Positions 1 through 64,000 of a DNA stretch of 64,000 nucleotides are shown here, piece after piece. The notes under the pieces were generated by a model. That model worked only from the letters and a program-made list of their open reading frames with translations, was not told the origin of the DNA and did not search any database. The stretch is from Bacteroidales bacterium (GTDB lineage: Bacteria > Bacteroidota > Bacteroidia > Bacteroidales > VadinHA17). The stretch covers positions 372,001 through 436,000 of the forward strand of contig JADJLX010000005.1 of the NCBI GenBank assembly GCA_016709865.1. The letters are read 5' to 3'. The position numbers and the translations under genes were made by a program. How positions within the stretch are numbered: the first letter of the stretch is position 1; each line of letters opens with the position of its first letter.

Positions 1-91
1 CTCTTGTAATACTAAGCACTTTTTCAGGAATGACTTTTAAAAAGTCTTCTCCTCCTAATGTTACAGGTATGAGGTAAATCCTGCCTTTCAT
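1..91 (-). CDS. SAM-dependent methyltransferase (RsmI-like), N-terminal fragment
   Basis: This is the first 30 codons of a minus-strand gene that runs off the left edge of the window. It begins at an ATG (complement of 89-91) and reads MKGRIYLIPVTLGG, followed by a segment with IPEKVL. A short leader of this form (KLYLIPxTLG) is typical of the Bacteroidetes tetrapyrrole-methylase-fold SAM-dependent methyltransferases related to RsmI, which methylate the 2'-O of C1402 in 16S rRNA. Catalytic and SAM-binding parts are outside the window, so the assignment rests only on the N-terminal pattern. It is divergent from the metallo-hydrolase gene that follows. Confidence 0.55.
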   Translation of the reverse strand, partial: MKGRIYLIPVTLGGEDFLKVIPEKVLSITR

Positions 92-213
92 GATAATTTC
101 ATTCTGCTTTCAAATATAGTAATTATAAAGCTCGCGATCATAACAACAAAAAATATCCTACCTGTTGCCTTTTATTTAATTTTAGTATAGGTTTGTTAAG
201 TAATATCTATAGT

Positions 214-981
214 GTGAAAATAACATTTCTTGGAACAGGTACTTCACAGGGTGTGCCTGTAATTGCTTGTGAATGCAGTACATGTCTTTCTCAGGATGAG
301 CATGATAAGAGATTGAGAACATCTTTGCTTCTGGAGACAGATGACACAACTTTGCTTTTTGATGCTGGACCTGACTTCCGGCAGCAGATGCTAAGAGCAC
401 ATGTGACAAAACTTGATTCAATTCTACTGACACATGAACATAAAGATCATATAGCAGGATTGGATGATGTCAGGGCTTTCAATTATAAAAGTCAGGATGC
501 AATAGATATATACGCAGAGGAAAGAGTTCAAAAAGCTCTGAAAAAGGAGTATTCGTATGTTTTTTCTGAATATCAGTACCCGGGTGTTCCGAAAATGAGA
601 CTTAATATGATTAACGATCATCCAATAAATATAAGGGGTATTGATATCCTTCCAATAAGAGTATTTCATTACAGGCTTCCTGTTTATGGTTTCAGGATCG
701 GTAATTTTGCTTATATAACAGATGCAAACTACATTCCTGAGGAAAGCAAAGAGAAGTTATTTGGAGTTAAGTATCTGGTTATTAATGCTCTCAGAAAAGA
801 AAAACACATATCTCATTTTAGTCTGAGGGAGGCTGTTGACCTTATACGTGAGATCTCACCAAAGAAAGCTTACATTACTCATATCAGTCACCAGATGGGG
901 TTTTATGCCGATATTTCAAAAGAGTTACCTGCAGGTATTTCGCTGGCATTCGACGGATTGACATTTATGTGTAATGAATAA
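214..981 (+). CDS. MBL-fold metallo-hydrolase, PhnP-like
   Basis: A 255-residue metallo-beta-lactamase-fold hydrolase. It starts with the FLGTGTSQGVPV segment typical of PhnP-type phosphodiesterases, then a CxCxxC cluster (residues 19-24) that probably binds structural zinc. The metal-binding motif THEHKDH lies at residues 73-79. Later metal ligands are seen in FHYRLP, ITDANY and THISH near the C terminus. Length fits the family. The substrate is probably a phosphodiester or cyclic phosphate but cannot be named. I chose the GTG at 214 because the family fold begins immediately there. An in-frame TTG at 193 would add seven residues that look non-conserved. The protein is predicted cytosolic, with no signal peptide. 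Confidence 0.85.
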   Translation: MKITFLGTGTSQGVPVIACECSTCLSQDEHDKRLRTSLLLETDDTTLLFDAGPDFRQQMLRAHVTKLDSILLTHEHKDHIAGLDDVRAFNYKSQDAIDIYAEERVQKALKKEYSYVFSEYQYPGVPKMRLNMINDHPINIRGIDILPIRVFHYRLPVYGFRIGNFAYITDANYIPEESKEKLFGVKYLVINALRKEKHISHFSLREAVDLIREISPKKAYITHISHQMGFYADISKELPAGISLAFDGLTFMCNE

Positions 982-998
982 TTCCTGAATTTTTGGAA

Positions 999-1205
999 CT
1001 ACTTTTTCTTGTAGTTTGAGTTCAGTTTTTTCTGATATCCAGGTGAAAAATAATACTTGTTTCGTCCCAACTGTTCTGTTTTTGCCTTTGATGATTGTTT
1101 CTTTTTCTTATAGTAAGTATTCTTTTTTGCAGGCGCACACGCTGTCACCAAAGCAATAAGCAGAAACATTAAAAATAACCTCAATATTTTTGTTGCTTTA
1201 GACAT
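999..1205 (-). CDS. small lysine-rich lipoprotein, unknown function
   Basis: A 68-residue protein with a lipoprotein signal: basic start (MSKATK), hydrophobic stretch, then lipobox LVTAC, so the mature protein would start at that cysteine and be attached to a membrane. The mature part is short and very rich in lysine, tyrosine, serine and asparagine, ending in a KKK tail. I recognise no domain. An alternative ATG two codons upstream (1211) would give MVMSK. The gene is convergent with the metallo-hydrolase, with only 17 bases between the stops and no clear hairpin. Small charged lipoproteins of this kind are common in Bacteroidetes. No function is claimed. Confidence 0.6.
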   Translation of the reverse strand: MSKATKILRLFLMFLLIALVTACAPAKKNTYYKKKKQSSKAKTEQLGRNKYYFSPGYQKKLNSNYKKK

Positions 1206-1369
1206 TACCACATCTGGTTTTGAATCATGCTTAAAAATACAACATTTTTATCTAAAAGAAAAAAATTGACAGATTATTATAACAAGCAGAGCGTTTTCAG
1301 TCATTCCAAGTCATTTGTTTTATAACTACTAAGTTTTATCTTGCACCAGGGAATATTGAATTTTATATA

Positions 1370-4180
1370 ATGAATAGAATATTATATTTTTTCTGTCTGT
1401 CGGCAGTTGTGTCTGTTACGGCTTCATTTTCAGTCTATTCACAAAAACTTACTGGTTTAGATATTAACTCCAGGCCAGGCTTGGGTGTAAAAAGAATACT
1501 CCTTACAGACAGCCTGGGTGTTGATCTGTCAGGTATAAAACCTTTATATAGTTTTATATTGAACAAAACTCATCACAATTCAAATGAATTAGGCTCTGTT
1601 ATAAATGGTGAAAAATGCATACAAATATTTGAAAATAAGGTACGTGTAACATCAGGAGCATGGTTGGTATTGGGAACCGGACTTCAGAGTGAGGTATTAT
1701 TTGAAAACATAAGTAGCGATACAGTTTTTGTGAGCAATATAGTGCCCTTCGGTGAGGAAAATAATTCTGCCTTTATAACCGGAAGTGGCCCGTGGGATCT
1801 TGCACGAGCCTGGCTTTTCCGCCCTGAATATAATCCTGTAAGGGTTATTCTTCCTGATAATGCCTGGGAGTTGGGTTACTCATCATTCCAGATTGGAAAC
1901 GGAATATCTGTATGTGCCCTTGCACGGCGAACTAAAATTGAAGGGGGACAGAGACAACGATACGAAACAATTCTGCCGCCTAAGGCAAAAGTAACTTATA
2001 CATTATATGCTGAAGTTTTTAAAGGAGAATGGCAGAATGGCCTGCGTCTGATGTTCAGAGACAGATACCTTCATGACCTTGGTAAATTTGATAATTCAAT
2101 GTTTGAAAGGGAGGATCTGAAGTGGATAAAAGAGAGCTATATTATTGTCCTTCAGATGGGATGGGACAGGGAGTTTTACGATAGGCTTACCGGAAAGTAC
2201 ACCTACCCTGAGGTTATTAAAAAAGGTATTGAAACATTCGGCAAAATTGATGTCTTCGGTATCTGGCCGACATGGCCCCGCCTTGGTCTTGACCAGAGAA
2301 ATCAGTGGGATTTGTACAGGGATATGCCCGGAGGAACCGAACAGCTCAGGAGTTTTGTGAGAATGTCACGGCAGGCAGGGACAAAATTCTTTATTGCATA
2401 TAATCCATGGGATAATAGTACAAGAAAAGAGGATCACTATATAGGAATGGCCCGGCTGATCTCTGAGACTGAGGCAGACGGGGTTGTGCTGGATACAAGA
2501 GGAAGTTCCAGTTATGAACTCCAGGCAGCAGCAGACAGCGTTAGGAAAGGAGTTGTAATGTACTCTGAAGGGATGGCAATAACCAAAGATATGCCAGGGA
2601 TGATATCTGGACGTGTTCATAATGCAATTTATCTTAGCCCTGAGCTTAACCTGAATAAGCTGATCAAACCTGATTTTGCTATTTTCAGAGTATGTGATGT
2701 AGGAGAGGACCTAATACACAGGGAACTAGCTATTGCATTCTTTAATGGCTATGGCACTGAGCTTAATATGTTCAGACCCGGCGGACGGGATGATAATTAC
2801 AGGGATGATCTTGATTACCTGGCACGTACAACTTTTATACTCAGACAGAACAATGATGCTTTTCTAGATTACAACTGGACTCCGCTTATCTCGACAACAC
2901 TGGGTGATGTATTTGTAAACAGATGGAAATCCGGATCAAAAACAGTTTATACTGTTCTGAATATGAGACCTGAAGGAATCGACGGAAAGCTTTTCAAAAT
3001 AGATTATTCCCCTGAAAAGCACTACGTTTCAATCTGGAATCATGAAAATCTGACTCCTGTAAAGGAAAAGGAAACTTATTATCTCCCATCGAGAGCGTCA
3101 GGCTGGAATCCCTCTTTTTCAGGAACAAGAAGAGAAGGGTCAGTTGATTGTATAGCTGAATTTCCGGTTATCATGAAAGCCGGGATCGCCGGTGATTCAG
3201 TGCTGATTAAAAGTAGCGGAACAGGAATAATTAAGATATGGAAAGGGGATCCGTCATATAAGACTCAGTATAAGGAGATTGCAGAAGTATCAGACACAGC
3301 TGTAAGAATCAGGGATCTGTTCGGATTTTATGAAGGGAAGATAGTGCTTCAATTGATTGAAAAGGAGAGGCTTAAGGATGAAATTGTGCTTGATTTCAAG
3401 GGTGGTAAGCCATGGTTAATAAGCAAGCCGGTCCCCACCAAAAAAGCTCTGGTAGTGCCCCCCGATATGGTTTTGGTACCTGGTAAAGATTTTTCATTTA
3501 ATGTTACTTCAAATGATGAGTTCATTCCGTATCCGGAAATCAGCGGTAAGATAATTGCAGTGGATAGTTTCCTTATAGACAGGTATCCTGTAACAAATGC
3601 TCAGTATTATGAGTTTTTAAGCAGTTCAGGTTACAGACCAGCCGATACGGCACGCTATTTAAGGCACTGGCAATCAGGGATATTTAAGCAGGGACAGGAT
3701 AAATATCCTGTTGTGAATGTCAGTTATGAGGATATGATGGCTTATGCCCGGTGGGCAGAGAAAAGACTACCTACTGAAGCTGAGTGGCAGCTGGCAGCAC
3801 AGGGAAGTGATAATCGAAAATGGCCATGGGGTGATGAGTTCCATGGAACATATTGCAATAACTCTTTTACACGTCCTACTCCGGTAGATGCATTTATTAA
3901 AGGTCAGAGCCCATATGGTGCAATAGATATGGTTGGCAATGTATGGCAAATGACAGGAGATATGTATTTTAATGGTACTAACTACTTTACTATTATAAGG
4001 GGAGGCAGCTATTATAAACCTGAATCAAGCTGGTGGTATATACAGGGAGGACCTCAGCCGCTTGATAAAACACAAATGCTGTTAATGGTTTCGCCAGGCT
4101 TCGACAGAAGTTCAACAGTAGGATTTCGTTGTGTTAAAGATCTGGATAGCAGTAACTTTAAGGACAAAAGACAAAAGTGA
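1370..4180 (+). CDS. exported glycosidase-like protein with C-terminal FGE-sulfatase-type domain
   Basis: A 936-residue exported protein with an N-terminal signal peptide (about residues 1-24, ending SVYSQ). Residues about 250-530 look like a TIM-barrel glycoside-hydrolase region: a run of W and D-rich strands, DGVVLDTRG and a later YSEGM are candidate active-site strands. I cannot place it in a numbered GH family. Residues about 700-925 form a formylglycine-generating-enzyme (SUMF1/FGE-sulfatase) fold, shown by MVLVPG, DRYPVTNAQYYEF, RLPTEAEW, PWGDE, DMVGNVWQ and a terminal GFRC. The paired cysteines that make catalytic FGE active are not seen in the RGGSYY region, so this domain is probably not a sulfatase activator. 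The last codons run into an intergenic word repeat. Confidence 0.75.
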   Translation: MNRILYFFCLSAVVSVTASFSVYSQKLTGLDINSRPGLGVKRILLTDSLGVDLSGIKPLYSFILNKTHHNSNELGSVINGEKCIQIFENKVRVTSGAWLVLGTGLQSEVLFENISSDTVFVSNIVPFGEENNSAFITGSGPWDLARAWLFRPEYNPVRVILPDNAWELGYSSFQIGNGISVCALARRTKIEGGQRQRYETILPPKAKVTYTLYAEVFKGEWQNGLRLMFRDRYLHDLGKFDNSMFEREDLKWIKESYIIVLQMGWDREFYDRLTGKYTYPEVIKKGIETFGKIDVFGIWPTWPRLGLDQRNQWDLYRDMPGGTEQLRSFVRMSRQAGTKFFIAYNPWDNSTRKEDHYIGMARLISETEADGVVLDTRGSSSYELQAAADSVRKGVVMYSEGMAITKDMPGMISGRVHNAIYLSPELNLNKLIKPDFAIFRVCDVGEDLIHRELAIAFFNGYGTELNMFRPGGRDDNYRDDLDYLARTTFILRQNNDAFLDYNWTPLISTTLGDVFVNRWKSGSKTVYTVLNMRPEGIDGKLFKIDYSPEKHYVSIWNHENLTPVKEKETYYLPSRASGWNPSFSGTRREGSVDCIAEFPVIMKAGIAGDSVLIKSSGTGIIKIWKGDPSYKTQYKEIAEVSDTAVRIRDLFGFYEGKIVLQLIEKERLKDEIVLDFKGGKPWLISKPVPTKKALVVPPDMVLVPGKDFSFNVTSNDEFIPYPEISGKIIAVDSFLIDRYPVTNAQYYEFLSSSGYRPADTARYLRHWQSGIFKQGQDKYPVVNVSYEDMMAYARWAEKRLPTEAEWQLAAQGSDNRKWPWGDEFHGTYCNNSFTRPTPVDAFIKGQSPYGAIDMVGNVWQMTGDMYFNGTNYFTIIRGGSYYKPESSWWYIQGGPQPLDKTQMLLMVSPGFDRSSTVGFRCVKDLDSSNFKDKRQK

Positions 4181-4226
4181 TGGCAAAGGGCTCAGGGCTC
4201 AGAGCTCAGAGCATCAGAGCGTCAGA
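4162..4226. repeat. intergenic word repeat (ACAAAAG / GGGCTCAG type)
   Basis: Two short-word repeats lie at this convergent gene junction: GACAAAA-type units (4162-4177), which still code for the last residues KDKRQK of the upstream gene, then repeated GGGCTCA/GAGCTCA units (4188-4210) and CATCAGAGCGTCAGAC. The TGA stop of dnaA (complement of 4222-4224) is made by the GTCAGAC word. Low complexity and unlike the flanking coding DNA. Confidence 0.6.
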
Positions 4227-5652
4227 CCTTTAATTTCTTCTCAATTTCGTTTATCTGGTTCCTGAAGTGTTTATCGGTATCAATAAGGTTATTTACTGTT
4301 TTACAGGCATGAAGTACTGTAGCATGGTCTTTTCCGCCAATATGTGAGCCTATACTCGCGAGGGATGCTTTTGTCAGGCTCTTCGAAAAATACATTGAAA
4401 CCTGTCTTGCCTGAACAATTTCTCTCTTTCTTGTTTTTCCCTGAATCAGGTCGATTGGTATTTTATAATAATCGCAGACAATTTTCTGGATATATTCAAT
4501 TGTTATCTCTCGGCGAGCTGTACTGATAAGTTTCTCGACCATCTGGCGGGCAAGGTCAAGTGTTATCTCTTTTCTGTTCAGTGTCGACTGTGCATATAAT
4601 GATATCAGAACTGCCTCTAATTCCCTGATGTTATTCGAAATATTTATCGCCAGAAATTCAAAGATCTCCTCAGGTAATTCAATACCGTCGTTATATGCCT
4701 TCTTCTTTAAAATTGCAAGCCTGGTTTCATAATCTGGTCTCTGGAGGTCTGCCTGCAGTCCCCATTTGAATCTTGAGAGCAGTCTCTGTTCCATTCCCTG
4801 AAGTTCAACCGGAGGTCTGTCGCAGGTGAGTATTAATTGTTTTCCTGACTGATGCAGATGGTTGAAGATATGAAAGAATGTATCCTGAGTCTTTTCTTTG
4901 CCGGCAAACTCATGTACATCATCAAGAATGAGTACATCAATCATCTGATAGAAATGCAGGAAGTCATTCTTGTTGTTGTTTCTGACTGATTCAACAAACT
5001 GAGTCTGAAATTTATTGGCATTTACATAAAGAACAGTTTTATCAGGGTGCTTCTCCTTAACAAGGATACCTATTGCCTGCGAGAGATGAGTCTTTCCAAG
5101 TCCTGAGTCACCATAAATCATCAGAGGATTAAAAGCTGTTCCTCCCGGATTGTTACCAACAGCGATACCGGCTGATCTGGCAAGCCTGTTGCATTCGCCT
5201 TCTACATAATTGCTGAAATTATAATCGGGATTTAATTTTGGATCAAAATGTACTTTTTTTATACCTGGTATAACGAATGGATTCTTGATAGAAGGCTGTG
5301 TAACATCAAAAGGCACCTGGACAGGTCTGTTGTTTAAATCAGTTTTGTTGCGTGAAGGATATCTGACCGTATATGGCTTGCCATCAGAGTAGTTACTGTT
5401 CTCCATAACGACGTTATACTCGAGCTTGGCGTCTGTACCGATCTCTCTTCTGAGGGTTTTCCTGAGAATATCAATATATTGTTCTTCAAGGTACTCGTAG
5501 AAAAACGGGCTTGGTACCTGAATTGTAAGGATATTGTTTTCCAGTTTTAGAGGGACAATCGGTTCGAACCATGTCTTGTAACTGATGGATGGAATGATGT
5601 CCCGTATAATAAGAAGACAGTTATTCCATACGTCGTTGTGTGACTTATTCAT
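4222..5652 (-). CDS. dnaA: chromosomal replication initiator protein DnaA
   Basis: A 476-residue replication initiator. It binds DnaA boxes at oriC and melts DNA in its ATP form. Visible parts: domain I at residues 1-85 (WNNCLLIIRD..., YKTWFEPIVP), a linker, then the AAA+ domain from about 140, with Walker A GDSGLGKTH, Walker B LILDDVHE and sensor region LLSRFKWGL. The DNA-binding domain IV holds the signature GGKDHATVLHA near the C terminus. Length is normal. The gene is followed upstream by an AT-rich 341-base gap. There is no dnaN or recF beside it, unlike the classical arrangement. The stop codon lies in a short-word repeat shared with the convergent neighbour. Confidence 0.97.
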   Translation of the reverse strand: MNKSHNDVWNNCLLIIRDIIPSISYKTWFEPIVPLKLENNILTIQVPSPFFYEYLEEQYIDILRKTLRREIGTDAKLEYNVVMENSNYSDGKPYTVRYPSRNKTDLNNRPVQVPFDVTQPSIKNPFVIPGIKKVHFDPKLNPDYNFSNYVEGECNRLARSAGIAVGNNPGGTAFNPLMIYGDSGLGKTHLSQAIGILVKEKHPDKTVLYVNANKFQTQFVESVRNNNKNDFLHFYQMIDVLILDDVHEFAGKEKTQDTFFHIFNHLHQSGKQLILTCDRPPVELQGMEQRLLSRFKWGLQADLQRPDYETRLAILKKKAYNDGIELPEEIFEFLAINISNNIRELEAVLISLYAQSTLNRKEITLDLARQMVEKLISTARREITIEYIQKIVCDYYKIPIDLIQGKTRKREIVQARQVSMYFSKSLTKASLASIGSHIGGKDHATVLHACKTVNNLIDTDKHFRNQINEIEKKLKV

Positions 5653-5993
5653 GAAAATTGGTTTTTTAAAAAAAAAGTTAAGGCGGAATCAAGCCGATTC
5701 ACGTAGCAATATTTGTAAAAAAAAAACTAATAAAAAAAATTTTTTTTGCTTGACTTTCTCAAAAAAAGTATATGTTTTTAATGATCAGCAACTTATGAAT
5801 AAATATTTTTTTTATTTAGATAACTATTTGATTATTAAGCGTATATGAAAGAGCTAGTTGGTTTGTTGGTGTAATCCAATTCATTATGAATTCTTACTCA
5901 AAATTCAACATGAAGTGTTTAAAATGCGGACTATTTTGCTATGTATTCAGATTTACTTTTTAAGGTCAAGATAATCTGAATTTTAGTAAATTT
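5653..5993. other. AT-rich intergenic region upstream of dnaA
   Basis: This 341-base gap holds the leader of dnaA and the region downstream of the MCE-protein gene. It is very AT-rich, with A and T homopolymer runs at about 5660-5760 and 5800-5815 and a perfect small palindrome AATTCAT-T-ATGAATT at 5878-5892. A loose match to a DnaA box (TTATGAATA) occurs near 5793, but I find no array of TTATNCACA boxes. I see no credible gene, no clear -7 box and no strong terminator here. Confidence 0.5.
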
Positions 5994-6947
5994 TTATTTA
6001 GGTGGTATGTTCTTCTTACCGAACAGAGAAAAGTGAACATATCGTTTGGGATTCTCTTTCATATCGAGTAAAAGTACATTTAGACTCTCCAGACTGTTGG
6101 TAAGGTTAGTATAAAGTGTATCGTTTGTCATAAATTGGCCTGCACTTCCTTTACCATTATTTAGGTTATCTATTAAGATACTGGTTTTCTCGAGGCTCTC
6201 TTTCAGTTTCGACACCGATGTATAAATATCAGCAGCAGCAAGAGTATCGGTAATTGCTTCAAGGTTGTCAAAAGTTTTGCCCATGCTGGCTGAATTATCC
6301 GAAAGCATCTTTGTGAATTTGTTAACATTATCAAGAGTGGCCTTAAGTTCTTTTTCTCTGGAGCTCAGGATATTATCCAGGCTTTCTGTTGTTCCGTTGA
6401 GATGGGCAACAGTACCTGCAATATTTTTCCGGAATTCAGGATCCATTAGATCATCAACAGAAGTAATTACAGAATCAAGAACAATCAGCAGATTTGATAT
6501 TTTATCTTTCAATGGTAATAATTCTGTTTCAACTTTATCCATTACAGATGCTGCCAGTCTTCCCGGTATAGTATCTCCATCCTCATATATTCCCGGTCCG
6601 TTGCCATAAACGAACTGTACCTTCATTCCTCCGAGAAGAGATACCGGGACAATCTCTGCATAAGTGTTTTTCGGAAGCTTGAAGTCTTTACTTACTGAAA
6701 ATGATACAAGCAGCCTGCCACTCTCCGGATTAACAAAATCGATTGACTGAACAACTCCAACTTTATATCCGTTAATTTCTACCGGACTCGATTCTGCAAG
6801 CCCGCCTATTTTATCATATACTGTATAGTAATAAGCTGAATTGGAAAAGAAATCCTTCCCCTTAAGGAAATTGTATAACCATATAAAGACAATAATTGTC
6901 AGAATTGTCGTAACACCAACCTTTACTTCGTTTGAGATCTTTTTCAT
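5994..6947 (-). CDS. MlaD/MCE-family outer-membrane lipid transport protein
   Basis: A 317-residue protein with one N-terminal membrane anchor (about residues 10-28, VGVTTILTIIVFIWLYNFL). The MCE domain follows at about 38-115: the YYYTVYDKIGGLAESSPVEINGYKVG segment and the LLGG motif are diagnostic. The rest (about 140-300) is a helical, coiled-coil-like region with many D, L and N residues. MCE proteins form rings that pass phospholipids between inner and outer membranes. The permease and ATPase partners (MlaE/MlaF) are not adjacent. Its start overlaps the end of the amidase gene by four bases, so the two are co-transcribed and probably translationally coupled. Confidence 0.88.
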   Translation of the reverse strand: MKKISNEVKVGVTTILTIIVFIWLYNFLKGKDFFSNSAYYYTVYDKIGGLAESSPVEINGYKVGVVQSIDFVNPESGRLLVSFSVSKDFKLPKNTYAEIVPVSLLGGMKVQFVYGNGPGIYEDGDTIPGRLAASVMDKVETELLPLKDKISNLLIVLDSVITSVDDLMDPEFRKNIAGTVAHLNGTTESLDNILSSREKELKATLDNVNKFTKMLSDNSASMGKTFDNLEAITDTLAAADIYTSVSKLKESLEKTSILIDNLNNGKGSAGQFMTNDTLYTNLTNSLESLNVLLLDMKENPKRYVHFSLFGKKNIPPK

Positions 6948-8119
6948 TTACTGATATCTTTTGTTTTTTTCTTTTTTTGCTCAAGAGCCTGCTGCAAAGG
7001 TAGTATTTTGTTCTCTTTTACTGCAATTACAAAAGCATCGGGATAAATAGCTGCAAGCTTTTTTCGATACTTAACTGCATCATTATACTCTGCAAACCTG
7101 CCACTTGCATATTTAAACCTGTCGGCTGAATTTAATTCAATTACATCTGTTAATCCTTTAAAATTCTCAGGTTTTATTTCTGTCTGGGATGCCGAAGCTG
7201 CAACCTGAATCATGAATTGGATCTCAGCTGAAGGTAGAGCATCAGGTTTTACCGTATTCTGATTCGGTACTGTATTCTGTTCCTTAACTGCAGATATTCC
7301 GCTTTTGTTATCAAGTTCATTTACATATTCCCTGCAAGCCCTGAATATGGAGGAAGCTATAAAATCCTGCCCCTGTTTTGAGTTTAGAAATTTTTCTTCT
7401 TCAGGGCTGGTAATAAAGCCTGTTTCTGTAAGTACACTTGGCATTGTTGTCATAAACAGAACTAAGAATCCGGCTTGTTTTACTCCCCTGTCTATTCTCT
7501 TAATCTTCTCCTTGTACTCTGTCTGGATTTTTGATGCGAGACTTGTGCTTTGTTCCTGGTAAATATTTTGCATGAGAGTGAACATTATGTATGATTCCGG
7601 TGATTTAGGATCAAAGCCTTCATACTTTGTGGAATAGTCATTCTCAAGCATAATTACCTCGTTCTCCTTCATGGCTACCTGAAGGTTTTGTTCATCCTTC
7701 GAAAGTCCCATTATGAAAGTCTCGGTCCCCCTGATATTCTTTGCATTTCCCCAATTGGCATGTATTGAGATAAAAAGGTCAGCCTTGTTTTTATTGGCAA
7801 AGGATGCCCTGTCCTGCAATTCAACGAAGGTGTCGTTCTTTCTGGTATACAGTACAGTTACATTATTGAGATTCTGCTCCAGGTATTCCCCTGTCTTTAG
7901 CGCAATTGCAAGTGCAATATTCTTCTCAAAGCTGATGGCTCCCTGCGCTCCAGAGTCCCTTCCGCCATGTCCGGCATCGATAACTATAACCCATTTTTTC
8001 TGATCTTTTACGGTTGCAGCGGAAACCGAATAAATTGTTAAAACAAGAAAAATGAAAAACAATTTTATACTATATATATTAATGGTATGAAGTTTGTCGT
8101 TTTTAATTCCTGTATCCAT
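6944..8119 (-). CDS. N-acetylmuramoyl-L-alanine amidase (Amidase_3) with C-terminal SPOR-like region
   Basis: A 391-residue exported cell-wall hydrolase that cuts the amide bond between N-acetylmuramic acid and the peptide stem. An N-terminal signal or anchor spans about residues 15-36. The Amidase_3 domain covers about 43-270. Zinc ligands are the H of DAGHGG, the E of FEKN and the H of SIHAN, and the catalytic E is in LTETGF. The C-terminal 80 residues (FMIQVAAS ... KYASGRFAEYNDAVKYRKKL) look like a SPOR domain, which binds denuded septal glycan, followed by a lysine tail. First gene of the pair with the MCE protein and divergent from the LptD-like gene. Confidence 0.9.
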   Translation of the reverse strand: MDTGIKNDKLHTINIYSIKLFFIFLVLTIYSVSAATVKDQKKWVIVIDAGHGGRDSGAQGAISFEKNIALAIALKTGEYLEQNLNNVTVLYTRKNDTFVELQDRASFANKNKADLFISIHANWGNAKNIRGTETFIMGLSKDEQNLQVAMKENEVIMLENDYSTKYEGFDPKSPESYIMFTLMQNIYQEQSTSLASKIQTEYKEKIKRIDRGVKQAGFLVLFMTTMPSVLTETGFITSPEEEKFLNSKQGQDFIASSIFRACREYVNELDNKSGISAVKEQNTVPNQNTVKPDALPSAEIQFMIQVAASASQTEIKPENFKGLTDVIELNSADRFKYASGRFAEYNDAVKYRKKLAAIYPDAFVIAVKENKILPLQQALEQKKKKTKDISK

Positions 8120-8139
8120 TTTTAGTTAGTGTTTTTTAT

Positions 8140-8187
8140 TAGTTTTGCGCTGGCATCCCGGTATCACACAAAAACTATACAAAAATA
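8140..8187. promoter_or_regulatory. candidate divergent promoters, amidase and lptD-like genes
   Basis: Between the divergent genes lie a plus-strand TAGTTTTG (8140-8147) and a minus-strand TATTTTTG (complement of 8180-8187). Both match the Bacteroidetes -7 consensus TAnnTTTG. No good -33 TTTG is seen for either, so confidence is limited. Confidence 0.4.
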
Positions 8188-8196
8188 ACATTTAAG

Positions 8197-10857
8197 TTGT
8201 ATTTTTTTAAAGAAAAGCGGTTACTTGTAGTGTTCCTGGTAATGGTCCAATCTCTCTCCTTATTTTCTCAGGAAGGAAAGATGGTTGCTGATACGTTACT
8301 AATTCATAAGGATTCGGTAATTGTTGATACCATACTTACCAAACCCAGAAAAGTTTCTGAAAATGCTATCGATGCGAAGGTTACCTATTCCACATCTCAG
8401 GAGGGATATATAAAGAGGGATGTTATAAACAAGAAGGTCACTCTTGTTAATACAGCAGTTGTAAATTATGGGGAGATTGAAATCAAGGCTGATTCAATTC
8501 ATATTAATATGAGAGCTAATACTCTCTATGCTGTTGGAAGAAAGGATACAACAGGAAAAGTTGTTGGTAAACCTGTTTTCAAGGAAGGCTCTCAGGAGAT
8601 CGAAGCTGATGAGCTGACCTATAACTTTAAGACGAGAAGAGCTATTGCAACAAATATTATTACCAAACAGGAGGATGGCTTATTGCACAGCCAGTTTACA
8701 AAACTTCTTGAAGACGGTACCTCAAATATCTCTAAGAGTACATATTCAACCTGCGATGCCGATACTCCTCACTTCTATATAAACCTCCCAAAGGCACGTG
8801 TCTACCCGGGTAAAAAGATAATCTCCGGTCCCGGGAACCTTGTTCTTGAAGGAATACCACTGCCGCTATTCATTCCCTTCGGATATTTTCCTGTCCAGAC
8901 CAAGAAAGCAGCATCAGGTCTGTTGATTCCCAGGATAGGACAGGAGAGGGAGCGTGGCTATTCACTTACTGAGGGAGGCTACTATTTTGCGGTAAACGAT
9001 TATTTCGATCTGTCAGTTAAAGGTAACCTGTACTCGAACGGCACCTGGATGGCAACTGCAATGTCGAGCTACAATAAACTATATAAGTATAACGGCAACT
9101 TCTCATTCAGTTATGCCGATAATAAAACGGGGCACAAGGGATTGCAGGATTATTCTGCATCCAAGAACTACCGGCTGGGCTGGACTTTCAATCAGGATCC
9201 AAAATCCTCACCGGGTTCGAGGTTTTCAGCCAGTGTGAATATGAGTTCAAGTGAATTTGACCGCAATAACAGCTATTCAGTTGCAGAGCATATAACTACT
9301 TCCCGACAATCAAGTATCAGTTACTCCAAATCGTGGGATGGCACACCCTTTAACCTTTCAACAAGTATGAATCACAGTCAGAACGTTGCAAATAAGACTG
9401 TGGCGCTTAACCTGCCGAAGGCTAATTTTAATATGAACAGGATCTATCCGCTGAAAGGAAAAAATAGCTCAGGCCCGGCAAAATGGTACCAGGAATTACA
9501 GTTCTCTTACTCGGCATCTCTTGATAATCAGATTAATACAAAAGACAGCCTGCTGTTTACAAAATCTGTTTTTGATAATATGAAAACAGGTTTTAAGCAC
9601 GAAGCACCACTTAGTTTTCAGATTCGTCCGTTCAGAAATTTTTCAATCTCTCCATCAGTAACATACACAGGAGTTCTTTATACCCAGAAGATCGAAAGAG
9701 TTTGGGTACTCGATGATCCAAAAACAGGTGAGCGTGTGGCAAAAGTAGTAAATGACACCTCACGGGGTGTTTTCTACGGACAGGCATTTAATCCTTCTAT
9801 CGGAGCAAGCTTTAGTCCTCAGATATTCGGAACATATCAGTTTACCAATCCTGATTCCAGGGTACAGGCTGTAAGGCATGTTATCAAACCCTCAATGAGT
9901 TTTAACTATGTACCTGCGTTGAAAGGATTAAGTTCTGATATGTACAGGCAGGTGCAAGTAGATACACTTGGTATCAGGAAGCAAGAGTACTCAATATTTG
10001 ATGGTAATATTTTCGGAACCCCTTCTGCTTCAAGTAAAAGCGGAAACCTCTCATTGAGTCTTGTCAACATTATTGAAGCCAAGGTTTTCGCAAAAGATGA
10101 TACTACAGGTAAAGCAGAGAAAGTTAAGATCATTGATAACTTCGGCATAAATACCTCTTATAATGTTTTTGCTGATTCTCTTAAGTGGTCGCCTGTAACA
10201 ATGCAATTGAGAACCACTCTATTTAAGAACATCAATATTTCTGCAAGTGGTGGTTTCTCATTATATGGAGTAAATAGTAAGGGACAGCCAATAAAGACCT
10301 TTGCATATGAACAGAATGGTAAGCTTATGAGGCTTACAAATTTCCAGACAGGCCTTGACCTGAGTCTAAGTGATCTGCTGAAAGGTAAAAAGGACAAGAG
10401 CACAGCAGATGCAGGCGGAGCAAAGAATGCCTTTGATCAGGGAACGGGTCCGAATGCAGGAATGCCTGGTGGAGAAATGCCCCAGGGTGGAGCAACAACT
10501 ACCGACCAGTTCGGATATCCTAAATTTAATATTCCATGGACTCTTAACATGAGCTATAGTCTGAACTATTATAAGGCAGGTTTGAAACCCACTATTCAGC
10601 AGGCAGTAACATTTAGTGGTAATGTAACGATCACTAAAAAGATGTCAGCCACATATACCAGTGGTTATGATTTTACGGGAAAAGAGATTACAATGACACA
10701 GATTGGCATGACCCGCGATCTTCATTGCTGGGAGATGAGTTTCAACTGGGTGCCTAACGGAACTATGAAGATGTGGAACTTTACTATCAGGGTGAAGGCT
10801 GCCGTGTTGGGTGATCTCAAATACGAGAGACGCAAAGATTATCACGATACCTATTAG
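8197..10857 (+). CDS. lptD: putative LPS-assembly outer-membrane protein LptD
   Basis: An 886-residue outer-membrane protein of the Bacteroidetes LptD type, which receives lipopolysaccharide from the Lpt bridge and inserts it in the outer leaflet. A signal peptide ends at about residue 25 (SLFSQ). An OstA-like beta-jellyroll region follows at about 60-220 (AVVNYGEIEIKADSI, EADELTYNFKTRRA, STCDADTPHFYI). Then comes a very long beta-barrel with alternating polar and aromatic strands (about 230-886). A Gly/Met/Gln-rich low-complexity loop lies near residues 735-765. The TTG start at 8197 is chosen because it gives a complete signal peptide. No ATG lies upstream in frame. The family assignment is good, but direct LPS-assembly activity is inferred from homology. 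Confidence 0.82.
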   Translation: MYFFKEKRLLVVFLVMVQSLSLFSQEGKMVADTLLIHKDSVIVDTILTKPRKVSENAIDAKVTYSTSQEGYIKRDVINKKVTLVNTAVVNYGEIEIKADSIHINMRANTLYAVGRKDTTGKVVGKPVFKEGSQEIEADELTYNFKTRRAIATNIITKQEDGLLHSQFTKLLEDGTSNISKSTYSTCDADTPHFYINLPKARVYPGKKIISGPGNLVLEGIPLPLFIPFGYFPVQTKKAASGLLIPRIGQERERGYSLTEGGYYFAVNDYFDLSVKGNLYSNGTWMATAMSSYNKLYKYNGNFSFSYADNKTGHKGLQDYSASKNYRLGWTFNQDPKSSPGSRFSASVNMSSSEFDRNNSYSVAEHITTSRQSSISYSKSWDGTPFNLSTSMNHSQNVANKTVALNLPKANFNMNRIYPLKGKNSSGPAKWYQELQFSYSASLDNQINTKDSLLFTKSVFDNMKTGFKHEAPLSFQIRPFRNFSISPSVTYTGVLYTQKIERVWVLDDPKTGERVAKVVNDTSRGVFYGQAFNPSIGASFSPQIFGTYQFTNPDSRVQAVRHVIKPSMSFNYVPALKGLSSDMYRQVQVDTLGIRKQEYSIFDGNIFGTPSASSKSGNLSLSLVNIIEAKVFAKDDTTGKAEKVKIIDNFGINTSYNVFADSLKWSPVTMQLRTTLFKNINISASGGFSLYGVNSKGQPIKTFAYEQNGKLMRLTNFQTGLDLSLSDLLKGKKDKSTADAGGAKNAFDQGTGPNAGMPGGEMPQGGATTTDQFGYPKFNIPWTLNMSYSLNYYKAGLKPTIQQAVTFSGNVTITKKMSATYTSGYDFTGKEITMTQIGMTRDLHCWEMSFNWVPNGTMKMWNFTIRVKAAVLGDLKYERRKDYHDTY

Positions 10858-10858
10858 C

Positions 10859-10916
10859 AGAGACGCCATGCCTGGCGTCTTTGTAAAAAAAAAGAGACGC
10901 CAGGCATGGCGTCTCT
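10859..10916. repeat. 22-bp perfect inverted repeat with self-complementary arms
   Basis: The arms at 10859-10880 and 10895-10916 are exact reverse complements, separated by an A-rich spacer. Each arm is also an internal hairpin: AGACGCCA-TGCC-TGGCGTCT. The element fills the gap between the convergent lptD-like and rplI genes and could end transcription in both directions, as the spacer gives an A/T tract on either side. It could alternatively be a copy of a mobile palindromic element. Confidence 0.8.
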
Positions 10917-10938
10917 ACATCAATACAATAAGGATGTT

Positions 10939-11385
10939 TTATTCTCCTTTTATTTCAAATTCTACCTCTACTCTGACCTCTCGGTGAAGCTTGATAATTG
11001 CTTTGTAATTACCAACTTCCTTAATCTGATCTTCAGGTAGTGTGATGTTTTTACGGTCAATGTCAAATCCTTTTTCTTTCAGCGATTCAGCAATCTGAAT
11101 TGTATTTACAGAACCGAAAATCTTACCTGAAGTACTTGTTTTTGCACCGACAACAATCTTAAGACCAGCCATCTTGGTGGCAATCTCCTGAGCAGCAACT
11201 TTGATCTTCTCTTCTTTATGTGCTCTCTGTCTCAGATTTTCAGTATGCATCTTCTTTTCTGATGATGATGCCTGAACAGCATATCCTCTTGGTATAAGGA
11301 AGTTTCTTCCGTAACCGTCTTTTACATTTACTATATCGTCTTTCTGCCCCAGCTTATTGACGTCCTGTAATAAAATAATCTCCAT
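10939..11385 (-). CDS. rplI: 50S ribosomal protein L9
   Basis: A 148-residue ribosomal protein that binds 23S rRNA and bridges neighbouring ribosomes. The N-terminal domain is clear (MEIILLQDVNKLGQKDDIVNVKDGYGRNFLIPRGYA pattern at residues 1-36), followed by the long connecting helix and the C-terminal RNA-binding domain (residues about 80-148, with GKIFGSVNTIQIAESL). Length is normal for the family. Third gene of the rpsF-rpsR-rplI operon, 12 bases after rpsR. Confidence 0.97.
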   Translation of the reverse strand: MEIILLQDVNKLGQKDDIVNVKDGYGRNFLIPRGYAVQASSSEKKMHTENLRQRAHKEEKIKVAAQEIATKMAGLKIVVGAKTSTSGKIFGSVNTIQIAESLKEKGFDIDRKNITLPEDQIKEVGNYKAIIKLHREVRVEVEFEIKGE

Positions 11386-11397
11386 AGTTAGTCCTCC

Positions 11398-11667
11398 TTA
11401 TTTTAATAGGTCAGTTACATAAGGAAGAAGAGCAATGTGCCTGGCTCTTTTAACGGCTTTTGCCACTTTCCTCTGATATTTAAGTGATGTTCCTGTAATT
11501 CTGCGTGGCAGAATTTTTCCCTGATCGTTCAGGAACTTTTTAAGAAACTCAGGATCTTTATAATCAATATAACGGATCCTGTTCTTCTTGAATCTGCAGT
11601 ATTTCTTCTTCTTGATCTCTACCGTTGGGGGAGTCAAATATCTGATTTCTGATTCGTTCTGTGCCAT
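11398..11667 (-). CDS. rpsR: 30S ribosomal protein S18
   Basis: An 89-residue small-subunit protein that pairs with S6 on the platform of the 30S subunit. The core pattern [19 protein letters not shown], then [32 protein letters not shown], is diagnostic. A single cysteine is present in YCRFK. Length is slightly above the 75-residue E. coli protein because of an N-terminal extension ([14 protein letters not shown]), as usual in Bacteroidetes. Middle gene of the operon, three bases after rpsF. Confidence 0.97.
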
Positions 11668-11670
11668 GTC

Positions 11671-12024
11671 TTATTCCTCCTTCGATTTACCTGATTCTTT
11701 TTGTCTTCTCTTCTTCTCTGCATATTCGACGGCAAATTTTTCCATCCTGAAAGTTAAAAACCTGATAATCCTTTCATCTCTGCGATATTGGACTTCGAGT
11801 TTTTCAATTAGATCGCCTGTGCCTTTAAACTCAACCAGATAATAGAAGCCTGTAGACTTCTTCTGGATGGGGTAGGCCAGTTTTTTTAGACCCCAGTTCT
11901 CTTCATGAACGATCTCACCGCTGTTGTCGGTGATGACCTTCTTGAATTTCTGTACCGCTTCCTTCATCTGGTTCTCAGATAAAACGGGAGTTGCAATGAA
12001 AACGGTTTCGTACTGATTCAACAT
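11671..12024 (-). CDS. rpsF: 30S ribosomal protein S6
   Basis: A 117-residue ribosomal protein. It starts [17 protein letters not shown] and contains the S6 features [24 protein letters not shown] and [13 protein letters not shown]. The C-terminal tail is highly charged ([14 protein letters not shown]). First gene of the operon with rpsR and rplI. A good Bacteroidetes promoter lies about 40 bases upstream. The leader between promoter and start is too short to hold the S6:S18-binding regulatory hairpin known in other phyla, so autoregulation of that type is not supported here. Confidence 0.97.
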
Positions 12025-12062
12025 AGTAATTAATTATTTATTGGTTTAATGATTTTGGTCCG

Positions 12063-12092
12063 CAAAAGTACAATTATTTTGCATAAATCAAA
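12063..12092 (-). promoter_or_regulatory. promoter of rpsF-rpsR-rplI
   Basis: On the minus strand TTTG (complement of 12089-12092) is followed after 18 bases by TACTTTTG (complement of 12063-12070). This fits the Bacteroidetes -33/-7 promoter and sits about 40 bases before the rpsF start. Confidence 0.65.
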
Positions 12093-12128
12093 AATTATCA
12101 GTGAAATATATTAAGAATTTTGATTGCC

Positions 12129-12184
12129 CGCAAAGACGCAGAGACGCAAAGAAAATTACTTAGCGCCTTAGCGCCTTAGCGAGA
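12129..12184. repeat. intergenic repeat of GACGCA / CTTAGCGC words
   Basis: The left half is built of CGCAAAGACGCAGAGACGCAAAG-like units (12129-12151) and the right half of CTTAGCGC units repeated about three times (12159-12184). The halves are partly complementary. The repeat lies between divergent rpsF and dnaX and reaches into the likely -33 region of dnaX. Confidence 0.7.
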
Positions 12185-12200
12185 AATAAAGCAATTTTAT

Positions 12201-12208
12201 TATATTTG
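12201..12208 (+). promoter_or_regulatory. -7 box of the dnaX promoter
   Basis: TATATTTG fits TAnnTTTG and lies 37 bases before the dnaX ATG. A weak -33 (TTA at 12176-12178) lies 22 bases upstream, inside the word repeat. Confidence 0.5.
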
Positions 12209-12244
12209 TCTTTCAACATTTTTGAGAACGAGAGTCAGTAATTT

Positions 12245-13990
12245 ATGGAAAATTTCATTGTTTCAGCCAGAAAGTATCGTCCAGCCACATTTGATATGGT
12301 TATTGGTCAGGACTCTATTACTAACACGCTGAAAAGTGCAATAAAGAACAAACATCTGGCGCAGGCATATTTATTCTGCGGTCCGCGTGGAGTTGGCAAA
12401 ACAACATGTGCCAGGATTTTTGCCAAAACTATAAACTGTGTTAATCTAGGTGATAATCTGGAAGCCTGTGATAAGTGCGAATCATGTCTTTCGTTCAATT
12501 CTTCCCGATCATTTAATATTCATGAGCTTGATGCCGCCTCAAATAATAAGGTTGAGGATATCAGAAGTTTAAATGACCAGGTGAGGATTCCTCCGCAGAT
12601 TGGAAAGTACAGCATTTATATAATCGATGAGGTTCATATGTTGTCCTCTTCTGCTTTTAATGCTTTCCTTAAGACGCTTGAAGAGCCACCCTCACATGCC
12701 ATTTTTATTTTAGCTACAACTGAGAAACATAAGATAATACCTACAATATTATCAAGGTGCCAGATCTTCGACTTTAACCGGATCAGGATTGAGGATATTG
12801 TAAGCAGGCTATTGTATGTTGCAAAAAATGAAGGAATTACTGCAGCAGAGGAAGCCCTGCACGTAATCGGGCAGAAAGCTGATGGCGCTATGCGCGATGC
12901 ATTGTCAATATTCGATCAGATTGTTAGTCTGAGCGGAAAAGCTGTCTCCTATAAAGATGTGATTGACAATCTTAATGTGCTTGATTATGAGTATTATTTC
13001 AAAACGATTGATGGTGCTATCCGCGGTGATGTATCAACTGTATTGCTTACATATAATGAAATACTTGAGAAAGGTTTTGATGGTCATAATTTCATTTCAG
13101 GGCTGAACAGCCATATGCGTGACCTGCTCGTTAGTAAGGATGAATCTACTTTGTCTTTGCTGGAGGCAACGCCTGCTGTAAAAAAGAAATATATGCTGCA
13201 AACAGCAGATTGTACTGTCGATTTTCTGTTTAAAGCCCTTGAAATAGGCAGCAATTGCGACCTTTCCTACAAAAGCAGTAAGAATCCCCGGCTTCATGTA
13301 GAGCTATCACTTATTCGTTTATGCAGACTGACTGACGATCAGACTGATATCCCTGAAAAAAAAAAGTCTGACCGGAAACAAATAGATTCAGATCCTGAGG
13401 AATTGCCCTTACCATCAAAATCAGAGATCATAAGGCAGGAGGAAAAACCTGTTGAAAAGAGGGTGATTGCTGATGACGCACCGGTTGGTAAACATGAACC
13501 GGTTATTGATCGGCCTGCTAAAGCTTTTTCAATTAAAGAACTGATTTCTGATGAAGTAGTCAGTACTGAAAAAGTATCTGAAACGACAGAATTAATTGTA
13601 AATGAGGAAAAACCGCTGCCCCGTATAGAGTTGACACCGGAAGCTTTTGAAACTGCCTGGATGGAGTTTAATGATCAGCTTAAGGGAGAGGGAACCAGGA
13701 TAATAAGCATGTTCAAGACCATTAAGCCTGAATTTGAAAATGACCAGACTATTAAGATTCATCTGAGTAATGCTGCTCAGAAAGACACGTTTATATTAAA
13801 CTATAAACAACGACTTATCGCATTTCTCGAAAGCAGGTTTGAAGTGCCATCTATTGATATTGAAACTACAATAGACCTGGTTGAAACTAATGATGTTTTG
13901 TATACCGATGAACAGAAATCATCTTATCTTTTTAATAAATACCCTGTCCTGAAGGAGATGAAAAAGACCTTTAACCTCGATATTATTTAA
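12245..13990 (+). CDS. dnaX: DNA polymerase III subunit gamma/tau
   Basis: A 581-residue clamp-loader subunit. Domains I-II (residues 1-240) show RKYRP near the start, Walker A GPRGVGKTT, a four-cysteine zinc site (about 66-83, with CDKCESC), Walker B IIDEVHML and the sensor SRCQIF. Domain III follows to about 365. The rest is a poorly conserved charged linker plus a tau-like C-terminal domain (about 460-581) that would bind the polymerase. An in-frame A10 tract at 13356-13365 lies exactly at the domain III/linker boundary. A -1 slip there reaches TGA one codon later and would give a gamma-like protein of about 375 residues. Transcribed alone, from a TATATTTG promoter. Confidence 0.96.
   Translation: MENFIVSARKYRPATFDMVIGQDSITNTLKSAIKNKHLAQAYLFCGPRGVGKTTCARIFAKTINCVNLGDNLEACDKCESCLSFNSSRSFNIHELDAASNNKVEDIRSLNDQVRIPPQIGKYSIYIIDEVHMLSSSAFNAFLKTLEEPPSHAIFILATTEKHKIIPTILSRCQIFDFNRIRIEDIVSRLLYVAKNEGITAAEEALHVIGQKADGAMRDALSIFDQIVSLSGKAVSYKDVIDNLNVLDYEYYFKTIDGAIRGDVSTVLLTYNEILEKGFDGHNFISGLNSHMRDLLVSKDESTLSLLEATPAVKKKYMLQTADCTVDFLFKALEIGSNCDLSYKSSKNPRLHVELSLIRLCRLTDDQTDIPEKKKSDRKQIDSDPEELPLPSKSEIIRQEEKPVEKRVIADDAPVGKHEPVIDRPAKAFSIKELISDEVVSTEKVSETTELIVNEEKPLPRIELTPEAFETAWMEFNDQLKGEGTRIISMFKTIKPEFENDQTIKIHLSNAAQKDTFILNYKQRLIAFLESRFEVPSIDIETTIDLVETNDVLYTDEQKSSYLFNKYPVLKEMKKTFNLDII
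13355..13371 (+). promoter_or_regulatory. candidate slippage/frameshift site in dnaX
   Basis: The zero-frame codons are GAA AAA AAA AAG TCT. The run of ten A residues (13356-13365) ends in G, containing the A-AAA-AAG heptamer used by E. coli dnaX. A one-base backward shift reads GTC then TGA (13369-13371). A forward shift stops after six codons. No strong downstream hairpin is evident. Confidence 0.5.
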
Positions 13991-14020
13991 GTTTCCCGGG
14001 TTTCAAAAACTTGATGAAAA

Positions 14021-15940
14021 GTGAAAAAAGGAACTGAAATATCTGCCGGACCCGTTGATCTGAAATTACTTTCAGACGATAAGATTATTTCAGATCATAT
14101 CATTAATCATTCGAGGTCGATGATCAGTATCATTAACCGTGAGTATGTTTACGAAAAGGTTAATTCCACCTTCTGCAATGCTCATCAGGTTGCAATGGAT
14201 AACGTTGTTGGAAAATCGCTCGGCGATGTATGGGGCCAGGATACTTTCAGGGATGTGATTAAAGAGAACCTTGATCTCTGTTTTGGAGGAAAGACAATAA
14301 AATATGAGGCCGCATTCAGCACAGCAGGTTCTGGTAAAAGATTCTTCGAAGTTGTTTTCAGGCCAATCATGGTAAAGGAAGGTGTGATAACTCATCTTCT
14401 TGCAGAAACATTCGATATTAATGACCTTAGGCAGTCAGAGCTGGCTGCTCTTGCTAAAGAAGAGGAGTTAAGAAAGTTTGAAACAAATCTTCCGATCGGT
14501 TTTCTGAGATGCGACCCTTCAGGCAAGATAATACACGTCAATAAGGCCTTCCTGAAAATAATGGATTGTAAAGTTGAGTCTGCCATAACTTCCAGGAATT
14601 TAAAAAACTTTTATCCCGACGACTCCCTTTTCTATCTTCATCTCGACCAGCTAAATGACAATAATGTACAAACTTTTGGCAGAGTAACTCTGAGAAATTG
14701 TTCAGGCAAAGAAATCCCATGCAGGCTTAGTGGTTTTATGGCAATGGATGAGACCGGAAATCAGTCGTTTATTGACTTTGCAGTAGAAGATTCTTCAAGG
14801 GAACTGATGCTTGAAAACAGATTGTTACAGGCGCAAAAGCTTGAGACTATTGGTGCACTGGCAGGTGGAATAGCACACGATTTTAACAATATTCTTGCTA
14901 CTATTTCGGGATACGCTGAAATGTTACGCGAGGATCTTCCTAAAGATTCTGACTTGTCAGAAAAAGCAGGCAAGATTCAGGGAGCAGTAATTAAGGCGAG
15001 GTCAATTACAAACCAGATTCTTACTTTTAGCCGTCAGGTTGAGCAGGAAAAAGTTCCGGTAAGAGTCTCGGAAGTTCTTTCAGAGACTATAGGCTTTGTC
15101 AGATCAGCTGCTCCCTCAAATATTGTTATCAAGAGCCGTATCACAGGCAAAAAAGCAAATGTATTTGCCGATCCTACACAATTATTCAGGGTGTTTTTAA
15201 ACCTCATGACAAATGCAGTACAGTCGATGGAGGAAGGAGGCGGTACCTTGTCTGTTAGTATGGAAATTGTCGAGGGAAAACTAATCAGACATGAACTTAA
15301 TAAGGATATTGTTGCTGATGAATATGTTCTTTTGGTATTTAAAGATACCGGTAAAGGAATGGAGCCATCTCTAATTTCCCGGGTATTTGAACCATTTTTT
15401 ACCACCAGGGAGGTAGGTAAAGGAACGGGCCTCGGATTATCTGTAGTTCACGGTATAATAACTGAGCTGGAGGGAGAAATATTAGTTTCAAGTAAAAAGG
15501 AAAAGGGATCAGTATTTTATGTATACCTGCCTGTATCAAAGCAGTACCCTGATTTTTCAGCTAAAACTGATAGAAAGAAGAAAATACTTTTTATCTCCGG
15601 AAATAAGCATGAATCCAGGATTTTATCACTGGCACTTCAGAACAGTGGCTATAAATTAATCTACACTTCAGACAAAAAGAGCTTTATAAAAGTTATGTCA
15701 TCTGATAGTGAGCGTCCTGATCTTATTGTATATATGAGTGATTCAAAGCTTATTAAGCCGGCAGATCTTATTGGTGTTTTTGAAAAGATGAAAACAAATA
15801 CACCTTGTATTCTTATCAATGATCCTAATCAGGGATTATTAGAAGAAAAAATACTAAATTCGGGAATTGTAATGCAACAACTGATAAAACCTGTCTCTCT
15901 CAGAGAAATTGGAAATGCAATTCAATCATCCCTGAAGTGA
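14021..15940 (+). CDS. PAS-domain histidine kinase with degenerate C-terminal receiver
   Basis: A 639-residue predicted soluble sensor kinase. Two PAS-like domains cover about residues 30-140 and 150-265 (ISIINREYVYEKVN; LPIGFLRCDPSGKIIHVN). The dimerisation/phosphoacceptor helix holds GGIAHDFNNIL (NtrB-type H box, about residue 287). The ATPase domain (about 385-510) shows N box LMTNAVQSM, G1 DTGKGM, and G2 GKGTGLGLSVVHG. Residues 520-639 fold like a response-regulator receiver, but the phosphoacceptor aspartate position (DLIVYMSDS) lacks the expected D, although the conserved K of IKPV remains. The start is GTG at 14021. The ATG seven bases earlier is out of frame. A stand-alone receiver gene follows 52 bases downstream and may be the true phosphate acceptor. 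Confidence 0.9.
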   Translation: MKKGTEISAGPVDLKLLSDDKIISDHIINHSRSMISIINREYVYEKVNSTFCNAHQVAMDNVVGKSLGDVWGQDTFRDVIKENLDLCFGGKTIKYEAAFSTAGSGKRFFEVVFRPIMVKEGVITHLLAETFDINDLRQSELAALAKEEELRKFETNLPIGFLRCDPSGKIIHVNKAFLKIMDCKVESAITSRNLKNFYPDDSLFYLHLDQLNDNNVQTFGRVTLRNCSGKEIPCRLSGFMAMDETGNQSFIDFAVEDSSRELMLENRLLQAQKLETIGALAGGIAHDFNNILATISGYAEMLREDLPKDSDLSEKAGKIQGAVIKARSITNQILTFSRQVEQEKVPVRVSEVLSETIGFVRSAAPSNIVIKSRITGKKANVFADPTQLFRVFLNLMTNAVQSMEEGGGTLSVSMEIVEGKLIRHELNKDIVADEYVLLVFKDTGKGMEPSLISRVFEPFFTTREVGKGTGLGLSVVHGIITELEGEILVSSKKEKGSVFYVYLPVSKQYPDFSAKTDRKKKILFISGNKHESRILSLALQNSGYKLIYTSDKKSFIKVMSSDSERPDLIVYMSDSKLIKPADLIGVFEKMKTNTPCILINDPNQGLLEEKILNSGIVMQQLIKPVSLREIGNAIQSSLK

Positions 15941-15992
15941 GACCAGCAAGTACAAGTTATATACTATATTTTAAAATCATATAAATAATAAA

Positions 15993-16373
15993 ATGCCGGG
16001 TATTCTGATTGTTGAGGATGATAAGGAACTAAGAGAGATGCTTAAAGTGTCTCTGATCAGACATAAGTATTCAGTTCTTGAAGCTACTGACGGTAAAGAT
16101 GCCATTTCGCACTTCAAACCGTCCATCATTGATCTCGTTGTTACTGATCTTATAATGCCAGAGGAAGATGGATTGAAAGTAATTATGAAGCTGAGGGAAT
16201 TAAAACCGCAACTCAAGATTATTGCTATCTCAGGGGGAGGTAAAGCTGGTCCCGGCAGCTACCTTAAGCTTGCGAAAGCTCTTGGTGCAGATGCTGTTTT
16301 TTCAAAACCTTTTTCAATAAATGATCTCGTTTCGAAAATAGAGTCGCTCCTTACAAGTGAACAACTTAACTGA
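15993..16373 (+). CDS. single-domain response regulator (CheY-like)
   Basis: A 126-residue receiver with no output domain. Conserved residues are all present: acidic pair VEDDKE near the N terminus, phosphoacceptor D in VVTDLIMPEEDG, the S of AISGGG, and K in FSKPF. It would be phosphorylated by the kinase encoded just upstream, whose own receiver is degenerate. With no DNA-binding domain its output must be through protein contact or onward phosphotransfer. Independent of the downstream ferritin gene, which has its own -7 box overlapping the end region. Confidence 0.92.
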   Translation: MPGILIVEDDKELREMLKVSLIRHKYSVLEATDGKDAISHFKPSIIDLVVTDLIMPEEDGLKVIMKLRELKPQLKIIAISGGGKAGPGSYLKLAKALGADAVFSKPFSINDLVSKIESLLTSEQLN

Positions 16374-16382
16374 AATTGCTGT

Positions 16383-16390
16383 TATATTTG
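16383..16390 (+). promoter_or_regulatory. -7 box of the ferritin promoter
   Basis: TATATTTG fits the Bacteroidetes -7 consensus and lies 20 bases before the ferritin ATG, giving a short leader. The -33 element is not clear. Confidence 0.5.
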
Positions 16391-16410
16391 ATAATTAAAT
16401 TCATACAATT

Positions 16411-16923
16411 ATGCTAAAGAAAAAAATTGAAGATATCTGCAACAGACAGGTAGAGAGAGAAGGTTTTTCATCAAACCTTTATATTGCCATGGCATCATGG
16501 GCTGAGAATAATGGTTTTAGCGGTGTAGCTGCATGGTTATACAGCCAGGCTGAAGAGGAGAGATTGCATATGATGAAATTCATTAAATATATTAATGAAA
16601 GGGGAGGCAAAGCAGTAATGCCAGCGTTGAAGAAGCCTGCTGCTGACTTTAAAAGCGTTGAAGATGTATTCAAAGAAGTCCTGAAACATGAAGAGTTTGT
16701 AACTGCAAGTATAAACGAAATAGTTGCCCTTACACTTGATGAGAAGGATTTTAATACCCATAATTTCCTTCAGTGGTTTGTTATGGAACAGGTAGAGGAA
16801 GAAGCTTCCGTGAGAACTATCCTTGATAAGGTACGTCTTGTTGGAAAAAATAATATGTACCAGTTCGACAGGGATATTATGAGTCTCAGGACTCCGGCAG
16901 CCAATGCGCAGACTACTCCATGA
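16411..16923 (+). CDS. ftnA: non-haem ferritin
   Basis: A 170-residue iron-storage ferritin. The four-helix bundle shows ferroxidase ligands in the usual places: E of VEREGFSSNLY (about residue 17), the ExxH of EEERLHMMKF (about 50-53), E of HEEFVTASI (about 94) and the MEQVEEE segment (about 126-132). This pattern matches FtnA-type bacterial ferritins, which oxidise and store Fe(III). A short alanine/threonine-rich tail (AANAQTTP) follows the usual end. Its stop overlaps the start of the downstream secreted protease gene by four bases (ATGA), which is an unusual partner for a ferritin and suggests coupled translation. Confidence 0.95.
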   Translation: MLKKKIEDICNRQVEREGFSSNLYIAMASWAENNGFSGVAAWLYSQAEEERLHMMKFIKYINERGGKAVMPALKKPAADFKSVEDVFKEVLKHEEFVTASINEIVALTLDEKDFNTHNFLQWFVMEQVEEEASVRTILDKVRLVGKNNMYQFDRDIMSLRTPAANAQTTP

Positions 16924-19394
16924 GAAGATACCAATACTGGTTTTCTGTAATTCTGTTTATCTTTTTAATTTCTTCTGTTAAAGGACAGGAGTACATAAGG
17001 AATTCTTCAATAACAGGTATTTGTTATGCCGGAGATAAGGTAACCAGAATTTATATTCCTCCTCCTGATTCTTTTTTCAAAAAGTCGGGGTCAAAAGGTG
17101 GTGGCTCTATTACCTTTTACTATACCGGATTCACAACCCAGGCTAAAGCAGCTATGGAATATGCAAGGCAAATTCTTCAATCAATGTTGCCAGCTGATAC
17201 TAAACTGACAATTGTTGCCAGTTGGGAGCCTATCTCTACTTCAGGCGTTCTTGCTAATACTTCTATTACCGGATATGCTGCAGGCTGGGGTATTGACGCT
17301 CTGAATCCCCTCGCATATTACCCGGTAGCACTTGCTGAGAAGATAGCAGGTGAGAGTCTGAATCCTGATCTTCAGGGTGATATGGAATTAAGAGTAAATA
17401 GTTCAAGTTCAGTCAGCTGGTATTTAGGCATTGATGGAAAGACACCTACAACCCAGTACGATCTTGTAACAGTAGTGATTCACGAAATTCTCCACGGACT
17501 TGGCTTCTTTGACAGCATGAGCACTGATGACAAAGTAGGGTATTATGGCTCAGGTTCATTACAGATACCTATGATTTACGATACTTTCGTTGAATCTCTA
17601 TCAGGGAATAAGCTTACTGATACATTAAAATACCTTAATCCTTCAACTGCTCTTCGTACCGAACTCACCGGTGGTCAACTCTGGTTTAACGGACCTCTTC
17701 TTCATAATTATACATCCGGGTCCAGGGTAAAGCTTTATGCCCCGTCAACTTTTGATCCTGGTTCAAGCATTTCACATCTTGATGAAAGTTCAACTCTCAA
17801 AATTAATGGATTGATGACTCCTTTTATTGATAGGGGTGAAGCTATTCACGATCCTGGTAAACTTACTTTATCGATCCTGGGAGATCTCGGCTGGATAAAT
17901 ACCCGTATTGAGCACACACCATCTGAAGATACTGAACAGCATATCAGTAACCTGCCATTATCTATAAATGTGGTGTCTGATACACTTTTCAACAGAAATA
18001 ATGTGGGGTTAGTATATTCATTTGATGGTTTTAAGAACATCGATACGATATACATGACCTCGCCAGCGTTAAATAATACTTTTTCAACAGATCTGAATAT
18101 CACTGCCTATAATACTGATCTTCAGTATTATTTTTTCGTGGAAGATTACTTTCACAGAATCTTCCGGTCACCATCATTGTTCGAAATGTTCAGATACAAT
18201 GTTTATATTGGTTCAGATACTGTGAAACCTGTAATCTCTCATAATCAGGCTGATTATTACCTGGAAACTGTGAATGAAATTAATATTGAAGCTATTGCCT
18301 ATGATAATATCGGGATTGATACTGTCTATCTTGAATACAAAATGAATGACGGTACTTTAAAATATCTTGGTTTTAAGCAGAACGCTGATACTTTTAAACT
18401 GTCTATTAATGCCAGACTACTCAATCTTAACGGAGGAGATACTTTAAAATATCGTATATACGCCAGGGATGCTGCAGCTTCCCCTAATACTACAGTTCTG
18501 CCAGAAAATGGCTATTTCAGGACAGGAATAGAAGATATTTCTGACGTTGTTGACGGTTACTCAACAGATTTTTCAAATGCATATACAGACTTCCTTAACA
18601 AAGGGTTCGAAATTCGTAAGCCAATTAATTTTACAAGGAATGGCCTTCATACCAAGCACCCTTACGTTAGTCCGGAATCTAATGACGCCAGCATTGAATA
18701 TTTTGCGTTGCTTCGTCATCCTCTGAAATTTAAGGAATCAGGTCTTCTGATACGATTCAATGAAGTTGTACTTGTAGAGCCTGGTGAAACAGGATCTGTT
18801 TTCGGATCGGATGATTTTTATGATTACGTAATTATTGACGGGTCAAAAGATTTTGGAAAGACGTGGTTTGCAATGATAGATGGCTACGACAGCAGGTATA
18901 ACTCATCCTGGCTGACAACTTACAATAATACAATATCAGGCCAGAATTCAACTGCTTCAGCTACAGAAGCGATGCTCCAAAAGCATTTTATATATTATAA
19001 ACCTTCTGACAATATTTCAGCAGGTGATACTTTATTGTTAAGATTCAGACTTTTTTCAGATCCTTTCGCAAATGGATGGGGCTGGGTAATTGAAGATCTG
19101 AAAATAAATGCTCTTATAGATAATATTGAAAATAAATTCAATGACCAGCTTGCCGTATATCCTAATCCGGGGAATGGTATTATAAGTTTAATTGATTATA
19201 AATCAGGGAGTATTACCGGCAGAACAAGAAAAGTAAGTGTGTACAACTCCGCGGGTATTTGCATAATAAATAGTCAAATCGCTGATGATACAGGACCACT
19301 TGTAAACATATCTGCTTATCCGGCAGGTATTTACATCATTGTATTATATCGGGATGATGGTATTAGGACCTTTAAATATAGTCTGATTAAATAA
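16920..19394 (+). CDS. secreted zinc metalloprotease with T9SS type A sorting domain
   Basis: An 824-residue secreted protein. A signal peptide covers about residues 1-22 (ending SVKGQ). The zincin motif HEILHGLGF lies at about 188-196 and matches HExxHxxGF, giving three zinc ligands and the catalytic glutamate. The middle (about 350-740) is beta-rich, resembling repeated sandwich modules. The last 75 residues are a T9SS type A sorting domain: AVYPNPGNG, VSVYNSAG, and AYPAGIYIIVLY, ending in a basic LIK tail. The protein should pass through the type IX system and be released or anchored at the cell surface. The exact peptidase family is not recognised. The gene overlaps ferritin by four bases and is followed by a strong terminator. 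Confidence 0.85.
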   Translation: MRRYQYWFSVILFIFLISSVKGQEYIRNSSITGICYAGDKVTRIYIPPPDSFFKKSGSKGGGSITFYYTGFTTQAKAAMEYARQILQSMLPADTKLTIVASWEPISTSGVLANTSITGYAAGWGIDALNPLAYYPVALAEKIAGESLNPDLQGDMELRVNSSSSVSWYLGIDGKTPTTQYDLVTVVIHEILHGLGFFDSMSTDDKVGYYGSGSLQIPMIYDTFVESLSGNKLTDTLKYLNPSTALRTELTGGQLWFNGPLLHNYTSGSRVKLYAPSTFDPGSSISHLDESSTLKINGLMTPFIDRGEAIHDPGKLTLSILGDLGWINTRIEHTPSEDTEQHISNLPLSINVVSDTLFNRNNVGLVYSFDGFKNIDTIYMTSPALNNTFSTDLNITAYNTDLQYYFFVEDYFHRIFRSPSLFEMFRYNVYIGSDTVKPVISHNQADYYLETVNEINIEAIAYDNIGIDTVYLEYKMNDGTLKYLGFKQNADTFKLSINARLLNLNGGDTLKYRIYARDAAASPNTTVLPENGYFRTGIEDISDVVDGYSTDFSNAYTDFLNKGFEIRKPINFTRNGLHTKHPYVSPESNDASIEYFALLRHPLKFKESGLLIRFNEVVLVEPGETGSVFGSDDFYDYVIIDGSKDFGKTWFAMIDGYDSRYNSSWLTTYNNTISGQNSTASATEAMLQKHFIYYKPSDNISAGDTLLLRFRLFSDPFANGWGWVIEDLKINALIDNIENKFNDQLAVYPNPGNGIISLIDYKSGSITGRTRKVSVYNSAGICIINSQIADDTGPLVNISAYPAGIYIIVLYRDDGIRTFKYSLIK

Positions 19395-19400
19395 AAAAGG

Positions 19401-19429
19401 AAAAACCCCGCAATAATGGCGGGGTTTTT
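19401..19429 (+). terminator. rho-independent terminator after the protease gene
   Basis: The stem CCCCGC (19406-19411) pairs with GCGGGG (19419-19424), flanked by five A residues on the left and TTTTT on the right. It ends the ferritin-protease transcript before secA. Confidence 0.9.
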
Positions 19430-19513
19430 GCATAAAGTGATTTTTCAGAATTCAATATTGGAAAATAAAGTTAATTTTGCTGGATATTTAAAAAAACTGT
19501 AAATCATCTAAAA

Positions 19514-22500
19514 ATGAGCATTATAAATAATGTTTTAGGGCTTTTTCTGGGTAACAAATATGAGAGGGATTTGAAGGAGATTAATCCTTATGTTGAAAAA
19601 ATCAGGACAGAATATGAAAAATTGGGTGGTATTTCGAATGATGCTCTCAGAGTTTTGACAGATGATCTTAGAAAGGTGATTTCGAAAGGAATTGAGGAGT
19701 ATGAAAATGAAATAAAATCACTCTGGTTAAAAGCTGAAAGTGAAGAAGATGTTTACCGGAAGGAAGAGATTTACAATGAGATAGATAAGATCGAAAAGCA
19801 GGTAAACGAGAAGCTTGAGGAGGTTCTTGACTCTATAGTCCCTCAGGCTTTTGCTATCGTTAAAGAGACAGCAAAACGATTTAAAGAGAACAGTGTTATT
19901 GAAGTTACTGCACGACAATATGACAGAGACCTGGCAGCTACAAGAGAGAGTATAGTAATAAAAGGCGACAGAGCCCTATGGAGCAATAAGTGGATAGCAG
20001 GTGGTAATGAGATTACCTGGGATATGGTTCATTATGACGTACAGCTTATTGGTGGCGTTGCCCTTCACAAGGGAAAGATTGCTGAGATGGGAACAGGTGA
20101 AGGAAAGACAGTTGTTGCAACACTCCCGGTATTTTTGAATGCTCTTGCCGGAAGAGGTGTTCATATTGTTACAGTTAATGATTATTTGTCAAAACGCGAC
20201 TCCGAATGGATGGGACCAATTTATGAGTTTCACGGACTTACCGTAGATTGTATAGATAAACACCAGCCAAATTCACAGGATAGACGTAAAGCCTACAATG
20301 CCGATATTACATTCGGTACAAATAACGAGTTCGGATTTGACTACCTGAGAGATAATATGGCAATTAATCCGGAGGATCTTGTCCAGCGCAAACACCATTA
20401 TGCAATTGTTGATGAGGTTGACTCAGTGCTGATCGATGATGCCAGGACTCCGCTTATTATTTCCGGACCAACAGCAAAAAGTGACACGCAGCAATTTGAT
20501 GAGCTTAAACCAAAAGTTGATAAGCTGGTTAGTGCACAAAAAAGGCTTGTCACCCAGATACTTGCAGATGCAAAAAAACTAATTGCTGATAACAAGAATG
20601 ATGAAGGCGGTCTTCTTCTGCTCAGAGCATATAAAGGACTCCCGAAGAATAATGCATTGATAAAATTTCTGAGTGAGGAGGGAAACAAATCACTCCTTCT
20701 CAAGACGGAAAACTTTTATATGCAGAATAACAATAAGGAGATGCCCAAGGTGACCGATGAGCTCTACTTTATTATAGATGAGAAAGCCAACTCAATTGAA
20801 CTGACTGAAAAGGGTCTCGATCTTATTTCTACTTCTGTTGAAGATGCCAGCTTTTTTATTCTTCCTGATGTCGGATCTAAAATTGCTGATCTTGAAAAGT
20901 CAGGTTTATCCGATAAGGAAAGGCTCAGGCTTAAGGATGAATTGCTCCAGGATTATTCAGTAAAATCTGAGCGTGTTCATACCATGACCCAATTGCTTAA
21001 AGCATGGACACTTTTCGACAGGGATACTGAATATATCGTTGTCGACAATAAGGTTAAAATTGTGGATGAACAGACCGGCCGCGTTCTGGAAGGAAGAAGA
21101 TACTCCGACGGACTCCATCAGGCAATCGAAGCAAAAGAAAATGTAAAAGTTGAAGCTGCTACCCAGACATATGCAACAATAACTCTCCAGAATTATTTCA
21201 GGATGTATCATAAACTTGCCGGAATGACAGGTACTGCTGAGACTGAAGCCGGTGAGCTCTGGAATATCTATAAGCTTGATGTTGTAGTTATTCCGACAAA
21301 CAAACCGGTAGTTCGATTCGACAGGGAAGATCTTGTTTATAAAACGAAAAGAGAGAAATATAATGCTGTAATTGATGAGATAGCAGAAATGAACCGTTTG
21401 GGGCGTCCGGTACTGGTTGGTACAACTTCTGTTGAGATCTCTGAATTATTGAGCAGGATGCTTAAGATGAAAGGGCTGAAGCATAACGTGCTGAATGCCA
21501 AACTTCATCAGAGGGAGGCTGAAATTGTAGCTGAAGCAGGGAAGACTGGTACGATTACTATTGCAACAAACATGGCAGGTAGAGGTACAGATATAAAGCT
21601 GACTGAGGAAGTTAAAAAGGCTGGGGGACTGGCAATTATAGGAACTGAACGTCATGAATCAAGAAGGGTTGACAGGCAGCTTCGCGGACGTGCAGGACGA
21701 CAGGGAGATCCCGGTTCATCACAGTTCTTTGTTTCTCTTGAGGATGAGCTTATGCGACTTTTCGGGTCTGAAAGAATTGCCGGTATAATGGATAAGCTTG
21801 GTCTGAAAGACGGAGAAATGATTCAGCATTCGATGATTACAAAATCTATCGAACGGGCTCAGAAAAAAGTCGAAGAAAATAACTTCGGGATCAGAAAAAG
21901 ACTGCTTGAATATGATGACGTAATGAACTCCCAGAGGGAGGTTATCTATAAGAAAAGACGTCATGCTCTGCTGGGCGACAGACTTGCAGTTGATGTGGCC
22001 AACATGATGTTTGATGTAACTGAGAACCTTGTCGATGTGTATCATGGTGATGGTGATTTTGAGGGATTCGACTTTGATCTTATACGTTCATTTTCAATGG
22101 ATTCTCCTGTTAAAGAGGATGAGTTTAAGAAAGTTAACTCCGCACAGGCTACTGAAAAAGTGTATGCAAAAGTACTGGATACTTATAAAAGAAAAGTTGA
22201 ATCCATTTCCGCTCAGGCATATCCTGTACTTAAAGATGTTTACGACAGAATGTCGCATGTATATGAAAATGTTGTTGTGCCGATCTCAGATGGTGTGAGG
22301 GTATTTCAGGTGGTGACAAATCTAAAAGCGACAGCAGAATCTGAAGGACGTGAATTGGCAAAATCTTATGAGAAGACTGTTGTCCTTGCAACAATTGACG
22401 ATGCATGGAAAGAGCATCTCAGGGAGATGGACGAACTGAAACAATCGGTTCAGAATGCAACCTATGAACAAAAGGATCCTCTGCTTATCTATAAATTCGA

Positions 22501-22825
22501 ATCCTTTGAATTGTTTAAAACAATGATAACAAAGGTAAATAAGGATGTTGTTAGTACACTCATGAAGGGTCATATTCCTACTCAGGATCCTGAACAGGTA
22601 AAAGAAGCTCAGAGAAAGAGACAGGTCGACATGAGTAATCTCAGAACATCCAAGAGTGATTTCTCACAGTACAGCAGCACTGGAGGAGGATCAGCTGAAA
22701 AAAATCAGAAAACTGAACCTGTAAGGGTAGATAAGAAAGTTGGCAGAAATGATCCCTGTCCCTGCGGCAGCGGGAAGAAATACAAGCAATGTCATGGTGC
22801 CGGTATGATGGAAGCCGGCGCCTGA
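19514..22825 (+). CDS. secA: preprotein translocase ATPase SecA
   Basis: An 1103-residue motor that drives secretory proteins through SecYEG. NBD1 contains the Walker A GTGEGKT and [15 protein letters not shown]. The preprotein cross-linking region and NBD2 ([40 protein letters not shown]) follow. The C terminus ends with the zinc-binding SecB-contact motif [19 protein letters not shown]. It is longer than E. coli SecA (901) because of insertions around residues 330-480 that are typical of Bacteroidetes. It begins [20 protein letters not shown]. Transcribed alone, convergent with dapA, with only 13 bases between the genes. Confidence 0.97.
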
Positions 22826-22833
22826 TGGCCGGC
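22814..22833. terminator. weak hairpin at the secA/dapA junction
   Basis: GCCGGC (22814-22819) can pair with GCCGGC (22828-22833) across an eight-base loop that contains the secA stop. No clear T tract follows, only TCTCTTACTT. It may act in both directions, but support is weak. Confidence 0.3.
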
Positions 22834-22838
22834 GTCTC

Positions 22839-23720
22839 TTACTTATTAACCTCTTCGATGGCTTTCTGTATCCTTGTATAGATTGTTCTGCTTACCGGTA
22901 CAAGCGGTAACCTGAGATTATTCTGGCAGATATTCATGAAACTCATCATCGCTTTCACTCCTGATGGATTTCCTTCAATAAAAAGAAGTTCAATCATCTC
23001 GAGGAAACGGAACTGTAATTCGCGTGCAGATTTGAAGTTTCCTTTAAGTGAATGAGACACAATTTCGCTCGTCTGGGAAGGAAATGCATTAGCCAATACG
23101 GAGATTACACCAGCTCCGCCGACAGCAATTATCGGAATCGTCATCATGTCATCACCAGATATAACAGCGAAATTATCAGGTTTGCCTTTGATTATTCGCA
23201 TTATCTGGCTTATATCGCCTGAAGCCTCTTTAACTCCAATAATATTTTCGCAGGCATGTGCAAGCTCCAGACAGGTGTCGGAGGTAATATTGCAACTTGT
23301 TCTGCCCGGAACATTGTAAATGACAAGTGGGAGAGGACTGCTTGTTGCTATTGCCTTAAAATGCTGAAAAAGACCCTTTTGACTTGGTTTATTATAATAC
23401 GGAGCAACTGACAAAATCCCGTCAACACCTGTAAGATTGGAATGCCTGACACTATTTATAACTTCCTGCGTGTTATTTCCTCCGATTCCTACCATCAGGG
23501 GCACTCTGCCGTCAATTGTCTCAACTACGTAAGAAATAATGGCTTTCTTCTCATCTTTTGTCAGGGTAACTGATTCTCCAGTTGTTCCCAGAGCTACAAT
23601 ATAGTTTACTCCGCCTCCGATAACATGGTTTATCACCCGGCCTAAAGCAGCGAAATCGATGCTTGAATCATTCTTAAAAGGTGTAACTATCGCAACTCCT
23701 GTTCCTTTAAATCTTTTCAT
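22839..23720 (-). CDS. dapA: 4-hydroxy-tetrahydrodipicolinate synthase
   Basis: A 293-residue enzyme that condenses pyruvate with aspartate semialdehyde in lysine and diaminopimelate synthesis. It has the class I aldolase motifs of the family: GTTGESVTL, the catalytic tyrosine in IYNVPGRTSCN, and the Schiff-base lysine in IIGVKEASGD. A GGAGVISVLAN segment follows. Length is normal. Its ATG overlaps the stop of the upstream DUF6913-like gene by four bases, so it is in one transcript with that gene and probably ligA. Confidence 0.97.
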   Translation of the reverse strand: MKRFKGTGVAIVTPFKNDSSIDFAALGRVINHVIGGGVNYIVALGTTGESVTLTKDEKKAIISYVVETIDGRVPLMVGIGGNNTQEVINSVRHSNLTGVDGILSVAPYYNKPSQKGLFQHFKAIATSSPLPLVIYNVPGRTSCNITSDTCLELAHACENIIGVKEASGDISQIMRIIKGKPDNFAVISGDDMMTIPIIAVGGAGVISVLANAFPSQTSEIVSHSLKGNFKSARELQFRFLEMIELLFIEGNPSGVKAMMSFMNICQNNLRLPLVPVSRTIYTRIQKAIEEVNK

Positions 23721-24301
23721 TTTTCTATAGATGTTTTTTCTTTTATTTCTGTCCCTGAATTTATAATCTCAAGATATTGAACTATTTGACTTAGGTAATT
23801 GTCGATATCAACAGGTTTTTTTATTTCCATCATCAGATCAAAAGGATATTCTGACGATTCAGAATCAAATAAGCCTGTTTTTAGTCCGGCCTTAGCAAGT
23901 GAAGTAATAAACTGAAGCGGAAATATCTTTTTGAAATTGATGTCAATCAGTACATCAAAATTTGTATTCATAAACTTATCTGATTCTGAAGAAACCGGCT
24001 GATAAAAGAAGTTAATTTCCTGCTTCCTGAGGCAGGTCAGATACCTAATTGCTGTATACTGGTCGGGCAGTTCTTTCCCCGGAAAGTATCCCAGAATCTT
24101 AACTTCAATACTTCTCTCACTCATTTTCAGATGGAACTTTGATAATGCAGTAAAATCCTCAGGTCGTGAGGCATCCCAGACGATTCCGATTTTTTTTACA
24201 TGACTAATATTCGAATAGGAAACATTTCGCTTTGTTTTTGCCAACTTATTATCAAGTATCCTTTTCCCGATTTTTAGCCTCACTTTTTTAAATAGTTCCA
24301 T
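23717..24301 (-). CDS. DUF6913-like conserved Bacteroidetes protein
   Basis: A 194-residue soluble protein with a basic N terminus (KKVRLKIGKRIL), then KKIGIVWDASRPEDFTAL and a later FDVLIDINFKKIFPLQF and AKAGLKTGLFD. The strand-helix pattern resembles a small Rossmann-like or glycosyltransferase-like fold, but no catalytic motif is visible. I recall this as the DUF6913 family, which occurs only in Bacteroidetes beside dapA and ligA. That recall cannot be checked here. It overlaps dapA by four bases and follows ligA after 46 bases. The function is unknown. Confidence 0.8.
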   Translation of the reverse strand: MELFKKVRLKIGKRILDNKLAKTKRNVSYSNISHVKKIGIVWDASRPEDFTALSKFHLKMSERSIEVKILGYFPGKELPDQYTAIRYLTCLRKQEINFFYQPVSSESDKFMNTNFDVLIDINFKKIFPLQFITSLAKAGLKTGLFDSESSEYPFDLMMEIKKPVDIDNYLSQIVQYLEIINSGTEIKEKTSIEK

Positions 24302-24347
24302 ATTGCAAACCTAAGAGTTTTTTATTAAAATCAGTATGCTATGCTTA

Positions 24348-26360
<2,013 letters not shown>

Positions 26361-26366
26361 TTATAC

Positions 26367-27503
26367 TTAGTTCCAAACCCCTTCAACTGAATATCCGCAC
26401 TTCTTACACTTCCCGCCCTGAATGGTGTTTGCTGCAATCCTGTAACCTTCTCTTTCCACCAGGCTTGAATTGCATGAAGGGCAAATAGTGTCAGACATCT
26501 CGTTCCCGGGAATATTTCCGGTATAGACATATTTCAATCCTTCATCTTTGGCAATACTGTAAATTAACGACAGTAAATCAACAGGTGTCGGAGGCAATTG
26601 TTCGAGTTTATGAAGAGGGTAGAACCTGCTGAAATGAACAGGAGTGTTTTTAAAACCATTTTCTCCAAGCCATCTGCACATTTTTCTAATCTCATCAGTA
26701 TCATCACTCCATCCGGGAATAACAAGATTTGTAATTTCCAGCCAGACTCCCATATCTTTAATAATCCTGAGGGAGTCGAGAACAGGCTGCAGTTTTCCTC
26801 CGGTAAGCTTAAGATAGGTACTTTCGTTGAATGCCTTCAGGTCAATATTTGCTGCATCAATTACACCACAAAGGTGCTTTAAAGGTTCGGGATTTATGTA
26901 ACCATTTGATTTGATGATGTTTCTTATTCCAGCTTTTCTTGCGAGGGCAGCAGTTTCATAAACATATTCAAAAAATGTTACAGGCTCTGAATAGGTGTAT
27001 GCGATTGATTTACAGTTATTTCGTTTGCATTCTTCTATCACCTTCTCCGGCATCAGATCATAGTTTCTGGTTTTATCAGGACTGGTTTGAGAAATAGTCC
27101 AGTTCTGACAATTAAGGCAAACCAGGTTACATCCTGCTGTAGCAATAGAGTAAGCTCTGGAGCCCGGAATAAAATGGTACAGAGGTTTTTTTTCAATGGG
27201 ATCAACGCTTACTGAACAGGGATTACCGTATGCCAGTGTATATAGTTTTGAGTTATGTACTTTCCGGTTATTGCATTTGCTTAATTCTCCCTCTTTCAGT
27301 ACACACTCGTTTGGGCAGATTCTGCACATTATTCCGCGGGCTGTCTCCTCCTGGTACATTGCAACCCTTTTGTAAATGCCCTGCTGTAAATATAGATTTT
27401 CCGGAATAAAAGCCTGACAGGGCAGGCAAATCATACCAGCTGAAAAAGCCATAGATCTTTTGATAAAAGTGCGTTTGCTGATATTGATTTTTATTGGTTC
27501 CAT
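26367..27503 (-). CDS. amrS: AmmeMemoRadiSam system radical SAM enzyme
   Basis: A 378-residue radical SAM enzyme. A first cysteine cluster (CRICPNEC, about residues 60-67, plus C77) precedes the radical SAM motif CNLVCLNC (C125, C129, C132), which holds the 4Fe-4S cluster that cleaves S-adenosylmethionine. A C-terminal zinc-knuckle pair (CPSC ... CKKC) ends the protein. This arrangement matches the AmmeMemoRadiSam family. The N terminus reads SKRTFIKRS followed by a moderately hydrophobic stretch, a close fit to a twin-arginine (Tat) leader with KR in place of RR. An exported or membrane-tethered radical SAM enzyme would be very unusual. Its partners Memo and AMMECR1 are encoded as one fusion upstream. 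The substrate is unknown. Confidence 0.88.
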   Translation of the reverse strand: MEPIKINISKRTFIKRSMAFSAGMICLPCQAFIPENLYLQQGIYKRVAMYQEETARGIMCRICPNECVLKEGELSKCNNRKVHNSKLYTLAYGNPCSVSVDPIEKKPLYHFIPGSRAYSIATAGCNLVCLNCQNWTISQTSPDKTRNYDLMPEKVIEECKRNNCKSIAYTYSEPVTFFEYVYETAALARKAGIRNIIKSNGYINPEPLKHLCGVIDAANIDLKAFNESTYLKLTGGKLQPVLDSLRIIKDMGVWLEITNLVIPGWSDDTDEIRKMCRWLGENGFKNTPVHFSRFYPLHKLEQLPPTPVDLLSLIYSIAKDEGLKYVYTGNIPGNEMSDTICPSCNSSLVEREGYRIAANTIQGGKCKKCGYSVEGVWN

Positions 27504-27508
27504 TTAAC

Positions 27509-27580
27509 CTTGCATTTTAACCTTTGACTTTGAACTTTGAACTTTAGGCTTTCGTCTCCGGTCTACCGTCTTCCGTCTTA
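27509..27580. repeat. intergenic word repeat (CTTTGAA and CCGTCTT units)
   Basis: Two low-complexity word runs lie side by side: CTTTGA/CTTTGAA units (27521-27546) and TCCGTCTTCC-like units (27551-27577). They separate the spermidine-synthase-like gene from the radical SAM gene. The second run is the same word family as the repeat before ffh. Confidence 0.65.
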
Positions 27581-27586
27581 AAACTA

Positions 27587-30010
27587 CTACTTGTTACCAA
27601 TTGTACCAAAAAGAATTCCTGCAAATATCATTATTGATAATAAATATATTGAAACAACTGTTCCAAACAGAGGAACTGTAAAACCTGATAATAGTATGAA
27701 TCCGAAAGCAGAACCTGATAGGTCAGCACTATAGGTGGCCGGGCATGAAGTCTGATCACCTTTATTCATCGTTAGCATTCTGAAAATACTGCCTGTGACT
27801 ATCGCCGGAACAAGAGCAGAAAGCGATAACAAAATGACCACCGTAATCCGATTTTCCAAATCAAGAATGTAATTGTACAACAACCCGGCTATTATGTAGA
27901 AAACTATCAGCATTAAGCACTTTCTTATTACGGTTATGGAGTTTATGAATCTGTTATCTGATATGGCTCCGATTGCGAGACCTGCCATCATACTCGCTAT
28001 TATTAAGCCTGTTAGCTGATACATATTCCCGATTGTAAGCTGCAGAGTGACAAGAAGTATTATCTCAAAACCAGCCATAGCTGAAGCAGTAAAGTACATC
28101 GTCATATTTCTCTTTCTTACAGTAAGAACAGGTGCTGCGAAGAATAGTATTATAATGATTAATACTGGGGTCTTCTCATTTAGATTTTTACTGAAATTAT
28201 AGGCCTGGAAATGATAATTTGCAATTGGAAACTCAGCACTGTTCTGCCTGACATTTCTGTCCATAAGTGCAATCGTCTCCCTTGACTTTTGACCTATAAT
28301 ATCATCAGCCAGATAATCAGGTCCGACATAAATATTTTGGATTTTTCCTGTCTCAATCATGCTGCAAAATGAAGTGGATAATTCGTTATCACTCGCAATG
28401 AAGTATAATTTGTTTCCGGCAACAGGCATAACCTTTTTAAAGACTGCTGAGAGACTGTTGAAAATTGATGAATAGAGATTCAGCGATTCTTTGTTAAGAT
28501 AATAATCACCCGGACCTGGTGAACACATAAAAATCCCTCCGGGATTGAGATGCTGCTTAACGTCATTAAAAAATTCTGTTGTGTAGTACCTGTTAAGAAG
28601 AAGAGTAGATGGAGGTGGAACAAGAACTATTACAACATCAACATTTTCCTTCATGCTTTTTATATATCTGAAAGCATCACTGTTAATTATAGTCAGATCT
28701 TTTGTCAGTGAATCTTTTCTGATATTTTCCAGACTGATCAGAGCCGGATCACGTTCGATATAAAATATCTTTTTTACAGGGTATTTTAGTATTTCAGGCA
28801 GATGTGATTTAAGGGATCCTGAAATGAGCAGTACTTTTTCCGGAGCCGGTCTCTGGATCATTGCATAATGAATATTTTCCTCCTTTTCTGCTGCATCATT
28901 CTTATATGAAAGTAAGCGCTGGTTATAGTATGTGCTTGATTCTCCCTTATATTCACCCTTTGAGATATTTCCATAAGGTGTGTCCTTTGAATACTTAATT
29001 CTGAGTCCGGGCATTAGTAACTGTCTGAAAAAAATATCAGGATTGGAGAGAATTATCACTGAGGCAATACAAAGTATTAATACTCTTGAAAATATTTTTA
29101 GTCTTTTGTTTATGATGTAATATGTAATGAGAGCGTAACCATGTGACATCACTATCAGAAGCAGCAAAATCTGGTAAGTATTAAGCAACCCTGCAGTAAG
29201 AATGGGAATCAGTAAACCTGATAATATGCCTCCGGCTGTCTCAATTGCGAATGATTTTCCCGCAACAAAATTGTTTTCAAAAGCAGCAAGAGTTGTTAAT
29301 TTAATAAAGGTAAAGCCTGAAACGAGACAGAACGGAATAAGGACCAGTAATGTGAAAATTATACTTTCGAGAAGTGATGGAGTTTGTCCCGGATTAAGAT
29401 AAAGCCTTGATAAGAGAACCAGCATTATAAGTGATATAAGAGGACTTAAGGAGAAGATCAGGTTAATCCGTTTTATATCAAAGTGTAATGATCTTCCTGC
29501 TAATGCAGAACCTGCAGATGAGCCGATGAGCCAGGATGCAAGGAATATACCTGTAATTAATTCATATCCCCCTGCAATATTGATCATCTCTCTGATCAGC
29601 AATAATTGTATTGCAGTGCTGAAAAAGCCAATTAAAAACAGATTTGTGCCTATATCAACATGGACAGTTGTACTATTTCGGATGCGATTCGTGGCACTTT
29701 CCTGTCGGTCGAAAATTCCTTTGAAGTATGGGAGATGCCATATAAAATGGATGATTCCCGTAAATGCCATACCTATCCCAAATTCCACATGCCATTTCAG
29801 TATTTGCTTTACAAAAGGAATATCCCACTTATAACTGATTTGCAGGGCCATAAATAGTCCGGCAAGAGCTGTAAGTATGAACGAAAGAGCAAGAATAGAA
29901 TTCCACAACTTCCTGTGAGTCTGATTAGTGTAGAAACCGTTCCGGTAGAACAGGTAGCTAATTAAATAAAAGAGGGAAGTTATAATTCCGGTGCCTATGA
30001 CATGATACAT
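27587..30010 (-). CDS. polytopic membrane protein with spermidine-synthase-like domain
   Basis: An 807-residue protein. Residues about 1-320 hold multiple hydrophobic helices. A spermidine-synthase-like Rossmann domain lies at about 350-590, and further helices fill 600-807. In the Rossmann part an acidic residue after a strand (YIERDPALI) and a later INSDAFRYI fit the SAM-binding pocket of the family. However, the glycine motif reads SGSLKSHL rather than GGGDGG, and the catalytic aspartate region reads VIVLVPPPST rather than a D-containing loop. Classical aminopropyltransferase activity is therefore unlikely. The gene lies two bases after the Memo-AMMECR1 gene and upstream of the radical SAM gene, suggesting a membrane partner of that system. 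Confidence 0.75.
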   Translation of the reverse strand: MYHVIGTGIITSLFYLISYLFYRNGFYTNQTHRKLWNSILALSFILTALAGLFMALQISYKWDIPFVKQILKWHVEFGIGMAFTGIIHFIWHLPYFKGIFDRQESATNRIRNSTTVHVDIGTNLFLIGFFSTAIQLLLIREMINIAGGYELITGIFLASWLIGSSAGSALAGRSLHFDIKRINLIFSLSPLISLIMLVLLSRLYLNPGQTPSLLESIIFTLLVLIPFCLVSGFTFIKLTTLAAFENNFVAGKSFAIETAGGILSGLLIPILTAGLLNTYQILLLLIVMSHGYALITYYIINKRLKIFSRVLILCIASVIILSNPDIFFRQLLMPGLRIKYSKDTPYGNISKGEYKGESSTYYNQRLLSYKNDAAEKEENIHYAMIQRPAPEKVLLISGSLKSHLPEILKYPVKKIFYIERDPALISLENIRKDSLTKDLTIINSDAFRYIKSMKENVDVVIVLVPPPSTLLLNRYYTTEFFNDVKQHLNPGGIFMCSPGPGDYYLNKESLNLYSSIFNSLSAVFKKVMPVAGNKLYFIASDNELSTSFCSMIETGKIQNIYVGPDYLADDIIGQKSRETIALMDRNVRQNSAEFPIANYHFQAYNFSKNLNEKTPVLIIIILFFAAPVLTVRKRNMTMYFTASAMAGFEIILLVTLQLTIGNMYQLTGLIIASMMAGLAIGAISDNRFINSITVIRKCLMLIVFYIIAGLLYNYILDLENRITVVILLSLSALVPAIVTGSIFRMLTMNKGDQTSCPATYSADLSGSAFGFILLSGFTVPLFGTVVSIYLLSIMIFAGILFGTIGNK

Positions 30011-30012
30011 GA

Positions 30013-31521
30013 CTATTTTCTCTTTTCTTCGAGAACGACTCCTTCATAGATAAATAATTCGGCATCTCTCCATCCGTCCCATCCGAGTCCTGCCTTGTCC
30101 CTCGAAGTGTATCCAAGAAATTCCTCAATGCTCCATCCATTCTCTGTTGCGACCTGGGGCAGCATGGTTCCCGATCTGGAGTCCTTCCTTATATAAATGC
30201 CATGTCGACCAAGGATGATCTCCTCTGGTTTATTAATTCTTTTAAGCGGACCAAGAACAGTTATCTCCATCTCTGCCACACCAAGTTCTTCAGATGTTAA
30301 GGGAGAAAACCGCGGATCTTCAAAAGCCGAGGAAAAGGCTGAAGCCCTTACAGCTTCATATAGTGGATCCTTAGAAATAAATCTGCCAATGCATCCTCTT
30401 AGTCTTCCTTCAATTTTCAGAGTGACAAATGCACCCATGGGTTCCTTTAAGTGGTCAGGAATCTTTCCGGCATCAATCCGGCTTTCATTTTTACCTGAAA
30501 AACCAGATTTAATGCTGTTCCCTGCAATAGAGAAGAGTATTTCCTTTTCCTTTTCAGTGAATGAAAATGACTCCTGAATATTTCCGGTCTTTTCTTTTTT
30601 CTGATTATTGTCGAAAAGCACAATGGCATTATAGCCAACAACTTCATCTTTGCTCCCGTATGATGAGTCTCCTGAATTTGTGTAGTCAATAATTTTGTAC
30701 TGAAGACTGGTGTTCTTTTCTGATAGATAGAGTAGTGTAAGTCCGGAGCTCCATCCGCACATACTTGTTGCCAGACCGTTTATCTGTTTCTCAGAATTCT
30801 TTTGTAAAGAGGTAAGAAAAGTCTTAGGATTGCCTGAGGCAATTCCATGCGCAGTAGCTTTGTCGGTCTCAACCGCATCCTTATAAGAAGGGTAATGTGA
30901 AAAATCGCTGCTGATTATAAACAGATTCTCATTTGTGAACCATGGTCTCAGTGCCTCAGCTATTTGCTTTATAGTCTTTTCATTATCCGTGCCAATAATA
31001 ATAGGAATAATCGGAGGCAGGTTAGTGAAGTATGACTGGATTAATGGAATCTGTACTTCAATACTATGCTCGCTGATATGCGATTTTACCGGAAAATTGA
31101 AAACACTATTCTCTTTAATTAGTTTATTGCCAATTTCTTTGTTTACAACAGCTTTCCCGAGTGGTGTGATATAATCCCCTGTATTGTAGACTGAAGCTCC
31201 GTCGAAAGCCATAACATGACTTGAACCAATTATAAAAATGTTCTTATATATTGTACTTTTGGGTATAGCAGATAACGCAGCAGCTGCCGTATTACCAGAA
31301 AATATATAACCGGCATGCGGAGAAATAATGGCCCTGACATAACCTGGAACGTCCGGCTTTTTACATTTTTCAAATAGCAGGTTTATATCTTTTATTAAAA
31401 TCTCTTTATCGGCAGAATAGAATCTGCCAGCTGCAACCGGCTGCCTGTCGGTTGAATTATTCTGTGAATAGGTTTCCATAATAGTGAATATTGAGAACAA
31501 AACCACTAGTACTATTCTCAT
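30013..31521 (-). CDS. AmmeMemoRadiSam protein B-A fusion (Memo domain plus AMMECR1 domain)
   Basis: A 502-residue protein joining two usually separate parts. An N-terminal signal peptide is apparent (MRIVLVVLFSIFTIM, then TYSQ, residues 1-20). The Memo-like domain (about 25-305) keeps metal-site residues equivalent to those of human MEMO1: H in SPHAGYIFSG (H69), H in GSSHVMAF, H in DFSHYPSY and C in MCGWSSG. The AMMECR1 domain (about 320-500) contains the family hallmark LRGCIG and a C-terminal GLGWDGW segment. It is the first gene of the operon with the membrane protein and the radical SAM enzyme. Family membership is clear. The biochemical role is unknown, and export is inferred only from the leader. 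Confidence 0.9.
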   Translation of the reverse strand: MRIVLVVLFSIFTIMETYSQNNSTDRQPVAAGRFYSADKEILIKDINLLFEKCKKPDVPGYVRAIISPHAGYIFSGNTAAAALSAIPKSTIYKNIFIIGSSHVMAFDGASVYNTGDYITPLGKAVVNKEIGNKLIKENSVFNFPVKSHISEHSIEVQIPLIQSYFTNLPPIIPIIIGTDNEKTIKQIAEALRPWFTNENLFIISSDFSHYPSYKDAVETDKATAHGIASGNPKTFLTSLQKNSEKQINGLATSMCGWSSGLTLLYLSEKNTSLQYKIIDYTNSGDSSYGSKDEVVGYNAIVLFDNNQKKEKTGNIQESFSFTEKEKEILFSIAGNSIKSGFSGKNESRIDAGKIPDHLKEPMGAFVTLKIEGRLRGCIGRFISKDPLYEAVRASAFSSAFEDPRFSPLTSEELGVAEMEITVLGPLKRINKPEEIILGRHGIYIRKDSRSGTMLPQVATENGWSIEEFLGYTSRDKAGLGWDGWRDAELFIYEGVVLEEKRK

Positions 31522-31533
31522 AGAAATAAGTTA

Positions 31534-31560
31534 TTTTGACCAATTAAAGTTAGGTCAAAA
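31534..31560 (-). terminator. hairpin between the SiaC-like and Memo-AMMECR1 genes
   Basis: TTTTGACC (31534-31541) pairs with GGTCAAAA (31553-31560) with an 11-base loop. It lies downstream of the SiaC-like gene on the minus strand and could end its transcript. The stem is AT-rich and the T tract is modest. Confidence 0.45.
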
Positions 31561-31604
31561 AACTGAAGAATAAATGATTTGAAATAGATTTTTAGAGATG
31601 AAAA

Positions 31605-32060
31605 TCAGATAAGAACGATTGATTCTTTCAGAACTTCTCCCTTTTCATCGGTGCCGTAGATTTTTATTCCCATACTAAGACCTGGTGTGCCAATCATATC
31701 AATTATGGGACTAAGGGCATCTTTTAGATCTTCAACCTCCATATTATCATATTCTTCAATATTGAAGTAAAGGTGAATCAGTAATGTATATTCACTTTCC
31801 TGAATAGATGATAAGGCTTTTACTATTTTGGCAAGCCAGATTGAAGAAGAAGTATTGAAGTATTCAAGATTAAATCGAAGGTTGGTTGTATGCCGCGGGT
31901 TTTTAATATAAGCCAAGACCCATTTTAGCACATTTTCATACAGATCAGCAGCGTTTTCAGGGATCGACCTGCCGGAAAATATCAGCTCTCCAGTCAGATG
32001 ATTTAAATCAATCTGAGGGGTTTTTACTGTGGGTTCAACAAAATAACTCTTTAGTTCCAC
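31605..32060 (-). CDS. SiaC-family (DUF1987) regulatory phosphoprotein
   Basis: A 151-residue cytosolic protein of the DUF1987/SiaC family. It shows the family's FVEPTVKTPQIDLN start, then GRSIPENAADLYENVLKWV and FNLEYFNTSSSIWLAKIVKAL. In Pseudomonas SiaC is phosphorylated by the kinase SiaB and dephosphorylated by the phosphatase SiaA, and it controls a diguanylate cyclase. The TSS after FN is in the region where the regulatory phosphothreonine or serine lies in SiaC. No SiaA or SiaB gene is adjacent here. It is divergent from argS. A candidate -7 box lies 45 bases upstream. Confidence 0.85.
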   Translation of the reverse strand: MELKSYFVEPTVKTPQIDLNHLTGELIFSGRSIPENAADLYENVLKWVLAYIKNPRHTTNLRFNLEYFNTSSSIWLAKIVKALSSIQESEYTLLIHLYFNIEEYDNMEVEDLKDALSPIIDMIGTPGLSMGIKIYGTDEKGEVLKESIVLI

Positions 32061-32104
32061 ATTATTGATATTAATCCGTTTAAAAATATACTAAGTGAAC
32101 ATCT

Positions 32105-32112
32105 CAAAAGTA
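32105..32112 (-). promoter_or_regulatory. -7 box of the SiaC-like gene
   Basis: TACTTTTG on the minus strand (complement of 32105-32112) fits TAnnTTTG. No convincing -33 is seen at the right distance. Confidence 0.4.
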
Positions 32113-32237
32113 TAACATCTTTTTAATAATGGTATTCTCTTTAATCAAAAAGAACTGCTCGGTAGTCAAATAAATCAATCGTTTGGTATAAACCATCTGA
32201 ACTGATAGGCTTTGTATGTTCCTTTTGATAATTTTTA

Positions 32238-32269
32238 TTGCTAGTCAATTCATTAAAATGTTATCTTTG
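32238..32269 (+). promoter_or_regulatory. argS promoter
   Basis: TTG at 32238-32240 and TATCTTTG at 32262-32269, spaced by 21 bases, fit the Bacteroidetes -33/-7 promoter. The -7 box lies about 25 bases before the argS ATG. Confidence 0.65.
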
Positions 32270-32293
32270 CAGGCTGAAATTTGAAAAGAAAAA

Positions 32294-34081
32294 ATGGAGA
32301 TTATCCTTAAAGAAAAGGTAAAAGAAGCTGTTCAGATTATTTATAACAGCAAAGTTGAAGACGATCTGATACAGATTCAGGAAACCAGAAAAGACTTCAA
32401 AGGTGATTTTACCGTAGTTGTTTTCCCGCTTTTGCGTTTTTCAAAGAATACTCCGGAAAAAACCGGAGAAATGATCGGATCATATATTGTTGATAACTAT
32501 CCTGCTGTATCAGGTTTCAATGTCATAAAGGGTTTTTTGAATCTTGAAATTTCAGATAAATGGTGGATTGAGTATTTCGAACAGATGGCAGTTGAGAAGA
32601 GTCATCTTGAAAGCTGTCAGGTCAAAAATCCAGAGACAATTCTCGTTGAATATTCATCGCCAAATACAAATAAGCCATTACATCTTGGCCATATCAGGAA
32701 TAACCTCCTGGGATTCTCATTGTACCGTATAATGTCTTCATGCGGACATAAAGTAATCAAGACTAATATTGTTAACGACAGGGGAATTCATATCTGCAAA
32801 TCTATGCTTGCCTGGCAGAAATTTGGTAACGGAGAGACACCTGCTTCATCAGGAATGAAAGGTGACCATCTCGTTGGCAAATATTATGTTCTTTTTGAGA
32901 AGGAATACAGGGCACAGATAGAGGAGATGGTGAGGGCTGGTGCAAATGAAAATGATGCAAAGAATTCAGCTCCTCTGATGAAGGAGATCCGCGAGATGCT
33001 TCTTAAGTGGGAGGCAGGCGATAATGAAGTGATCACTCTCTGGAAAATGATGAATTCATGGGTATATGCCGGTTTTGATGAGACTTATAAGAGACTTGGT
33101 GTAGATTTCGACATAATCTATTATGAATCTGATACATATAAAACTGGCCGGGATATCGTTCTTGATGCTCTGAAAAAAAATGTTCTTTATCAGAATGAAG
33201 ATAAATCTATCTGGGCTGACCTTACACCTGAGGGCCTTGACCAGAAGCTTCTCCTTCGTTCAGATGGAACTGCTGTCTATATGACTCAGGATCTGGGTAC
33301 AGCGGTTGCCCGATATAATGAATATAAATTCGATAAGAATATTTATGTGGTTGGAAATGAACAAAACTATCATTTCCAGGTACTTAGAGCAATTCTTAAA
33401 AGAATGGGATATAGCTGGTCCGATGGTCTTATCCATTTCTCATACGGAATGGTTGAGCTGCCTGAAGGAAGGATGAAATCGCGTGAGGGTACGATTGTTG
33501 ATGCCGACGACCTGATTACTGAGATGCAGGAGACAGCAAGGGAAGTCTCTCTGGAACTCGGAAAACTGTCTGATTTTTCAGATATAGAAAAAGAGGACAT
33601 TTTCCGTAAAATAGGTCTGGCAGCTCTAAAGTATTATATTCTTAAAGTTGATCCCCGTAAGAATATGACTTTTAATCCTGCTGAATCGATTGATTTTAAT
33701 GGAAATACAGGCCCGTTCATTCAGTATACCTATACCAGGATTAAGTCTGTTTTCAGAAAGGCTGAGCAAACAGGTGTTCATTTTGATTCAGGAAAGTTGT
33801 CCGAAACAAAAGCAGGGGAGAAGGAGATTGATCTGATTAAGTTACTCAGAAAGTTCTCTGAAACGGTATCAGCTGCTGCCAATGATCAGAGCCCTGCATT
33901 AATAGCAAATTACTGTTATGATCTTGCAAGGGAGTATAACCAGTTCTACCACGATTTTTCAATTCTTGGTGAAACTGATCCTGATATCAGAAACTTCAGA
34001 CTTGTATTGTCAAAAGTAACAAGTGAAATACTTTTTACGGGAATGTGGTTATTGGGAATTGAGATGCCGGAGAGAATGTGA
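32294..34081 (+). CDS. argS: arginyl-tRNA synthetase
   Basis: A 595-residue class I synthetase that loads arginine on tRNA-Arg. An N-terminal Arg-tRNA-synthetase add-1 domain (about 1-85) is followed by the nucleotide site with the HIGH-type motif PLHLGHIRNN, and then GRMKSREGT in place of KMSKS. The anticodon-binding DALR domain begins near 455 (FIQYTYTRIKSVFR). Length is normal. It ends at 34081 in the edge of a word repeat that separates it from ffh. Confidence 0.97.
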   Translation: MEIILKEKVKEAVQIIYNSKVEDDLIQIQETRKDFKGDFTVVVFPLLRFSKNTPEKTGEMIGSYIVDNYPAVSGFNVIKGFLNLEISDKWWIEYFEQMAVEKSHLESCQVKNPETILVEYSSPNTNKPLHLGHIRNNLLGFSLYRIMSSCGHKVIKTNIVNDRGIHICKSMLAWQKFGNGETPASSGMKGDHLVGKYYVLFEKEYRAQIEEMVRAGANENDAKNSAPLMKEIREMLLKWEAGDNEVITLWKMMNSWVYAGFDETYKRLGVDFDIIYYESDTYKTGRDIVLDALKKNVLYQNEDKSIWADLTPEGLDQKLLLRSDGTAVYMTQDLGTAVARYNEYKFDKNIYVVGNEQNYHFQVLRAILKRMGYSWSDGLIHFSYGMVELPEGRMKSREGTIVDADDLITEMQETAREVSLELGKLSDFSDIEKEDIFRKIGLAALKYYILKVDPRKNMTFNPAESIDFNGNTGPFIQYTYTRIKSVFRKAEQTGVHFDSGKLSETKAGEKEIDLIKLLRKFSETVSAAANDQSPALIANYCYDLAREYNQFYHDFSILGETDPDIRNFRLVLSKVTSEILFTGMWLLGIEMPERM

Positions 34082-34155
34082 GAAGTCGGAAGACTGAAGA
34101 CGGAAGACGGAAGAAGAAAACTTCGGACTTCGGTCTCCGGTCTTCGGTCTCAGGT
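34082..34155. repeat. intergenic word repeat (GGAAGACGGAAG / CTTCGGTCTCCGG)
   Basis: The left half is GAAGACGGAAGACGGAAG-like units, the right half is CTTCGGTCTCCGGTCTTCGG-like units, and they are partly complementary, so the element could fold into a long imperfect hairpin. It lies between argS and ffh and stays open in frame, giving a false N-terminal extension of 36 residues to ffh. Confidence 0.75.
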
Positions 34156-34185
34156 TTATTAGAAATGTATATAATTAAATATCAT

Positions 34186-35505
34186 ATGTTTGAAAATCTA
34201 AGTGAACGGCTGGAGAAATCCTTTAAACTATTAAAGGGACAGGGCAGGATATCTGAAATAAATATCGCTGAGACACTTAAGGAAGTACGTCGTGCACTTC
34301 TCGACGCTGATGTTAACTTCAAAATTGCAAAACAATTCACTGATACGGTTAAACAGAAGGCTCTGGGGCAGGAGGTACTGAAGTCGGTTAATCCATCTCA
34401 GATGATGGTAAAAATAGTCCACGATGAGCTTGTTGATCTCATGGGTGGAGATAAGACTGACATCAATATTAAGATCAATCCATCGGTGATTCTTATTGCC
34501 GGACTTCAGGGGTCAGGAAAAACAACCTTCAGCGGAAAACTTGCTAAATGGGTTAAAAGCAAAAGAAGTAAGAATCCGCTGCTTGTTGCCTGTGATGTTT
34601 ACAGACCTGCTGCTATTGAGCAGTTGAAGATAATTGGTGCCCAGATAGAAGTTCCGGTATACACTGAAGATGGGAACCTCAATCCTGTTACTATTGCAAA
34701 AAATGCAATCAGGGAAGCTAAGCTGAAGGGACATGATCTGGTAATTATAGATACGGCAGGACGTCTGGCTATTGATGAGCAGATGATGAATGAGATTGCA
34801 GCAGTCAAAGCCGCTGTTTCACCTCATGAAATACTCTTTGTGGTAGATTCAATGACTGGTCAGGATGCTGTCAATACAGCAAAGGAATTCAACGACAGAC
34901 TTGATTTTGATGGAGTTGTTTTGACAAAACTTGACGGTGATACAAGGGGAGGAGCTGCCTTATCAATAAAGTCGGTAGTTAATAAACCGATAAAATTTGT
35001 CAGCTCAGGAGAAAAAATGGATGCAATTGACATCTTTTATCCTGAAAGGATGGCTGACAGGATCCTTGGAATGGGTGATATAGTTTCTCTTGTTGAAAAA
35101 GCTCAGGAGCAATTTGACTCCGAGGAAGCTAGAAAACTCCAGAAAAAAATTGCTAAGGACCAGTTCGATTTTAACGATTTTATCGCGCAGATTCAGCAGA
35201 TTAAGAAAATGGGTAATGTCAAGGACCTTATGGCTATGATTCCTGGTGTCGGCAAAGCTGTGAAAGATCTTGATATCGATGATAATGCGTTTAAGGGAAT
35301 TGAAGCTATAATAAGAAGCATGACTCCTGAGGAAAGAATTAATCCTGTTGTACTTAATGGAAGCAGGCGCAAAAGAATTGCTCTGGGAAGCGGAACAAGC
35401 GTTCAGGAAGTTAATAAACTGCTGAAACAATTTGACGAGACAAGAAGGATGATGAAAATGATGACTAAACCTGGCAATGCAGCCAGACTTATGGGTAAAA
35501 AATAA
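34186..35505 (+). CDS. ffh: signal recognition particle protein Ffh
   Basis: A 439-residue GTPase of the signal recognition particle, which brings nascent membrane and secretory proteins to FtsY and SecYEG. The N domain begins [24 protein letters not shown]. The G domain shows [18 protein letters not shown] and [10 protein letters not shown]. The methionine-rich M domain is near the C terminus ([18 protein letters not shown]). The ATG at 34186 is chosen because it gives the family start. The open frame continues upstream through a word repeat to a GTG at 34078, which would add a 36-residue low-complexity leader of no coding character. Confidence 0.97.
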
Positions 35506-35512
35506 TCTCCTG

Positions 35513-36388
35513 ATGTATATTACAATTGATGGTAAAAAAGTTGCAGCTGACATCAAGCTTGAAATTGCTGAAGAAGTCAGAAAAATTAAAGCTTCAGGTA
35601 ACAAAGTTCCTCACCTGGCTGCTATTCTCGTTGGCAACAATGGCTCGAGTGAATCTTATGTTGCTCATAAAGTAAAGGATTGCGCAGAAGTTGGTTTCAT
35701 GTCAACACTTATCCGTTTCGGGAATGAAGTCAGCGAGGATACCCTTCTTGCTAAGATCTCCGAACTTAATAATGATTCAGAAGTAGATGGTTTTATTGTT
35801 CAACTGCCTTTGCCCTCGCATATATCTGAAAATAAGGTAATTGAAGCAATTGATCCTCAGAAGGATGCAGATGGCTTTCATCCTGTTAATCTTGGAAAAA
35901 TGGTAATCGGTCTGCCTTGTTTCTTACCGGCTACACCATTTGGCATTATTGAACTCATTAAGCGATATAAGATTGAAACATCAGGGAAATATTGTGTAGT
36001 AATCGGCAGAAGTAACATTGTGGGAAGGCCTGTAAGTATCCTGCTTTCCCAAAAAGGAATTGATTCAACCGTTACAGTTGTTCACAGCCGGACAAAAAAT
36101 ATTGCTGGTATTGTACGCCAGGCTGACATCATAATTGCTGCTATTGGATCTCCCGGGTTTGTTACCGCTGACATGGTAAAAGATGGTGCAGTAGTGATAG
36201 ATGTTGGGACAACCAGAATTCCAAATTCTGAAACAAAATCAGGCTTTAAACTTGTGGGAGATGTTGATTTTGAGAATGTTGCAGGTAAATGTTCTTTTAT
36301 TACACCTGTTCCCGGAGGAGTTGGTCCAATGACGAGAGTATCACTGCTACGGAATACCCTTATAGCAGCATCTAAGAAGCATCAATAA
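35513..36388 (+). CDS. folD: bifunctional methylenetetrahydrofolate dehydrogenase/cyclohydrolase FolD
   Basis: A 291-residue enzyme that interconverts 5,10-methylene-THF and 10-formyl-THF using NADP. Catalytic features are the YVAHKVKDC motif with the active-site lysine, [20 protein letters not shown], the dinucleotide site [13 protein letters not shown], and the terminal [11 protein letters not shown]. It starts at ATG 35513 ([11 protein letters not shown]), seven bases after the ffh stop. An in-frame upstream ATG at 35477 lies inside ffh and does not fit the family start. It is probably co-transcribed with ffh and convergent with the PD40 lipoprotein gene. Confidence 0.97.
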
Positions 36389-36398
36389 TAAAACTAGA

Positions 36399-37409
36399 TT
36401 ATTCTCCCGGAAATTCTATTCCGGTGAAATACAGGTCAAATCCGCCTTTTCCACCTGGTCTGGACGATGAGAACATCAAAAAATAATTCGAAAAATCTGG
36501 ATGATAACCGATTACCGGCCTGTATTCGTCTGATGAAGTATTTATGCCCGGACCAAGATTAATCGGAGCTCCCCATTTTCCCTTTTTGAAAAGAGAGTAG
36601 TACAAATCATATCCGCCAAGTCCGCCTGGTTTGTCTGATGCAAAAACCATTACTTTTCTGAAAATCATCGGACACTTATCGTTGCCTGTGCTGCTGACAC
36701 TGTCTACTACTGTTGAACTGGCAAACTCTTTGTTAAACCATGTTGATATTTCCATCTCTGCAGGCCTGCTGTGGAGAAATATATCGAAGTTACCGTTTCT
36801 GTCTGAAGTAAAGTATGCAGAATCCTGATTACTGTCGAGACTAAAATATGCATCATCGGAAGCAGTATTAAAGATTTTTACAGGAGTGGGGCCTTCCACA
36901 TCAGGAAGTATTGTTCCGTATAAGGGGCGGTTCCTCACATAATACAAGTCAAGATTGCCCTGTGTATTAACTGAAGAAAGGACCATGTATTCAAATCCGT
37001 CAATTGAACTGAAGAATCTGAAAGGTCCGAAATCGTTACCCGCTGTCTGGGCTTTGTTAATGAGCCTGTCGAGGAACGAATTGTTAAGCATACTGGCTTC
37101 CATTTCAAATGTACCGTTGGTCTGATCAAAAGTAAATGCCAGTCCTCCCTGTTCAAGGTCAAACTGCCCGCCTGAGCTCCTCCTGTTGCTTGAGAATATT
37201 ATTGGTGAACTGCCTGAGAGTTGATACAAGCCAACATTATAATCATCGTAGGCTGTATTTAATTCCTTCAGATTCATTACTGTATCAGGAAATGTGCCTG
37301 TAGGAAATTTTACAGGATCCTCGGCTTTCTTGCAACCGCTCGAAATGCCTAGAAATATTAATATGCTGATTACAAGAGCTATATGTAAATTGAAATTCAT
37401 TTTTTTCAT
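36399..37409 (-). CDS. PD40 beta-propeller lipoprotein
   Basis: A 336-residue predicted lipoprotein: N-terminal hydrophobic stretch then the lipobox-like ISSGC (about residues 22-26). The mature part contains several PD40/WD40-like propeller blades with the signature SSNRRSSGG, FTSDRNGNFDIFLH, FASDKPGGLGGYDLYYS and FSSSRPGGKGGFDLYF. Proteins of this kind in Bacteroidetes often carry an OmpA domain and associate with the peptidoglycan or gliding/secretion machinery. Here only the propeller is present. An ATG three codons downstream (MNFN) is an alternative start. A -7 box lies about 26 bases upstream. The function is not known. Confidence 0.8.
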   Translation of the reverse strand: MKKMNFNLHIALVISILIFLGISSGCKKAEDPVKFPTGTFPDTVMNLKELNTAYDDYNVGLYQLSGSSPIIFSSNRRSSGGQFDLEQGGLAFTFDQTNGTFEMEASMLNNSFLDRLINKAQTAGNDFGPFRFFSSIDGFEYMVLSSVNTQGNLDLYYVRNRPLYGTILPDVEGPTPVKIFNTASDDAYFSLDSNQDSAYFTSDRNGNFDIFLHSRPAEMEISTWFNKEFASSTVVDSVSSTGNDKCPMIFRKVMVFASDKPGGLGGYDLYYSLFKKGKWGAPINLGPGINTSSDEYRPVIGYHPDFSNYFLMFSSSRPGGKGGFDLYFTGIEFPGE

Positions 37410-37434
37410 ATCCTGATAAGAATTATGATCTATA

Positions 37435-37442
37435 CAAATATA
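37435..37442 (-). promoter_or_regulatory. -7 box of the PD40 lipoprotein gene
   Basis: TATATTTG on the minus strand fits the Bacteroidetes -7 consensus and lies 26 bases before the gene start. No -33 match is seen, and the hairpin at 37459-37476 occupies that position. Confidence 0.4.
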
Positions 37443-37458
37443 TTAATATAAAATGAAA

Positions 37459-37476
37459 AACCGGGAGATTCCCGGT
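37459..37476 (-). terminator. GC-rich hairpin with minus-strand T tract
   Basis: Stem ACCGGGA with TTCCCGGT and a two-base loop, followed on the minus strand by TTTTTCATTTT. There is no minus-strand gene to its right that it would terminate, so it may act as a leader attenuator or be a remnant. Confidence 0.4.
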
Positions 37477-37708
37477 TCTTCGAAGGTAGAATTTAGGTTA
37501 ATTCTAGGGTAAATAGGGTATATTTTAATAATAGTTTTATCGTTACAGTAAATAGATGAGTTTTTTGCAGATGTGGTTGCGTTTGATGTATAAAAAAAAG
37601 TCAATAAGATATCAACATATTGTATTGTGTTGTAAAACAGGTGTTTATAAAAATATTAAAATGTTAATAATTGCTCTGGTATGTAAACCCCCTTAAAAAA
37701 ATTAGTGT

Positions 37709-37716
37709 TAATTTTG
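37709..37716 (+). promoter_or_regulatory. -7 box of the TPR gene
   Basis: TAATTTTG fits TAnnTTTG and lies 20 bases before the chosen ATG at 37736. No clear -33 element. Confidence 0.4.
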
Positions 37717-37735
37717 TAGCCATATTTTGTGTGCT

Positions 37736-39151
37736 ATGGAAGATGATAAGTATGGGTTTTCCTACGAGGATGAGGTAAAGCATGCCGTGCAGAAATTTGA
37801 GAGAATGAAGAAAAATAATGAAAGTTATTTTTTTGATGTTATTGAATTTGAGACTATTATTGATTATTATATTGAAAGCAATAATGCTTTGAAAGCATTT
37901 GAAGCCGCTACTCTGGCTTCCGAACAGCATCCCAACTCCGTATCATTACAATTAAGAAAGGCGCGTGTTTTACTTGATAAAGGCAGGGCTGTTGAAGCTC
38001 TAAGATTGTTGAAAAGACTTGAGAACATTGAACCTGGCAATCACGAGATTTATATTGCAAAGGGAACAGCTTTTGGCATGCTTGGCGACATAAATGGTGC
38101 CAAGAAAATGTTCGATTTCTCACTTACTCTTGACACAGATGACGTAGAGAACATACTTTTTGCCATCACCTCTGTGCTTCAGAATCTGAATTATTACGAA
38201 CATCTTATACCATACATGCTTCGGCTGGTTGAGATGGAACCGGAATTCAAAGCTCATCTCTACGATCTTGCTTACGCATACGAGAAGATCGAGGATTTCG
38301 AGAACAGTATCATCTACTATCTCAAATATCTTGAAGAGGAACCATTTTCAGATAGTGCCTGGTATAATCTTGGCATAATTTATAACAAGATGGAGATGTT
38401 CGAGAAAGCCATGGAGGCTTATGATTATGCTCTTGCCATTAATTCGCAGAATACTTTTGCCCTTTTCAATAAAGGAAACATTCTCAGTAATACCGACAGA
38501 TTTGCCGAGGCAATACCTGTGTACCACGAATACCTTGAAAACGAACCTGAAAGTTTCGAGGCAATGACTTATCTGGCAGAGTGTTATGAAAAGACTGGTG
38601 AGGTTACAATGGCCAGAAAATATTATCAGGAAGCGATAGAACTTGCTCCTGAATTTGCTGATCCATGGTTTGGACTCGGAATAGTAGCTCTCAACACGGG
38701 AAACACTGATGACAGCCTTATATTTTTCAGAAAAGCAGTACGTCTTGATGATGAAAATCCTGAGATCTGGTACCTGCTTGGAAAAGCTCATTATGCAAAA
38801 GGAGAAAAGAAGGCAGCCCTCAGATGTTTCAGAGAGGCTTTAAAGCTGGATGCCTATTACGATGAGGTCTGGGCCGATCTTGGAAAAATAATTCTGAAGG
38901 ATGGTCTTGGTGAAAAAGCGTTGCCATATCTTGAACATGCATATAAGGTTACAGGCGATTTGCCAGGTATTAATTATCTGCTTGCTGCATTTTACCTTAA
39001 TACCGGCAATGGCGAAAAAGCATATAAACACCTTTCAATAGCTATTGATCTTGATAAGGATTTATTCTCAGATTTTGAAGAAATTTTTCCGTCAGAACTT
39101 TATACAAAAAAAATTAAAAAGCTCCTGGAGGGCCTTTCAATTCTTCCTTAG
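37736..39151 (+). CDS. tetratricopeptide repeat protein
   Basis: A 471-residue protein made almost wholly of tandem TPR units. The 34-residue pattern with WYNLGIIYNKMEMFEKAMEAYDYALAI-like helices recurs about nine or ten times from residue 45 on. No signal peptide or membrane helix is seen, so it is probably cytosolic and acts as a protein-binding scaffold. I chose the ATG at 37736 (MEDDKYGF); an in-frame TTG nine bases upstream only adds three residues. It is 21 bases before the ComA-like gene and may be co-transcribed with it and aroE. The binding partner is unknown. Confidence 0.88.
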   Translation: MEDDKYGFSYEDEVKHAVQKFERMKKNNESYFFDVIEFETIIDYYIESNNALKAFEAATLASEQHPNSVSLQLRKARVLLDKGRAVEALRLLKRLENIEPGNHEIYIAKGTAFGMLGDINGAKKMFDFSLTLDTDDVENILFAITSVLQNLNYYEHLIPYMLRLVEMEPEFKAHLYDLAYAYEKIEDFENSIIYYLKYLEEEPFSDSAWYNLGIIYNKMEMFEKAMEAYDYALAINSQNTFALFNKGNILSNTDRFAEAIPVYHEYLENEPESFEAMTYLAECYEKTGEVTMARKYYQEAIELAPEFADPWFGLGIVALNTGNTDDSLIFFRKAVRLDDENPEIWYLLGKAHYAKGEKKAALRCFREALKLDAYYDEVWADLGKIILKDGLGEKALPYLEHAYKVTGDLPGINYLLAAFYLNTGNGEKAYKHLSIAIDLDKDLFSDFEEIFPSELYTKKIKKLLEGLSILP

Positions 39152-39172
39152 TACTATTAATTCTTATACAAT

Positions 39173-39946
39173 ATGAAAATTATTCTTCCTTTTATACCTG
39201 AAAGACCCTCGAAGCCAAGAAATTCAGGTATCACGATGGTAATGGACAAAGGCCTCAGTGTCAGGGAAGCAGAAGACTTTATGTATGTGGGAAGCGAATA
39301 TACCGATATGGTCAAACTTGGTTTTGGTACATCCCTGGTTACACCTGGTTTTGAGAAGAAAATTCAGATTTATAAGAAGGCCGGAGCTGTTCCTTACTTC
39401 GGAGGCACTCTCTTTGAAGCTTTTATTGTCAGGAACATGTTCAAAGAGTTCGTTGATTTTATCGATAAGAATGAAATAGACCTGGTTGAAGTCTCTGACG
39501 GATCTTACGACATAGATCATAATCAGAAACTTGAGTATATAAGTAAACTGGCTAAGAGAGGTACTGTGATCTCTGAAGTAGGTTCAAAAAAGAAAGATGT
39601 AATATATTCACCTGAGCAGTGGGTGGCAATGATGAAATCTGAACTTAATGCAGGGTCAGTTAAAGTGATTGCTGAAGCGAGGGAATCAGGAACAACAGGA
39701 ATCTATAATGAAGACGGCTCAATTAACAATGAGATAATCAGTGGCATATCAGAACATGTAAAACTTGAAAATGTTATCTGGGAGGCTCCTCTGAAATCGC
39801 AACAGGCATGGTTCATTAAACATTTTGGGGCAAACGTTAATCTGGGCAATATTGCACCAAACGAAATCATCCCTCTTGAGACCCTTCGTCTTGGTCTGCG
39901 CGGTGATACTTTCTTTCAGTTCCTTCCGGAAAAACTAAAGCAATAA
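39173..39946 (+). CDS. phosphosulfolactate synthase-like protein (ComA family)
   Basis: A 257-residue TIM-barrel protein of the ComA family, whose founding members add sulfite to phosphoenolpyruvate to form phosphosulfolactate in coenzyme M synthesis. Family features are PERPSKPRNSGITMV, MDKGLS, VKLGFGTS, PYFGGTLFE, EVSDGS and VIAEARESG, and length is typical. Bacteroidetes do not make coenzyme M as far as is known, so the product may instead feed sulfonate or sulfonolipid metabolism, which is an inference. It lies seven bases before aroE, and both could be in one operon with the TPR gene. Confidence 0.85.
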   Translation: MKIILPFIPERPSKPRNSGITMVMDKGLSVREAEDFMYVGSEYTDMVKLGFGTSLVTPGFEKKIQIYKKAGAVPYFGGTLFEAFIVRNMFKEFVDFIDKNEIDLVEVSDGSYDIDHNQKLEYISKLAKRGTVISEVGSKKKDVIYSPEQWVAMMKSELNAGSVKVIAEARESGTTGIYNEDGSINNEIISGISEHVKLENVIWEAPLKSQQAWFIKHFGANVNLGNIAPNEIIPLETLRLGLRGDTFFQFLPEKLKQ

Positions 39947-39952
39947 CCAGCA

Positions 39953-40705
39953 ATGAGGAAATTCGGACTCATTGGGTATCCATTGGGACATTCGTTTTCC
40001 AGGAAATATTTTACTGATAAGTTTCATAATGAGCATATTACTGATTGCTTATATGAAAATTTTCCATTGACCGACATCAGTCTGATAAAGGAGCTTCTTA
40101 TGAATGAACCTGATCTGGCAGGTTTTAATGTCACAATCCCTTACAAAACTGAAATAATAAAATATCTCACCAATATCTCGCCTGAGGCCAATGAAATAGG
40201 GGCTGTTAACGTTGTAAAAATAAGCAGGAGCGGGGAAAAGACGGAGCTTTCAGGATTCAACAGTGATATTACAGGTATAAGGGTTTCATTGAGTTCATAC
40301 TTAAATAAGGATCTTAAAAATGCACTGGTATTTGGAACTGGAGGCAGCTCAAAGGCTGTCTGTTTCGTACTAAGAAAGATGGGGATAAAGGTGATCACTG
40401 TTTCACGCACCAGGAGCACAGACTCAGTCTCATATTCCGATATCGATTCTGCTTTAATTAGGAAATCCGGATTAATTGTGAATACCACTCCTCTTGGAAT
40501 GTATCCCAATGTTGAAACATTCCCTGAGATTGATTATAGGTTGTTGGGAAAGGACCATATTTTGTTTGATCTTGTTTATAATCCGGAAATAACAGCATTT
40601 CTCAGAAAGGGATCAGAGAGGGGATGTTCTGTTATCAGTGGTTTGAAGATGCTTCAGTCGCAGGCAGAAAAATCGTGGGAGATTTGGAATGACACTAACC
40701 TTTAG
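39953..40705 (+). CDS. aroE: shikimate dehydrogenase
   Basis: A 250-residue NADP-dependent enzyme that reduces 3-dehydroshikimate to shikimate in aromatic amino-acid synthesis. It has the substrate motif GYPLGHSFS, the catalytic lysine in NVTIPYKTEI, GAVNVV, the dinucleotide loop GTGGSSKAV, and NTTPLGMYPN. The C-terminal region includes GLKMLQSQAEKSWEIW. It is slightly shorter than E. coli AroE (272), as is usual for Bacteroidetes. It is convergent with the Cache-PAS kinase gene, with 11 bases between. Confidence 0.95.
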   Translation: MRKFGLIGYPLGHSFSRKYFTDKFHNEHITDCLYENFPLTDISLIKELLMNEPDLAGFNVTIPYKTEIIKYLTNISPEANEIGAVNVVKISRSGEKTELSGFNSDITGIRVSLSSYLNKDLKNALVFGTGGSSKAVCFVLRKMGIKVITVSRTRSTDSVSYSDIDSALIRKSGLIVNTTPLGMYPNVETFPEIDYRLLGKDHILFDLVYNPEITAFLRKGSERGCSVISGLKMLQSQAEKSWEIWNDTNL

Positions 40706-40716
40706 TACTTCAATTA

Positions 40717-42819
40717 TTATGTGTTTTTATTAATTTTAGGAAGTGTAAAGAAAAATTCAGATCCGGCTCCCTTCTCAGATACAATCCAGATTTTTCCTCC
40801 CATTTTTTCAATAAGTTTTTTGGAAATAGACAATCCTATACCCATACCTCCGAATTTTCTGGAATGTGTATCATCAAGCTGTCTGAAGGTATTGAAAATA
40901 ACTTCATGATCCTTCTTATCTATACCAATACCAGTATCTCTGACATAGAATTGTAGCATATTTTCCTGCTGATTTTCGGGCTTTGAAAACCCAAATTCGA
41001 TATATCCCTGGTCAGTGAATTTCAGCGCATTTCGAAGAAGATTTATCAACACCTGTTTTACTTTACGGCCATCAGTAATAATATATTTGTAATCAGGCAT
41101 ATAAGTGAGGTTCAGATTCAGGTTTATTCCAGTTTTTTCTTCTTTCAGGATTTCACCGTGAATGATGTCTTTCACTTCATTCATGATAGCAACTATATCA
41201 GTCTTTTCATTATGGATTTTGATCTGACCAGTCTCAATTATTGCAGTATCGAAAATATCTTCAACCAGGCTTAGCAGGTGCTGACCACTCCTGTAGATGA
41301 TATTTGAATTGGTAACAGTCTCTTCATCAGTACTTGTTTCGGCTATAAGATTTGAAAAGCCCATAATTGCGTTCAGAGGTGTCCTTAATTCATGTGAGAT
41401 ATTTGCAAGAAAGGCAGATTTAAGCCTATCGCTTTCTTCTGCTTTTTCTTTTGCAGCAATTAGTTCAGTCTGTGCCTTTTTTTTATCTGTTATATCATTT
41501 GAAACAGTAAGAATACCAGGTTGTCCGTCGGGGAGCAAAATCATAGTCTCGTAAATGGAGACTACACATGTTGTGCCATCTTTCCTGAAATTGCTGACTT
41601 CATGTTTAAGTGTCTTACCCGAGAGGATATTCTGGATATTTTGTTCAATTTCACCATTATTCTCAGGTGCTGCAAAAAGTCTGATATTGTTGCCTATGAC
41701 CTCTTCCCTTGAGTAGCCAAGTGTCTCGCAAAAGGCAGAATTAACTTCGATTATGGTTCCATTCTTATCAATAAGGATTATTCCGGCAGGAGACAATTCA
41801 AAAATGACTCTGAACCTTTTTTCACTTTCACTGATAACTTTCTCCAGTGCTTTTCTTTTTTTCTCTTCCATTAGCACTGCACTTGCTTTGAATGAAAGGT
41901 AGAAGAAAGTAAGAATAACGACTGCTATAATTAATGAGATAATGTACAATCTGTTTCTAAAAGATTTTAATGTTCTATAAATCTCTTTCTCTGGAGTAGA
42001 TATTAAAATAGTCCAGAATGTATTGCCCAGTGAAACTCTGTAAAAAGCTATAAGGGTGCTAACTTCCTTATTATCCCTGTCAGAATAGGATTTTATACTG
42101 CATACCGCAGTTCCTTCTGATTCGTTTTTTGTTCTTTTTATTAAATAAGTTAAGTCCTGAGAATCTTCAAATAGTTCAGACGCCATTTTGCCTGTTACCT
42201 CTTCATCCGGATGATAAAGAGTAACTTCTTTTTCACTGATAAGCCAGCCAAAACCTGTATCTTTTGTTTTTATATTCTCAATATAACGTCTGCCAAGTTT
42301 TTCCAGAGGAATAAGTATTGCAATGCTTCCTTTATATATACTGTCTTTGATTATTGGTATGTGATAAGCAATAGCCTCAAATCCCTGTACAGCTGTGAAT
42401 ACATCACTCACAGTAGGCTTTTGTGTATGCATAATCTCCTTTATATGCGACTGACCCGAAATATCCTGATTTAAGGCTGAGTTATTATATGGGAAGGTAT
42501 ACCTGAGTATCCCTTTTGAATCGACAATAGTAATTGCTTCTATTTGATCGGAATGGCTTAAATAAAATGCCTCAAGCAGTCTTCTTCCCTGATCGTTTAA
42601 ATCAGCAATATAATTCAGATCAGATAAAAACAGAAGCTCACGCTGATAGTAAATAAAGAAGCCTTCAATACCTCTTGATGCCTGTTTTGCGAGTGCAAAT
42701 TGCTCAGCATTAAATTCCTTCAGGCTGCTTTGTTTTACATCTCTATAGGCTGAATAGAAGAGACTGGCAAAGAATACACATAACAGAGGTATAAGCAGAA
42801 TCTTTACTAATGGTCTCAT
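40717..42819 (-). CDS. membrane sensor histidine kinase (Cache-PAS-HisKA-HATPase)
   Basis: A 700-residue membrane kinase. TM1 is at about residues 5-24. An extracytoplasmic Cache-like sensor follows (about 35-285, with YHIPIIKDSIYKGSIAILIPL and YHPDEEVTGK). TM2 is at about 290-312. A PAS domain (about 335-450; ELSPAGIILIDKNGTIIEVN) leads to the HisKA helix with H in NISHELRTPLN (about 477). The ATPase domain has N box NLLRNALKFT, G1 DTGIGID and G2 GMGIGLSIS. There is no attached receiver, and no response-regulator gene is adjacent, so its partner lies elsewhere. The ligand is unknown. Confidence 0.92.
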   Translation of the reverse strand: MRPLVKILLIPLLCVFFASLFYSAYRDVKQSSLKEFNAEQFALAKQASRGIEGFFIYYQRELLFLSDLNYIADLNDQGRRLLEAFYLSHSDQIEAITIVDSKGILRYTFPYNNSALNQDISGQSHIKEIMHTQKPTVSDVFTAVQGFEAIAYHIPIIKDSIYKGSIAILIPLEKLGRRYIENIKTKDTGFGWLISEKEVTLYHPDEEVTGKMASELFEDSQDLTYLIKRTKNESEGTAVCSIKSYSDRDNKEVSTLIAFYRVSLGNTFWTILISTPEKEIYRTLKSFRNRLYIISLIIAVVILTFFYLSFKASAVLMEEKKRKALEKVISESEKRFRVIFELSPAGIILIDKNGTIIEVNSAFCETLGYSREEVIGNNIRLFAAPENNGEIEQNIQNILSGKTLKHEVSNFRKDGTTCVVSIYETMILLPDGQPGILTVSNDITDKKKAQTELIAAKEKAEESDRLKSAFLANISHELRTPLNAIMGFSNLIAETSTDEETVTNSNIIYRSGQHLLSLVEDIFDTAIIETGQIKIHNEKTDIVAIMNEVKDIIHGEILKEEKTGINLNLNLTYMPDYKYIITDGRKVKQVLINLLRNALKFTDQGYIEFGFSKPENQQENMLQFYVRDTGIGIDKKDHEVIFNTFRQLDDTHSRKFGGMGIGLSISKKLIEKMGGKIWIVSEKGAGSEFFFTLPKINKNT

Positions 42820-42966
42820 TTTTAATACATTGATAAAAGATATTCTTTAGTATCAATAATCAAATATCGCAATTTTAAACGATCTTATTAAAAACTACTG
42901 CTAAAAAGAATTCTGCTGATCTTTTCTTAAAGACCTGAAATCATAGAAAAAAGATGGTGGATTAAA

Positions 42967-43320
42967 TTAGCCGTCAATAGTTCTTCTGGCACCTTTTCTT
43001 CTGGTCCAGTATCTAGGATCACAGTTAACACACTCCTGTTTCCAGTATCCGGGAGTCACATATGTACCTTCTTTTGTTTTGAGCTGTTTCTCATAAATTG
43101 CAAATACCGGATTAAACAACAAGTCAGTAACTCCGATGGTATATTTTTTTTCTGCGTCAGGATTTTCTGTTGCCTCCTGCATATCTTTTACTTCCAGATT
43201 ATTAAATGACAGGAGGTCGCTCAGAAACGCAACCCTCTCAAGTGTTGCCCCCGATTCAACAATGGTGCATCTTACACCATCAATCTCGGCTATTATATGT
43301 TTTGCATTATTTATTGCCAT
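42967..43320 (-). CDS. unrecognised 117-residue protein with CxxC motif
   Basis: A 117-residue soluble protein I do not recognise. It has an IIAEIDGVRCTIVESGA start, a charged middle (ENPDAEKKYTIGV), and a C-terminal segment ECVNCDPRYWTRRKG, whose CxxC could bind metal or form a disulfide. It is rich in strands and ends with a basic tail. It is 47 bases downstream of nuoN and in the same direction. The gap is filled by a repeat, so operon membership is uncertain. The composition resembles its neighbours, and the coding signal is good because the frame has a clean stop and start of reasonable spacing. Confidence 0.6.
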   Translation of the reverse strand: MAINNAKHIIAEIDGVRCTIVESGATLERVAFLSDLLSFNNLEVKDMQEATENPDAEKKYTIGVTDLLFNPVFAIYEKQLKTKEGTYVTPGYWKQECVNCDPRYWTRRKGARRTIDG

Positions 43321-43340
43321 AATTTTAAAATTTTTAGTCA

Positions 43341-43367
43341 GTCATTGCGAGCGCAGTGAAGCAATCC
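43341..43367. repeat. intergenic GTCATTGCGAG ... GAAGCAATCC repeat
   Basis: The 27-base word GTCATTGCGAG followed by CGCAGTGAAGCAATCC lies directly after the nuoN stop. Its ends ATTGC and GCAAT are complementary. I recognise the same word family from many unrelated bacterial genomes, though I cannot search for copies. Confidence 0.6.
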
Positions 43368-44789
43368 TTATACCCCAAAACTCAAATTTCTGATCATTTC
43401 AAACAAAATACTTGCAAAGCCTGTAATAACCATACCGGCCACACATATTCCAAGTGCAAACCTGGTGGGGAAGTCAGTTCTGAATTTTTCAATCGGACTA
43501 TCACTCTTATTAATAAACATTGCCTTAACCACCAGAAGATAATAGTATAATGATATAATAGTATTAAGTACAGCAATCAATACCAGCAGGTAATACCCTT
43601 TTTCAGCTGCAGCGGTGAACAGGAAGAACTTACCAAAAAATCCTGCAACAGGAGGTATCCCTGCAAGTGAAAACAATGCAAGCGTCATTATAAGGCTTAA
43701 ACCGGGATTAGTCTTATACAGACCATTGTATTCATCGATATTCTCTTTTCCTGTTTGATTTGAGATTGCAATTGCAACTCCAAAAGCTCCAAGATTGGAA
43801 AATATATATACCAGTACATAATATATCACTGATGCCATTCCAAGTTGATTTCCGCCAATAAAACCCAGAAGTATATAACCAGCCTGTGAAATACTTGAAA
43901 ATGCAAGGAATCTCTTTATATTTTGCTGACGTATGGCAAAAAGGTTACCAATTGTCATTGTAAGTATTGCCGTTACATATATTGTCTTTTGCCATGTTAG
44001 CATGATAACAGGAAATACAGTATATAAAAGGATCATAAGTATGAAGACTGCAGCACCCTTGGAAATAACAGAAAGGTATGAAGTAATATTAATTGGCGAC
44101 CCTTCATATACATCGGCTGTCCATAGATGAAATGGCACGATGGAGATTTTAAAAGCCATCCCTGCAAAGAAGAAGATGAATCCCAGAATCTGGAGATTTG
44201 CGTTTACAAAAAGTGCAGCAACCTCTGAAAAATAGAAAGTCCCGGTTGTACCGTAAATCATTGATAATCCGTATAACAGGATCCCTGATGACAAAGCTGA
44301 TGAAAGGATCAGCTTTATACCCGCTTCTGCTGATTTGTTTTTGTAACGGTCGAAAGCCGCAAGAGCAGCAATTGGAATTGTTGCAAGTTCAATACCGATA
44401 TAGAACATTAGGAAATGACCTGAGGAGATCATAAAATTCATCCCTATAAGAGTCGAAATCAACAGGATATAGTACTCGCTGATTTTTTCAGAGTTCTCCT
44501 GTTTATTCAGCCATGTAACAGATTGTACAAATACCAGGAATGCACCGATGTTGAGGATATTCTTCATCAGCAGGGTTGTGCCTGAAGAAATATACATTCC
44601 TCCGAAAAGGCTGCCCGTTGGTGAAGGTATAAAACCGGCAAGCGTAATGATGCCGAAAATGATAATGGAGAAGAGACTGATGCCTTTCTTCTTATCAGGA
44701 TTACCGAAGATCTCTGCAATCAGTACCAGAAGAGCGGCAACTATCAGCAGCAGTTCATGGCGCATTACTAAAAAGGTTCCTAAGCTCAT
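43368..44789 (-). CDS. nuoN: NADH-quinone oxidoreductase subunit N
   Basis: A 473-residue antiporter-like membrane subunit of Complex I with about 14 hydrophobic helices. It shows the family pattern around KISIVPFHLWTADVYEGSP, in which the H and the following D lie in a proton-channel helix. Length is close to E. coli NuoN (485). Last structural nuo gene of the operon, 28 bases after nuoM. The following gap holds a word repeat and then the unrecognised 117-residue gene. Confidence 0.96.
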   Translation of the reverse strand: MSLGTFLVMRHELLLIVAALLVLIAEIFGNPDKKKGISLFSIIIFGIITLAGFIPSPTGSLFGGMYISSGTTLLMKNILNIGAFLVFVQSVTWLNKQENSEKISEYYILLISTLIGMNFMISSGHFLMFYIGIELATIPIAALAAFDRYKNKSAEAGIKLILSSALSSGILLYGLSMIYGTTGTFYFSEVAALFVNANLQILGFIFFFAGMAFKISIVPFHLWTADVYEGSPINITSYLSVISKGAAVFILMILLYTVFPVIMLTWQKTIYVTAILTMTIGNLFAIRQQNIKRFLAFSSISQAGYILLGFIGGNQLGMASVIYYVLVYIFSNLGAFGVAIAISNQTGKENIDEYNGLYKTNPGLSLIMTLALFSLAGIPPVAGFFGKFFLFTAAAEKGYYLLVLIAVLNTIISLYYYLLVVKAMFINKSDSPIEKFRTDFPTRFALGICVAGMVITGFASILFEMIRNLSFGV

Positions 44790-44817
44790 ATTCTTGTATT
44801 ATTCAAAATTCTTAAAG

Positions 44818-46323
44818 TCAAAAAGGATTAAGTGCTACTATCTTGTCAACAATAGGCTGAAGACTGGTTCCGATCATTGTTGATAACCAGAATGGTGCCA
44901 GACCAATGGCGGCAACAGACCCGATCAGAGTTACCACTGATACCTTCTCAAACCATTTTGCGTCGGTAAGATGTTCATGGTGTTCATTTGTGGTGGGGCC
45001 TAATAAAAGAATTGCCACCACCCTCAGGATATACACAGCTGTAATAACTATCGAGGAAACAGCCAGAATGGTAACGATTCTGTAGAATAGTTCGGGATGC
45101 TGGAAAGCCCCTACGAAAATTGTCATCTCAGCAACGAATCCGCTTAAGCCCGGAAGACCTAATGAAGCAAGGCCTGCAATTACATAACATACTGATAAAA
45201 ATGGAATAACCTTCATAAGTCCGCCCATTTCATTTATCATCCTTGTGTGAGTCCTTCCGTAAAGCATTCCAATAAGAGCAAAGAAAAGTGCTGTCATGAG
45301 TCCGTGTGAGATCATCTGTATAATTGCACCATTCATTGCAGTCTGATTCATCATAAGCACTGCAAATAACACTAGTCCGCAATGACTTACTGATGAGTAT
45401 GCATTGATATATTTCAAATCTTTCTGTGCTATGGCTCCGAAAGCTCCGTAAACAACACTTATTGATGTAAGGATTATAAATATCCACGATAGCTCCTTGG
45501 CTGCTTCCGGCATAAGGAAAATTGCTACCCTGAATGCTCCATAACCTCCCAGTTTCATAAGTACTCCTGCATGGAGCATTGAAACAGCAGTGGGAGCAGA
45601 GGCATGTCCGTCAGGTGACCATGTGTGGAAAGGGAAAAGTGCTCCGAGGACTCCAAATCCCACAAAAGTGAGAGGAAAGAATATTCTCTGCGCTGATATT
45701 GGCATTGTGATTTTAGAAATCTCTAGAATGTTGAAACTCAACTGCCCCCCATCAGGTGCTGAGTTGAAGTAGATCCCCAGAAGTCCTAATAAAAGTAAGG
45801 CTGAGCCACCCATTAGCATAAGGGTCAGCTTCATTGCCGAATATTCTTTTGGTCCGCTGCCCCAAATTCCAATCAGCAGATACATAGGAATAACTGCCAG
45901 CTCATAGAACAGGAACATTGTAAACAGATCGATTGAGATAAAGAATCCGAATACTCCGGTAGCAAGGAGAATAAGAGAGATAAAAAACTCTTTTGTCAGA
46001 AATTCAACTTCCCACGATGCAAATATCCCTGCAAATACAACAACTGATGTAAGTGCAATCATTGCAACAGAGATTCCATCAACACCAACAGCGTAGTGAA
46101 TGTTAAGGCTCTTGAACCATAAGTAATCCGTTACAAACAGCATCTCATCGGTGTTGCCGCCATGACGGGCTGAAAGATACATATATACCAGAACAGCTGC
46201 CATTACTAACTGAAGTCCCATTCCAAAAGCTGAAACAAGACGTACCTGACGTGTGTCTTTAAGAAACAGGATAGCAGTAATGGTAAGTACCGGAATTACT
46301 ACAAACAGTGTTAAAATATCCAT
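44818..46323 (-). CDS. nuoM: NADH-quinone oxidoreductase subunit M
   Basis: A 501-residue antiporter-like membrane subunit with about 14 transmembrane helices. The VGVDGISVAMIALT segment, the FFLPFHTW-like segment (LGALFPFHTWSPDGHASAPTAVS) and GSGPKEYSAMKLT are family features. It pumps protons with NuoL and NuoN. Length matches E. coli NuoM (509). It is 28 bases from both nuoN and nuoL. Confidence 0.97.
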   Translation of the reverse strand: MDILTLFVVIPVLTITAILFLKDTRQVRLVSAFGMGLQLVMAAVLVYMYLSARHGGNTDEMLFVTDYLWFKSLNIHYAVGVDGISVAMIALTSVVVFAGIFASWEVEFLTKEFFISLILLATGVFGFFISIDLFTMFLFYELAVIPMYLLIGIWGSGPKEYSAMKLTLMLMGGSALLLLGLLGIYFNSAPDGGQLSFNILEISKITMPISAQRIFFPLTFVGFGVLGALFPFHTWSPDGHASAPTAVSMLHAGVLMKLGGYGAFRVAIFLMPEAAKELSWIFIILTSISVVYGAFGAIAQKDLKYINAYSSVSHCGLVLFAVLMMNQTAMNGAIIQMISHGLMTALFFALIGMLYGRTHTRMINEMGGLMKVIPFLSVCYVIAGLASLGLPGLSGFVAEMTIFVGAFQHPELFYRIVTILAVSSIVITAVYILRVVAILLLGPTTNEHHEHLTDAKWFEKVSVVTLIGSVAAIGLAPFWLSTMIGTSLQPIVDKIVALNPF

Positions 46324-46351
46324 ATTTAAATCTCTTTATCTTAATAATAAA

Positions 46352-48271
46352 TTATTTCCACAGGTATATGAAAAGTATCGCAAGCATAATCGCTCCTGTA
46401 ATAAAAACAAATGCATATTTCTGAAGCTGCCCCGATTGAAAATCTCTTATTTTGAAGGAAACAGTCTGGGTTACATTGGCTATTGCATTCATTGTAGCAT
46501 CTACAATGTGTCTGTCAAACCATGCTACAGGTTCTGATATGTATCTGAAAATGATCTTTTTAGTTACAAAAAGATAAACCTCATCCATATAAAATTTATT
46601 ATATGCCCATTTGTAGCTGTATTTGAAAGTTGCGGCAAGTTTGTCGGGGATAGCGCTCTCCTTTTTATACATCACGAATGCAATTCCAATACCAAGCAAT
46701 CCGATCAGAACAGATGGAATTGCAATAATCAGTTCAAGGTGTGTCTCAAATCCTTTACCATCGGATGTAACAAGCTCATTGAATGGAATAAACCCGGTAA
46801 ACACAGCTGCAATAGCAAGAATAATAAGAGGAATTGTCATTGTCGCCGGAGCCTCATGAGGTGTATGGTGATAATGTGTATCTCTTCCCCAGAAAATACT
46901 GAAGTATAACCTGAACATATAGAATGCTGTGAGTCCTGCAACAGCATATTCCACAGCGAATAGAAGTTTATTATGATGAAATGCAGCTGTCAGTATCTCG
47001 TCTTTGCTGAAGAACCCTGATAATGGCGGAATACCTGCAATTGTAAGACAGGCAATTAAAAAAGTCATGTGTGTGATAGGCAGGTATTTACGGAGGCCTC
47101 CCATTTCGGTCATATGGTTGCTGTGTACGGCATGTATAATTGCGCCGGCGCCAAGGAATAACAATGCTTTGAACATGGCATGTGTGAAGAGGTGAAACAT
47201 TGAAGCCATGTATCCTAGTCCATCGTGCCCGCCATAGCCCGATACCCCCAAAGCAAGCATCATATATCCAATCTGCGACATTGTTGAATATGCCAGGACT
47301 CGTTTTATATCAGTCTGGGTACATGCAATTACAGCTGCAAACAATGATGAAAAGGCACCTACGTAAGCAACAACATTAAGAGCTACCGGAGCAGCAATGG
47401 AATATATAGGAAACATCCTGGCAACAAGATATACACCGGCAACAACCATTGTGGCAGCATGAATAAGAGCCGAGACAGGAGTAGGGCCCTCCATAGCATC
47501 GGGCAACCAGATATGGAAAGGGAACATTGCTGATTTACCAACACCACCCATGAAAACGAAGATCATTGACCATGTCATTATTGAAAGTCCAAGGAATCCG
47601 ATGCCTGTTCCCTGACTAATTGCTGATCCAGATGGATCGGTAAGAGTTATAAAATCAAATGTTTTAGTATTGAATGACAATATCAAAATACCAATGAGGA
47701 ATCCAAGGTCGGCAAACCGGGTAACAATAAAGGCCTTTTTTGAGGCTCTTACAGCGGAAGGTTTCTGGTAATAGAAGCCGATTAAAAGGAAAGAAGAGAC
47801 ACCTACAAGTTCCCAGAAAATATACATCTGGAAAATATTGGTTGCCAGTACAAGTCCGAGCATTGAGAAGCTGAAGAGCGACAGGAATGCAAAGAATCTT
47901 TCAAATCCCTTTTCTCCTTTCATATATCCAAGACTGTATATATGAACCATGAAAGAGACAGTAGTTATGACTACAAGCATCATAACTGAAATAGGATCGA
48001 GCAGAATCCCTATGTCGATATGAAGTTTATCGGTTAACTGAAGCCATACGGTGTTTGCAGCGGTAATTTTCTGATAAGCATCGTCTATCTTCTCCGTTAA
48101 GAAAAAGTATTTGTATGCTGTTATATAGGATAACGCTGTGATAATAGCAAGTCCGGTTGTTCCGATAATTCCGGAAAACTTTGGAAAATATTTGTGTCCG
48201 GCTAACCCCAGAAAAATAAACATCAGAAAGGGTAGCAGCAGAATCCAGATTGTATAGTTGAAGTTTATCAT
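46352..48271 (-). CDS. nuoL: NADH-quinone oxidoreductase subunit L
   Basis: A 639-residue antiporter-like subunit with the long lateral helix at the C-terminal end of the membrane arm. Features are LLDPISVMMLVVIT, the ion-channel segment SAMFPFHIWLPDAMEGPTPVSALIHAATMV and the C-terminal helices. Length fits E. coli NuoL (613) with a slightly longer tail. It is 28 bases after nuoK. Confidence 0.97.
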   Translation of the reverse strand: MINFNYTIWILLLPFLMFIFLGLAGHKYFPKFSGIIGTTGLAIITALSYITAYKYFFLTEKIDDAYQKITAANTVWLQLTDKLHIDIGILLDPISVMMLVVITTVSFMVHIYSLGYMKGEKGFERFFAFLSLFSFSMLGLVLATNIFQMYIFWELVGVSSFLLIGFYYQKPSAVRASKKAFIVTRFADLGFLIGILILSFNTKTFDFITLTDPSGSAISQGTGIGFLGLSIMTWSMIFVFMGGVGKSAMFPFHIWLPDAMEGPTPVSALIHAATMVVAGVYLVARMFPIYSIAAPVALNVVAYVGAFSSLFAAVIACTQTDIKRVLAYSTMSQIGYMMLALGVSGYGGHDGLGYMASMFHLFTHAMFKALLFLGAGAIIHAVHSNHMTEMGGLRKYLPITHMTFLIACLTIAGIPPLSGFFSKDEILTAAFHHNKLLFAVEYAVAGLTAFYMFRLYFSIFWGRDTHYHHTPHEAPATMTIPLIILAIAAVFTGFIPFNELVTSDGKGFETHLELIIAIPSVLIGLLGIGIAFVMYKKESAIPDKLAATFKYSYKWAYNKFYMDEVYLFVTKKIIFRYISEPVAWFDRHIVDATMNAIANVTQTVSFKIRDFQSGQLQKYAFVFITGAIMLAILFIYLWK

Positions 48272-48299
48272 ATTTACGGTTTCCTGATAGGTATAGTAA

Positions 48300-48617
48300 T
48301 CAATATTTCATTTCGTGTACATCTTCAACATTGATGGTAGTGAACCGTCGGTAGATGTTTATAATTATCGCTATTGCCACAGCAGCCTCTGCGGCAGCAA
48401 CTGCTATTACAAACAGGCTGAAGAACATACCCTCCAATTTATGCGGGAAAAGATATCTGTTAAATGCAAGAAAGTTTATATTAACTGAGTTCAGAATCAG
48501 CTCAACCGACATTAAGATAGTTATAAGGTTCCGGCGGGTAAGGAAACCATAGACTCCGGTAAAGAACATTATCGTTGCCAGAATCAAAAAGTATTGTAGT
48601 GGAATTCCTGTATTCAT
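48300..48617 (-). CDS. nuoK: NADH-quinone oxidoreductase subunit K
   Basis: A 105-residue three-helix membrane subunit. It begins MNTGIPLQYFLILATIMFFTGVYGFL. The glutamates that take part in proton transfer are in MSVELILNSVN and in AEAAVAIAI. I chose the ATG at 48617, which gives the family length. The open frame extends upstream to 48680 inside the end of nuoJ, and that extension does not match the family. Confidence 0.96.
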   Translation of the reverse strand: MNTGIPLQYFLILATIMFFTGVYGFLTRRNLITILMSVELILNSVNINFLAFNRYLFPHKLEGMFFSLFVIAVAAAEAAVAIAIIINIYRRFTTINVEDVHEMKY

Positions 48618-48618
48618 A

Positions 48619-49161
48619 TTATTCCTTATTTGTTGTTGGTAAATCACTTCTTTTCGGCCCGCCTTTTTTTGCAACCACAATAGAGGCGATCATAGCAGCA
48701 AGAAGAAGAATTGAGATGACTTCAAATGGGAGTACATAACCATCCTTGTCGACTGACAGCAGGCTTAATCCAATCTCTCTCATATCAATTTCTTTTGCTG
48801 CTTCAGTAGTTGCTGAGAAGTTATAATCAAGTATTGTTATTATTGACAGGATAGCTCCGGCAATTGCAGCCAGGGCTGAAAACGCTGTCTTTTTCCAGCC
48901 GTAAGGTTCAAATTTCTGGCTGATATGACTTGTGAGCAATACTGAGAAAATGATCAGAACAACAATACCCCCGGCATAAAGAGTTAGCTGAACCCCTGCC
49001 AGGAACTGGTAGTTAAGCATAAAGTAAAGTCCTGATGTGGAAACCAGAACGAAAAGAAGATAGACTGCAGCCCGAAGTATTCTACGGGTTGTTACTGTCA
49101 GCACTGAAAAGACAATTATCATTGCTGAAAACAAAATAAACATAATCTGGTTAGAGGCCAT
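48619..49161 (-). CDS. nuoJ: NADH-quinone oxidoreductase subunit J
   Basis: A 180-residue membrane subunit with five hydrophobic helices. The helix containing QLTLYAGGIVVLIIFSVLLTS has the flexible glycine-rich centre typical of NuoJ/ND6, which moves when quinone is reduced. Length is normal. Its start overlaps the end of nuoI by one base. Confidence 0.95.
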   Translation of the reverse strand: MASNQIMFILFSAMIIVFSVLTVTTRRILRAAVYLLFVLVSTSGLYFMLNYQFLAGVQLTLYAGGIVVLIIFSVLLTSHISQKFEPYGWKKTAFSALAAIAGAILSIITILDYNFSATTEAAKEIDMREIGLSLLSVDKDGYVLPFEVISILLLAAMIASIVVAKKGGPKRSDLPTTNKE

Positions 49162-49640
49162 TATTCAACTCCTTTCATTAATTGGGAACCCGGTTTGTTT
49201 AATTGTTTTATCAGAAGGGTTCTGTCAAACACTGCATGTTCAAAATCCTGTGAAAAGGCAAGTGCATTTGAGGGGCATGTTTTCACGCATAACGTGCAGA
49301 AAGTGCACATGCCAAGCCTGTAGATATGCTTATCAATTATCCTTTTCTTTTTACCATCCTCGGTAACAATAGTCTTTGAAATCACTTCAATAGTACCATT
49401 CGGACAGTTTATTTCACAAATTCCGCAACCTGTGCATTTATGTTCATTCTTTTCATTGTGGGGCATAACAACCTCGCCCTTAAAACGGTCGAACATAACC
49501 AGATCTTTCCGGTTTTCAGGATATTTTTGTGTCACAATAGCACTGGGTCTGAAGAAGTATGAACCAGTAACCTTCATACCAACCAGCAGTGACTTGACGC
49601 CAAAATATATTTCTTTAAAATAATTTATAATACTTCTCAT
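49161..49640 (-). CDS. nuoI: NADH-quinone oxidoreductase subunit I (2 x 4Fe-4S)
   Basis: A 159-residue iron-sulfur subunit of the hydrophilic arm that passes electrons to NuoB. Two cluster-binding motifs are clear: CTGCGICEINCP (about residues 69-80) and CTFCTLCVKTCP (about 112-123). An N-terminal membrane-associated helix contains YFKEIYFGVKSLL. Length is near E. coli NuoI (180). It lies between nuoJ and nuoH. The donor of electrons to this arm is uncertain because nuoE, nuoF and nuoG are not present in the operon. Confidence 0.96.
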   Translation of the reverse strand: MRSIINYFKEIYFGVKSLLVGMKVTGSYFFRPSAIVTQKYPENRKDLVMFDRFKGEVVMPHNEKNEHKCTGCGICEINCPNGTIEVISKTIVTEDGKKKRIIDKHIYRLGMCTFCTLCVKTCPSNALAFSQDFEHAVFDRTLLIKQLNKPGSQLMKGVE

Positions 49641-49668
49641 TCAGAGATATATATTTAAGTTATTACAA

Positions 49669-50808
49669 CTAAAAGTGCCAGCCCATTAATACCAGGAAGG
49701 CCATAATCAGTACATTGACAAGATTAATCGGCAACAAATATTTCCATTCAAGTGTCAGAAGCTGGTCAATTCTCAAACGCGGAAAAGTCCACTTGAACCA
49801 CATCATCAGGAATATTACAAAAAATGTTTTTCCTATATACCATACAAATGGCGGAATGAAATCCATTACGTGATTAAATCCCTCCCATGAGCCTACGTGA
49901 AAAGGCATCCATCCTCCAAGAAAAACTGTTGCAGCAATTGACGCAACGATAAACATATTCATGTATTCAGCCAGGAAGAAGAAAGCGAATTTGATACCAG
50001 AGTATTCAGTATGATATCCTGCTGTTAGTTCTGATTCTGCTTCAGCAAGGTCGAAAGGTCCCCGGTTTGTTTCCGCGGTGCTTGAGATTAGAAACATTAT
50101 AAAGGCAATAAATGCAGGAATATGTCCTTTAAACAGAAACCATCCGTCTCTCTGGGCCTCAACAATTACTGAAAGCTGCATTGAACCGGCCAGTATTACA
50201 ATTGTTATAAGTGCAAGACCAACAGATAGTTCATAGCTCACAATCTGAGCTCCGCTTCTCATTGCACCGATCAGCGAGTATTTATTATTGCTCGACCAGC
50301 CTGCAATCAAAACACCGATAACACCCATCGATGAGACTGCAATAACATATAGCAATCCGATATTCATGTCAATTGCATGCAGTCCTTTTGCAAATGGGAC
50401 AGCTGCCAGTGCCATGAAACCAGCGATGATAACTATGAAAGGAGCAAGGTTAAAAAGAAATTTGTCAGCATTTTTTATTGGTATCAACTCAACAAAAAGG
50501 AGTTTCACAAGGTCAGCTATTGTCTGGAAGATACCGAAAGGCCCAATCCTGTTAGGCCCAAGCCTGTTCTGCATGAACGCACATACTTTCCTTTCAGCAT
50601 AGACCAGGAATAGTCCTACAACCGCATAGAAAAGCAGGATCACAACACCAACAATGACCATTTCAGTAACTGTTGTCCAGAATGGCGACATGACATTCTG
50701 TAGGCCGGTGTCTATCCCTTTTGTTAAAGATGAAAAGTCATAAAAAACTCTCCACCAGGGCTCTTTTGTTAAAAGAACGGAATTAGTAGCAACAATGTCA
50801 AACTGCAT
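49669..50808 (-). CDS. nuoH: NADH-quinone oxidoreductase subunit H
   Basis: A 379-residue membrane subunit with eight to nine helices that forms the quinone chamber and joins the two arms. The conserved [50 protein letters not shown] and [17 protein letters not shown] segments are all present. It is longer than E. coli NuoH (325), mostly at the N terminus, where extra residues precede the first helix. The 41-base gap to nuoD is pyrimidine-rich. Confidence 0.97.
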
Positions 50809-50849
50809 ATTTTTGTCTTTTATCTTTTTTTTCTGTCTTCTGTCTTCTT
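50809..50849. repeat. pyrimidine word repeat between nuoD and nuoH
   Basis: The gap is an almost pure pyrimidine tract on the plus strand with TGTCTT/CTGTCTT units. On the transcribed (minus) strand it reads as AGAAGACAGAAGACAG words, of the type seen in other intergenic gaps here. Confidence 0.5.
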
Positions 50850-51977
50850 CTACCTGTCGATATCCGGTATAACCAGATCCAGCGATCCTCCGATTGCCAC
50901 AAGATCAGCTATCTTAAATCCTTTGGCAATGTGGTTCAGCACAGAGAGATTCACAAAATTTGGTGACCTGAACTTAACTCTGTAAGGGTTTTTGTTTCCA
51001 TCACTTATAATATATACACCAAGTTCACCCCTGGCTGTTTCAACCCTTTGATAATACTCGCCTTCAGGCAGTTTAATTACCGGCTTCATCTTAACAGCAT
51101 ATGGCCCTTCGGGAATATTGTCAATAAGCTGTTCGATAATATTCATGGATTCCCACATCTCATCGATCCTGGCAATATATCTGTGATAGGTATCTCCTTC
51201 ATTAAACAGGATTTCCTTAAATGTTATCCTGTCATATGCACTGTAGGGTTCATGTTTGCGCACATCACATGAAAATCCTGAAGCTCTTCCTGAAGGACCT
51301 GTAATACCGTATGATATAGCATCTTCGAGCGACAGGTTGCCAATTCCTTTACTTCTTTCGTGGAATATAACATTGCCTGACAATAACTGATCATATTCAG
51401 GTAATTTTGTCCTGAAATATTTTATGAATTCTTTTACCTTTTGCTGAAAGTCAGGATGGATATCATACATTAAACCTCCCGGACAGTTATAACTGACAAT
51501 CATACGGCTTCCGCAAGTCTGTTCCCAGATATCAAGAATCTTTTCCCTGTCGCGCAGACCGTAAAAAAAGCATGTCAGGCCACCAAGGTCCATTCCGAAA
51601 GATGCCCACCAGAGCTGATGCGACTGTATACGGGTAAGTTCCGACATGATAGTGCGGATAACTTTTACCCTTTCAGGGATGTCAACTTCAAGTGCCTTTT
51701 CAACATTCAGACATACAGCTTCATTATTAATATGAGCTGAGAGGTAATCCATTCTGTCGGTAAGATGTATAATCTGAGGGTAGGTGATACTCTCGCACAT
51801 CTTCTCTATACCTCTGTGTATATATCCTATATGAGGCTGAACACTTTTTACCATTTCACCTTTCAACGAAACTACTAGCCTTAACACTCCATGTGTTGAG
51901 GGATGCTGAGGACCCATGTTGATTACATATTCCTGCTGCTCGTCGGCTGTAATATTTTTTACCTTTTCTTCCATCAT
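50850..51977 (-). CDS. nuoD: NADH-quinone oxidoreductase subunit D
   Basis: A 375-residue hydrophilic-arm subunit that lines the quinone site with NuoB. It contains [30 protein letters not shown] [15 protein letters not shown] and the YDRITFKEI region. The nickel-ligand cysteines of the ancestral hydrogenase are absent, as expected. It is a separate gene, not fused with nuoC. Two adjacent ATG codons open the frame; either may be used. It begins at the nuoC stop without a gap. Confidence 0.97.
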
Positions 51978-52433
51978 CTACTTGGTAACAATGTTAATAT
52001 CATCAACATAGTCCTTACGTAATGGGAATCCCCATGAACTGTCAAGGAATAGTCTTCTCAGGTCAGGATGATTGGTAAACTTAATACCAAGCAGGTCAAA
52101 TACCTCTCTTTCAAGAAAATCTGCAGTTTTCCAGATATCAGAAACAGAATCAAACTTAGGGTCTGTTCTGTCGGAAGTTCTTGATTTAATTACAATAGAG
52201 TGGTTGAGAACTGTTGATCTTAGATGGTATACAACACCAAGGTCCTGACCGTAATCAACACCTGTAATACAAACTAAAAAGTCAAAAAGCAGTTCCTTAT
52301 TCTCGCGAAGGTTTTTAGCCACCGTATATAAACTATCTGGTGTTACATTTACCTCTGTGAATTGCTTGCCTTCGCTGATCTCAAGATCAGGATGGTTTTT
52401 CTTTAAAAATTCTCCTAATTGTATTTTATCCAT
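51978..52433 (-). CDS. nuoC: NADH-quinone oxidoreductase subunit C
   Basis: A 151-residue subunit of the hydrophilic arm. The family's core is visible as TVAKNLRENKELLFDFLVCITGVDYG and the motif ERE-FDLLGIKFTNHPDLRRLFL near the C terminus (DFLEREVFDLLGI). Length is typical of separate NuoC proteins of Bacteroidetes. It lies between nuoB and nuoD and touches nuoD without an intergenic gap. Confidence 0.95.
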   Translation of the reverse strand: MDKIQLGEFLKKNHPDLEISEGKQFTEVNVTPDSLYTVAKNLRENKELLFDFLVCITGVDYGQDLGVVYHLRSTVLNHSIVIKSRTSDRTDPKFDSVSDIWKTADFLEREVFDLLGIKFTNHPDLRRLFLDSSWGFPLRKDYVDDINIVTK

Positions 52434-52464
52434 TGAATATCAGATTTCTGAGATTATGGTCAGA

Positions 52465-53025
52465 CTAAATTGAATCGTGTGAAGCATTTCTTTTCCTTCT
52501 GGATTTAATAGATTCGGTTTCAATTTTACGCTGAAGCTGCATCATACCATATAATAATGCTTCAGGGCGGGGAGGACAACCAGGTACATATACATCTACC
52601 GGAATAATATGCTCGACACCTTTTACTACGCAATATGAGTTAAGGAAAAAAGGACCTCCCGATATTGCACATGCACCCATTGCAATTACATACTTTGGTT
52701 CAGACATCTGATCGTAAAGTCGTTTCAGTACAGGGGCCATCTTATTAACGATTGTTCCGGCAACCACAATAACATCAGCCTGCCGGGGGCTGGCTCTGTA
52801 GACTTCCATGCCGAATCTGGCAAAGTCGTGACGCGGAGCTCCGGCAGCCATCATCTCAATTCCGCAACAACTTGTAGCGAAGGTAAGCGGCCATAGGGAG
52901 TTCTTTCTTCCCCAGTTTATCACATCATCAATTGTGGTCAGAAATACATTTGAATCCAGTTCCTTAAGAAGATCAAGGGTTTCATTATCCTTGAATTCCT
53001 CTCTTTTCATTCCTTTTATTCCCAT
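52465..53025 (-). CDS. nuoB: NADH-quinone oxidoreductase subunit B
   Basis: A 186-residue iron-sulfur subunit holding the N2 4Fe-4S cluster that reduces quinone. The cluster motif CCGIEMM and the later [10 protein letters not shown] and GCPPRPEAL supply the ligands. Its start overlaps the end of nuoA by ten bases, or none if the internal MKREEF ATG is used. Length is normal with a basic C-terminal tail ([11 protein letters not shown]). Confidence 0.97.
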
Positions 53026-53366
53026 ATAAGAGCATGTTTTTTCCAGGCGTATAATAATCCAAGGCCCAGAATGAAAAAGAATATCACAATTTCAATAAAA
53101 GCAGTCATCCCAACCTCTTTCATTACAACTGCCCATGGAAACACCAGAACAGTTTCCACATCGAATACAAGAAAGAGAATGGCGAACAGGTAGTATCCGA
53201 CATTAAACTGAAGCCATGTAACGCCCTCGGTTGGAATACCGCATTCGTATGGATCAAATTTTTGTGGATTTATTGATTTAGGAGCTACTATACCTGAAAA
53301 AATAAGTACAAGTCCAACAAATATAGCCCCGACAAGGAAAAATAAAATTAACCATTCATTACTCAT
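53016..53366 (-). CDS. nuoA: NADH-quinone oxidoreductase subunit A
   Basis: A 116-residue membrane subunit with three helices. The conserved loop [13 protein letters not shown] holds the cysteine of the loop next to the quinone site, and [13 protein letters not shown] is the second signature. First gene of the eleven-gene nuo operon. A candidate -7 box lies about 33 bases upstream, and two CRP/FNR-like palindromes lie farther upstream. Confidence 0.97.
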
Positions 53367-53398
53367 AGATCATGGTATTTGGGTTATTGAAAGCCGCA

Positions 53399-53406
53399 CA
53401 AACTTA
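53399..53406 (-). promoter_or_regulatory. -7 box of the nuo operon promoter
   Basis: TAAGTTTG on the minus strand (complement of 53399-53406) fits TAnnTTTG. No clear -33 element is seen, which would fit a promoter that needs an activator. Confidence 0.45.
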
Positions 53407-53423
53407 TTATAAAAATTGATTAT

Positions 53424-53463
53424 TGTGAAATAATTAACAGCTTATAAAAGTGATAATTATCAC
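53424..53463. promoter_or_regulatory. paired CRP/FNR-like operators upstream of nuoA
   Basis: The sequence GTGATAATTATCAC (53450-53463) is a perfect 14-base palindrome and, with its flanks, matches TGTGA-N6-TCACA at nine of ten consensus positions. A second site TGTGA-N6-TAACA (53424-53439) also matches nine of ten. Their centres lie about 36 and 61 bases upstream of the predicted nuo start. Confidence 0.4.
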
Positions 53464-53483
53464 ATCAGTAAATCAGAAGCCAT

Positions 53484-54233
53484 TTACAAAAAAATCTCAT
53501 CAGGGTATTCAATTTCTGTCAGGAACAGTCCCTGTGCAGGAGCTGATTTCCCGGCTTTGCATCTGTCTTTTTTCAGAATGATTTCTTCAAATTCCACGAG
53601 AGTTATTTTGCCTGATCCCAGGTCTGTCATGGTACCAACAATAGCCCGTACCATATTCCTGAGGAATCTGTCAGCCCTTATTGTAAAAACAAGCCTGTTT
53701 TCCTGTTCTTCCCATTCAGCATTGTAGATCCTGCATATATTTGTCTTTGCTCCGGAATGCAGTTTGCTGAAACTGGTGAAATCTGAATGATTCAACAAAA
53801 TATCACAGGCTTTATTCATTATGGAAGTGTCTAATACCCCATGAAGATACCAGCTCGAATTATTGAAGAATGGGTCTTTTGTTCTGGCTATGTAGTATTT
53901 GTATGTTCTTGATAAAGCACTGTATCTGGCATTGGCGTCAGCCCGGACCTTCCGTATTGAAGAAACTGAAATATCTGCAGGAAGGTGGCAGTTTAGTCTG
54001 AAAATGAGATTTTTATCTGTGTCAAGAGAAGCGGAATTACAATCAAAATGTGCGCAGAAAATGAGTGCATGTACTCCGGTATCAGTTCGTCCGGCACCTA
54101 TAGTTGATATTTTTTCGTTAAGAACAACACTCATGGACTCATCGAGAATCTGCTGTACGGTAGTCGAATTTGGTTGTACCTGCCAGCCATGATAGGAAGT
54201 GCCTTTGTATGAAATGTATATGAAGTACCGCAA
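53484..54233 (-). CDS. truA: tRNA pseudouridine synthase A
   Basis: A 249-residue enzyme that makes pseudouridine at positions 38-40 in the anticodon stem of many tRNAs. Its features are YISYKGTSYHGWQVQPNSTTVQ, the catalytic aspartate in GAGRTDTGVHA (about residue 52), RSYKYYI-like SRTYKYYI, and FLRNMVRAIVGT. Length is normal. It is divergent from the sugar symporter gene; a -7 box TATATTTG lies on the minus strand at the complement of 54250-54257. Confidence 0.97.
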   Translation of the reverse strand: MRYFIYISYKGTSYHGWQVQPNSTTVQQILDESMSVVLNEKISTIGAGRTDTGVHALIFCAHFDCNSASLDTDKNLIFRLNCHLPADISVSSIRKVRADANARYSALSRTYKYYIARTKDPFFNNSSWYLHGVLDTSIMNKACDILLNHSDFTSFSKLHSGAKTNICRIYNAEWEEQENRLVFTIRADRFLRNMVRAIVGTMTDLGSGKITLVEFEEIILKKDRCKAGKSAPAQGLFLTEIEYPDEIFL

Positions 54234-54249
54234 ATCTGATAGGTTTTTG

Positions 54250-54338
54250 CAAATATAATCAATCTAAACTATCAGCTTTGTTTTTTCGAAAACGTGCTTT
54301 CATAGCATTAGTATAATTCAATTAAATTAATATATTTG
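54250..54338. promoter_or_regulatory. divergent -7 boxes, truA and sugar symporter
   Basis: TATATTTG occurs on the minus strand (complement of 54250-54257) 17 bases before truA and on the plus strand (54331-54338) 53 bases before the symporter gene. Neither has a strong -33 match. Confidence 0.45.
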
Positions 54339-54391
54339 TTCAGAACTCAAATAAACCTATCGAATCAATTAATTAACTAAAAAATTAAATA

Positions 54392-55756
54392 ATGAAACAG
54401 CAATCAGAAAGCAATTTAAGACTTGGCATGACCCTTATGGCTATGATTTTTTTCATATTCGGGTTTATTACCAATTTTAACATCGCATTAAAAGATCAGG
54501 TTCAGGCGACATTTCAGCTTAGTAACTTCATGGCTAACCTTGTTAACGGAGTATTCTTTTTTGCCTACTTCGTATTTTCTTTTGCATGCGGTAAAATCAT
54601 AAAGAAAACAGGTTATAAAATGGGAGTTATTATCGGGTTGCTCCTTATCGGATTAGGAAGTTTTCTGTTTTACCCGGCTGTAGCAGTACCTTCATATGCC
54701 TTATTCCTCGGCGCTGTATTCGTAATGGCAACAGGTGTTGTTTTTCTTCAGACTGCTGCAAATCCATATGTTGCGGCTCTTGGCTCAGAAGAGACTGCCT
54801 CCTCAAGGCTTAACCTTACACAGGCTCTCAACTCATTTGCAACTACAATGGCTCCATTTATTGTTGGTATTCTGGTACTCACTCCGGCTGCTATTGCAAT
54901 GGGACCAACAGCTGTACAGGTGCCCTTCCTGGTAATCGGATCAGTTGTTGTTTTAATAGCCGTTGTTATCTTCTTCATGAAACTGCCTGAGATTATGGGC
55001 GGAGAGGAAGAAGTTGGTAAAAAGAGCATCTGGAAACGTACTCACGTATTATTAGGTGCACTTGCAATTTTCTTTTATGTAGGTGCAGAAGTTGGTATTT
55101 CAACTGCAATTGTACCTTATCTTAAACAGAGTGGTATGCTGATTGGTGAAGCTGCAAAACTCGCTGCAATGTACTGGGGCGGTGCAATGGTAGGAAGGTT
55201 CCTTGGTTCAATTAATCTTAGTGCCATGGAGAACCAGAAGAAATACATGTACTCTGGTTTTGTAATCGTTTTAGCTTTCTTTGTTGGCTGGTTAGTAACA
55301 AGCAGTCAGATTAAAGATGGTGTTTTTGTATTTGAATCATCACCAAAGAACGGTTTTATATTTCTTGGCATTGCAGTTGTTAACTTCATTGCTATGTTCC
55401 TTTCAAAAGGAAAAGCAAACATCGCTCTCGGAGTATTCGGATCAATTGCTGCTATTTTAGTTTTCTCTTCGACTGTCCTTGGTGCTAACGTAGGTATCTG
55501 GGCACTTCTCTCAATCGGTTTCTTCAACTCTATCATGTTCCCGAATATCTTTGCTTTAGGCGTTAAAGATCTTGACCGTTTTGAGATGCCGATGGCTTCA
55601 GGTATTATCAATACAATGATTGTGGGAGGATCTGTTGTTCCTTTGCTTATGGGTTATCTTACTGACTCTGTAAGCGTTCGTGCAGCATTAATTGTACCAG
55701 TGATATGTTATGTCTATATAGTGTTCTTTGCTCTGAAAGGAAGTAAAGTCAAATAA
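54392..55756 (+). CDS. MFS sugar:proton symporter (FucP/GluP type)
   Basis: A 454-residue major-facilitator transporter with 12 or more hydrophobic helices. Family features are FIFGFITNFN in helix 1, NGVFFFAYFVFSFACGKIIKKTGYKMG and the long QTAANPYVAALGSEETASSRLNLTQALNSFAT segment, which is characteristic of the FHS family (fucose, glucose, galactose). It probably imports a hexose together with a proton. It is 26 bases upstream of the ROK kinase gene, so the two probably form an operon that imports and phosphorylates a sugar. The exact sugar is not certain. Confidence 0.88.
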   Translation: MKQQSESNLRLGMTLMAMIFFIFGFITNFNIALKDQVQATFQLSNFMANLVNGVFFFAYFVFSFACGKIIKKTGYKMGVIIGLLLIGLGSFLFYPAVAVPSYALFLGAVFVMATGVVFLQTAANPYVAALGSEETASSRLNLTQALNSFATTMAPFIVGILVLTPAAIAMGPTAVQVPFLVIGSVVVLIAVVIFFMKLPEIMGGEEEVGKKSIWKRTHVLLGALAIFFYVGAEVGISTAIVPYLKQSGMLIGEAAKLAAMYWGGAMVGRFLGSINLSAMENQKKYMYSGFVIVLAFFVGWLVTSSQIKDGVFVFESSPKNGFIFLGIAVVNFIAMFLSKGKANIALGVFGSIAAILVFSSTVLGANVGIWALLSIGFFNSIMFPNIFALGVKDLDRFEMPMASGIINTMIVGGSVVPLLMGYLTDSVSVRAALIVPVICYVYIVFFALKGSKVK

Positions 55757-55782
55757 TTTTAAAAAATAAAACGATCATAAAA

Positions 55783-56808
55783 ATGAAAAGAGTAGCAATT
55801 GGAATTGATATTGGGGGAACCAATACAGCAATCGGAGTGGTTGACAGCGAAGGCAATGTTCTCTATGAAAGAAAGCCACAGATGGCAACTCCGCAGAAAA
55901 GCGAAAACCCTCATATGACGCAGGTTTTATCTGATACAATATTGGCAAAATACATTGCAAACCTTACTGAGGAAATTAAGACTGCCATTGCAATGGTTAA
56001 ACAAATAAACTCCGAAATCGAAGTGATGGGTATTGGTATTGGTGCACCAAATGCCAACTACTACAGCGGAACAATAGAATATCCGCCTAACCTTCCATTT
56101 GTAGGAGTGGTTGGTTTTGCTTCACTTATTGAGAAAAATTTCCCTGAGTTTAAGTTCGTTAAACTTACGAATGATGCCAATGCTGCTGCTCTTGGTGAGA
56201 TGATATACGGTGGTGGTAAAGGAATGAAAAACTTCGCCATGATGACCCTAGGTACCGGACTCGGAAGCGGCCTGATCGTTAATGGTGATTTAGTTTATGG
56301 TTCAGATGGTTTTGCTGGTGAATGTGGTCATACTACAGTTGTTCCCGAAGGACGTGTTTGCGGATGCGGCGGACGTGGCCATCTTGAAGCATATTGCTCA
56401 GCCACCGGAATAAAACGTACAGTTTTTGAGCTTCTTGCGAAATATAATGACTCAGCAAGCCCGCTGGCTAATGTTCCTCTGAATGAGATGACATCAAAAA
56501 TAGTCTTTGATGCTGCAGAGAAAGGTGATCCAATTGCAAAAGAAGTTTTCGAGATTACCGGCGAATTACTGGGACGAGCCCTGGCAGATACAGTTCACTA
56601 TCTGAGCCCTGAGGCAATATTCCTTTTTGGCGGCGCTGCTGCTGCAGGTGATTACATATTCAAACCGACAAAAGCAAGTATGGAACGTCACGTTCTTCCT
56701 GTATTCCGTAACAAGGTAAAAATCCTTCCTTCGGAACTTAAGGAAAGTTCAGCTGCCATAGTTGGTGCGAGTGCTCTTATCTGGAAAGAGCTGGAGAAAA
56801 GCAAATAA
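55783..56808 (+). CDS. ROK-family sugar kinase (glucokinase-like)
   Basis: A 341-residue kinase. The ATP site GIDIGGTNTAIGVV opens the protein, followed by LTNDANAAALGE with the catalytic aspartate, and the zinc motif GECGHTTVVPEGRVCGCGGRGHLEAYCS pattern in the middle. The ROK zinc-binding cysteines are mostly present (CGCGGRG), although the last position of the usual CGxxGCxE reads GHLE. The most likely role is phosphorylation of the sugar imported by the upstream symporter, to glucose-6-phosphate. A strong terminator follows. Confidence 0.88.
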   Translation: MKRVAIGIDIGGTNTAIGVVDSEGNVLYERKPQMATPQKSENPHMTQVLSDTILAKYIANLTEEIKTAIAMVKQINSEIEVMGIGIGAPNANYYSGTIEYPPNLPFVGVVGFASLIEKNFPEFKFVKLTNDANAAALGEMIYGGGKGMKNFAMMTLGTGLGSGLIVNGDLVYGSDGFAGECGHTTVVPEGRVCGCGGRGHLEAYCSATGIKRTVFELLAKYNDSASPLANVPLNEMTSKIVFDAAEKGDPIAKEVFEITGELLGRALADTVHYLSPEAIFLFGGAAAAGDYIFKPTKASMERHVLPVFRNKVKILPSELKESSAAIVGASALIWKELEKSK

Positions 56809-56822
56809 ATCAGGCAGATATT

Positions 56823-56858
56823 AAAAAAAGAGGTTCACAATTTGTGAACCTCTTTTTT
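56823..56858. terminator. bidirectional terminator between ROK kinase and second symporter
   Basis: A 12-base perfect stem with arms AGAGGTTCACAA and TTGTGAACCTCT-like, flanked by an A tract and a T tract. It ends the plus-strand symporter-kinase operon and the minus-strand galactose operon. Confidence 0.88.
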
Positions 56859-56875
56859 ATTGTATATGATTGAGA

Positions 56876-58102
56876 TTATCTTATTTTAGAACCTTTGGTG
56901 GCGAAGAAGATCAGGTATACATAGTATACAAAAATCAGACTTATAGCTGCCATTACCGAGCCTGTGGCAACCTGAATCTTTCCCATTATAAGTGTTAATA
57001 TCGAAGCTCCGATAACAGAAGTAGCTATTACCCCTGAGGCAACTTTTGCATGAGGTCCAAGATCTTCCAGAGCAAGGTTATAGATTACAGGCCACATAAT
57101 TGAGTGGAAAAGACCAGTGCCAAGGAAAAGCCACATCGCAATATTCGGAGCACTTGAACTGAGCGCGAATGAACCTCCGAGTAAAATTGCCCCGCCAATA
57201 GCACAAATAGTAAGAATCTGGCTGGCTTTATACTTTCTTAATATAAAGATGCCCAGAATACGACCTACCATCAAACCGCCCCAATAATACTTCAGCATAT
57301 CTATAGGATTAATTCCCTGGATGCCAAGTTTTGCTGCATAGTCAGGAAAGAAACTGGAGATTCCGATTTCTATTCCCATATAGAGGAATATGGCCAGCGA
57401 ACCAAGCCAGACATGTGTGTATTTAAATGCACTTGATTTATACTGTTTCTTTTCAGCACCTTCTGTTTCGTTATCGGACGTTTTAATTTCAGGCAGCTTC
57501 AGGAAAAACATAATTGCCAGAATCACAGCAGTTATGATACCGATAACCATGAACGGACCTTTTACTATATCCTTGATTGCCGAGTTTTCCATTTTGGAAC
57601 CTGGCTCAAGTTCAGGAGTAACAAGAAGAATTGAAACAAAAATTGGTGCTATTACTGTAGCCACAGAGTTAAGAGCATTTGTAAGTGTTAAGCGGCTTGC
57701 AGCAGTTTCAGGACTTCCTAATGCATTAACATAAGGAGCAGCAGCAACCTGTAGTATTACAACACCTATTGCAAATACTGATACAGTGCTCAGGAAGCCG
57801 TAATAGCCCATAGAAACCCCTGGTATAATAAGGAAAAATCCGAGTGAAATCATTCCAAGTCCGGAAAGTACTCCATTCTTGTAACCGATTTTTGTCAGAA
57901 GAAAACCAACTGGCACAGAGAGGATATATGCCCCGTAGAAAAATGTGTTAGGTAACTGCTTCTGAAAATCATCAAGACCAAATGCGTTCTTAAGGAAATC
58001 GATTGTCGAGTTGTTCATTGTTGTAATGAAGCCGAACAGGAAGAAAAGCGAGGCCATTACAATTAGCGGAAACAAATAGCTTGGCTGTTTAGAGTTAGTC
58101 AT
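56876..58102 (-). CDS. MFS sugar:proton symporter, second copy
   Basis: A 408-residue FHS-family transporter with about 12 helices, a homologue of the symporter at 54392. It keeps FLFGFITTMNNSTIDFL in helix 1, ANTFFYGAY-like NTFFYGAYILSVPVGFLLTKIGYKNG and the VAAAPYVNALGSPETAASRLTLTNALNS segment. Its position upstream of no other transporter and downstream of galK and galM on the same strand suggests uptake of galactose or glucose. The order is galK-galM-symporter, with 15 bases between galM and the symporter. Confidence 0.88.
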   Translation of the reverse strand: MTNSKQPSYLFPLIVMASLFFLFGFITTMNNSTIDFLKNAFGLDDFQKQLPNTFFYGAYILSVPVGFLLTKIGYKNGVLSGLGMISLGFFLIIPGVSMGYYGFLSTVSVFAIGVVILQVAAAPYVNALGSPETAASRLTLTNALNSVATVIAPIFVSILLVTPELEPGSKMENSAIKDIVKGPFMVIGIITAVILAIMFFLKLPEIKTSDNETEGAEKKQYKSSAFKYTHVWLGSLAIFLYMGIEIGISSFFPDYAAKLGIQGINPIDMLKYYWGGLMVGRILGIFILRKYKASQILTICAIGGAILLGGSFALSSSAPNIAMWLFLGTGLFHSIMWPVIYNLALEDLGPHAKVASGVIATSVIGASILTLIMGKIQVATGSVMAAISLIFVYYVYLIFFATKGSKIR

Positions 58103-58117
58103 AATTATAGTATTAAT

Positions 58118-59182
58118 TTATTTAACATAAAATTTGTGTACGCAGGTTTGTTTATACACTTCACCCGGTTTTAACAGGGTAGAAGGGAAGGCTGGCTTAT
58201 TCGGTGAATCGGGAAAGTTTTGGGTCTCGAGACATAATGCTGAACGCATGCCATATTCATGACCACCTTTACCTTTACTTCCGTCAAGCCAGTTACCGGT
58301 ATAAAGCTGAACCCCCGGCTGTGTTGTATGAACTTCCATTACACGACCCGATTTTGATTCAAGGCATGTAGCCGCAAGGGTTAATTTTCCTGGTATCTCT
58401 TTGTTTATGATCCAGTTGTGGTCGTATCCCTTGCCATGCTTCAGCTGATCGTAACTGTCATTAATTTCTTTGCCTATAAGCTTTGGTTTAGTGAAGTCCA
58501 TGGGAGTGCCGGCAACTGGTCTGAATTCCCCGGTTGGTATAAGTACTTCGCTGACAGGTGTAAATCTATCGGCATTAATAGTCAGCTGGTGATTCAGAAT
58601 ATCCCCGTTACCTTCTCCTGCAAGATTAAAGAAGGAGTGAGAAGCGATGTTTACATGTGTCGTTTTATCAGTTTTTGCCTCGTAATCAAGTACCAATTCA
58701 TCCTCGCTGGTTAAAGTGTATGTAACCTTTAGAGTTAGGTTACCAGGGTATCCCATTTCATTGTCACAGCTTTCATATACCATCTCAATTGCCTGTTTAT
58801 CTTGGGATTTAATTACTTCCCCTGCAGCAAATACCTGATTATTGAATCCTTCAGGGCCTCCGTGAAGTGAGTTAGGACCGTTATTAACTGGCAGCTGGTA
58901 AGTTTTACCATCAATACTGAACTTACCGTTAGCTATACGGTTGGCATATCTGCCACAAATAGCACCAAAATATGGATTGCCTTTAATATATTCATCAATA
59001 GACTCGTAGCCAAGAACAATATCTTCAAATTTCCCATTCCGGTCAGGAACATAAATACTTACAATTTTGGCTCCGAAATTCGTAATCTGGACAACAAGTC
59101 CATTCTTGTTTTTCAAAGTAAAAAGCGAAGTGGATTTCCCTTTAAATGTACCTTTGAAAGCGTCTTCCTTAATGTAGTTCAT
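58118..59182 (-). CDS. galM: aldose 1-epimerase (galactose mutarotase)
   Basis: A 354-residue beta-sandwich enzyme that interconverts alpha and beta anomers of galactose and glucose. It has YANRIANGKF, LHGGPEGFN, the catalytic histidine in NIASHSFFNLAGEG, the YDHNWI site, and CLETQNFPDSPNKP with the catalytic glutamate. No signal peptide is seen, so it is cytosolic. It lies five bases after galK in the galactose operon. Confidence 0.93.
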   Translation of the reverse strand: MNYIKEDAFKGTFKGKSTSLFTLKNKNGLVVQITNFGAKIVSIYVPDRNGKFEDIVLGYESIDEYIKGNPYFGAICGRYANRIANGKFSIDGKTYQLPVNNGPNSLHGGPEGFNNQVFAAGEVIKSQDKQAIEMVYESCDNEMGYPGNLTLKVTYTLTSEDELVLDYEAKTDKTTHVNIASHSFFNLAGEGNGDILNHQLTINADRFTPVSEVLIPTGEFRPVAGTPMDFTKPKLIGKEINDSYDQLKHGKGYDHNWIINKEIPGKLTLAATCLESKSGRVMEVHTTQPGVQLYTGNWLDGSKGKGGHEYGMRSALCLETQNFPDSPNKPAFPSTLLKPGEVYKQTCVHKFYVK

Positions 59183-59187
59183 ATTTC

Positions 59188-60453
59188 TTAAAGATCAATT
59201 TTATCAGCGCCTTTTTGCCTTATGAACAGGTTATGGCAGGAACCTTTCCCGAATACGTGTTCTAAGGTTGTGATGTATTTATTCAGCAGGTTCTGCGGAA
59301 CAAATGCCTGTATTGTACCTGCAAATCCTCCTCCATGTACACGCCATGCTCCCTGTCCCTTAAGTACAAGCTCGCTTAAAGCAAGAGCAAGAGAAACACC
59401 CTGCTCTTTTACATTATTAACAGGGTAGATATTCTGGTTGTACATATAGGAACTAAAGCCTGAATCAACAACCATCCCGAGGAATGCTTTAAAATCATTT
59501 CTTTCAAGTGCAGCAACCTGATCTACAACACGCTGGTTGTCTCCCTGGAAGTGAATAGCCCTTAGAATTGCCCTGTCGCCAACTTTCTCACGGATTTTAG
59601 GAGTAATTTCCAATACCTGATCAATTGTAACCTGCCTGAGTACCTTTGCACCTAATTCAGCTGCGACAGCCTTCATATCAGTAGGCAGGGACGCGTATTC
59701 ATCATTCAGATCTGCATGATTGCCGCCGGTATCGGTTATTACTAACGCAAATCCTGTAGAAACGAAATCGAAGTTGACCTTCTTTACTATGGGCTTGGAA
59801 GGATCTTTAAAGTCGATTGTGACAAGACCGCCTACAGCACATGCTGTTTGATCCATTAGTCCGCATGGCTTGCCAAAGAATACATTCTCAGCATATTGTC
59901 CGATTATGGCATTTTGAACTGCATCGAGTTTGCCATTATTAAATAAGTGGCTTACGATTGCTCCGATAAGGACTTCAAAAGATGCAGAGGAACTTAGTCC
60001 GGAGCCAACAGGTACTGCTCCATCAATGCAGCAGTCAAAACCTCCGATAGTGAAACCATTTTCTTTCAATCTGGCACAGATACCTCTCACAAGCGAACCT
60101 GAAGTGTAATATTCCTTTTTATCAGGCATGAGGTAATTCAGATCAACCTCAAACCTTGGATAACCAACAGATTCAATCCTGACAATATTTGAGTTGTTCT
60201 TAGCAGCCACAGCTATATTATCAAGGTTTACCGCACCTGCCAGTACCCGCCCGTAATTATGGTCTGTGTGATTTCCTCCTATCTCGGTACGGCCAGGTGA
60301 GCTGAACAGCATAATACCTGATGTGCCGAAGGCAGAATTAAACTTCTCGATAAGACTTTTATACCTTTGAGCCTGCTTTTTCAGGACCTCTTCACTGGTA
60401 CCGTACAATTCTTTGAATGCACTGTTGTTACCATTGTTAATCTTTTCAATCAT
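59188..60453 (-). CDS. galK: galactokinase
   Basis: A 421-residue GHMP kinase that phosphorylates galactose at C1. It shows the galactokinase signature GRTEIGGNHTDHNYG, the ATP-binding PVGSGLSSSASFEV, and the C-terminal GGGFAGTIQAF. Asp in the CGLMDQTACAVGG segment is the probable catalytic base. The N terminus has about 45 extra residues before the signature. First gene of galK-galM-symporter. The usual partners galT and galE are not in the window, so the rest of the Leloir pathway must lie elsewhere or be replaced. Confidence 0.93.
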   Translation of the reverse strand: MIEKINNGNNSAFKELYGTSEEVLKKQAQRYKSLIEKFNSAFGTSGIMLFSSPGRTEIGGNHTDHNYGRVLAGAVNLDNIAVAAKNNSNIVRIESVGYPRFEVDLNYLMPDKKEYYTSGSLVRGICARLKENGFTIGGFDCCIDGAVPVGSGLSSSASFEVLIGAIVSHLFNNGKLDAVQNAIIGQYAENVFFGKPCGLMDQTACAVGGLVTIDFKDPSKPIVKKVNFDFVSTGFALVITDTGGNHADLNDEYASLPTDMKAVAAELGAKVLRQVTIDQVLEITPKIREKVGDRAILRAIHFQGDNQRVVDQVAALERNDFKAFLGMVVDSGFSSYMYNQNIYPVNNVKEQGVSLALALSELVLKGQGAWRVHGGGFAGTIQAFVPQNLLNKYITTLEHVFGKGSCHNLFIRQKGADKIDL

Positions 60454-60619
60454 TAGCTAAAAATTTATCTTTTCTGTTTATGATATCTAACTAAATATTA
60501 GTCGGTTTTTTAATTAGTCTAAGGTAATTTTTTTTTAAATAGCTGATATCTTAAATTTTCTTAATAAGTTCTTTTATCTAAAAAACTTCACTTAATATCG
60601 TCACTATGGCCCTCATTAT

Positions 60620-60627
60620 TATCTTTG
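60620..60627 (+). promoter_or_regulatory. -7 box of the threonine aldolase gene
   Basis: TATCTTTG matches the Bacteroidetes -7 consensus and lies 34 bases before the ATG. No good -33 match at 19-21 bases upstream. Confidence 0.5.
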
Positions 60628-60661
60628 CGAAGTACAAGTTATATAATACAAAAACCAAAAA

Positions 60662-61690
60662 ATGAGAAGAGGATTTGCCAGTGATAATAATGCAGGTGTA
60701 CATCCCGATATTTTAAAGGAGATTGTTGCTGCAAATATTGACCATGCAATTGGGTATGGTTCAGATTTATGGACAGAAAAAGCGTTAAATCTTTTTAAAG
60801 AGCACCTTGGAGATTCAACTGAGACTTTTTTTGTTTTTACAGGAACAGCTGCAAATGTATTAGGTCTTACATCTGTCACCAGATCATGGAATTCAATTAT
60901 TGCAGCTTCCTCAGCCCATCTGGAGCAGGATGAATGTGGTGCTCCTGAAAAATTTACAGGAGGTAAAGTTCTTACTGTTGATACAGTGGATGGTAAAATA
61001 ACGACTGATCTTATAGAGATACATATGCACGGTATTGACTTTGAGCATCATTCACAACCCAGGGTGATCTCAATCACCCAGACAACTGAGATGGGTACTG
61101 TATATTCTGTCTCAGAGATCAGGAAGATCGCCGATTATGCTCATTCCAGGGGAATGCTGCTTCATATGGATGGGGCGAGACTGGCAAATGCTGCAGTTTG
61201 TCTTAAATTACCTTTTAAGGATTTTACAACAGGTGCAGGAGTTGATGTGCTCTCATTCGGAGGTACAAAGAACGGCATGATGTTCGGTGAAGCAATCTGT
61301 TTCCTGAAGCCCGGATTATCAGATGATTTTAAATATATCAGGAAACAGGGAATGCAGCTTGCTTCGAAGATGAGATTCATTTCAGCACAGTATATAGGAT
61401 ATTTTAAGAATGACTTATGGAGAAGATGTGCTGAACATTCAAATGCAATGGCAGGGTTGCTGGCTGACAAACTTCAAGGAATCAGCGAAGTCAAAATTAC
61501 CCAGAGGGTTCAGTCGAATGGTGTCTTTGTAATTATGCCGTCGGATGTGGCAGAACGAGTACGAAAGCACTATTTCTTTTACCCCTGGAATGAAAAAACT
61601 TCTGAATATCGTCTGATGACAAGCTGGGATACAACTGAAGATGACATTAATGATTTCATCGGGTTACTCTCAGCAGAGCTTAAAAAGTAA
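60662..61690 (+). CDS. low-specificity threonine aldolase
   Basis: A 342-residue PLP enzyme that splits threonine or allo-threonine to glycine and acetaldehyde. It begins MRRGFASDNNAGVHPDIL. The PLP lysine is in VLSFGGTKNGMMFGEA. HMDGARLANAA contains the aspartate that contacts the PLP ring nitrogen. Length is typical of the family. It lies alone between divergent galK and convergent tonB, with its own -7 box and a strong hairpin terminator. Confidence 0.93.
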   Translation: MRRGFASDNNAGVHPDILKEIVAANIDHAIGYGSDLWTEKALNLFKEHLGDSTETFFVFTGTAANVLGLTSVTRSWNSIIAASSAHLEQDECGAPEKFTGGKVLTVDTVDGKITTDLIEIHMHGIDFEHHSQPRVISITQTTEMGTVYSVSEIRKIADYAHSRGMLLHMDGARLANAAVCLKLPFKDFTTGAGVDVLSFGGTKNGMMFGEAICFLKPGLSDDFKYIRKQGMQLASKMRFISAQYIGYFKNDLWRRCAEHSNAMAGLLADKLQGISEVKITQRVQSNGVFVIMPSDVAERVRKHYFFYPWNEKTSEYRLMTSWDTTEDDINDFIGLLSAELKK

Positions 61691-61751
61691 GATTACTTCT
61701 GACTTCTTCATTCGTTTGATCAATTGTTCTTACTTCAATTTATATAAATAA

Positions 61752-61781
61752 AAAAGGCTGAATCAATCGATTCAGCCTTTT
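61752..61781. terminator. bidirectional terminator between threonine aldolase and tonB
   Basis: A 13-base perfect stem built of AAAAGGCTGAATC and GATTCAGCCTTTT around a four-base loop. The A and T flanks make it active in both directions. Confidence 0.9.
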
Positions 61782-61799
61782 ATTATAGTGTAAAGTGTT

Positions 61800-62579
61800 T
61801 TACTTCAGCGTGAAAGTAATAGGTACCATGTACCAAACCGGAACTGGTTTTCCACCCTGTTTACCGGGTTTAAAAGCCGGAAGAGTGTTAACAACCCTTA
61901 TAGCTTCAGCATCGAGTTCTGGATCAACACCTTTAAGAATGCTCACCTGGCTGACTCCGCCTTTTGCAGTAACACAGAAACGCACAATTACTCTACCCTG
62001 GATGTTGTTTTCTTTAGCAACTTCAGGATAATTTGTGTGTTCTCCGATATACTTAAGCAGTTCAGTGTCACCGCCCGGGAACATGGGCATCTCTTCAACA
62101 ACTACGAATGGTACTTCTTCAGGTTCTGCTTCCTGTACCTCTTCTTTAACTTCAGCAACAACTTCAACAACCTCTTCGTTTTTAACTTCTGTCTGAGCTT
62201 CGTCAGCTGTCATAAGCTGTACGTCATCCTCAGGTTTCACAGAGTCAACAACTACTGGAGGAACATATTTAGCCTGCTGTACTACGTCTGCAGGAGGAGG
62301 AGGAGGAGGAGGGGGAGGAGCCACCTGTTCGGTAGGCTGATCCAGGTTCTCCAGTTTAATCTCAACCAGTCTCTCAGCACGTTTTGCCTGATTATCCAAT
62401 GCTTTCGCATTGATATACGGAGTAATAATAGCCGTTGCCAGTATAATTATACCAATTGCCAGTGCAAAAAGTACTGTACGATTATATTTTTTCCTAAGGC
62501 TGTATGCTCCGTACTCCTTATTCCTTGCTTCGAAGACTATATCATCGAAAGCAGGTGCATTTACTTTTTCTTTTGCCAT
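61800..62579 (-). CDS. tonB: TonB-family energy transducer
   Basis: A 259-residue protein that carries proton-motive energy from ExbBD to outer-membrane receptors. It has the Bacteroidetes cytoplasmic leader FDDIVFEARNKEYGAYSLRKKYN, one membrane helix (about residues 34-55), a long proline-rich and acidic spacer (QVAPPPPPPPPPADV, then many E, V and P), and a TonB C-terminal domain (about 165-259; YPEVAKENNIQGRVIVRFCVTAKGGVSQVSIL, ending FTLK). Last gene of the exbB-exbD-exbD-tonB set, 17 bases after the second exbD. Confidence 0.94.
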   Translation of the reverse strand: MAKEKVNAPAFDDIVFEARNKEYGAYSLRKKYNRTVLFALAIGIIILATAIITPYINAKALDNQAKRAERLVEIKLENLDQPTEQVAPPPPPPPPPADVVQQAKYVPPVVVDSVKPEDDVQLMTADEAQTEVKNEEVVEVVAEVKEEVQEAEPEEVPFVVVEEMPMFPGGDTELLKYIGEHTNYPEVAKENNIQGRVIVRFCVTAKGGVSQVSILKGVDPELDAEAIRVVNTLPAFKPGKQGGKPVPVWYMVPITFTLK

Positions 62580-62596
62580 TTCTCTGGAGTTTTCGG

Positions 62597-63265
62597 TTAT
62601 TTCGTGGAATCAGTCGCTGATGGTGTAATGCCTGTAGTCATCTCTACCATCTTCTCTTCATACCAGGCTATAGGCACAAATGTATAACGGGCAATTCCGC
62701 AGATATTCATCTCATCGAGGATATCAACAAAATTTCCGTAAGTAGCTTTTTTGTAAGCCTTAATAAGCACAATAGGACCTGTATCATCGTCCTTTTTAAG
62801 TTGTGCTATAGAAGCTCTTAATGAATCCTGGGAGATCTGAAGTTTTCCTGTTAAAACCTCTTGTTTGAACTCATCTATTTTCTTAAAAAGAGCTCTGTTT
62901 CTCTCTAGCAGTTTCATGCGTAAGCCAGTTGCTTCTGCGCTGTAATCTAACTCTGTAAGAGGAGGAAGATTATTATATTCCTCAGGTTTTACGTTTCCCT
63001 GGTACCAGTAAATCTTGTCATTCGGACCAAGAATCAGGTTCATGGTACGACTGGCAACTACAACCGGAGCTTTCTGATTCGGATCTTTGATCTTTTCAGG
63101 AAGGTTAATCTCCATAACCTTTGCTTTTGAAAAAGCAGTGGTAAGCATAAAGAAAGTGATCAGCAGACACATAAGGTCAACCATAGGTGTCATGTCAATA
63201 TGTGGTGCATGCTTCTTGGCTTTCTTCTTCCCGCCAGCTTTTTCTTCTTGAATTATTTCAGCCAT
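62597..63265 (-). CDS. exbD: ExbD/TolR-family protein, second copy
   Basis: A 222-residue proton-channel subunit that energises TonB. The N-terminal basic leader (KKKAKKHAPHID) is followed by the single helix with the conserved aspartate in MTPMVDLMCLLITFFMLTT. The remaining 170 residues form a periplasmic domain longer than E. coli ExbD (141), with an inserted middle part (about 90-140) typical of Bacteroidetes. It lies one base after the first exbD gene. Confidence 0.92.
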   Translation of the reverse strand: MAEIIQEEKAGGKKKAKKHAPHIDMTPMVDLMCLLITFFMLTTAFSKAKVMEINLPEKIKDPNQKAPVVVASRTMNLILGPNDKIYWYQGNVKPEEYNNLPPLTELDYSAEATGLRMKLLERNRALFKKIDEFKQEVLTGKLQISQDSLRASIAQLKKDDDTGPIVLIKAYKKATYGNFVDILDEMNICGIARYTFVPIAWYEEKMVEMTTGITPSATDSTK

Positions 63266-63266
63266 A

Positions 63267-63905
63267 TCACTTCTGTATTTCTTCTAGATTTATTTTAGCA
63301 CCTTCAAGACTTGTGATAAGATTGAACTTATTCACATTCTTTTCCTGCATAATATCAAGCACCTTCTGTACAATCGGAAAACCAGTTTTTGCATCACCTT
63401 TAATACATGCCTGAATGTTAGGATTCACCTGGCGTGCAAAAAGAACCCATAGAGCCAGCTGATTATCAAGGGAATCGATTGGAATTCCTGTCTGGAATAC
63501 AGTTTTCTCCTTGTTCCCTTTAGCATTGAGGAACTCCTTCATCTGCAGGATAGGAACCCCGATTGAAGTTGGATATTTTTCAAAATCCCGAAGTTCAGAT
63601 TCAGTAAATTCGATATTATATCTCTTGCCCATTTCAGCAAGAATTTTTGGTCTGAATTTGAATGCTGTATCCGGACCATTATCGAAGTTAATAAATACTT
63701 TGTCGTCTTGGGAAAGAAGAAGTGTAAATGTATTAAAATCAGGTGTTGGTTTTTCTGATATTGAATATGGTGTATCGATAGGAGCAGGTTCCTGCTGTCT
63801 CATTGTAGTTGTCAACATTAGGAATGTCAAAACTACCGAGAACAGGTCAACCATCGGCGTCATGTCGATATGTGGCGACTTTGTTGGTAATTTAATCTTT
63901 GGCAT
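63267..63905 (-). CDS. exbD: ExbD/TolR-family protein, first copy
   Basis: A 212-residue ExbD homologue. The leader KIKLPTKSPHIDMTPMVDLFSVVLTFLMLTT carries the conserved membrane aspartate. The periplasmic part differs from that of the second copy but has a similar length, so the two probably form a heteromeric channel with ExbB. It follows the probable exbB gene by 43 bases and is followed at once by the second copy. Confidence 0.92.
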   Translation of the reverse strand: MPKIKLPTKSPHIDMTPMVDLFSVVLTFLMLTTTMRQQEPAPIDTPYSISEKPTPDFNTFTLLLSQDDKVFINFDNGPDTAFKFRPKILAEMGKRYNIEFTESELRDFEKYPTSIGVPILQMKEFLNAKGNKEKTVFQTGIPIDSLDNQLALWVLFARQVNPNIQACIKGDAKTGFPIVQKVLDIMQEKNVNKFNLITSLEGAKINLEEIQK

Positions 63906-63948
63906 TGTAGCGTATATTAATTGTTTATAACCAAAAGATCAATTCTCA

Positions 63949-64000
63949 TTACTTGTCTTTCAATGAAGCAGCAAAATTCTGTGTCAGGCTGAAACCAGCT
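63949..64000 (-). CDS. C-terminal end of a probable ExbB proton-channel protein
   Basis: A minus-strand frame ends at a TAA (complement of 63949-63951) and reads AGFSLTQNFAASLKDK before it. Only 16 codons are inside the window. Position directly upstream of two exbD genes and tonB makes ExbB (MotA/TolQ/ExbB family) the most likely identity. This is inferred from gene order, not from a visible motif. Confidence 0.5.
   Translation of the reverse strand, partial: AGFSLTQNFAASLKDK

What the first reader, a model, noticed from the sequence alone, without database searches (positions are those of the whole stretch)
26367..31521. AmmeMemoRadiSam operon with export signals on both the radical SAM enzyme and the Memo-AMMECR1 fusion
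Seen in the sequence: a Memo-AMMECR1 fusion with an apparent signal peptide (residues 1-20), then a polytopic membrane protein, then the radical SAM enzyme with a Tat-like leader (SKRTFIKRS). All Memo metal-site residues (H69 and the other two H and C) and the LRGCIG motif are kept. The three-family association is known but its biochemistry is not. If all parts are exported or membrane-attached, the reaction may occur on the outer face of the inner membrane, which would be unprecedented for a radical SAM enzyme.
Basis: partly seen in the sequence, partly recalled or inferred. Interest (0 to 1): 0.75.

Follow-up and report, generated by a model that had tools for sequence, protein, structure and literature searches.

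The report
Exported radical SAM enzyme operon
A Bacteroidales operon, with relatives in other bacterial phyla, appears to send a radical SAM enzyme and its partners across the inner membrane, a place where I found no record of such an enzyme working.

Summary
On the minus strand lie a Memo-AMMECR1 fusion with a Sec-like leader, a membrane protein of about 17 helices (G2), and an AmmeMemoRadiSam radical SAM enzyme (rSAM) with a Tat-like SKRxFIK leader. That leader is translated and conserved (118 of 120 nearest homologues). In Omnitrophota, related rSAMs keep an N-terminal export or anchor signal while its type varies: a Tat motif occurs in 14 of 25 TatC-bearing and 0 of 54 TatC-lacking genomes (set favouring long frames; motif tightened after a first look). 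In six Bacteroidota genomes with two copies, only the leadered copy has G2 and a leadered Memo-AMMECR1. G2 is an MFS-fold protein with an inserted spermidine-synthase-like domain, predicted outside, lacking the catalytic acids. Omnitrophota relatives add membrane redox modules (DsbD_2; NosR-like, once fused to the rSAM). Most likely the system works on the outer face of the inner membrane, with electrons, and perhaps SAM, supplied across it. Against this: 14 of 20 later-sampled Omnitrophota copies have a leaderless catalytic chain beside a separate anchor ORF, and the G2 topology rule also places ordinary membrane SpeE outside. The substrate is unknown; nothing was tested at the bench.

The parts
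26367..27503 (-). AmmeMemoRadiSam-type radical SAM enzyme, 378 aa
   Evidence: TIGR04337 346.8 bits, cut-off 220; CxxxCxxC at C125/C129/C132 kept in 132 of 132 relatives of three groups
27411..27503 (-). N-terminal leader of the rSAM (residues 1-31), motif SKRTFIK at residues 9-15 followed by a hydrophobic stretch; KR-type Tat-like signal
   Evidence: 118 of 120 homologues keep the motif; codon-phase substitution pattern
27587..30010 (-). G2: polytopic membrane protein, 807 aa, about 17 transmembrane helices
   Evidence: AlphaFold2 pLDDT 84.7, pTM 0.78; PF01564
29657..30010 (-). N-terminal three-helix extension of G2 (residues 1-118) with H32, H74, H88, H92; possible b-type haem site (a guess)
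   Evidence: H74 and H88 invariant in 34 of 34, H32 and H92 in 90 percent or more; only weak Pfam matches; no fold match
29045..29653 (-). TM4-TM10 of G2 (residues 120-322); TM4-TM9 form the first MFS-like half
   Evidence: halves homologous; MFS structures
28226..29008 (-). Spermidine-synthase-like domain of G2 (residues 335-595), predicted extracytoplasmic
   Evidence: alignment to SpeE; topology, weakened by control
27590..28183 (-). TM11-TM17 of G2 (residues 610-807); TM12-TM17 form the second MFS-like half
30013..31521 (-). Memo-AMMECR1 fusion, 502 aa; Memo 26-301, AMMECR1 328-494
31462..31521 (-). Sec-like signal peptide of Memo-AMMECR1 (residues 1-20)
   Evidence: hydrophobic leader in 38 of 38 related loci judged
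31605..32060 (-). SiaC-like regulatory phosphoprotein gene upstream; neighbour, not shown to belong
   Evidence: PF09345 82.1 bits; same family in 31 of 45 Bacteroidota loci

Best explanation
The operon encodes an extracytoplasmic version of the AmmeMemoRadiSam system. SHOWN from sequence: the rSAM has a translated, conserved Tat-like leader and intact Fe-S cysteines, the Memo-AMMECR1 fusion has a conserved Sec-like leader and intact metal and Cys sites, and G2 lies between them here and in most leadered Bacteroidota relatives. INFERRED, strong (about 0.8): the rSAM is folded with its cluster in the cytoplasm, exported by Tat, and meets Memo-AMMECR1 on the outer face of the inner membrane. INFERRED, moderate (about 0.55): electrons for SAM cleavage are carried across the membrane by a dedicated module, which differs by lineage (perhaps the His-rich extension of G2 in Bacteroidota; DsbD_2 or NosR-like FMN/ferredoxin proteins in Omnitrophota). 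INFERRED, weak (about 0.35): G2, an MFS-fold protein with an outward spermidine-synthase-like domain that keeps adenosyl-binding acids but lost the catalytic ones, exports or hands over SAM. Memo-AMMECR1 then takes part in a modification of an envelope protein or lipid; the substrate is unknown.
For: Leader conserved and coding. Leader kept while its type changes: of 79 Omnitrophota rSAMs with a readable N-terminus all score as Tat or Sec/anchor, and a Tat motif is in 14 of 25 TatC+ and 0 of 54 TatC- genomes (p=3.6e-9; genomes picked partly by frame length, motif tightened). Leaderless relatives L053-L080: 0 of 28 with a leader, none with a G2 match in the held flank. Six genomes with two copies: L038, L222, L224, L226, L228, L231 have leader + G2 + leadered Memo-AMMECR1; L221, L223, L225, L227, L229, L230 have no leader and no G2 within about 4 kb. 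Memo leader 38/38 and 35/36. G2 positive-inside 44/44 and 44/44; MFS matches; internal repeat. DsbD_2-family gene in 49 of 80 Omnitrophota loci (Pfam-confirmed in 5 of 5 tested) with near-invariant Cys. NosR-like gene in 12 of 20 further loci, and one frame joining FMN_bind, Fer4_5 and Radical_SAM (L147). tatC within about 5 kb of a TIGR04337 gene in 5 of 45 TatC+ Omnitrophota genomes (G045, G075, G101, G114, G222); about 0.3 expected by my arithmetic.
Against: In 14 of 20 Omnitrophota copies sampled later the catalytic chain has no leader; a separate ORF carries the anchor. The positive-inside rule also puts the domain of ordinary membrane SpeE outside (16 sequences), so topology alone does not discriminate. 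Three genomes with Tat-like leaders (G002, G007, G010) gave no TatC (completeness not shown). G2 was not found within about 5 kb in 35 of 80 Omnitrophota loci, and neither G2 nor Memo in 7 of 80; leadered L045 and L051 (contigs of 7.4 and 6.0 kb) show no G2. Leader orientation by charge is neutral in 8 and reversed in 2 of 79. Independent pairs on the tree all point one way but are too few for significance. Adenosyl acid E419 is E in 49 of 49 rows of one alignment but only 32 of 44 in the wider Omnitrophota set. No source of SAM outside the cytoplasm is known to me.
Confidence: 0.72

Rival explanations
1. The rSAM is tethered to the inner face of the membrane: the leader is an uncleaved anchor with the catalytic domain in the cytoplasm, where SAM and reductant are. 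G2 then exports its product to Memo-AMMECR1 outside.
For: Split class: 14 of 20 later-sampled Omnitrophota copies have a leaderless catalytic chain next to an anchor ORF, 13 of the 14 with a G2 match and 4 with leadered Memo-AMMECR1 in the held stretch. G2 has a transporter fold.
Against: Tat motifs only in TatC+ genomes (14/25 against 0/54), hard to explain for a plain anchor; N-side more positive in 69 of 79 leaders; in L147 the order of hydrophobic and basic stretches puts the rSAM on the same side as the FMN domain (my reading of the sequence printed). All 14 split-class genomes have TatC, unexplained on either view.
Confidence: 0.15
2. The rSAM is exported but does not use SAM outside; it acts as an Fe-S or redox scaffold with Memo-AMMECR1, and G2's domain binds another ligand or is a relic.
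For: No source of SAM outside is known to me; the first catalytic Asp of SpeE is replaced in 48 of 49 G2 rows and 85 of 88 in a wider set.
Against: CxxxCxxC kept in 132 of 132 relatives of three groups; adenine-site acid D445 kept in 48 of 49 and 85 of 88 rows; redox modules.
Confidence: 0.1
3. An ordinary cytosolic AmmeMemoRadiSam system; the leaders are artefacts of start-codon choice or chance.
For: Leaderless members exist in archaea and many bacteria.
Against: Codon-phase conservation of the leader; 118 of 120 homologues; paralogue pairs.
Confidence: 0.03

Closest known systems
AmmeMemoRadiSam system (NCBIfam TIGR04335, TIGR04336, TIGR04337)
   Same: All three families, over their curated cut-offs; catalytic motifs kept.
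   Different: rSAM and Memo-AMMECR1 carry export leaders; linked to G2, not found beside leaderless members. Burroughs et al. 2019 on Memo-Ammecr1 systems is cited in PMC7159879 (passages seen); a look-up by a DOI recalled for it found nothing held, and its content is unread.
Pyruvate formate-lyase-activating enzyme (PDB 3c8f)
   Same: Radical SAM domain, E 1.8e-11 over residues 122-282.
   Different: No leader and no flanking Cys quartets (recalled for PflA).
Fused MFS/spermidine synthase (NF037959) and membrane polyamine aminopropyltransferase (NF002956)
   Same: Spermidine-synthase-like domain in a membrane protein; NF002956 matches at 69.4 and NF037959 at 14.2 bits.
   Different: Far below both curated cut-offs (472 and 40); the two Asp of the SpeE DLTDP stretch are L and P in the window; two MFS-like halves flank the domain.
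NosR-type FMN/polyferredoxin proteins
   Same: FMN_bind + Fer4_5 in Omnitrophota loci with the rSAM, once fused to it.
   Different: Not found in the window operon or any of L001-L052; name from recalled domain order.
KR-type Tat signal of TtrB (tetrathionate reductase)
   Same: First Arg replaced by Lys (PMC1182353, passages); window leader SKRTFIK.
   Different: TtrB is a different protein family.

Membership tests
AmmeMemoRadiSam system | rSAM over TIGR04337 cut-off with CxxxCxxC | tested here: met
   346.8 against 220 bits; Cys kept
AmmeMemoRadiSam system | Memo and AMMECR1 partners in the same operon with catalytic residues | tested here: met
   TIGR04336 and TIGR04335 over cut-off; ligands kept
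Tat substrate | (S/T)RRxFLK motif before a hydrophobic stretch | tested here: inconclusive
   SKRTFIK, first Arg is Lys; RR in Prolixibacter relatives; a KR variant is natural in TtrB
Tat substrate | Host encodes TatC | tested here: inconclusive
   Own genome not held; 43 of 48 genomes of related loci have TatC
Tat substrate | Tat-dependent export shown | not testable with these tools
   needs experiment
Sec substrate (Memo-AMMECR1) | Hydrophobic stretch at the N-terminus, conserved | tested here: met
   38 of 38 loci judged; some relatives show lipobox-like Cys by eye; no predictor run
Polyamine aminopropyltransferase (SpeE) | Catalytic Asp of the DLTDP stretch (roles recalled) | tested here: not met
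   L463 and P466 in the window; first Asp kept in only 1 of 49, second in 3 of 49 rows; second kept in 18 of 44 wider Omnitrophota rows
Major facilitator superfamily fold | Two homologous 6-helix halves, MFS structural match | tested here: met
b-type cytochrome (G2 extension) | Significant match to a haem b family or fold | tested here: inconclusive
   weak matches to b561/DUF4405 in 10 of 34 members each, but also to unrelated COX7B in 15 of 34; no fold match at E<=0.001

The most novel reading that the evidence does not exclude
A whole class of radical SAM enzymes works outside the cytoplasm: SAM is delivered across the inner membrane by an MFS transporter with an outward SAM-binding domain derived from spermidine synthase, and low-potential electrons are delivered by dedicated transmembrane modules (haem-like extension, CcdA-like protein, or NosR-like FMN/ferredoxin protein, once fused to the enzyme).
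Probability: 0.35. Interest if true: 0.96.

Novelty: new variant of a known kind. Interest (0 to 1): 0.83.

Why it matters
Radical SAM enzymes are taken to be cytoplasmic because SAM, low-potential electrons and Fe-S assembly are there (general knowledge). An exported one would need SAM and electrons outside, for which I know of no described supply, and it would give a handle on what Memo and AMMECR1, which have human relatives (MEMO1), do chemically. The prediction can be tested: two cultured Prolixibacter species carry the leadered operon, and P. denitrificans also has a leaderless copy as an internal control.

Tried and rejected
Start-codon artefact: rejected. SpeE-like polyamine synthesis by G2 in the window: rejected on lost acids; a few relatives keep them (both Asp in L042 and one L125 protein). 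G2 topology as stand-alone proof: weakened by the control, since 16 ordinary membrane SpeE proteins give the same side. Haem in the G2 extension: no significant family or fold match. The first, loose Tat pattern gave 14 of 25 against 7 of 54 (p=1.9e-4); I then tightened it towards the published consensus, giving 14 of 25 against 0 of 54, so that p value does not come from a pattern fixed in advance; the pattern is sought anywhere in the 75 residues before the core. Adding the KR form gives 14 of 25 against 1 of 54 (L187). Independent pairs on the tree: one direction, not significant. Programmed frameshift in the split class: thought unlikely, because starts overlap or lie near the stop and several follow a purine-rich, SD-like stretch (by eye). 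Rows chosen for the tree: window, 15 of 45 Bacteroidota, 7 of 7 others, 25 of 25 TatC+, 22 of 55 TatC- (L147 and L150 left out first), 13 of 25 top-scoring, 14 of 28 leaderless. P0123 (partial) was left out. Of Bacteroidota genomes listed with two copies, both were read in G034, G278, G317, G359, G498 and G506; G271, G336 and G472 were not read in both. The match lists are capped. Literature: the listings showed me no paper on an exported radical SAM enzyme; only open-licence papers are held. Passages were seen in PMC10924467, PMC7159879, PMC10599522 and PMC1182353.
Full report
WHAT IS THERE. On the minus strand, in order of transcription, lie a Memo-AMMECR1 fusion (30013-31521), a polytopic protein called G2 here (27587-30010, 2 bp downstream), and a radical SAM enzyme, rSAM (26367-27503, 83 bp further on), followed by ligA (24348-26357, named by eye). 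The families are TIGR04337, TIGR04336 and TIGR04335, all over their curated cut-offs. G2 gives only a Spermine_synth match over residues 375-529. The window's own genome is not held, so everything about TatC and paralogues comes from relatives.

LEADERS. The rSAM starts with a stretch holding SKRTFIK and a hydrophobic run. Of the 120 nearest homologues listed, 118 keep [STNG]KRxF[LIV][KRQ]; one has SKL and one has an unrelated N-terminus. Against 12 relatives the leader changes mainly at third codon positions (72/35/134), while the 36 bases upstream show no phase (99/100/102), so it is translated. KR in place of RR is a known natural variant (TtrB), and in SufI Lys for either Arg slowed but did not block Tat export (PMC1182353, passages). 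Prolixibacter denitrificans and P. bellariivorans have RR (L038, L039). The Memo-AMMECR1 fusion has a hydrophobic leader in 38 of 38 loci of L001-L052 that could be judged, and in 35 of 36 in Omnitrophota; several relatives show a lipobox-like Cys (by eye).

LEADER AND G2 GO TOGETHER. A scan of genome contigs kept the best 80 of 273 confirmed loci. In the 45 Bacteroidota loci my classifier found 39 Tat-like, 1 Sec/anchor (L034) and 5 not scored as leadered, four of them cut or masked at the N-terminus (L026, L028, L029, L030); 42 of 45 hold a G2-family protein. In 28 leaderless loci from archaea, Aquificota and others 0 had a leader and none had a G2 match in the held flank. L045 and L051 have leaders but no G2 on their short contigs. 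In a sample of Bacteroidota, 66 of 296 genomes are over the TIGR04337 cut-off. Six genomes that carry two copies were read in full. The copies L038, L222, L224, L226, L228 and L231 have leader, G2 and a leadered Memo-AMMECR1; the copies L221, L223, L225, L227, L229 and L230 have no leader and no G2 within about 4 kb (Tat motifs of the 78 set read by eye). L038 is P. denitrificans and L221 its other copy. In Planctomycetota 11 of 14 lower-scoring copies (L277-L290) have Tat or Sec leaders and 0 of 16 top-scoring ones do (L261-L276).

THE TATC TEST. In Omnitrophota TIGR04337 was found in 163 of 193 genomes. I took one copy from each of 80 genomes, favouring frames long enough for a leader, and looked for TatC: 25 have it, 55 do not. 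One copy is truncated. All 79 readable ones score as Tat or Sec/anchor. A Tat motif ([STN]R[RK]x[FL]) is in 14 of 25 TatC+ and 0 of 54 TatC- genomes (p=3.6e-9); the first, looser pattern gave 14 against 7 (p=1.9e-4). Within +-5 kb of these copies 45 of 80 have G2, 36 have Memo, 7 have neither. Earlier, TatC was found in 43 of 48 genomes of the named loci. Two of the five misses are L045 and L046, which have non-Tat leaders; the other three (L002, L007, L010) carry Tat-like leaders, which does not fit unless the drafts are incomplete; L034 has a non-Tat leader and TatC. On a tree of 97 rows the leader label needs 3 changes, and leader type changes 7 times among the Omnitrophota rows. A leader that persists while its route changes is what one expects if crossing the membrane is what matters. 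Phylogenetic pairs agree in direction but are too few to be significant.

REDOX MODULES. G2 of Bacteroidota usually has an extra three-helix stretch with H74 and H88 in 34 of 34 and H32 and H92 nearly invariant; it is missing in L031, L034 and L042 and in the non-Bacteroidota rows, and haem is only a guess. In Omnitrophota a DsbD_2-family (CcdA-like) gene lies in 49 of 80 loci (5 of 5 tested match PF13386), with CxxxC near the first helix in 50 of 50 and C-x-P in 49 of 50. A NosR-like FMN_bind/Fer4_5 gene is in 12 of 20 loci of the later sample, 9 of 80 of the first, 1 of 30 Planctomycetota loci and 0 of L001-L110; in L147 FMN_bind, Fer4_5 and Radical_SAM lie in one 773-aa frame. Such modules move electrons across membranes in known systems (recalled), which fits a radical SAM enzyme that must be reduced outside.

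WHAT DOES NOT FIT. To check my selection I fetched 20 Omnitrophota copies, nearly all with short frames, left out before. In 14 of 20 the gene is split: an upstream ORF encodes a membrane helix, a linker and the first conserved strand (EAKYW-like), and overlaps or nearly overlaps a leaderless catalytic ORF. Thirteen of the 14 have a G2 match, and four a leadered Memo-AMMECR1, in the held stretch. Split cores form nearly one group (2 changes; 1 against leadered rows). All 14 genomes have TatC. How a leaderless catalytic chain would cross is unknown; it may instead stay inside. The other six showed no such partner.

VERDICT. That the enzyme is exported I hold at about 0.8; that G2 supplies SAM at about 0.35; the substrate is unknown. 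No held paper on an exported radical SAM enzyme turned up, but most subscription papers are not in the library.

Noticed in passing
L291-L297, L299-L304, L309 (Omnitrophota): Split radical SAM genes: an anchor ORF with the first conserved strand overlaps or adjoins a leaderless catalytic ORF (14 of 20 sampled).
   Followed up: partly
L147:3675-5993: One 773-aa frame holding FMN_bind, two Fer4_5 stretches and a radical SAM domain.
   Followed up: partly
L241-L256: Ordinary seven-helix membrane SpeE proteins also place their catalytic domain outside by the positive-inside rule.
   Followed up: no
L121, L149, L153, L158, L160-L165 and others: Exported rSAM genes next to pseudopilin and GspE/GspF-like genes (named by eye) in part of the Omnitrophota loci (18 of 80 with the pilin family; arrangement).
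   Followed up: no
Geobacter sulfurreducens GSU2501-GSU2504 (PMC10599522, passages): A gene annotated spermidine synthase (GSU2502) is listed among omcT/omcS and another cytochrome gene; whether it is G2-like was not tested.
   Followed up: no
window 34078-35505: The listed ORF starts with GTG in a GGAAGACGG-bearing stretch; the true Ffh start is probably the internal Met before FENLSERL.
   Followed up: no
window 27504-27586: Short tandem GTTCAAA repeats in the G2-rSAM gap (repeat positions).
   Followed up: no
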